Virus record (IMG/VR): IMGVR_UViG_3300017745_000054
Coordinates: 1-25,222 of that record
Length of the DNA stretch: 25,222 bases
Source: a virus
Strand: one strand, 5' to 3'
Below the pieces are notes generated by a model, which did not search any database, was not told the DNA's origin, and saw nothing but the letters and a program-made list of their open reading frames with translations. A program made the translations under genes and the position numbers. Position 1 is the first letter of the stretch; the number at the start of each line of letters is the position of its first letter. Shown here piece by piece: positions 1-25,222 of this stretch.

Positions 1-149
1 ATCAGACCTCCCTTTATTATGCGCTTCAGGTCGCCCCGGATACACTCCGTAAAGATGATGCACTGTCACTTCTAGAAGGTGATGATTATGCAGATCTCTT
101 TGGCTTTGAAGACGCAGAAGACCCTTTCTGTTCATCTTGTGCCGAGTAA
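1..149 (+). CDS. nrdA: Class I ribonucleotide reductase alpha subunit, C-terminal end (partial)
   Basis: Only the last 48 codons are present; the reading frame enters at base 3 and stops with TAA at 147-149. RNR alpha reduces ribonucleotides to deoxyribonucleotides for phage DNA synthesis. Two features support the call. The translation begins QTSLYYAL, which resembles the KTLYY segment of E. coli NrdA, whose adjacent tyrosines (Y730/Y731) carry the radical to the active site; here the tyrosine pair is at bases 15-20. The protein ends DPFCSSCAE, a C-terminal CxxC pair like the redox-shuttle cysteines of RNR alpha chains. The tyrosine pair argues for class I rather than the B12-dependent class II. 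The next gene, a beta subunit, begins one base after the stop, which fits a two-gene class I operon. With so little sequence, the subclass cannot be assigned from this fragment alone. Confidence 0.8.
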   Translation, partial: QTSLYYALQVAPDTLRKDDALSLLEGDDYADLFGFEDAEDPFCSSCAE

Positions 150-872
150 ATGTCGAACTATTCAAAAGTCGTGTCCCGTAAAAGAACATGGACACCCGTA
201 GCCGTTGATAAAGGTGAATTTAAGGCAGGCTCGGAGGATGCAATCTTCCGGGCTTTAGCCCTGAGAACTTTAGAACTACCCGTAAAGGAGATGCTCTCAC
301 AGGGGTTAGCTCTGGATCTTCCAGACGACCCCGGAGTTATCCCGGCCCTCACCTCCAACATGGCCGATGAAGATAAACATGATATGGCTCTTGGCTATGT
401 CGTTGATGCTCACGGGACTATCCCTAAGTATGAACTCGAAGCCGAGAAGATACGCCAAGCTTGGCTCCGCGACCCGTCACATCCGATCCTTAAAACGGCG
501 ATCCTCGAGCGTTCGGTCTTTTTTGTACTTCTCCCAATGTTCCGATTCAACGGCGACATGGGGCTCAGAAGCGTCGCAGCTGATATCAGCAGAGACGAGC
601 AAGCGCACGTCCTTATCCATGCCATGTGTGCTCATGATCTGGGCGAAGTAACAACACCCGCGCTTAACCGTTTAAGGCGAGCAACAGTTCAGTGGGTTAT
701 GGACGGCCTTGGCTGTAGCCCTGAAGATAAGTACCTCGACAAAGACTTCTGGTTGAAGCAATCAGACAACCTTTATCTGAGAGGTAAGGCGGACGGACTA
801 GAGGAAACTCGACGTAGCCGTATGCCCGCATTCTTTGAAGCAAGCAACGTAAACCTCCCTAAATATGGCTAA
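150..872 (+). CDS. nrdB: Class I ribonucleotide reductase beta subunit (short, ferritin-like)
   Basis: 240 aa, much shorter than E. coli NrdB (about 375 aa). The beta subunit holds a metal cofactor that starts the radical used by the alpha subunit. Visible dimetal-ligand motifs are E74-x-x-H77, E120 (in LERSVFF) and E150-x-x-H153 in SRDEQAH, which closely matches the RDEALH ligand motif of E. coli NrdB. A first carboxylate ligand, expected about 31 residues before E74, could be E42. The residue four after H77, where E. coli has the radical tyrosine Y122, is L81; the nearest tyrosine is Y83. The chain ends PKYG, so a C-terminal tyrosine is retained. The start ATG follows the alpha stop TAA directly. 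Beta subunits next to alpha genes were overlooked in cyanopodoviruses such as P-SSP7 and later recognised (Harrison and colleagues). Family confidence is high; cofactor type is unknown. Confidence 0.85.
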   Translation: MSNYSKVVSRKRTWTPVAVDKGEFKAGSEDAIFRALALRTLELPVKEMLSQGLALDLPDDPGVIPALTSNMADEDKHDMALGYVVDAHGTIPKYELEAEKIRQAWLRDPSHPILKTAILERSVFFVLLPMFRFNGDMGLRSVAADISRDEQAHVLIHAMCAHDLGEVTTPALNRLRRATVQWVMDGLGCSPEDKYLDKDFWLKQSDNLYLRGKADGLEETRRSRMPAFFEASNVNLPKYG

Positions 873-1050
873 CGAACTATCCTCCGCGGATGTGTTTGTA
901 GGCGACACGATTCTCGACAAACTGCTCGAGGAACTTGAAGCCATGTATCCACATTATGCACCAGTACCTAAGGACGACACTGCAACGATCATGTACAAAG
1001 CAGGTCAAAGAAGTGTTGTCGATTACATAAAAGCTAAGACTCATGTGTAG
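865..1050 (+). CDS. Small conserved hypothetical protein
   Basis: 61 aa, function not recognised. Its ATG lies inside the last codons of the nrdB gene (8-base overlap) and its end overlaps the next start by 8 bases, so it sits in a tightly packed operon. The protein is mildly acidic and looks mostly helical in the first half (ILDKLLEELEAMYPHY), with no transmembrane segment, signal peptide or metal motif. The overlap at both ends and the preserved frame support a real gene. Position between RNR and the portal block suggests a minor phage factor, but no role can be read from the sequence. Confidence 0.65.
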   Translation: MANELSSADVFVGDTILDKLLEELEAMYPHYAPVPKDDTATIMYKAGQRSVVDYIKAKTHV

Positions 1051-1405
1051 CGCCCCAAAGATGCCGAAGATGGAAGCCCCTGAACCGCTTCCAGCCCCAG
1101 AACCCCTACCAACTCCACAGCAGGCCCCCGCCCCTCCAATGATGGCCCCGACGGCCCCGGCACCTCAGGCAATGCCGACTCCCCCTCCTGCACCTGCTGC
1201 TCCCCTGGTGATCCCAACAACACCACCCCCACAGTCGGTCAATCAGGGTGATGAAGATAGCGCCATTGTTAAAAAGCGAAAGTCAAAACGTAAAGAGCTG
1301 CAGCAAGCCTCCACCGGTACATCTGCTCTTCGTATTGATTTAAATAAGTCGATTGGTTCAGCTAAAGGTTCCACCGGTTCAACCGGACTAAACATTCCTA
1401 AATGA
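1043..1405 (+). CDS. Proline-rich virion-associated protein, T7 gp7.3-like
   Basis: 120 aa. Residues 9 to about 66 are a Pro/Ala/Met/Thr-rich disordered tract; residues 76-87 are strongly basic (KKRKSKRKE); the C-terminus reads ALRIDLNKS, then Ser/Gly/Thr repeats, then GLNIPK. This plan resembles T7 gp7.3, a 99-aa tail protein with a basic, low-complexity body and the ending KKSLSVARSSGGGINI, encoded like this one directly before the portal gene. gp7.3 is linked to tail assembly and adsorption. The proline tract replaces the Lys/Val-rich N-terminus of T7, so the match rests on the C-terminal signature and the position. The stop overlaps the portal start by 4 bases (ATGA). A minor structural or adsorption protein is likely; the exact role is inferred. 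Confidence 0.6.
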   Translation: MCSAPKMPKMEAPEPLPAPEPLPTPQQAPAPPMMAPTAPAPQAMPTPPPAPAAPLVIPTTPPPQSVNQGDEDSAIVKKRKSKRKELQQASTGTSALRIDLNKSIGSAKGSTGSTGLNIPK

Positions 1406-3030
1406 TGAAAGACTCCGCACAGGCCAGGTATCACTTCCTGCGTACTGACCGCGAGCAGTTTCTTGATATGGGTCGACGGGCCTCCAAACTCACACTTCCC
1501 TACCTATTGGTAGAAGAAGGTCTCGAGAATGGCGGCTCCTTGCCTACCCCTTGGCAGTCCATCGGTAGCAAAGGGTGTAATGCCCTGAGCGCAAAGCTGA
1601 TGCTAAGCCTCTTCCCTATTAATACTACGTTCTTCAAACTGCAGATCAACGACGGTGAGTTGGCTTCCATGCCAGATATCACACCGGAGGTTCGTTCTGA
1701 GATTGATCTCTCCCTTAACAAGATGGAGCGGATCATCATGCAGCAGGTAGCCGAGTCAAACGACCGGGTTTTCCTTCACGCTGCTATGAAGCACTTAGTC
1801 GTTACTGGAAATGCTCTGCTCTATGCCAGCAAGAAAGGGCTCAAGGTCTACCCCCTAGATCGATATGTAGTAGCTCGAGACGGTGATGGAACCGTGGTCG
1901 AGATTGTCACTAAAGAAATCATTGACCGGCAACTCCTACCTAAAGAGTTTCACTCTGTATTAGGTGACCGTGATTCCAACGCTGTTGGTGAAGATGGTCC
2001 GAAGTTCGGTGTTGCTGCCGGTGGTAAAGGTTCAGCTGATGACGCTGTTGTCTTTACCCATGTCCGTCTCGAAGATGGTCAACATAAATGGCACCAAGAG
2101 TGTGACGGGAAGGTTATCGGTGGTACTAAGTCCAGTGCCCCTGTAAAGACCTCCCCCTGGTTCGCTCTGCGCTTTAACGTTTGCGACGGCGAAAGCTACG
2201 GCCGCGGACGCGTAGAGGAATTCCTAGGTGACCTGCAGGCCCTCGAGATGCTCATGAAGGCACTCGTCGAAGGCTCTGCCGCTGCCTCAAAGGTGGTGTT
2301 CATGGTCAGCCCCTCCGCGACCACCAAGCCTCAGTCACTAGCCAACGCCCCTACGGGCGCGATCATCCAGGGTCGCCCTGATGACGTCGGTGTGGTGCAG
2401 GTCGGAAAGACGGCTGACTTCAAGACAGTCCAGGAAATGATTCGGGACCTAACAGCCCGCCTCAACGAAGCATTCCTTGTGTTCTCAGCTCGTCAGAGTG
2501 AACGCACAACGGCCGAAGAGATCCGCGCCTCCCAGCAGCAACTGCAGGAGAACTTGTCGGGGATCTACGGCAACCTCACAGTTGAACTGTTGCAGCCTTA
2601 CCTACAGCGCAAGCTTCACCTGCTGAGTCGCTCGAAAGTTATCCCATCTATGCCTAAAGGTCTGATCCTCCCGACTGTGGTGGCAGGTCTTAACGCTGTT
2701 GGACGTGGTCAAGACCGTCAAGCTCTCATGGAGTTTGTAGGCACCATTGCTCAGGCCCTTGGCCCTGAAGCCTTGGCAGGCTTGATCGATACAGAAGAGT
2801 TCCTCAAGCGTCTGGCTGCTGCCTCCGGTATCGAGTCGATGGGTCTGGTTAAGTCCGCCGATCAGCTCGCACAAGAGAAGCAACAAGCTCAACAAGATCA
2901 GATGCAAGCCAGTGTTGTGAACCAGATGGGTCAGCTGGCGAAAAGCCCTATGGGCGAACAACTAACCAAACAGATGACTGATGACGGACAAGAAGCCCCG
3001 GCCGGCCCGTCGCCGAGCCCGCAAGCCTGA
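1402..3030 (+). CDS. 8: Portal (head-tail connector) protein, T7 gp8-like
   Basis: 542 aa, close to T7 gp8 (536 aa). It forms the dodecameric ring at one capsid vertex through which DNA is packaged and ejected and to which gp11 attaches. The N-terminus (ARYHFLRTDREQFLDMGRRA), the segment around WQSIGSKGCNALSAKLMLSLFP and the stretch ESYGRGRVEEFLGDL are characteristic of podoviral connectors, as is the ERTTAEEIRASQQQL segment further on. The last 60 residues are Gln/Met-rich and flexible. Two consecutive ATGs exist at the start (1402 and 1405); the first overlaps the previous stop, supporting coupled translation. Its 3' end overlaps the following gene by 50 bases in another frame. Order gp7.3-gp8-gp9-gp10 is as in T7. 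Confidence 0.96.
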   Translation: MMKDSAQARYHFLRTDREQFLDMGRRASKLTLPYLLVEEGLENGGSLPTPWQSIGSKGCNALSAKLMLSLFPINTTFFKLQINDGELASMPDITPEVRSEIDLSLNKMERIIMQQVAESNDRVFLHAAMKHLVVTGNALLYASKKGLKVYPLDRYVVARDGDGTVVEIVTKEIIDRQLLPKEFHSVLGDRDSNAVGEDGPKFGVAAGGKGSADDAVVFTHVRLEDGQHKWHQECDGKVIGGTKSSAPVKTSPWFALRFNVCDGESYGRGRVEEFLGDLQALEMLMKALVEGSAAASKVVFMVSPSATTKPQSLANAPTGAIIQGRPDDVGVVQVGKTADFKTVQEMIRDLTARLNEAFLVFSARQSERTTAEEIRASQQQLQENLSGIYGNLTVELLQPYLQRKLHLLSRSKVIPSMPKGLILPTVVAGLNAVGRGQDRQALMEFVGTIAQALGPEALAGLIDTEEFLKRLAAASGIESMGLVKSADQLAQEKQQAQQDQMQASVVNQMGQLAKSPMGEQLTKQMTDDGQEAPAGPSPSPQA

Positions 3031-3235
3031 CGGCAAATTCCAAAGCGATAACCCCAACACACCTCAAAACGAGGCTTGGGAATCAGTACCCGTGGAACAA
3101 GGTCTGCCCAAGAAGAAAGCCACAACTGTGGCTCCCAAGGTCAGATCCACCACAACAAGCAGTGCAGGTAAGTACGGCAAACGCAGCCCTATCACCCGCC
3201 CTGGTGCCAACAAAATTACTACCACCTTCCACTAA
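2981..3235 (+). CDS. Small basic hypothetical protein between portal and scaffold
   Basis: 84 aa, function not recognised. The N-terminus is very basic (KKPRPARRRARKPDGKF); the middle contains WESVPVEQ; the C-terminus is Lys/Ser/Thr-rich (GKYGKRSPITRPGANKITT). It looks largely disordered. It begins 50 bases inside the portal gene in a different frame and its last base is the first base of the scaffold ATG (TAATG), so it fills the space between gp8 and gp9 exactly, which supports it being real. T7 has no gene at this position. Binding to nucleic acid or to the acidic scaffold is possible from charge alone but is speculation. Confidence 0.6.
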   Translation: MTDKKPRPARRRARKPDGKFQSDNPNTPQNEAWESVPVEQGLPKKKATTVAPKVRSTTTSSAGKYGKRSPITRPGANKITTTFH

Positions 3236-4074
3236 TGCCCGTCACCACATTCGATCCCTCTGAAGGCCCCTCTGAGGAGCAGATGGCTGCTGAAGCCAAT
3301 GCTCTTGAGCAGGGCGAAAAGATCGCCCAGTTGCAGTCCGAGGATCGCGACCGCAGATACCAAGAAGTCGAAAGCTCCAACGAAGACGCTGAACTTATCG
3401 GCGGGAAATTTAAGAACCAGGATGATCTTTTGAAGGCTTATGAAGAGCTGCAAAAGAAGCTCTCTAATCCTGAATCCACTGATGAAGCTGTAGAAGCTGA
3501 AGAGGAATCCACCGAACAACAGGTGGAAGAAGAGGTGACTGAAGAGACTTCCGAAGTCGATGAGACCGTCCAGTACATGCAACAATTGGGTGAGGAGTTT
3601 GGCTCCTCCGGTGAACTGTCAGAAGAGGCTATTGACAAACTTGGATCTATGGATTCCAAGGAACTGATCAAGGCTTACCTTCAGTACAATGCAAAGACCC
3701 AAGCCCAAACACTGCAGCAGTCTGCTGTCACTGACATCCAGGCTTCTGTAGGTGGTGAAAAAGCATATTCTGAGATGATTTCATGGGCAAGTAATAACCT
3801 TGGTGAATCTGAAATTGCAGATTTTAATGCTGTTACGGCTACTAATAACCCCGTAGCTATTAAGTTTGCCGTTCAGGCTCTCAACGCCCGATACAAAGAA
3901 GGCGCTGGAAGTGAAGCCGATCTGATTACTAGCGGAAAGCGTGCCCCCTCTGTGCAGGGCTACCGCTCTCACGCTGAACTCTCACGTGATATCGCTGATC
4001 CTCGTTACTCGAGGGATCCTGCATTCCGTGCAGATGTAGAGAGGAAACTCTCTGTGTCCCCTGATCTTCTCTGA
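3235..4074 (+). CDS. 9: Capsid assembly (scaffolding) protein, T7 gp9-like
   Basis: 279 aa, near T7 gp9 (about 307 aa). Scaffolding proteins guide capsid subunits into procapsids around the portal and leave before or during packaging. The sequence has a typical scaffold plan: an acidic, charged N-terminal half, with a Glu/Ser/Thr-rich tract at about residues 80-110, a motif LIGGKFKNQDDLLKAYEELQ near residue 54, and a helical, more basic C-terminus. The C-terminal segment AELSRDIADPRYSRDPAFR resembles the conserved ending of T7-type scaffolds that contacts the capsid protein. The gene overlaps the previous stop by one base and is followed by the 179-base gap before the capsid gene. Confidence 0.9.
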   Translation: MPVTTFDPSEGPSEEQMAAEANALEQGEKIAQLQSEDRDRRYQEVESSNEDAELIGGKFKNQDDLLKAYEELQKKLSNPESTDEAVEAEEESTEQQVEEEVTEETSEVDETVQYMQQLGEEFGSSGELSEEAIDKLGSMDSKELIKAYLQYNAKTQAQTLQQSAVTDIQASVGGEKAYSEMISWASNNLGESEIADFNAVTATNNPVAIKFAVQALNARYKEGAGSEADLITSGKRAPSVQGYRSHAELSRDIADPRYSRDPAFRADVERKLSVSPDLL

Positions 4075-4094
4075 TCTGACAGAACTGGTGTTAA

Positions 4095-4113
4095 GGGAGG
4101 TTCGATCCCTCCC
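4095..4113 (+). other. Hairpin resembling a tRNA T-arm
   Basis: GGGAGG-TTCGATC-CCTCCC forms a perfect 6-bp stem. Read as tRNA it gives an ideal T-arm (five pairs, GTTCGA loop), followed by bases that could be a 3' acceptor strand and an A. No matching D-arm or anticodon arm is visible upstream. No T-run follows, so it is not a standard intrinsic terminator. It may be a terminator-like or processing hairpin, or a remnant of a host tRNA 3' end. Confidence 0.5.
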
Positions 4114-4133
4114 CTGTCTATTGCCTACTGAGC

Positions 4134-4170
4134 CCTGTACGCAGGATAACTCTTTAGGTGCTAGCGCCTA
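4134..4170 (+). other. Short hairpin and near-palindrome in the scaffold-capsid gap
   Basis: CCTG-TACG-CAGG (4134-4145) forms a 4-bp stem with a tetraloop. TAGGTGCTAGCGCCTA (4155-4170) is a 16-base palindrome with a single T/G exception. Together with the hairpin at 4095 they make this gap rich in dyad symmetry. The structures could be RNA stems in the capsid mRNA leader or protein-binding sites on DNA; the sequence does not decide which. Confidence 0.45.
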
Positions 4171-4201
4171 GTCGATGGCCCAAATCGGCAAACCTTACAT
4201 A

Positions 4202-4211
4202 GTTCTAGAAC
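4202..4211. other. 10-base perfect palindrome upstream of the capsid gene
   Basis: GTTCTAGAAC is a perfect inverted repeat just before the possible promoter at 4214. A regulator or polymerase contact is possible. A palindrome this short can also occur by chance. Confidence 0.3.
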
Positions 4212-4213
4212 GT

Positions 4214-4242
4214 TTGACCAAGATCATATTTGCCTATTAACT
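4214..4242 (+). promoter_or_regulatory. Possible sigma70-type promoter before the capsid gene
   Basis: TTGACC at 4214-4219 matches five of six bases of a -35 box. The AT-rich stretch after it offers TATTAA (4235-4240, 15-base spacing) or TTAACT (4237-4242, 17-base spacing) as weak -10 boxes. The leader to the capsid ATG at 4254 is AT-rich and has no Shine-Dalgarno sequence. A separate promoter for the most abundant virion protein is plausible, but T7-like phages usually use their own RNA polymerase for late genes, whose promoter I cannot identify here. Confidence 0.3.
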
Positions 4243-4253
4243 AACTTAAAACA

Positions 4254-5255
4254 ATGACTACCCTTAACAACTTTGTCGTCCAGAACGGCGTAAACACTTC
4301 TACCCGCTCTGCTGATTACGACGTCCGTTACGCAACGGCGCTTAAGGTCTTCTCTGGTGAAGTCTTCAACGCTTTCAACGACGCAACCATCTTCAAGGGC
4401 CTTGTGCGCTCCTACAGCCTCCGTGGCGCTAAGAGCAAGCAGTTCCTGCTGACTGGCAAGTTGGGTGCTGGCTACCACACCCCTGGTACGCCCATCCTCG
4501 GAGACGCTGGACTGAAGTCCAACGAGAAGACGATCGTCATGGACAACCTGCTGACCAGCAGCCAGTTTGTGTACGACCTGGATGAGATCCTCAGCCAGTG
4601 GTCAGCACGTAGCGAGATCTCGAAGCAGATCGGTGAAGCTCTTGCCCTCCACTATGACGAGCGCATCGCGCGTGTCTTGGCTAAAGGCGCTACTGAGTCT
4701 TCCCTCGTTGACGGCGAGCCTGGTGGTTTCCAAGTCAACATTGGCTCCGGTAACACCAACGATGCTCAGGCAATCGTAGACGGCTTCTTTGAGTGTGCCG
4801 CAGTTCTCGACGAGCGTTCCGCCCCTGCCTCCGGCCGTTGCGCGATCCTCAGCCCCCGCCAGTACTACTCCCTGATCTCCTCAGTGGACACGAACATCCT
4901 GAACCGCGAAGTCGGTAACAGCCAGGGTGACATGAACAGCGGCAAGGGTCTGTACAGCATTGCTGGCATCCGGATCTTCAAGTCCAACGTGCTCGCTAGC
5001 CAGTACGGCAAGGACGCTACTGACAACGCTGCTGTCGGTGGTGAGAACAACGACTACGAAGTCGACAACTCAGCCCTCGCCGGCCTCGTCTTCCATAAGG
5101 AAGCTGCTGGTGTTGTTGAAGGTATTGCTCCTTCAATCGAAACTACTTCTGGTGACTTCCACGTCCAGTATCAGGGCGACCTGATCGTGGGCAAATTGGC
5201 TATGGGCGCTGACACCCTGCGTGTCTCCGTCGCTGGCTCTTTGCAAGCTGCTTGA
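4254..5255 (+). CDS. 10: Major capsid protein, T7 gp10A-like
   Basis: 333 aa, matching T7 gp10A (344 aa). It forms the icosahedral head with the HK97 fold. The N-terminal third contains LKVFSGEVFNAFNDATIFKG and the LRGAKSKQFLLTGKL segment, followed by HTPGTPILGD and VYDLDEILSQWSARSEISKQ; these are typical of podoviral capsid proteins. The C-terminus (GDFHVQYQGDLIVGKLAMGA, then DTLRVSVAGSLQAA) resembles the gp10 ending. The gene stops with TGA immediately followed by an in-frame TAA, and no slippery heptamer is visible near the end, so the T7 10B frameshift product seems absent. It lies between the structured gap and a GC-rich hairpin pair, the arrangement expected for a separately controlled, highly expressed gene. 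Confidence 0.95.
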   Translation: MTTLNNFVVQNGVNTSTRSADYDVRYATALKVFSGEVFNAFNDATIFKGLVRSYSLRGAKSKQFLLTGKLGAGYHTPGTPILGDAGLKSNEKTIVMDNLLTSSQFVYDLDEILSQWSARSEISKQIGEALALHYDERIARVLAKGATESSLVDGEPGGFQVNIGSGNTNDAQAIVDGFFECAAVLDERSAPASGRCAILSPRQYYSLISSVDTNILNREVGNSQGDMNSGKGLYSIAGIRIFKSNVLASQYGKDATDNAAVGGENNDYEVDNSALAGLVFHKEAAGVVEGIAPSIETTSGDFHVQYQGDLIVGKLAMGADTLRVSVAGSLQAA

Positions 5256-5269
5256 TAATCAATCCCTAT

Positions 5270-5302
5270 GGGTGGACCTTCGGGTCCCCCTGGGGTCTCC
5301 CC
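5270..5302 (+). terminator. GC-rich hairpin pair after the capsid gene
   Basis: GGACC-TTCG-GGTCC (5274-5287), extended by outer GG/CC pairs beyond one mismatch, has the very stable C(UUCG)G tetraloop. A second hairpin GGGG-TCT-CCCC follows at 5292-5302. It is placed where T7 has its Tphi terminator, directly after gene 10. The usual T-run is missing, so it may attenuate transcription or stabilise the 3' end of capsid mRNA rather than fully terminate. Confidence 0.5.
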
Positions 5303-5318
5303 ATTACCTCTAACAAAA

Positions 5319-5918
5319 ATGGCAACTAAGGCAACAAAACTGGCCGCTGTAAATACTATTATTAGTAACGTCGGTCAGGCCCCTGTAACCGCCCTCAACA
5401 CCGGAAACCCCCTGGTGGAGATGGCTGAGAACATCCTGGATGAAATCACCCGTGCAGTCCTATCTGAAGGGTGGGATTACAATACAGAGCGGGGCTATCC
5501 GTTCACCCCAGATTCAACTGGATGCATCGTCATCCCCGAAAACGTCCTAGCGATTGACGTAAGCGCCGGTACTGGCCAGTCAGTAATTAGGAGCGGCAAA
5601 CTTTATAACCGTGTCGACCATACATACACTTATAACGGTAAGCAAGAGCTAGACGTTACGTGGTTGTTTGACTTTGAAGAGCTCCCTGAAGCATTCAAGA
5701 ATTACATCACCATTAGAGCCGGTAACGTCTTTGCAGGACGCTCCGTGGGTTCTAGTGAGGCAGTTAAGTTTGGCCAGCGTGAAGAGACTGTAGCCCGCGC
5801 AACACTGCTCGAGTACGACACTCAGCAAGGCGACTACACAATCTTCCAGGACGCAGATGGCAGTGGCTGGTATCAGCAAGTGGCCTCACGTCCTATTAAC
5901 ATTCTTCATAGATTCTGA
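5319..5918 (+). CDS. 11: Tail tubular protein A, T7 gp11-like
   Basis: 199 aa, matching T7 gp11 (196 aa). It forms the gatekeeper ring between portal and nozzle. The segment KLAAVNTIISNVGQAPVTAL and the following NPLVEMAENILDEITRAVLSEGWDYNTE are the classic gp11 start; WLFDFEELPEAFKNYITIRA and the RATLLEYDTQQGDY helix complete the family pattern. An upstream in-frame ATG at 5268 would add 17 Gly/Pro-rich residues, but that stretch is the capsid 3' hairpin and does not resemble the family, so the ATG at 5319, after the unpaired AACAAAA leader, is preferred. The stop TGA shares one base with the gp12 ATG, so the two tail genes are coupled. Confidence 0.92.
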   Translation: MATKATKLAAVNTIISNVGQAPVTALNTGNPLVEMAENILDEITRAVLSEGWDYNTERGYPFTPDSTGCIVIPENVLAIDVSAGTGQSVIRSGKLYNRVDHTYTYNGKQELDVTWLFDFEELPEAFKNYITIRAGNVFAGRSVGSSEAVKFGQREETVARATLLEYDTQQGDYTIFQDADGSGWYQQVASRPINILHRF

Positions 5919-8900
5919 TGGCAGCAATCAGTCAAGTAATCCCCAATTTACTAGGGGGTGTTAGTCAACAACCCGACCCGCTGAAACTACCGGGTCAGGT
6001 AAGAGAAGCTGAGAATGTCATCCTTGACCCCACCTTTGGTTGTAGGAAACGCCCTCCCACTCAGTTCGTAAACCAACTATCCACTGATGTACCCGAGGGT
6101 GCCAAGTGGTTCAATATCTTCCGTGATCAGAATGAGCGGTATGTGGTCTGCATATATCGCGAGACGTCTTCTACACGTATCCGTGTATGGGAAGCAGATA
6201 CTGGCTCTGAACGTACCGTATCTATTGAAAGTAGTGCTGGTGCTTATCTCGATGTCAGTGCAGCGAGGAAGATCAACCCACTAACTATTAACGACTTCAC
6301 CCTCCTCTGCAATACAGAGAAGCTGGTGACCATGTCTAACAGCACTGTTGACGAGGCTAAGGCTGAAGCTCTTATTGTTATCCAGCAGGTTGCTTACAAC
6401 ACTGCCTACCAAGTTGACTTTTTAAAAGATGGTCAGAACTTGACCCAAGAAAAGGTCTACAAGGCAACCCAGCTAACGGTCAGTCCTGGCTCGTTTGAAG
6501 ATGAGGATGACGACTCCTGCACCTTCCAGGCTAGTGAAACCTTTAGTGAGGATGGGTCCGGTAATAAGCAAGGACTGGGGTTCACTCTTACCACCACGTG
6601 CTCACCGACCTTGGTAACCACAGAGGTCGACGGTGCTTCCTTCCCAACAGCCGTAACAGCATCTATCCCCCAGCCACAGTTGTATTTTACGGCTGCTCAT
6701 GGCAGTGCGGATTCATACGCGCCAGGTTCATACCTATACCAGACTGTCACCACAAGCAATGGCAACTTAACTATAAGAGTTGAGGCTCGTGTTAGTAAGA
6801 AGTTAAATACAGCACTCTCTGGTAATCGTTACGATCTATCTAGTGCAAGTATCTCTTCTTATAACACCAGTAAAACTAACTGGGCTGTTGGTAATGGCGG
6901 TCAACACTCTCAAGGTGGATCGACTGCTACTTACACAGTTTCCTCAGTTGGTGAAGGTCAGGGATCATCAGAGTTCAACTACAAGTCTGTGTATCAGACC
7001 CGTGTGACTCTTAATAACGGCGGCATTGATTGGCGTGTGGGTGACACTGTTTCCGTCACTATGGCTGGTAAGCAGTACACCGTCACGGTGCAGGGAGAAG
7101 ACTTCGGTTACTCCTACGCATCAGAAGCCACTATCTCCTTTACAACGCCTACAGATACTACATCTGGGACGCTGAGAGTTGGTGACATCGTATCTGGCCT
7201 TACAGCCGATATTAACGCCCTTGCTGATTACACAGCTACTCCAGTGGGTAACATCATCCACGTACAACGTACAGATGATCGGGACTTCAACATCCAGACC
7301 CGTGGTGGCACTGTCAACAACGCCCTGTATGGCATTAAGAGCAGCGTCAACGATGTGAGCTTGCTGCCTAATCAGTGTGTTGCTGGTGTCGTGTTGTTGG
7401 TGCGTAACTCTGCAGAGAGTGATGCTGACGATTACTACGTCAAGTTCAAGCCAGCCTCTGGTGATATCCCCGGTCAAGGTGCTTGGGAGGAAACTCACAA
7501 GCCTGGTATCAACACCGACCTGAACCCAGCCACGATGCCCCATGTCATGGTGCGTGAGGCGGACGGTACCTTCACGGTGCGCCCTCTCACCGCTGAGTTT
7601 GATGAGGCCCTGTATTGGGCACCTCGGGATGTAGGCGACGACAACAGCAACCCTGAGCCCTCCTTCGTGGGTCAAACCATCAAGGACCTGTTCTTTTTCC
7701 AGAACCGCTTGGGACTTCTGTCTGAAGACTCTGTAGTGCTGTCACAGCCTGGTGATTACTTCAACATGTTTGTAGGCTCTGCCATCGCTGTAAGTGATGC
7801 TGACCCCATCGACATGGCGGCTAGCTCTACTAAGCCTGCCACCCTCAAGGCTGCCCTAGGTACCCCTAAGGGCTTGCTCCTGTTTGCTGAGAACTCCCAA
7901 TTCCTCCTGTCCACCTCTGATGCTGCCTTCGGACCGTCAACGGTGAAGATGAGCGAGCTGAGTTCTTACAGCTACAGCAGTGAGATCTTGCCTCTAGAGA
8001 CAGGTGTATCGATCATGTTTGCCACTGAGGCAGACACCTTTTCAAAGGTCTATGAGATGGCAGTCGACTCAATCGACAACCGTCCCATCGTCTCTGAGAA
8101 CACTCGAATCGTGCCGGAGTACATCCCACCTGGTCTGACAGTCTCTGCCTCTAGCTCTAATAACTCTCTGGTCATCTTTGGGGACGGCTCCGAAACCCTG
8201 TATACCTTCAAGTTCTTTAATGCTGGTAATGAGCGGAGTCTGGCTGGCTGGTCCAAATGGATCATGCCGGCTCCTGTTGAGTCTGTTGGGTTTGACCATG
8301 ACACCGGCTACCTGGTGCTGCGTAACAACGGCTCTCACGTTCTCTGTAAGTTGGAGATGCTGGACGATCCGCGTACTTCTCCTATCAATGCTTTTGGTAG
8401 AAAGTTTACACCCCGTCTTGACTTCTCTCTCTTTAAATCTCAGACAACTATTGAGGATACGACTGACAGTTCTAAAAAGATTGTCCGCTTTCCCGATGGT
8501 GCATTTGTAGAGAACGCACAGCCCAACATCATCCTTACTCTTGACGGTAACTCTACGCTGTACCGCAGCCCTGAGATTGAAGAAGATGCCACCGGATACT
8601 TCATCACAGTAGATGAAAACCTTGCCGAGGCTGACTTCATTCTTGGTCTAGAGTTTACCATGAAAGTTGTACTACCTTCTTTCTATGTAGTACAAGATAA
8701 GAAAGCTGATCGTAAGAACATCCCTATGATCAATAGGGTCTACATTGACCTCTATTACTCAGGACGCTACGAAGCTAACTTGAGTCGTAAAGGTTATGAC
8801 GACCAGATCATCGACCTGGATGTTACCGACGCTGATATCTACTTTGCAAACGATGCAGCCATTGATGAAGTAACTACCCGTGAGGTCCCGGTGTATTGCC

Positions 8901-9013
8901 GTGGAGATTTCACAACACTCACCATCACAGCTCCTGACCCCCTACCAGCTTCAATCACCTCGTACCGCTGGGAGGGTATGTACAACGACCGAGGCGTATC
9001 CATTATCCAATGA
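5918..9013 (+). CDS. 12: Tail tubular protein B (nozzle), T7 gp12-like
   Basis: 1031 aa, clearly longer than T7 gp12 (794 aa). It builds the hexameric tail nozzle to which the fibres attach and through which DNA leaves. The start (PNLLGGVSQQPDPLKLPGQV, then NVILDPTFGCRKRPPTQFV) is the hallmark of the family, as is the central QTIKDLFFFQNRLGLLSEDS followed by SQPGDYFNMF and AVSDADPIDMAASS. The extra length appears to lie between about residues 170 and 510, a Ser/Thr/Gly-rich beta region (for example NGGIDWRVGDTVSVTMAGKQ) before the conserved core resumes. The C-terminal RYEANLSRKGYDDQ and PVYCRGDFTTLTITAPDPLP segments are also family-like. The end overlaps the next gene by 4 bases (ATGA). Confidence 0.93.
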   Translation: MAAISQVIPNLLGGVSQQPDPLKLPGQVREAENVILDPTFGCRKRPPTQFVNQLSTDVPEGAKWFNIFRDQNERYVVCIYRETSSTRIRVWEADTGSERTVSIESSAGAYLDVSAARKINPLTINDFTLLCNTEKLVTMSNSTVDEAKAEALIVIQQVAYNTAYQVDFLKDGQNLTQEKVYKATQLTVSPGSFEDEDDDSCTFQASETFSEDGSGNKQGLGFTLTTTCSPTLVTTEVDGASFPTAVTASIPQPQLYFTAAHGSADSYAPGSYLYQTVTTSNGNLTIRVEARVSKKLNTALSGNRYDLSSASISSYNTSKTNWAVGNGGQHSQGGSTATYTVSSVGEGQGSSEFNYKSVYQTRVTLNNGGIDWRVGDTVSVTMAGKQYTVTVQGEDFGYSYASEATISFTTPTDTTSGTLRVGDIVSGLTADINALADYTATPVGNIIHVQRTDDRDFNIQTRGGTVNNALYGIKSSVNDVSLLPNQCVAGVVLLVRNSAESDADDYYVKFKPASGDIPGQGAWEETHKPGINTDLNPATMPHVMVREADGTFTVRPLTAEFDEALYWAPRDVGDDNSNPEPSFVGQTIKDLFFFQNRLGLLSEDSVVLSQPGDYFNMFVGSAIAVSDADPIDMAASSTKPATLKAALGTPKGLLLFAENSQFLLSTSDAAFGPSTVKMSELSSYSYSSEILPLETGVSIMFATEADTFSKVYEMAVDSIDNRPIVSENTRIVPEYIPPGLTVSASSSNNSLVIFGDGSETLYTFKFFNAGNERSLAGWSKWIMPAPVESVGFDHDTGYLVLRNNGSHVLCKLEMLDDPRTSPINAFGRKFTPRLDFSLFKSQTTIEDTTDSSKKIVRFPDGAFVENAQPNIILTLDGNSTLYRSPEIEEDATGYFITVDENLAEADFILGLEFTMKVVLPSFYVVQDKKADRKNIPMINRVYIDLYYSGRYEANLSRKGYDDQIIDLDVTDADIYFANDAAIDEVTTREVPVYCRGDFTTLTITAPDPLPASITSYRWEGMYNDRGVSIIQ

Positions 9014-9465
9014 ACCACTACCGACCGGCCACCTTTAAGGATGGTCTGGTGGTTCTTAACCATTTACGACCAGAAGATAAAGCCGAAGTATTGGGCATGG
9101 GGCTATCAATGCTCCATGTCCCTTTTGGTGTTCTGGCTAGTGACCATGCTACCTATTTTTACGGTGAAAATGGTCAACCAGCCGGCATTGCTGGCATCGT
9201 CAGGTTAAGTCCCACCGAGGGTCAGATATGGATGCTTTGCACTCCTCTGATCACTACCAAACCTATCACTTTTGTGCGACAGGCTAAGAAGTGGCTGAGC
9301 AGTGTTGAGCGGGAGTATTCACTCCTGTGGAACTATGCAGACGCACGGAACCATGTCCACCACAAATTACTTAAGCACTTAGGTTTCAAGGCCCTACGAA
9401 CCGTACCCACGGGGCCTGAAGCTTTGCCCTACTTAGAAATCGTAAAACTATGTGCGCCCCACTAG
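9010..9465 (+). CDS. 13: Internal virion protein, T7 gp13-like
   Basis: 151 aa, near T7 gp13 (138 aa). gp13 is needed for making infectious virions with a complete tail and core. The best match is the C-terminal part: EYSLLWNYADARNHVHHKLLKHLGF parallels T7 gp13 YDTLWNYVWVGNTSHIRFLKTIGA. The whole chain looks like a degenerate acetyltransferase (GNAT) fold: an N-terminal YRPATFKDGLVVLNHL, a central strand pair (AGIAGIVRL, GQIWMLC) and the terminal LGF segment. Whether it binds acetyl-CoA is unknown and no clear pyrophosphate loop is visible. It overlaps gp12 by 4 bases and gp14 by 16 bases, as expected for the gp12-gp13-gp14 order. Confidence 0.8.
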   Translation: MNHYRPATFKDGLVVLNHLRPEDKAEVLGMGLSMLHVPFGVLASDHATYFYGENGQPAGIAGIVRLSPTEGQIWMLCTPLITTKPITFVRQAKKWLSSVEREYSLLWNYADARNHVHHKLLKHLGFKALRTVPTGPEALPYLEIVKLCAPH

Positions 9466-10262
9466 CCGCAGCAGCCGCTGCAGCGCCTCTACAGGCGGCA
9501 GCTCTTGGTATCTCTGCTGCCACCGCTGTAGCGAGTGTTGGCATGGGAATGATGAGTGCTTCTCAGCAATCAGCTCAAGCCCAAGCCTCGATGAATATGC
9601 AGGCTCGCCAGCAGCAGTTGCAACAGCAACAGCAGCGGCAGTCGATGATGCAGCAGCAACAGTTCCAACATCAACAACAAGTTCAGGCACAGAATCAGCA
9701 ACAGCAGAACTACAACCTGCAGATTGCTCAGACCAATGCCCAGATGCTTAACCAGCATCGCCAACAACAGCAGCAAGTTCTCAACGAACGAGCCAGTATT
9801 ATGGCCCGTCATGAAGCAGATAAGCTTACATATCAGCGAAGTAAAGAGCGCTTTACAGAGCAGAGTCGTCTTAATAATGAGGCTGCGAACCGTTCCTATA
9901 CAGCGGAGCAGGCAAAGATGACTGAAGCCCGTAAGAAGGCTGCCTTTGAGCAACAATCTATCCTTGCTAAATCTATCGGTAATCAAGGTAATATCCTTGC
10001 TGCCGGTCGTACTGGACAGTCTGTTGGTCTTCTGGTTAATGACGTCGAGCGTCAAGCCGGATTTGCCGTGGCTCAAGAGAACGCCATGCTTGATTCCAAG
10101 TATGAAGCTGCTCAGATTGGTATGGACTCTGTGTATTTACAAGCTCAGAGCGCTAACAACCAGGCGGCAAGTCAGGTTGGATTCAACCCTCAAGATCCGT
10201 ATCTACCAAACATGCCGGACGCACCTGCGTTCGTTGATGGAAATACCTTCGCCATTGCCTAA
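9450..10262 (+). CDS. 14: Internal virion protein B, T7 gp14-like, glutamine-rich
   Basis: 270 aa against 196 aa in T7. gp14 belongs to the ejection complex and forms an outer-membrane channel during infection. The N-terminus (MCAPLAAAAAAAPLQAAALG, then ISAATAVASVGMGMMSASQQ) is a hydrophobic Ala/Gly-rich segment fitting membrane insertion. A long Gln-rich tract follows at about residues 50-110, with several runs of four or five Q, then a charged coiled-coil region (about 110-175). The part SIGNQGNILAAGRTGQSVGLLVNDVERQAGFAV is the typical gp14 signature. The gene starts inside gp13 and its stop shares a base with the gp15 ATG. The glutamine expansion accounts for much of the additional length. 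Confidence 0.88.
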   Translation: MCAPLAAAAAAAPLQAAALGISAATAVASVGMGMMSASQQSAQAQASMNMQARQQQLQQQQQRQSMMQQQQFQHQQQVQAQNQQQQNYNLQIAQTNAQMLNQHRQQQQQVLNERASIMARHEADKLTYQRSKERFTEQSRLNNEAANRSYTAEQAKMTEARKKAAFEQQSILAKSIGNQGNILAAGRTGQSVGLLVNDVERQAGFAVAQENAMLDSKYEAAQIGMDSVYLQAQSANNQAASQVGFNPQDPYLPNMPDAPAFVDGNTFAIA

Positions 10263-12913
10263 TGTCACGTATCTATCAATCCCAGCAAGCGGGTAACCGC
10301 TACAAGGGTGCCGATAAGTCTCAGAGATTTGCCCCAGTTCAGGCAGTCAGTGATGAGAAGGCACTCACGCAATACAAGAATGCTCGAATCCAGGACTCCC
10401 AAACAATGGGACGTGAGCTGGTCCGGCAACAAAAACAAGAGAGTCAGGAATTACAGGCCTCTCAGCAGTCAGAAAGAGGTCAACTAGGCCTCGAGCAGTT
10501 GTCAGACAAGCAAGGGCTTGCTTCTGAACAGTTTCAACAAAAGGGTAACCTGGCGTTAGAACAAGGCTTCGAGCGTGGTCAGTTAGGCCTCGAGGCAGCT
10601 CAACAACAGGCTAAAAGTGCAGCAGCATCTGCCCGTACAAAACTAATCGGCACGGCAATCACTGGCCTATTAAGCTTCGCCGGTTCTGCAGTTCAATTCC
10701 AGCAAAGTGTTCAAGATCAAGCAGTAAAAACTGAGATCGAGGATGCACAACTAGAACAAGCTGGCCTTGGTTCCACCTTTGGTGGTATCGAGCCCATCAC
10801 TAACGAGCGCATCGCAGAATCGGCTAATACAGATGCGCTTACTAAGGCTGAATCATCAGCCATAAACAATGTCGTTACGACTGAGTTTGATCCAAATAAT
10901 GCTCTTGATGCACATGCTGCACTTGAGTTAAAGCAGGCCACACTCTGGAAAAAGCTTGAACCAGTCCGTGGTGCCGGTTATGCCGCAACTGCTATGTATG
11001 GCGTTGCTCTCGAGGAGGCTAAAGCTTCCGGTTTGATCCGCCCTGGTGTGGAAGGCCTGGTAGACGCTCAGAACTTCTCTCGTGAGTTTGCTAAGCAATC
11101 TGGCATCCTAGGAGCTCCCCGTGATATTCAACTGGCCTATGCCCGTCAGGCTGCTGCTGCTAACCAGAACATGGTCTCGGCTGTAACTGCAGAGCATAAG
11201 GCCTCAGTGGAGCAAGCTAACCAAGCCACTTGGCAAGGTAACACCTCCAACATCGTGGACTCAGCCAGCGTTCAGGATATCGGCCTAGCCTTTGAAACTA
11301 CTTATCAGGAAGCCAAACACGGCAACATCGGTTTCAATGGTGTTGATGGACGAGCTCTGACTGAAACCAACCTAAAAGAAGTTCTTAGCAACCTCCAGGT
11401 TGACGGTAAGACCGGGCACATCACTGAGCTCCGTAAGCACGTCTACAACTCGGCCACTGGCCGGACGTTGGGTCAAGACTTTGACGACCTATTTGATACT
11501 GCCGAAAGGACTGCACGTAATACATCCATCCAAAACTTCAACCTGAAGTCCAACGAGCAAACTCTGCAGATCAAAGAACAGATTCAGATCTACAACTCCG
11601 ATCCCTCTACAGAATCCAAGCTCGAGGCCATCGAAGGTCTACGCAGTATTGGTTCTATTGAGGCTATTGAGGCTGCTAACCGCCTCGTAGATAAGGGTCT
11701 TAACTATGACCCTGAGATGGTTGTAGAGATGGCTATTAATCCACCTTCACCGTCTGAAGCCAAGATGCTTGTGGACACTGGTGTGATTACAGCAGAGCAG
11801 GCTAAGCCCTATCTGGCATCTCCCGAGCTCAAAGCTGTTCAAGGCTTCCTCAAGGAGATCGATGGCGACCTTGAGAAGGGTATGTATGGACAGGTCAACC
11901 CTTCCAACGTCTCCGCTTCGACTAAGGCTGAAGTGGCTATCCGACATGAAGTATTCATGGAAGAGCTCGAAGGTCTAGTTATGGCTGAGATCAACATTGC
12001 CCCTGATCGTGCTGATAACAAGCAGGAACTATCCCGCTTGATTAATGAAAAGTCTCAGTACTTGCTGAATCAACCTCGCTACGTCCTTGAACAGGATGCA
12101 AAGGCTGGTGCAGTGTTTGGTGCTGGTATGGATAAGGACCGCCGTCTACTGCCTATCACCAATGCTGGTGGTAACCAGGACTTCTCGAAACTTCGTTCTG
12201 AAGACCTATTCAGCAACGGATTCCCTATGTCCGAAATGAATCCAAGCCGTGACCGCTTTATTGCACTTAGCACACTCGAGCGTGATTCACTGGCGATTCT
12301 TCAAGGTAAAGCTCCCTCCGAGCGTACCGCAGGGATCGCACAGCGTCTCGGACTATCCAGTCGTGCATTTGTGGACCAACAGTTGCGTGTAAATGGCATC
12401 ACGCCTTTGAGAGAAATGCAACTGTCGGATCCCATTTTCACTAAGCCAAGTGTGACCGGTACAGATTACGACGCCAGAACAGGCTTCCAAGCTTTGATGG
12501 ACCTCAACGTCCCCCGTAAGGGTGCGGCGTACCTTGCAGGAAACATCCAGCAGGAAAGCTCCTGGGATGGGATGCGTGACTGGGGTCAGGTGAAAAACCC
12601 GACTACCGGCCAGATGGATGGCACCAACCGTAATGGCGGCTTGGTGTCCTGGGCTTCGTGGACTAACAACTCCGCACGCCTTGGACAGATCGAAGCCAAG
12701 TATGGACGCCCTATCGATCAAATAACGGAGTCGGAACAGCTCACTTACATGCTCCAGGAAATGGAGTCGAGCTACCCCCGCTCATACGCGACCTTCATGA
12801 ACCCCAACTCGAGCGAAACAGAGCTGCGGCGAGCTTCGTTCAACTTCTGGGGTTATGGACATCGAGGTGATCGCTTCAACTACGCAACAGCACTCCTTAA
12901 CGGAACGTTCTGA
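10262..12913 (+). CDS. 15: Internal virion protein C, T7 gp15-like, with C-terminal tail-lysozyme-type domain
   Basis: 883 aa against 747 aa in T7. gp15 is an inner core protein that forms a periplasmic tube with gp16 during ejection. The first 130 residues are charged and Gln-rich with the repeated pattern QLGLEQL/LALEQGFERGQLGLEAAQQ, followed by a hydrophobic stretch (LIGTAITGLLSFAGSAVQF). The middle is a long helical region. From about residue 735 the chain changes into a lysozyme-like domain: KGAAYLAGNIQQESSW with E765 as a candidate catalytic glutamate, then GGLVSWASWTNNSARLGQIE, QLTYMLQEME and a terminal FNFWGYGHRGDRFNYATALL. This resembles the phage tail lysozyme family (Phage_lysozyme2). 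In T7 the peptidoglycan-cutting domain is instead at the N-terminus of gp16. An intrinsic terminator follows directly. Confidence 0.85.
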   Translation: MSRIYQSQQAGNRYKGADKSQRFAPVQAVSDEKALTQYKNARIQDSQTMGRELVRQQKQESQELQASQQSERGQLGLEQLSDKQGLASEQFQQKGNLALEQGFERGQLGLEAAQQQAKSAAASARTKLIGTAITGLLSFAGSAVQFQQSVQDQAVKTEIEDAQLEQAGLGSTFGGIEPITNERIAESANTDALTKAESSAINNVVTTEFDPNNALDAHAALELKQATLWKKLEPVRGAGYAATAMYGVALEEAKASGLIRPGVEGLVDAQNFSREFAKQSGILGAPRDIQLAYARQAAAANQNMVSAVTAEHKASVEQANQATWQGNTSNIVDSASVQDIGLAFETTYQEAKHGNIGFNGVDGRALTETNLKEVLSNLQVDGKTGHITELRKHVYNSATGRTLGQDFDDLFDTAERTARNTSIQNFNLKSNEQTLQIKEQIQIYNSDPSTESKLEAIEGLRSIGSIEAIEAANRLVDKGLNYDPEMVVEMAINPPSPSEAKMLVDTGVITAEQAKPYLASPELKAVQGFLKEIDGDLEKGMYGQVNPSNVSASTKAEVAIRHEVFMEELEGLVMAEINIAPDRADNKQELSRLINEKSQYLLNQPRYVLEQDAKAGAVFGAGMDKDRRLLPITNAGGNQDFSKLRSEDLFSNGFPMSEMNPSRDRFIALSTLERDSLAILQGKAPSERTAGIAQRLGLSSRAFVDQQLRVNGITPLREMQLSDPIFTKPSVTGTDYDARTGFQALMDLNVPRKGAAYLAGNIQQESSWDGMRDWGQVKNPTTGQMDGTNRNGGLVSWASWTNNSARLGQIEAKYGRPIDQITESEQLTYMLQEMESSYPRSYATFMNPNSSETELRRASFNFWGYGHRGDRFNYATALLNGTF

Positions 12914-12945
12914 CCGCATGGGTGCGCCTCTGCGGTTTTTTCTTT
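12913..12945 (+). terminator. Intrinsic terminator between gp15 and gp16
   Basis: ACCGCA (12913-12918) pairs with TGCGGT (12931-12936), with an inner GG/CC pair closing a small loop, followed by six T and then CTTT. This is a canonical Rho-independent terminator whose stem begins on the last base of the gp15 stop codon. It would reduce gp16 transcription relative to the upstream genes, unless the phage polymerase reads through. Confidence 0.8.
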
Positions 12946-12953
12946 AATTCTAT

Positions 12954-15900
12954 ATGTCTGATCTTAGTCAGTACTTCTCCTCTGCAACTGAAAATGCAGA
13001 AGGATTCGTAGATACAACTCGGGAACAACAGTTGGACGCCATGGGTATCCAACAGCCCGAGCAAGCTCTAGCAAAAGCCCAGCAACAAGAAAGCGCAGCC
13101 CCTGCTGCTACCCCTGAACAGGAAGAGGAAGAGGGGGGAAACCTCCTCTCCACCATCACGCAAGGCATCGACGGTGTCTTGGGTACCAATCTCAATGAAA
13201 CCCTCGAGCAGAACCGTGAAGCTGCCGAGCCCCAAAGGGAAGCCATCGCACAAGGTGTTGATGATTTCCGTAAGAACCAGCCCGAGCCCGTCAAGGTTGC
13301 TGTAGGTGCTGGTCTGGGTGCTGCTGAATCTATCGGCTCAACCGCCGAAGTTATTGGTGACACGGTAAAGACCTTTGCAGGTCTGGCTGAGGAGTCCGAT
13401 GACGTCTTCTCCAATAAATATGAGTGGGCCAAATGGGACCTAGGCAAAGACGAGTACGGCGCTCAAACGGGCGTTGGAAAGATCGCACAGGGTTTCGCTG
13501 AATTCGGCCTATTGATGGCCGCAACTGGTGGCTTTGGTGGTGCTGCCGCTGGTGCTGGAGTAATCCAAGCCGGTGTGCGTGGTGCTGCCTCTGGTGTTGC
13601 CGCCGACATGATCTCCGCGATGAAAGGTGAAGGCAACCTCTCCAACCTCATCCGTGATCAAGCCCCTGACTGGTACCCCACCTGGCTGACCGCCCTCGCT
13701 GTAGATGACGATGACAACCCTTGGGAGGCTGCTTTTAAGACTGCTCTGGAGGGTGGCGGTATTGGCTTTGTCGCTGATGCTGCTATTGCATACGCCACTG
13801 GCGCTCGTGCTGCACGTGCTGCTGATAAAGCAGGCAAGCCACTTGCTGATCAGGAGAAGGCAGCGGAAGCGGCTTTCTCGGCTAAGCACAAAACTCTGGA
13901 TCTTATCCGTGAGCAACGTATTGAGGATGGCCCGTTAGGACAAGCAGCTCGGGTAAACCCCCGACTTGCTGAACCACTTGCTAACGCAAAGAAGGGTATC
14001 CCCGTCACCTATGACGACGTGGCTAACGCCTTTCCCGAGTACTTCGCTCCTGGTACCCGCGTGCCTGAGCCTAACTTCCATCCCGAGGTGTACAACCGCC
14101 TGAGACGGATGGGTAAGAACGACGGCCTGTCTATCAACCCCTTCACCGGCGAGCAACCTCGCTCCGGAAAGATGGTCGCTATAGATGGCGCTGTCCTTGA
14201 CAACATCACCCCTGAGAACGTCGGTAACTTCATCGCTCTCAACTACGACAAGCTCACCCGCGACGACGTCTTCCTTGGAAGCTGGGTCTCTCAAGAGACT
14301 GGCCAGCCTGTGGTTGAACTAAGTCGCCTGGTTGCTGATCAAGATGAAGCCCTAACGCTCGGCCGTGCTTTTGACCAGGAAGGTGTCTTTGACATCAACC
14401 TGGCTAACTCACGGATGGACGGTGATGGGTACATCTCAACAGGTGGTTCCGATCGCCTGCGTGAAACCAAGGGTGGTCACATTACCCCCGCTACTGATCT
14501 ACCACTGATCAAAGAAGTCAGTGACGCCACTTCTGTGGTACAGGCTCAGCGCACTGCTACTGCTTCTAGTGCTCCTGTGGCTACTGGTTCCTCAATTACC
14601 AAAGCCCAGCTGCATAAGATCGCTACCGCTGTGGGTGATGAGCCTGCTGCACTCCTTAAGCAGATCGCCGATGGCAACCCTGTCGACATCAGCAAGCTCT
14701 CTAAAGCCTCCCGTCAGACTGTTGACGAGGTCGCTCAGGAAGCTGCTAGCGGCATTCAGGAAGCCCTGGGTGGTGGTGGACAGATTGACTTCACCAAGAT
14801 CCTCAAGCAAAAGGTGGGCGACGACGTCCTACTGACCCGTGCTGGCATCGTCCAGGTCCGGGGCCTGATGCAAGAGATGAGCGCTAAGGCTGCTCAGACC
14901 TCTATCTCTATCAAGCGTGCATCTGACGGTGGCAAAGAGTTCCACCACCAGTTCGACGAGATGGTTGACAACTTGAAAGGCCTTCTGGCCGTTCATAAAG
15001 AGTCAGCTAACAGCTACTCCAAGTACCTGAGTACCTACAAGGTCAAGGTGCCTCTCTTGGGTGAGATCGACCTACCTAAGGTCTTCCAACCCGAGACGCC
15101 CGACAGGCTTGCTGCCTCCTTAGTAGATGCAGGTAAGACCCTTGATGAGCTCAAGGCCAAGGTCAAGTCTGGTGATCCCAAGGCCAAGTCTGAAGCGGTA
15201 CGCATCGCGGCTGCTATGGATCTGGCTGGTGGTGACATCACCAAGACCCTGAGCTTTGCCAAGAACGCCCGTCAGCTTGCTGGCCAGGACGCTCTGAGCA
15301 TCATGTACAACTCGATGCTGTCTAGTCCTACCACGCACCTTATTAACGGTATAAGCAACCTGATGCAGGTGACTTATCGCCCCTTGGCCGCTATGGCAGG
15401 CGGTAACGCCAAAACAAAGAAGCAGGCCATTGCTGCTTACTCCGCGTTTTTCTCAAACGTTAATGAGTCATGGGGCCTTGCTGCCAAGGTGTTTGCTGAC
15501 GGATCTAACGTCAAAGGCACCAAAGGCTTCGTCCAGTCTGGTGAAACAACTCAGGCCATCAAACAACTCAGTATCGCTGCTGAAGCTACATCTGACCTGA
15601 ATCAGCAGGCTGCGTCTGGGTGGATGAACACCCTGCATGACATGGCTAACTTCCCGCTCTTCAACTGGCCCAGCAAGATGCTGACCACCAGTGATGAGTT
15701 CTTTAAGGCTTTGGTCTCCCGTATGGAGTTCCAAGCCAAGACTATGGGTGACGCTATCGATGCTGCTGGTACTTCCGGCAAGCCTGTCGAGGACGTCTAC
15801 AAAGAACTACTTGAGAAGACTAAGCAGTACAACTTTGGCAAAGAGTCTGGTGAGATTCTCAATGAAGATCTCCTGGCAGTTGCCAAGGAAGTCACCTTCC

Positions 15901-17159
15901 AGACCCAACTTGAGGGTCAAGCAAAGGCTTTTGGAGACTTCGTTAATAACGTGCCTGTGCTGCGTGCCTTCTTCCCCTTTGTGAAGACCGGCCACAACAT
16001 CATGGTTTACACCGGCACACACGTCCCACTCCTGTCTAGCCGTCTCAAAGAAGTCCAAGCCGTCATGAACGGTACGGACGAGTACGCCAAAGCAGTGATG
16101 AAGGGACGTCAGGCTGTTGGCCGTTACTTGATTATCACTGGTGCTGTCGCTGCCTACAGCGGCACGATCACCAGTAATGGCCCTCCAGACCCTGCTGAGC
16201 GTAAGGCTTGGCTGAAGAACAACCGTCCCCGCTCTATCAAGGTCGGAGACAAGTTCATCGACTACTCACGTATCGAACCCTTCGGACAAATCCTGTCTGC
16301 GGTGGCTGATCTCGTTGATATGTCCAAGTACGCAGCTAAGCATGGTCTCGGTGGCGATCAGATCGAGTATCTGGCTGGCTACCTGACTTATGCCATTGCT
16401 CAGAACTTCACTAACAAGAGCTACATGCAGGGCGTTGTACCCCTGGGTCAGTTGCTGACTCCTGGTTGGCAGGGCCTCAATGCTCTTACAACCTTGCCTC
16501 TACAGCAGGTCAACAACTTCATCCCCATGTCGGGTGCTCGCCGTGCGTTCTCCAACGCCGTGACGCCTTACATGCAGGAGTACAACACTCAGGTCGATCG
16601 CATCTGGGACTCCATGACAATGGGGTTACTCCCCCTCAGTTCACCATCACATGACTGGCTCGACGGTCAACAGATCGAGTCACCTGCTGGTGGTCTTAAC
16701 GCCCTGAATCCTCTGAAGACTGTTTCACGTACTCAGAGCTTTGTTAGGGATCAACTCGAAGATATGGAGTACGACTCCTCTGTGATCTCTAAGACCCTCC
16801 AGGGTGTGGAGCTCAAGGGTGAGCACAAGTCCCGACTACAACAACTGATGGGTGAGAGCGGCCTTGAACAGCGGCTTGAGCGCATCATGAAGGGTAGGAA
16901 CTGGATTCAAGCTAAGGATCAGTACTTCGAGAATGTCCGCCAAGGAAAGGCGGGCGATAAGCGTAACGAGCTCTACTACAAGTTTGTAAACGACGAGATC
17001 ACCGCCACCCGCGACCGTGCCATTAGCCAACTGACAAGAGAGTTCCCAGAACTCCAGCAACAGATCCACGACCACCGTGTGGTACGTGACTCTCAGAGGG
17101 CGCAAGGTCAGACAACTGAACAGAACTTCGACGATCTGGCTAACTTCTACCGAATGTAA
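12954..17159 (+). CDS. 16: Internal virion protein D, T7 gp16-like
   Basis: 1401 aa, near T7 gp16 (1318 aa). gp16 is the largest core protein, ejected first, and spans the inner membrane to start DNA translocation. The identification rests on size, position between gp15 and gp17, and architecture: an acidic, disordered N-terminus (residues 1-70, with a Glu run near 60), a Gly/Ala-rich hydrophobic segment around residues 180-215 (GFGGAAAGAGVIQAGVRGAA), long helical regions, and the segment PTTHLINGISNLMQVTYRPL, followed by NFPLFNWPSKMLTTSDEFFKAL and VPVLRAFFPFVKTGHNIM, which are typical of gp16-like ejection proteins. A hydrophobic stretch near residue 1058 (YLIITGAVAAYSG) may be a membrane segment. 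The N-terminus shows no transglycosylase domain, unlike T7. It starts 9 bases after the terminator T-run, in an AT-rich leader without a Shine-Dalgarno. Confidence 0.88.
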   Translation: MSDLSQYFSSATENAEGFVDTTREQQLDAMGIQQPEQALAKAQQQESAAPAATPEQEEEEGGNLLSTITQGIDGVLGTNLNETLEQNREAAEPQREAIAQGVDDFRKNQPEPVKVAVGAGLGAAESIGSTAEVIGDTVKTFAGLAEESDDVFSNKYEWAKWDLGKDEYGAQTGVGKIAQGFAEFGLLMAATGGFGGAAAGAGVIQAGVRGAASGVAADMISAMKGEGNLSNLIRDQAPDWYPTWLTALAVDDDDNPWEAAFKTALEGGGIGFVADAAIAYATGARAARAADKAGKPLADQEKAAEAAFSAKHKTLDLIREQRIEDGPLGQAARVNPRLAEPLANAKKGIPVTYDDVANAFPEYFAPGTRVPEPNFHPEVYNRLRRMGKNDGLSINPFTGEQPRSGKMVAIDGAVLDNITPENVGNFIALNYDKLTRDDVFLGSWVSQETGQPVVELSRLVADQDEALTLGRAFDQEGVFDINLANSRMDGDGYISTGGSDRLRETKGGHITPATDLPLIKEVSDATSVVQAQRTATASSAPVATGSSITKAQLHKIATAVGDEPAALLKQIADGNPVDISKLSKASRQTVDEVAQEAASGIQEALGGGGQIDFTKILKQKVGDDVLLTRAGIVQVRGLMQEMSAKAAQTSISIKRASDGGKEFHHQFDEMVDNLKGLLAVHKESANSYSKYLSTYKVKVPLLGEIDLPKVFQPETPDRLAASLVDAGKTLDELKAKVKSGDPKAKSEAVRIAAAMDLAGGDITKTLSFAKNARQLAGQDALSIMYNSMLSSPTTHLINGISNLMQVTYRPLAAMAGGNAKTKKQAIAAYSAFFSNVNESWGLAAKVFADGSNVKGTKGFVQSGETTQAIKQLSIAAEATSDLNQQAASGWMNTLHDMANFPLFNWPSKMLTTSDEFFKALVSRMEFQAKTMGDAIDAAGTSGKPVEDVYKELLEKTKQYNFGKESGEILNEDLLAVAKEVTFQTQLEGQAKAFGDFVNNVPVLRAFFPFVKTGHNIMVYTGTHVPLLSSRLKEVQAVMNGTDEYAKAVMKGRQAVGRYLIITGAVAAYSGTITSNGPPDPAERKAWLKNNRPRSIKVGDKFIDYSRIEPFGQILSAVADLVDMSKYAAKHGLGGDQIEYLAGYLTYAIAQNFTNKSYMQGVVPLGQLLTPGWQGLNALTTLPLQQVNNFIPMSGARRAFSNAVTPYMQEYNTQVDRIWDSMTMGLLPLSSPSHDWLDGQQIESPAGGLNALNPLKTVSRTQSFVRDQLEDMEYDSSVISKTLQGVELKGEHKSRLQQLMGESGLEQRLERIMKGRNWIQAKDQYFENVRQGKAGDKRNELYYKFVNDEITATRDRAISQLTREFPELQQQIHDHRVVRDSQRAQGQTTEQNFDDLANFYRM

Positions 17160-17161
17160 TT

Positions 17162-18670
17162 ATGGCGACTACTCAAAATACATATACAGGGGACGGGTCT
17201 ACCGTCCTTTTTTCTTTCACATTCCCCTATATCTCTGAGCAGGATGTATTCGTCTCCCTAGATGGTACAGAACTGGACTCAACAACTGAATACAGCTTCG
17301 CCAACGCTACTACTATTCAATTCGCTACTGCTCCTGTACAGGATGCAGCTATCCGAATCTTTCGGCAAACATCTAACGATGATGTAAAGGCAGTTTTCTT
17401 CCCTGGCTCTGCTATTCGGGCGCGTGACCTGAACGATAACTTCACCCAAGTTCTCTACTCGTCGCAGGAATCAGACGCCACGGCAGTTGACGCGGTGGCA
17501 TCGGCTTCCCAAGCCTCTACCGCTGCTGCTAACGCAGCGTCTGATGCTGCTACAGCCACAGCAGCCGTTACGGTCGCTGAGTCTGCTGCTACTCAGGCAC
17601 AGACTGACGCCTCAACCGCCTTGGCTCAGGTCTCAACAGCTCAACAAGCTGCCACCGATAGCCAAGCTGCAGCCGCTCAGGCTATTAGTGAGGCCTCTAC
17701 TGCAACTACAGCTGCCCAAGCTGCTGAGCAAAAGGCTGCTGATGCTGAGGTTGCTGCCAATAACAGCCTCGCAGCTTCCAACGCTGCAACAGTTGCCTCG
17801 AATAACGCTACAACGGTGGCTGCAGGAGCCGTCTCCACGGCCAACCAGAGTGCTACCGACGCTGCGTCCGCAGTTGCAACGGCAAATACTGCAGTAACTA
17901 CCGCAAATAGTTCAATTACAGATGCAGCAAACGCAGTATCTACCGCTAATACAGCTGAAACTACGGCAAATACAGCAGCTACCAACGCTCAAGCAGCTCT
18001 TGATGCTGTTGGTGATGCTCTTAACTATGATCTGGTCGATAACGTTGCATCCATCTCTGGATCTCCGTCGGACGGTGATGCTGTACAGGTTGTTAACTCG
18101 ACAGGTATTGAATCATTCACACCTTTGAGTGATTTGCCTAACGGATTCGTAGGTGACTCGGGTATTAATGTCCGTATTATCTACCGTAATACTCTATCCT
18201 CCTGGACTTATATTGCGTATGCAGCTAATGACCCTGATGCTCGTTATGTAGAGTCAGGTTCAAATGTATCTGAGCTGGTCAATGATGCAAACTACATCAC
18301 AGCAGTAGATATCCCGACTATTCCAACCGCGGTATCGGAGCTGACTAATGACTCTGCTTACATTACACAGAGTGACGCTCTACCTCCGACTGGTGGAACT
18401 ATCAACGGCAACCTTGTAGTTGACGGTGACCTCATCTCCTTTGGCAACGTTAGCCGGGGATCTGGTGAGATCGTCCTGAACTGCGAGGCCAATACGCATG
18501 GCGTAACTATCAAAGGCCCAGCACATAGTGCGGGGGCTACCTACACGATCACCTTGCCTGATAACACGGGTACATCTGGTCAGGTCTTGGCAACTGATGG
18601 CAGTGGTAACACGTCTTGGACGACTGTCGTAACTGACATCGACCTGGATTCTCTTCCCGCATTGCCATGA
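17162..18670 (+). CDS. 17: Tail fibre protein, T7 gp17-type N-terminus
   Basis: 502 aa against 553 aa in T7. Residues 1 to about 105 form the T7 tail-fibre attachment domain (NTYTGDGSTVLFSFTFPYIS, FVSLDGTEL, AAIRIFRQTSNDD, then FFPGSAIRARDLNDNFTQVL), which binds the nozzle. Residues about 106-280 are an Ala/Thr/Ser-rich coiled coil with many near-heptad repeats, forming the trimeric shaft. The C-terminal part carries two copies of a short motif, SELVNDANYIT and SELTNDSAYIT, and the ending ITLPDNTGTSGQVLATDGSG, common in marine phage fibres. No large receptor-binding head is present, suggesting the fibre links to other proteins such as the next gene product. It starts two bases after gp16 and overlaps the next gene by 4 bases. 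Confidence 0.9.
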   Translation: MATTQNTYTGDGSTVLFSFTFPYISEQDVFVSLDGTELDSTTEYSFANATTIQFATAPVQDAAIRIFRQTSNDDVKAVFFPGSAIRARDLNDNFTQVLYSSQESDATAVDAVASASQASTAAANAASDAATATAAVTVAESAATQAQTDASTALAQVSTAQQAATDSQAAAAQAISEASTATTAAQAAEQKAADAEVAANNSLAASNAATVASNNATTVAAGAVSTANQSATDAASAVATANTAVTTANSSITDAANAVSTANTAETTANTAATNAQAALDAVGDALNYDLVDNVASISGSPSDGDAVQVVNSTGIESFTPLSDLPNGFVGDSGINVRIIYRNTLSSWTYIAYAANDPDARYVESGSNVSELVNDANYITAVDIPTIPTAVSELTNDSAYITQSDALPPTGGTINGNLVVDGDLISFGNVSRGSGEIVLNCEANTHGVTIKGPAHSAGATYTITLPDNTGTSGQVLATDGSGNTSWTTVVTDIDLDSLPALP

Positions 18671-21333
18671 CCCTACAAGATACCGACAAGTTCCTTGTGG
18701 GTCGATCTGGAACTAATCACAGCGTTGAATCACAAGCACTTATGGCACAAGTTGAAGACACTGACCTGCTCTTGGTATCAAGGAGTGGGTCTAATTTTAA
18801 AGTGACAGGTCTAGAGCTCAAGGACTCCTTTGGTTCTGGCTCTATTAACCCTGGGGCTAATGATATCTCCACAGATATCGCCTTTCAAAGCGGTACAGGT
18901 ACAGAAGCAGACCCTTATGTTTTAGCTCCTGTAATTGTTGCCCCATACGGTGGCTCTGTATCCAGTACAGAGACCCTAACTATCATCGGCCAGACGCCAC
19001 TTACCCCTGTGGTTTGGACGGACAACAGTGTTGGTGCTGGTACAAGGTTTACACAGATTGATGGTCAGGAGACTGACGCTTCTGGTGTGTGGACAGGTAA
19101 TCTTGAGTATGCTGACATCCCTGCTAGTACTACTGATACCACGTATGTAGGCCTTCTACAGATCGGGTTGGTGTTCTTTAGTTGGACAATTGATCAGAGG
19201 GAAGTAGATACAGTCCCTCCAGCTATTACTAGCGTCTCTCTAATTGAGAATGACGCCGTTGATGCTAATAGATTCACCTCACAGGTGTTTACATTTTCTA
19301 CTAACATTGATGATGGAACACCTACAGCAGTTAAGACCATTGACGCTCACGTTGATGGGACCTTAACCAGTGAGGTTCAGTTCGTTGAACCCCTAGAGAG
19401 TTCCAGTGGGAGTAACTTAACCTTCGCTGCTGGTACGGAAATGACGTCCGTAGCTCCCGGTGATTTCTTTACGCAACCTGGACCATCGGGTACTGCAACC
19501 TGGTCTGACAATGTATCAATTGCGCCAAACTCTAGCGCCGCTGTCCGAGCACGGCCAAGTATGTTTGACGGCAATCTAACTACTCAATGCTATACAGAGA
19601 ATGATACGTTTGCCCAGATTAACTGGGACATTGGTGTTAACATTTCTGGTAAAACAATTAAGCTGTTAACTGGAAATGTAAATACTTCTCACTCTCTCTA
19701 TTTTACGGATACTAATACAGGCAGTGAGTTGTCAACCGGCGTTACGTCTGATGCTTCTGGCTTCATTGAATATGACACAGCAGCGTTGCAGTTCCCGAAT
19801 CTCGACAAGATAGGTATCCAGATGAATGAGAATAATAAAGATGTTCTCATTAAAGCGGTTTATCTAGATGATGTCATCGTTACTGATGGACAGTCGATTA
19901 TTACGACAATTACTGGGGTTACCGCCTCCGTATCTGGTACTACTATAACTCTATCCAGCACATCAGGTGGATGGATTAATGGTGTAGATGTCACTGGTCC
20001 TACGAAGTCCATCACTGCAGCTAATACCCGTCTTTATCTTAAGTTTGATAGCTCAGGTAACGTCGAAACGCTCATCAACGAGCCACAGGATCCTCCATAC
20101 ACAACCTCAGCTACTAATCCAGGTCTAACGCTTACATTCCCTGCTGTATTCCCTGACGGACAGGCTCCTGATACGGATCTACCTGAAGGAACAACACTTA
20201 CTGTTCTTGTTGTTGCTGAGAATGCGGCTGCAACTGCTGGCCCTGCTGGTGCAACGGTTCAACCTGAGATCCCTGCCCCTGCTGCTCCCCTTGCTGGGCT
20301 GACCACGCTGTATGAAGGCAACGCTTCTACCAATAACATCGTCAATGGTGTTGACCTTGCTAATAATGGGGGCTTAGTTTGGCTTAAAAATAGAGAAAAT
20401 GGTTCTACCAATCACTGGCTAGTTGATACAGTCCGTGGTCTTAATTCAGCATTGCTTACTAACAGCAATACCAGTCCAATTAATGCTACCGTAGTAAGTT
20501 CTTTTAACACAGACGGTTTTACAATCCCTAGCAACAGCTCTGTTAATACCCAACCACTTGATTATGTTGCTTGGACATTAGGTAAAGCTGAAGGCTATTT
20601 CGACATTGTTGAATTTACAACACCTCAGCAAGTTGCAACTGTCAACCATTCGCTCGGTTCTGTACCAGGATTGATCATTGTTAAATACTTAAGTGGTAAC
20701 GGTGATTGGTTCACGTACCACCCGAGTATCGGTAATAATTCCTACTTAACGTTGAACTCGAGTAATGCAATAGATGCAACTTTTGATGTATGGAATGGTT
20801 TTTCACCAACTGCAACCCAGTTTCAATACAACGCTCTTGTAAATGGAGGCGGTACATATATTGCCTATTTATTTGCAGAGGATACGCCTGGTGTAATTAA
20901 ATGTGGTTCCTACTCTGGCGCTGGTACTACGAATCAGATTGATGTTGGATTTAAACCTCAATGGGTTCTAATAAAAAGTATGGGCTCTGCTGATTGGCTG
21001 ATCTTTGATAACAAGAGAGGTGCAACCCCCAACACAGACCCCTTGTATCCCAATCGGGACTATAAAGAAGGTGGGACCAGCTTTAGTGCGGGAGGTTCTA
21101 ATCACATCCGCTTTAACGATAATGGTATGGAAATTAACGGCTCAGGAGGAGTCCTAAACGACTCGAGCAGTAATTACATCTATGTTGCTATCGCAGAGCC
21201 CTCTGCTGCTGTGAGTCAGACTCAATCTCAGTTTGACGCCACTTCTGAGAGCTTTGAAACTTTTGGATTAAATACAGCTATCTATCAAGGTAACCAAGCT
21301 CAGCAAGCATTAGATAACTACTACAACTCATAG
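18667..21333 (+). CDS. Large tail fibre or adhesin-like structural protein
   Basis: 888 aa. The N-terminus holds two tandem repeats of about 25 residues, DTDKFLVGRSGTNHSV and DTDLLLVSRSGSNFKV, a short module often found in cyanophage fibre proteins. The middle (about 60-540) is Ser/Thr/Gly-rich beta structure with Ig-like stretches. The C-terminal third contains three related segments: GGLVWLKNRENG (about residue 567) followed by HWLVDTVRG, GLIIVKYLSGNGDWFTYH (about 669) and QWVLIKSMGSADWLIFDNKRG (about 766). They share a strand with Val/Ile-Lys followed by a tryptophan and look like repeats of one beta domain known from marine phage fibres. Its start overlaps the gp17 stop (ATGA), so the two are probably co-translated and act together in host attachment. 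The exact receptor is unknown. Confidence 0.75.
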   Translation: MTLQDTDKFLVGRSGTNHSVESQALMAQVEDTDLLLVSRSGSNFKVTGLELKDSFGSGSINPGANDISTDIAFQSGTGTEADPYVLAPVIVAPYGGSVSSTETLTIIGQTPLTPVVWTDNSVGAGTRFTQIDGQETDASGVWTGNLEYADIPASTTDTTYVGLLQIGLVFFSWTIDQREVDTVPPAITSVSLIENDAVDANRFTSQVFTFSTNIDDGTPTAVKTIDAHVDGTLTSEVQFVEPLESSSGSNLTFAAGTEMTSVAPGDFFTQPGPSGTATWSDNVSIAPNSSAAVRARPSMFDGNLTTQCYTENDTFAQINWDIGVNISGKTIKLLTGNVNTSHSLYFTDTNTGSELSTGVTSDASGFIEYDTAALQFPNLDKIGIQMNENNKDVLIKAVYLDDVIVTDGQSIITTITGVTASVSGTTITLSSTSGGWINGVDVTGPTKSITAANTRLYLKFDSSGNVETLINEPQDPPYTTSATNPGLTLTFPAVFPDGQAPDTDLPEGTTLTVLVVAENAAATAGPAGATVQPEIPAPAAPLAGLTTLYEGNASTNNIVNGVDLANNGGLVWLKNRENGSTNHWLVDTVRGLNSALLTNSNTSPINATVVSSFNTDGFTIPSNSSVNTQPLDYVAWTLGKAEGYFDIVEFTTPQQVATVNHSLGSVPGLIIVKYLSGNGDWFTYHPSIGNNSYLTLNSSNAIDATFDVWNGFSPTATQFQYNALVNGGGTYIAYLFAEDTPGVIKCGSYSGAGTTNQIDVGFKPQWVLIKSMGSADWLIFDNKRGATPNTDPLYPNRDYKEGGTSFSAGGSNHIRFNDNGMEINGSGGVLNDSSSNYIYVAIAEPSAAVSQTQSQFDATSESFETFGLNTAIYQGNQAQQALDNYYNS

Positions 21334-21334
21334 C

Positions 21335-21362
21335 ACCAATCAAAGTCCAACTTTTTTTTGGT
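21335..21362 (+). terminator. Weak stem-loop with T-run after the fibre genes
   Basis: AAAGT-CCA-ACTTT (21342-21354) is followed by five more T, and outer ACCAA/TTGGT bases can also pair. The stem is short and AT-rich, so termination would be weak. It lies in the 36-base gap before the small membrane protein gene. Confidence 0.35.
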
Positions 21363-21369
21363 ACATTGT

Positions 21370-21630
21370 ATGCCTGAATACATATTCGTTTTTATCGCAT
21401 CGGGCATCTTTTCTGTTCTCGCTTTGGCTAGTCGTAAGTTTGAAACTACGGATCGACGTATCGATGCCATCGAACTTAAGATGGCTGAACGATATTTAAC
21501 CAAAGATGATTTTAATAGAAGGTGGGATACTCTCATCTCAGTATTAATGCGTCTAGAGGATAAAGTCGACGCCCATTTAAGTGACGAACCTTCAAAAATT
21601 CAACAAATTAAACGTAAGTACGAACTATGA
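21370..21630 (+). CDS. Small membrane protein, possible holin or spanin-like
   Basis: 86 aa from the ATG at 21370; a TTG four codons upstream is a less likely start because it lies in the T-run of the stem-loop. The N-terminus has one hydrophobic segment (YIFVFIASGIFSVLALA), followed by a charged, probably coiled-coil region (RRIDAIELKMAERYLTKDDF, then NRRWDTLISVLMRLEDKVDA). The single membrane span and position directly after the fibre genes match T7 gp17.5, the holin, which also lies between gp17 and gp18. An N-terminal anchor with a coiled-coil tail could equally be Rz-like. No lysis function can be proven from the sequence. Confidence 0.6.
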   Translation: MPEYIFVFIASGIFSVLALASRKFETTDRRIDAIELKMAERYLTKDDFNRRWDTLISVLMRLEDKVDAHLSDEPSKIQQIKRKYEL

Positions 21631-21791
21631 AAACCGTTATTGAAATCCTACGCCCTGTGCTGATTGCACTGCTAACTAGCAAGGCTGCTAAGGAACTTTT
21701 AGTGGACATCGTCCGCAAACTGGCTGAGAAGTCTGAGAACCAAGTTGACGACACTCTCGTCGAAGGATTGGCCCGCGCTCTCGAGGTCTGA
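21627..21791 (+). CDS. 54-aa conserved-looking small protein
   Basis: 54 aa, function not recognised. The ATG overlaps the previous stop (ATGA) and the gene ends two bases before the small terminase start, so it fills the gap exactly. The N-terminus is moderately hydrophobic (TVIEILRPVLIALLTSKAAK), followed by an amphipathic helical part (ELLVDIVRKLAEKSENQVDD) and LVEGLARALEV. The short hydrophobic stretch (about residues 4-17) is borderline for membrane insertion. Its position between a membrane protein and the terminase gene suggests a lysis or packaging accessory, but this is inference from location. Confidence 0.6.
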   Translation: MKTVIEILRPVLIALLTSKAAKELLVDIVRKLAEKSENQVDDTLVEGLARALEV

Positions 21792-21793
21792 TC

Positions 21794-22024
21794 ATGGCCA
21801 AGCGTGCCGGCGAAGAGCTCTTTGATGAGCTCCATGCCCTTCTAACTACTGAGCTTGTTGCTCGTATTAAGTCTGGGGAAGCCAGCACGGCTGACCTTCG
21901 TGCCGCCATTGATTGGCTATCGAAGAATGACATCACGGGTGTGCCTATTTCAGGTTCACCCCTGGCGTCTTTGGCCGGTCTGATACCCGAGCTCACATTT
22001 GAAGATGTACAAGGGAGTCTCTGA
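21794..22024 (+). CDS. 18: Small terminase subunit, T7 gp18-like
   Basis: 76 aa against 89 aa for T7 gp18. Small terminases recognise phage DNA and present it to the large terminase motor. The segment LLTTELVARIKSGEASTADL, then RAAIDWLSKNDITGVPI, is a pattern I associate with small terminases of many podoviruses: a helical N-terminus, an SGEAS/T turn and a second helix ending in a short loop. The gene position after the fibre and holin-like genes is that of T7 gene 18. Unlike most genes here it has a clear Shine-Dalgarno (GAGG seven bases before the ATG). The large subunit is not in the window and is probably downstream. Confidence 0.7.
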   Translation: MAKRAGEELFDELHALLTTELVARIKSGEASTADLRAAIDWLSKNDITGVPISGSPLASLAGLIPELTFEDVQGSL

Positions 22025-22302
22025 TGGCACCTAAACGTTCATCAAACCCTGGCAAGTCTGCAAAGTATTACGCCAAGAACCCTAAGGCCAGGGCAAAGAA
22101 GAATGCAGCGCAGCGTAAGCGCAATAAAACCTCCGCCAATAAAACATACCGGGCTGAGCTGAATGCAGCTCGTCGCAAGGACGGTAACTACGGCAAAGGC
22201 GGAGCTGACTACAGCCACACAAAGTCCGGAAAGCTTGTGCGTGAGAGCGCAAAGAAGAACCGGGCACGTAATGGGTCGGGCGGTAAATCGACCAAAAAGT
22301 AA
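22024..22302 (+). CDS. Highly basic small phage protein
   Basis: 92 aa, very rich in Lys and Arg. It starts MAPKRSSNPGKSAKYYAKNP, continues with a Lys/Arg/Asn-rich helix region (KARAKKNAAQRKRNKTSANK, TYRAELNAARRK), and has a Gly-rich part YGKGGADYSHTKSGKLV before the C-terminal NRARNGSGGKSTKK. I recall similar proteins, with the GxxxSHTKxGKLV and NRARNG motifs, in many marine phages, but their function is not established to my knowledge. The charge suggests nucleic-acid binding. It has a good Shine-Dalgarno (AAGGGAG six bases before the ATG) and shares one base with the terminase stop. Confidence 0.7.
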   Translation: MAPKRSSNPGKSAKYYAKNPKARAKKNAAQRKRNKTSANKTYRAELNAARRKDGNYGKGGADYSHTKSGKLVRESAKKNRARNGSGGKSTKK

Positions 22303-22323
22303 ACCTTATTCAATGAGCCACCG

Positions 22324-22593
22324 ATGGACACGCCCCGAAGCCTCATGCACGAACTCCTTACCTTTCGCGCGTCTGATGCGAAAAGAATGTGGAGGGAGAA
22401 TATCTTTAATCGGGACGGAAACGCCTGCACATACTGCGGCTCTACAGAAAATCTAACTATTGATCATATTCACCCCAGGTCGAAGGGTGGTGACAGATGG
22501 TCAGCCTCTAACTGCACGACTGCTTGTCGTTCCTGTAATCAACTTAAAGGATCCATGCGGGTAGAGGATTTTATTCTACTTAAATCTGCTTAA
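22324..22593 (+). CDS. HNH endonuclease
   Basis: 89 aa, a single HNH domain. Zinc-binding pairs are C35-x-x-C38 (CTYCG) and C68-x-x-C71 (CRSCN); the catalytic core includes D47-H48 in LTIDHIHPRSKGG, N63 in SNCTTAC and N72 in SCNQLKG, all in canonical spacing, so the nuclease looks intact. Free-standing HNH proteins in phages are either homing endonucleases or partners of the terminase during packaging. The location two genes after the small terminase allows both. It is compact and lacks an added DNA-binding domain such as AP2 or NUMOD, which slightly favours a packaging or processing role over homing. Its stop shares one base with the next ATG (TAATG). Confidence 0.88.
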   Translation: MDTPRSLMHELLTFRASDAKRMWRENIFNRDGNACTYCGSTENLTIDHIHPRSKGGDRWSASNCTTACRSCNQLKGSMRVEDFILLKSA

Positions 22594-23414
22594 TGGCATT
22601 CCCTTCAAATCCTTCTAGGGGTGATACCCATGAAGAGGATAGTTCAACTTGGCTATATAACGGCGTAAGTTGGGACCGTTCAGTTATTCGTCCTGGAAAC
22701 AGTACGTCTTATGGTGTTAAGTCCAGTGGTCTAACTGCTGAAGATCCCATCCTTGTTGGTGCGGACGGTGGTTATGAGTTCACTGGCGCATTTGTAGACC
22801 GTACTTCGGGCACTACAGGTAACCTGATCTCTAACAACGTTCAATACACCAACGAGCAGGCTCAGTCTGGTGTGTGGAGGCGCTTTGGGTTCTCCAGTGC
22901 TCAGCAAGTCTTAAACGATGTTGCTTACTTCCCTATATCTCACCATCACTTTGACCAGACCAAGGGTTTATTTGGTGGCGAGCATTTACCTGCTGGAGTA
23001 ACAAATCTCTTTGACTTTGACGATACGGCTCTGTCTAGTGCTGTCACTACTGGTGATCTCCAGTACACAGCTGCTAACGGTTCCTACGATTTTAGAGAGT
23101 GCCTAGTTGGTGATCTGGCTAAGGTTCGTTTCTCTTTTAACGTTACCCCTCAACAAGCTAATACAACCCTCGAGGTTGGCTTGATCTGGGCTACTCGTGA
23201 TGCCAATGATGCGGTGACCTTTACGTTCCCACTGCTTACTCAGCCTATCTTCTACGGCACCGGTACGGTCGGTAAATCCTTCCTGAACCGTGTCGAGATG
23301 TCGGCCTACTTCGCTTCTAGTGAAGACCTTAATGCCCGTGTTCTACCCGCTATTCGTGCGGACAATGAAGTCCTGATTCAACCCCTGACCACTCTCTGCA
23401 CGATTGTCCGATGA
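22593..23414 (+). CDS. Putative virion structural protein (fibre, decoration or horn candidate)
   Basis: 273 aa (about 29 kDa). The start MAFPSNPSRGDTHEEDSSTW, then LYNGVSWDRS, is a short module seen at the start of many marine phage structural proteins. Further on are beta-rich segments, a His-rich patch (PISHHHFDQTKG) and a C-terminal domain with AKVRFSFNVTPQQANTTLEV and GKSFLNRVEMSAYF. No enzyme motif is visible. It overlaps the following adhesin-like gene by 4 bases, so the two are likely made together as parts of one structure. Cyanophage Syn5 encodes capsid-horn proteins in its late region, one of about 29 kDa as I recall; similarity in size and place is suggestive only. Confidence 0.6.
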   Translation: MAFPSNPSRGDTHEEDSSTWLYNGVSWDRSVIRPGNSTSYGVKSSGLTAEDPILVGADGGYEFTGAFVDRTSGTTGNLISNNVQYTNEQAQSGVWRRFGFSSAQQVLNDVAYFPISHHHFDQTKGLFGGEHLPAGVTNLFDFDDTALSSAVTTGDLQYTAANGSYDFRECLVGDLAKVRFSFNVTPQQANTTLEVGLIWATRDANDAVTFTFPLLTQPIFYGTGTVGKSFLNRVEMSAYFASSEDLNARVLPAIRADNEVLIQPLTTLCTIVR

Positions 23415-24997
23415 TTAAAGTCACCCGTAACCGAGCCGGTAACTGTGTCAACTTTATTGGCACATCTAACCCTGCTTATTGGAACGCCTGCCTGTCTGCA
23501 GAGGTGGACACAGAGGATAACACTCGTATCAATATCATTAACGACCTGCGTACTGCAACCGTTAACGAGCCTGTCTACGAGTTCTACAAGATCCCATACA
23601 CAGAGTTTCAAGACCGTGACGGTAATGCGTTTGCATCTGCTGCGGACGCTGCTGCCTACATCAGTGTTGAAGCCAACGTCGCTTCGTCTACAGGACAGTT
23701 CGTACTGTCTGATAGCGACTCGATGAACTTCACGCTAGATACTACTGAAACTACAATCCTAATGGACAATGGCGACTCGTTCGCCCTTCACTCTATTCGG
23801 GCTGTTGGTAACTCAGAAGGTCACATTGATATCTTGCAACACACTGGTGACCTCAGCATTTTTGAAGGACTACGTGTTGCCAACACTACCATTAATGGTG
23901 CCAATGTTACTGATAATCAGGCTGCTGCTGTTAATGAGCTAAACGCTCTCTTCCAACATAGTGGCGGTACAACAGGATCAGCCCCAGTAATTACATCAGC
24001 TACCACAATTAACCTTACCACTGGAAATACTCTTAACTATGAGTTAGTAGCTACAAACGGTGTTGCCTACGAATGGTCTAATCTACCTAGTGGTGTGGCT
24101 ATCGTTGACGGTAATGTAAGGAAGTTAATTGGTGGATCTAGCCTAGTGGCTGGTACTTACACAATCACAGCCAAGGCTATTAACTACTTTGGAGAAGATA
24201 CGAAAACAATCAGCTTGGTTGTTTCCGCTCCTCCTTTTTCAGATACTAAGTCTGTTAGGTTTGTTAGTGGTGACTACTTAGGCGCTAATGCTTCTCGTGC
24301 AGATGCAGCACTTGGTAGGTCAGCTAATGGAGCTGGTGCGACTGATGCCTGGACTATCTCCTGGTGGTTCAAAGCTCCCACTAGCTCTAATAACAAGCAA
24401 ACCATGTTCTACTTCGGTGATCATGATGAAGCCAACGGTGGTAGAATTAGGGTACGTTTTGTTGGATCCTTAGACAGCTTACAATTTCACTATGGATCGG
24501 ATAACAACAATATTATCTGGGCCAGTGCTCACAATGTCTTACCTAGCGAGCAGTGGAAGCATATCGCAATTACATATGACGGAGGTGCCACTGGGTCGTC
24601 AAGTGGAAGCATAAGCAGCTATTACAGCCGCTTTAAGTTTTTCGTTGATGGTCAGGAGATTACTTCAGGTGGTTCGTTCAACAACGACAACTACGGATAT
24701 ACGGGGTCAATTGATCCTGATAATTTCCGAGTTGGACGTGAGGTTTCGAGCGACTACATGAAACCCAATGCTTATGTTGATGAGATGGCTGTATGGTCAT
24801 CAGATCAGTCTGCCAACATCTCTGATATTTACAACAGCGGCACTACTCACGACTTGTCGCTTTTAACTAATTCCCCAGATCACTACTGGCATATGGGGGA
24901 CGGTGATACCTATTCAATTATTCAAGACAATATTGGCGATGCTCATTTTGTTATGTATAACATGACAGCCGCTGACATTGTAAACGACGTTCCTTAA
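23411..24997 (+). CDS. Adhesin-like virion protein with Ig-like and LamG-like domains
   Basis: 528 aa. Residues 1 to about 190 form an N-terminal region (VTRNRAGNCVNFIGTSNPAY, then a DUF-like beta part), probably for attachment to the virion. Residues about 193-275 look like a putative-Ig domain (SAPVITSATTINLTTGNTLN, LPSGVAIVDGN, AGTYTITAKAINYFGEDTKT). Residues about 277-520 resemble a concanavalin-like LamG domain: AWTISWWFKAPTSSNNKQTM, EQWKHIAITYDGG, FKFFVDGQEITSGGS and YVDEMAVWSSDQSANISDIYNSG are characteristic strands of that fold. LamG domains bind carbohydrates or proteins, so it is a candidate receptor-binding or surface protein. It is unusual to find such a gene after the small terminase, far from the main fibre genes. 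Fold confidence is good, role inferred. Confidence 0.75.
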   Translation: MIKVTRNRAGNCVNFIGTSNPAYWNACLSAEVDTEDNTRINIINDLRTATVNEPVYEFYKIPYTEFQDRDGNAFASAADAAAYISVEANVASSTGQFVLSDSDSMNFTLDTTETTILMDNGDSFALHSIRAVGNSEGHIDILQHTGDLSIFEGLRVANTTINGANVTDNQAAAVNELNALFQHSGGTTGSAPVITSATTINLTTGNTLNYELVATNGVAYEWSNLPSGVAIVDGNVRKLIGGSSLVAGTYTITAKAINYFGEDTKTISLVVSAPPFSDTKSVRFVSGDYLGANASRADAALGRSANGAGATDAWTISWWFKAPTSSNNKQTMFYFGDHDEANGGRIRVRFVGSLDSLQFHYGSDNNNIIWASAHNVLPSEQWKHIAITYDGGATGSSSGSISSYYSRFKFFVDGQEITSGGSFNNDNYGYTGSIDPDNFRVGREVSSDYMKPNAYVDEMAVWSSDQSANISDIYNSGTTHDLSLLTNSPDHYWHMGDGDTYSIIQDNIGDAHFVMYNMTAADIVNDVP

Positions 24998-25011
24998 TTA
25001 TTATTATCATT

Positions 25012-25197
25012 ATGTCTGCTGAAACTTTTAACGCACGCTCTTTGAAGGGTGCTGATCTTCTCGTGCCTTTCGGTTATGCCAAGGGTGTGACTGTGTCTAC
25101 TCCTAACGCTTCCTACACCGTTGAAGAGTTGACCAACTTGATCGCTGTTGCTCAGAAGCGGCCTCAGAACGGTGGCGTAACTGTCACCGAAGCATGA
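25012..25197 (+). CDS. Small hypothetical protein
   Basis: 61 aa, function not recognised. It begins after an AT-rich leader (TTATTATTATCATT) without a Shine-Dalgarno. The chain shows a short polar N-terminus, a beta-like part (LLVPFGYAKGVTVSTPNASY) and a helix (TVEELTNLIAVAQKR), ending GGVTVTEA. No membrane span or cysteine. A small virion or head-decoration protein is possible given its neighbours, but nothing in the sequence proves it. Its stop overlaps the next start (ATGA). Confidence 0.6.
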   Translation: MSAETFNARSLKGADLLVPFGYAKGVTVSTPNASYTVEELTNLIAVAQKRPQNGGVTVTEA

Positions 25198-25222
25198 GCC
25201 TCTACCGCAATATAAACAAGCG
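25194..25222 (+). CDS. Start of a further small gene (partial)
   Basis: The ATG overlaps the previous TGA stop in the ATGA arrangement used throughout this operon. Only nine full codons are visible: MSLYRNINK. Small basic proteins starting MSLYxNI are, as I recall, common in cyanophage late regions, but with so few residues this remains tentative. Confidence 0.45.

Follow-up and report, generated by a model that had tools for sequence, protein, structure and literature searches.

A two-gene module, probably encoding an adaptor-plus-adhesin fibre, in place of the horn block in a relative of cyanophage Syn5

Introduction

Among T7 gp17-type tail fibres (PF03906 anchor), two-piece adaptor systems are represented by gp37 of phages SP6 and K1-5. 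In cyanophage Syn5, gp53 and gp54 are horn proteins and gp58 is the knob protein (PMC10575957). The interval between gp51 and gp59 of Syn5 comprises gp52–gp58, of which gp53 and gp54 have masses of 47.6 and 65.3 kDa, respectively. S-TIP28, a second cultured phage in which this locus was found to carry the horn block, has homologues of gp52–gp57 (gp53 is 87% identical to that of Syn5), followed by a 63-residue protein, two further small genes, and then gp59 and the large terminase gene. The product of gp52 is not known to be a horn component. Engineering of Syn5 has been established (PMC8776855).

In the Prochlorococcus siphovirus P-SS2, the products of the adjacent genes gp067 and gp068 were detected in purified particles, at averages of 9.5 and 6 virion peptides, respectively (PMC2784084, Table 2). 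Here we describe a pair of genes, A and B, which is distantly related to this P-SS2 pair and occupies the horn slot in a close relative of Syn5.

Results

Organization of the locus

The window analysed here is a whole virus record of 25,222 nt (IMG/VR record IMGVR_UViG_3300017745_000054). It comes from a close relative of Syn5, with BLAST identities of 68% for the portal and 78% for the major capsid protein. The genes run in the order of small terminase, gp50 homologue, HNH endonuclease, A, B, C and the start of a gp59 homologue (Table 1), and the large terminase gene lies beyond the window end. An earlier note on this DNA had described two coupled genes after the small terminase, followed by small genes, an arrangement that is confirmed here. 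A and B overlap by the tetranucleotide ATGA, in which the ATG of B lies within the TGA of A.

Table 1. Features at the 3' end of the window
Feature	Position	Strand	Description
Small terminase, Syn5 gp49 homologue	21794..22024	+	93% identity; PF11123 2.2e-14, phrog_891 8.9e-18, BLAST
Syn5 gp50 homologue, small basic protein	22024..22302	+	93% identity; phrog_6437
HNH endonuclease, Syn5 gp51 homologue	22324..22593	+	82% identity; PF01844 1.2e-12; directly adjoins the exchanged cassette on its upstream side
Gene A	22593-23414	+	273 aa, 29.7 kDa
A N-terminal module, ~residues 1-49	22593..22739	+	Proposed anchor; motif xFPxNPxxGD...YNGxSW
A C-terminal domain, residues 60-273	22770..23411	+	Conserved jelly-roll-like adaptor domain (predicted); AlphaFold2, alignment, >200 relatives
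Gene B	23411-24997	+	528 aa, 56.9 kDa
B N-terminal docking region (putative), residues 1-182	23411..23956	+	Two beta-plus-helix repeats; class co-segregates with A
B putative Ig-like domain, ~residues 190-272	23978..24226	+	AlphaFold2 model, Foldseek and a match to a PDB profile
B laminin-G / ConA-like lectin domain, ~residues 280-528	24248..24994	+	Proposed adhesive tip
Gene C	25012-25197	+	61 aa; 82% identical to S-TIP28_61; retained cassette flank, gp58 position
gp59 homologue start	25194..25222	+	First codons, MSLYRNINK; rest beyond the window end

Both flanks are kept around the pair, with homologues of gp47–gp51 (47–93% identical) upstream, and C and gp59 downstream. As the S-TIP28 homologue of C, the 63-residue S-TIP28_61, follows gp57, A and B replace exactly the gp52–gp57 interval of Syn5 and S-TIP28, including the horn genes gp53 and gp54.

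The stretch from gp51 to the terminase gene is a variable cassette site. Its length in relatives ranges from 105 bp (L089, L091 and L092 in our numbering of loci) to 5.4 kb in Syn5. The cargo may consist of small genes alone, one or a few in number; L056 has a 660-residue fibre-like protein here, P60_48 is a collagen-like fibre, and other genes occur as well. In other relatives the horn block is reduced to small genes or missing.

Most relatives carry a gene of 66–76 codons in this slot (L063–L075, L056, L057, L065, L067, L068 and L050, where it is CBP2_50). One set of these small proteins shows homology to the knob protein gp58 over the N-terminal half of the latter (hhalign 3.4e-11), which suggests that gp58 represents a common small protein in extended form. 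C itself was rejected as a relative of gp58 (BLASTP E = 7.6; hhalign probability 0.2%), and its 20-residue YTVxxLxxLI similarity to the small proteins in the same slot of L063–L075 (42.6% probability) is suggestive only. In two phage contigs, a transaldolase-like gene of 221 codons, identified by eye only, lies between the HNH and large terminase genes (L079, 1117-1782; L080, 3646-4311).

Elsewhere in the window, the gp17-type fibre gene is located at 17162, away from A. It is directly followed by a second large fibre-like gene (18667-21333) with a DUF7483 domain (PF24299, 4.1e-50), which brings the number of further adhesin candidates in this phage to at least two.

Domain structure of A and B

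The A protein gave zero matches to Pfam or PHROGs, and a PDB sequence search found nothing. The AlphaFold2 model consists of a disordered N-terminus and a β-rich C-terminal domain, with a pLDDT above 90 over most of the latter. A fold search of the PDB yielded only weak jelly-roll look-alikes, namely 4-1BBL, CBM22 and birnavirus VP2 (query TM 0.15–0.27), which were not used, and matches in BFVD, including VpV262, were discarded at a TM below 0.5.

In the predicted structure of B, N-terminal β-plus-helix repeats are followed by an Ig-like and then a laminin-G domain. The matches of the N-terminal part are confined to PHROGs of unknown function. The laminin-G domain matches Laminin_G_3 (PF13385) with an E-value of 1.1e-10 and 42.3 bits against a curated cut-off of 27.6, and Foldseek relates its fold to pikachurin LG3 and pentraxins with a target TM of about 0.6. 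The 29- and 57-kDa sizes and the laminin-G domain given in the earlier note hold, whereas its Ig-like domain is indicated by the AlphaFold2 model, Ig-type Foldseek matches and weak per-repeat sequence matches to an Ig-like PDB chain, with no Ig match in Pfam.

Comparison with the horn and knob proteins

The earlier note had likened the pair to the Syn5 horn, for which it gave proteins of about 65 and 29 kDa; a 29-kDa horn protein was not found. No BLAST match was obtained between A or B and gp53, and the hhalign probabilities were 0.2–0.6%. Likewise, the comparison with gp54, including its conserved C-terminal ~85 residues, was negative by BLAST and hhalign, with a probability of at most 0.6%, and BLAST found no homologue of gp55 within the window. 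A full-length gp52 profile gave nothing against A and B except a short similarity at the N-terminus of A. Judged from these comparisons, neither A nor B is a horn protein, and with gp58 likewise unmatched by C, the kinship to gp53, gp54 and gp58 for which the earlier note had suggested a profile comparison was not borne out.

Relatives of gp53 were found in many unrelated phages (L200–L226, L124, L125 and L126), for example Maribacter phage Panino, ctPCi537 and Rctr197k. They often lie beside one or two large proteins that have nothing in common but the gp54 C-terminal ~85–100 residues, and a gp55 homologue is near nearly all of them. This recurrence in very different phages indicates that the horn block is itself mobile and widespread, forming a module separate from A-B.

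The proposed N-terminal anchor of A

The N-terminus of A, a proposed anchor, varies in kind by lineage. It is collagen-like in L009 and gp17-type in L136, and the window and L199 both have the FPxNP type. A of L136 starts with the T7 tail-fibre anchor (PF03906, 5.9e-14), and the next gene after the pair encodes a pectate-lyase-type tailspike that also has PF03906; together they make A-B of this phage very probably a tail fibre. Moreover, A of the L012–L019/L039 group has a T7-tail-fibre-like N-terminus (hhalign probability 91.8%, 7.5e-7), whereas nine other A N-termini were negative. In A of the window, PF03906 was found neither by Pfam search nor by hhalign.

Instead, the first 31–44 residues of the window A match S-TIP28_55 (45% identity) and Syn5 gp52 (36%). 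The same FPxNP module is common to the N-termini of Syn5 gp52, S-TIP28_55, P60_48 and ORF 7571 of L056, all encoded at the same locus. Between the window A and the L056 protein it is 48% identical (E = 3e-9), and the 660-residue L056 protein has an otherwise different body. In S-TIP28, S-CBP3 and S-CBP4, the module also begins proteins whose genes come immediately after that for the tail fibre. Being present both at the horn locus and downstream of the tail fibre, the module does not decide the site of A on the virion.

Distribution and pairing of A and B

A profile search of IMG/VR recovered at least 204 relatives of A, of which 80 were kept; a scan of 84,980 prokaryote species genomes confirmed none in prokaryotes. 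The carriers of A-B include T7-like podoviruses, the cyanomyoviruses S-CREM2, S-B68 and MC09, and the siphovirus S-CRES1; in these four named phages the homologues are annotated as hypothetical only. In a set of 83 A genes, some from near-identical contigs, a B N-terminus lies directly downstream in 80; of the other three, one is the last gene of its contig and two do not have this downstream neighbour. In L043, a short B-type N-terminus (184 residues, 3982-4536) lies 4 kb upstream of A (8470-9441), an exception in gene order. The conservation of the pair across many unrelated phages argues against a chance observation, and A-B is an uncharacterised, widely traded two-gene module.

Two classes of A C-terminal and B N-terminal domains were distinguished, and they always match: class I A is paired with class I B at 26 loci and class II with class II at 16, with zero crosses; of two further loci, one belongs to neither class and the other is cut. 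In the window, a class I A domain is directly followed by a class I B domain. By contrast, the A N-terminus and the B tip are freely swapped; the laminin-G tip is present on both B classes, and other tips occur on class I in ten phages. A distance-matrix test on the laminin-G subset gave r of about 0.9 throughout, which does not separate the evolution of docking from that of the tip, and class co-segregation was therefore used as the evidence for docking. Such strict matching is the pattern that a socket between the A C-terminal and B N-terminal domains would give, and on this linkage only, we infer that the two domains are in contact.

Between the two classes of A, hhalign shows homology at 3.6e-9, and between class II A and P-SS2 gp067 at 1.8e-6, so that gp067 joins the A family transitively, by way of class II. 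The N-terminus of B is homologous to that of P-SS2 gp068 (hhalign 8.3e-12). A and B look like external virion proteins, and distant homologues of both were present in purified particles.

Genes adjoining A-B in other phages

The pair is located directly after the portal gene in L005, L009, L010, L023, L025 and others, adjoins portal or terminase genes in the L005, L009 and L025 groups and many non-T7-like phages, and follows the major capsid gene (MCP-gp90) in S-CRES1. A recognised homologue of terminase, portal, small terminase or major capsid protein was counted by hand in the stretch examined at no fewer than 35 of 71 loci. A place beside portal or terminase genes, or after a capsid gene, suggests a head or neck position of the pair in these phages.

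Discussion

We propose, at a probability of roughly two in three (0.66), that A-B is a plug-in fibre of adaptor plus adhesin, encoded in the horn slot and probably attached to the tail. A and B would be two parts of an interchangeable virion fibre, in which the short N-terminus of A would fix the fibre to the particle. The jelly-roll-like C-terminal domain of A may serve as a socket for the N-terminal repeats of B, and the putative Ig-like domain and the laminin-G domain of B would make up the outer tip, by which the fibre would hold on to the cell surface or its glycans. Judging from its fold, the laminin-G domain of B is the likely receptor-binding part. The module has taken the place of the Syn5-lineage horn block, at a locus that would accept cassettes for surface structures. 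As to the attachment, the tail is about an even bet, with the horn vertex and the capsid or neck each considerably less probable.

The earlier note had envisaged either a horn-like external structure or an extra host-binding device. It had the locus right and, broadly, the kind of product; its horn reading has partial support, from the position and the short motif common to gp52 only. The PF03906 anchor on A of L136 and the T7-tail-fibre-like N-terminus in a group of others make an extra host-binding device better supported than a horn.

The strongest alternative is a horn replacement, in which the gp52-like N-terminus of A would dock at the capsid vertex that lies opposite the tail and A-B would project from there like a horn. 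Such a placement is conceivable, as the N-terminal motif of A is common to gp52 of the horn block; the pair also fits exactly into the gp52–gp57 interval, L056 joins the same N-terminus to another body at this site, and pairs elsewhere adjoin portal, terminase or capsid genes. However, neither A nor B has homology to gp53, gp54 or gp55, gp52 is not known as a horn component, the FPxNP motif also occurs on proteins encoded downstream of the tail fibre, and other T7-like relatives carry a tail-fibre-type anchor, which together make this reading rather unlikely.

Somewhat less probable still is a decoration of the capsid surface or neck, with many A-B copies on the hexamers or neck providing a weak general adhesion as Ig-like head decorations do. 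The putative Ig-like domain and the laminin-G domain would suit this role, as would the position of the pair directly after the portal gene or, in S-CRES1, after the capsid gene. Nevertheless, gene order is a weak guide to position, A anchors of the T7-tail-fibre type exist, and no similarity to known decoration proteins was found among PHROGs, Pfam and PDB sequences. That A and B are non-structural or morphogenetic genes that merely have fibre-like domains is very improbable, given that the P-SS2 homologues are virion proteins and that tail-fibre, collagen-like and laminin-G modules occur on the same proteins.

The A-B module gives a direct comparative handle on the function of the Syn5 horn, as in this close relative the horn block is cleanly replaced by a probable lectin-type adhesin module. 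The exact replacement of the horn genes by an unrelated, widely traded pair makes this spot of the genome look like a socket for interchangeable outside parts. A bolder and doubtful extension is that the gp51–gp59 slot supplies external structures that can be swapped at one defined place on the virion, which the FPxNP module would recognise; a lectin-tipped fibre would then stand where Syn5 has its horn. If true, the horn would be one allele among swappable vertex appendages, which implies a role in binding or the environment. More broadly, A-B represents a large uncharacterised marine phage adaptor/adhesin family across podo-, myo- and siphoviruses, whose independent exchange of anchors and tips may bear on changes in cyanophage host range.

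Compared to the Syn5 horn block gp52–gp55, A-B shares the slot, the flanks and a short N-terminal motif (A and gp52), and both combine a conserved component with a variable large protein; however, gp53–gp54–gp55 recur elsewhere as a module of their own, to which A and B have no detectable homology. With the T7 gp17-type tail fibre A-B shares the adaptor-plus-tip logic, and A of L136 even starts with the same anchor, whereas A of the window has no PF03906 and is encoded after the small terminase. Adjacent homologues of the pair occur in the myoviruses S-CREM2 (gp129–gp130), S-B68 and MC09 and the siphovirus S-CRES1 (gp91–gp92), with 53–60% identity in the A C-terminal domain; they differ in the N-terminus of A and in a much longer B (about 1100–1950 residues). 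The P-SS2 pair gp067–gp068, found in virions (PMC2784084), likewise has another N-terminus on gp067 and another tip on gp068 (1739 residues), and corresponds to class II A and the N-terminus of B.
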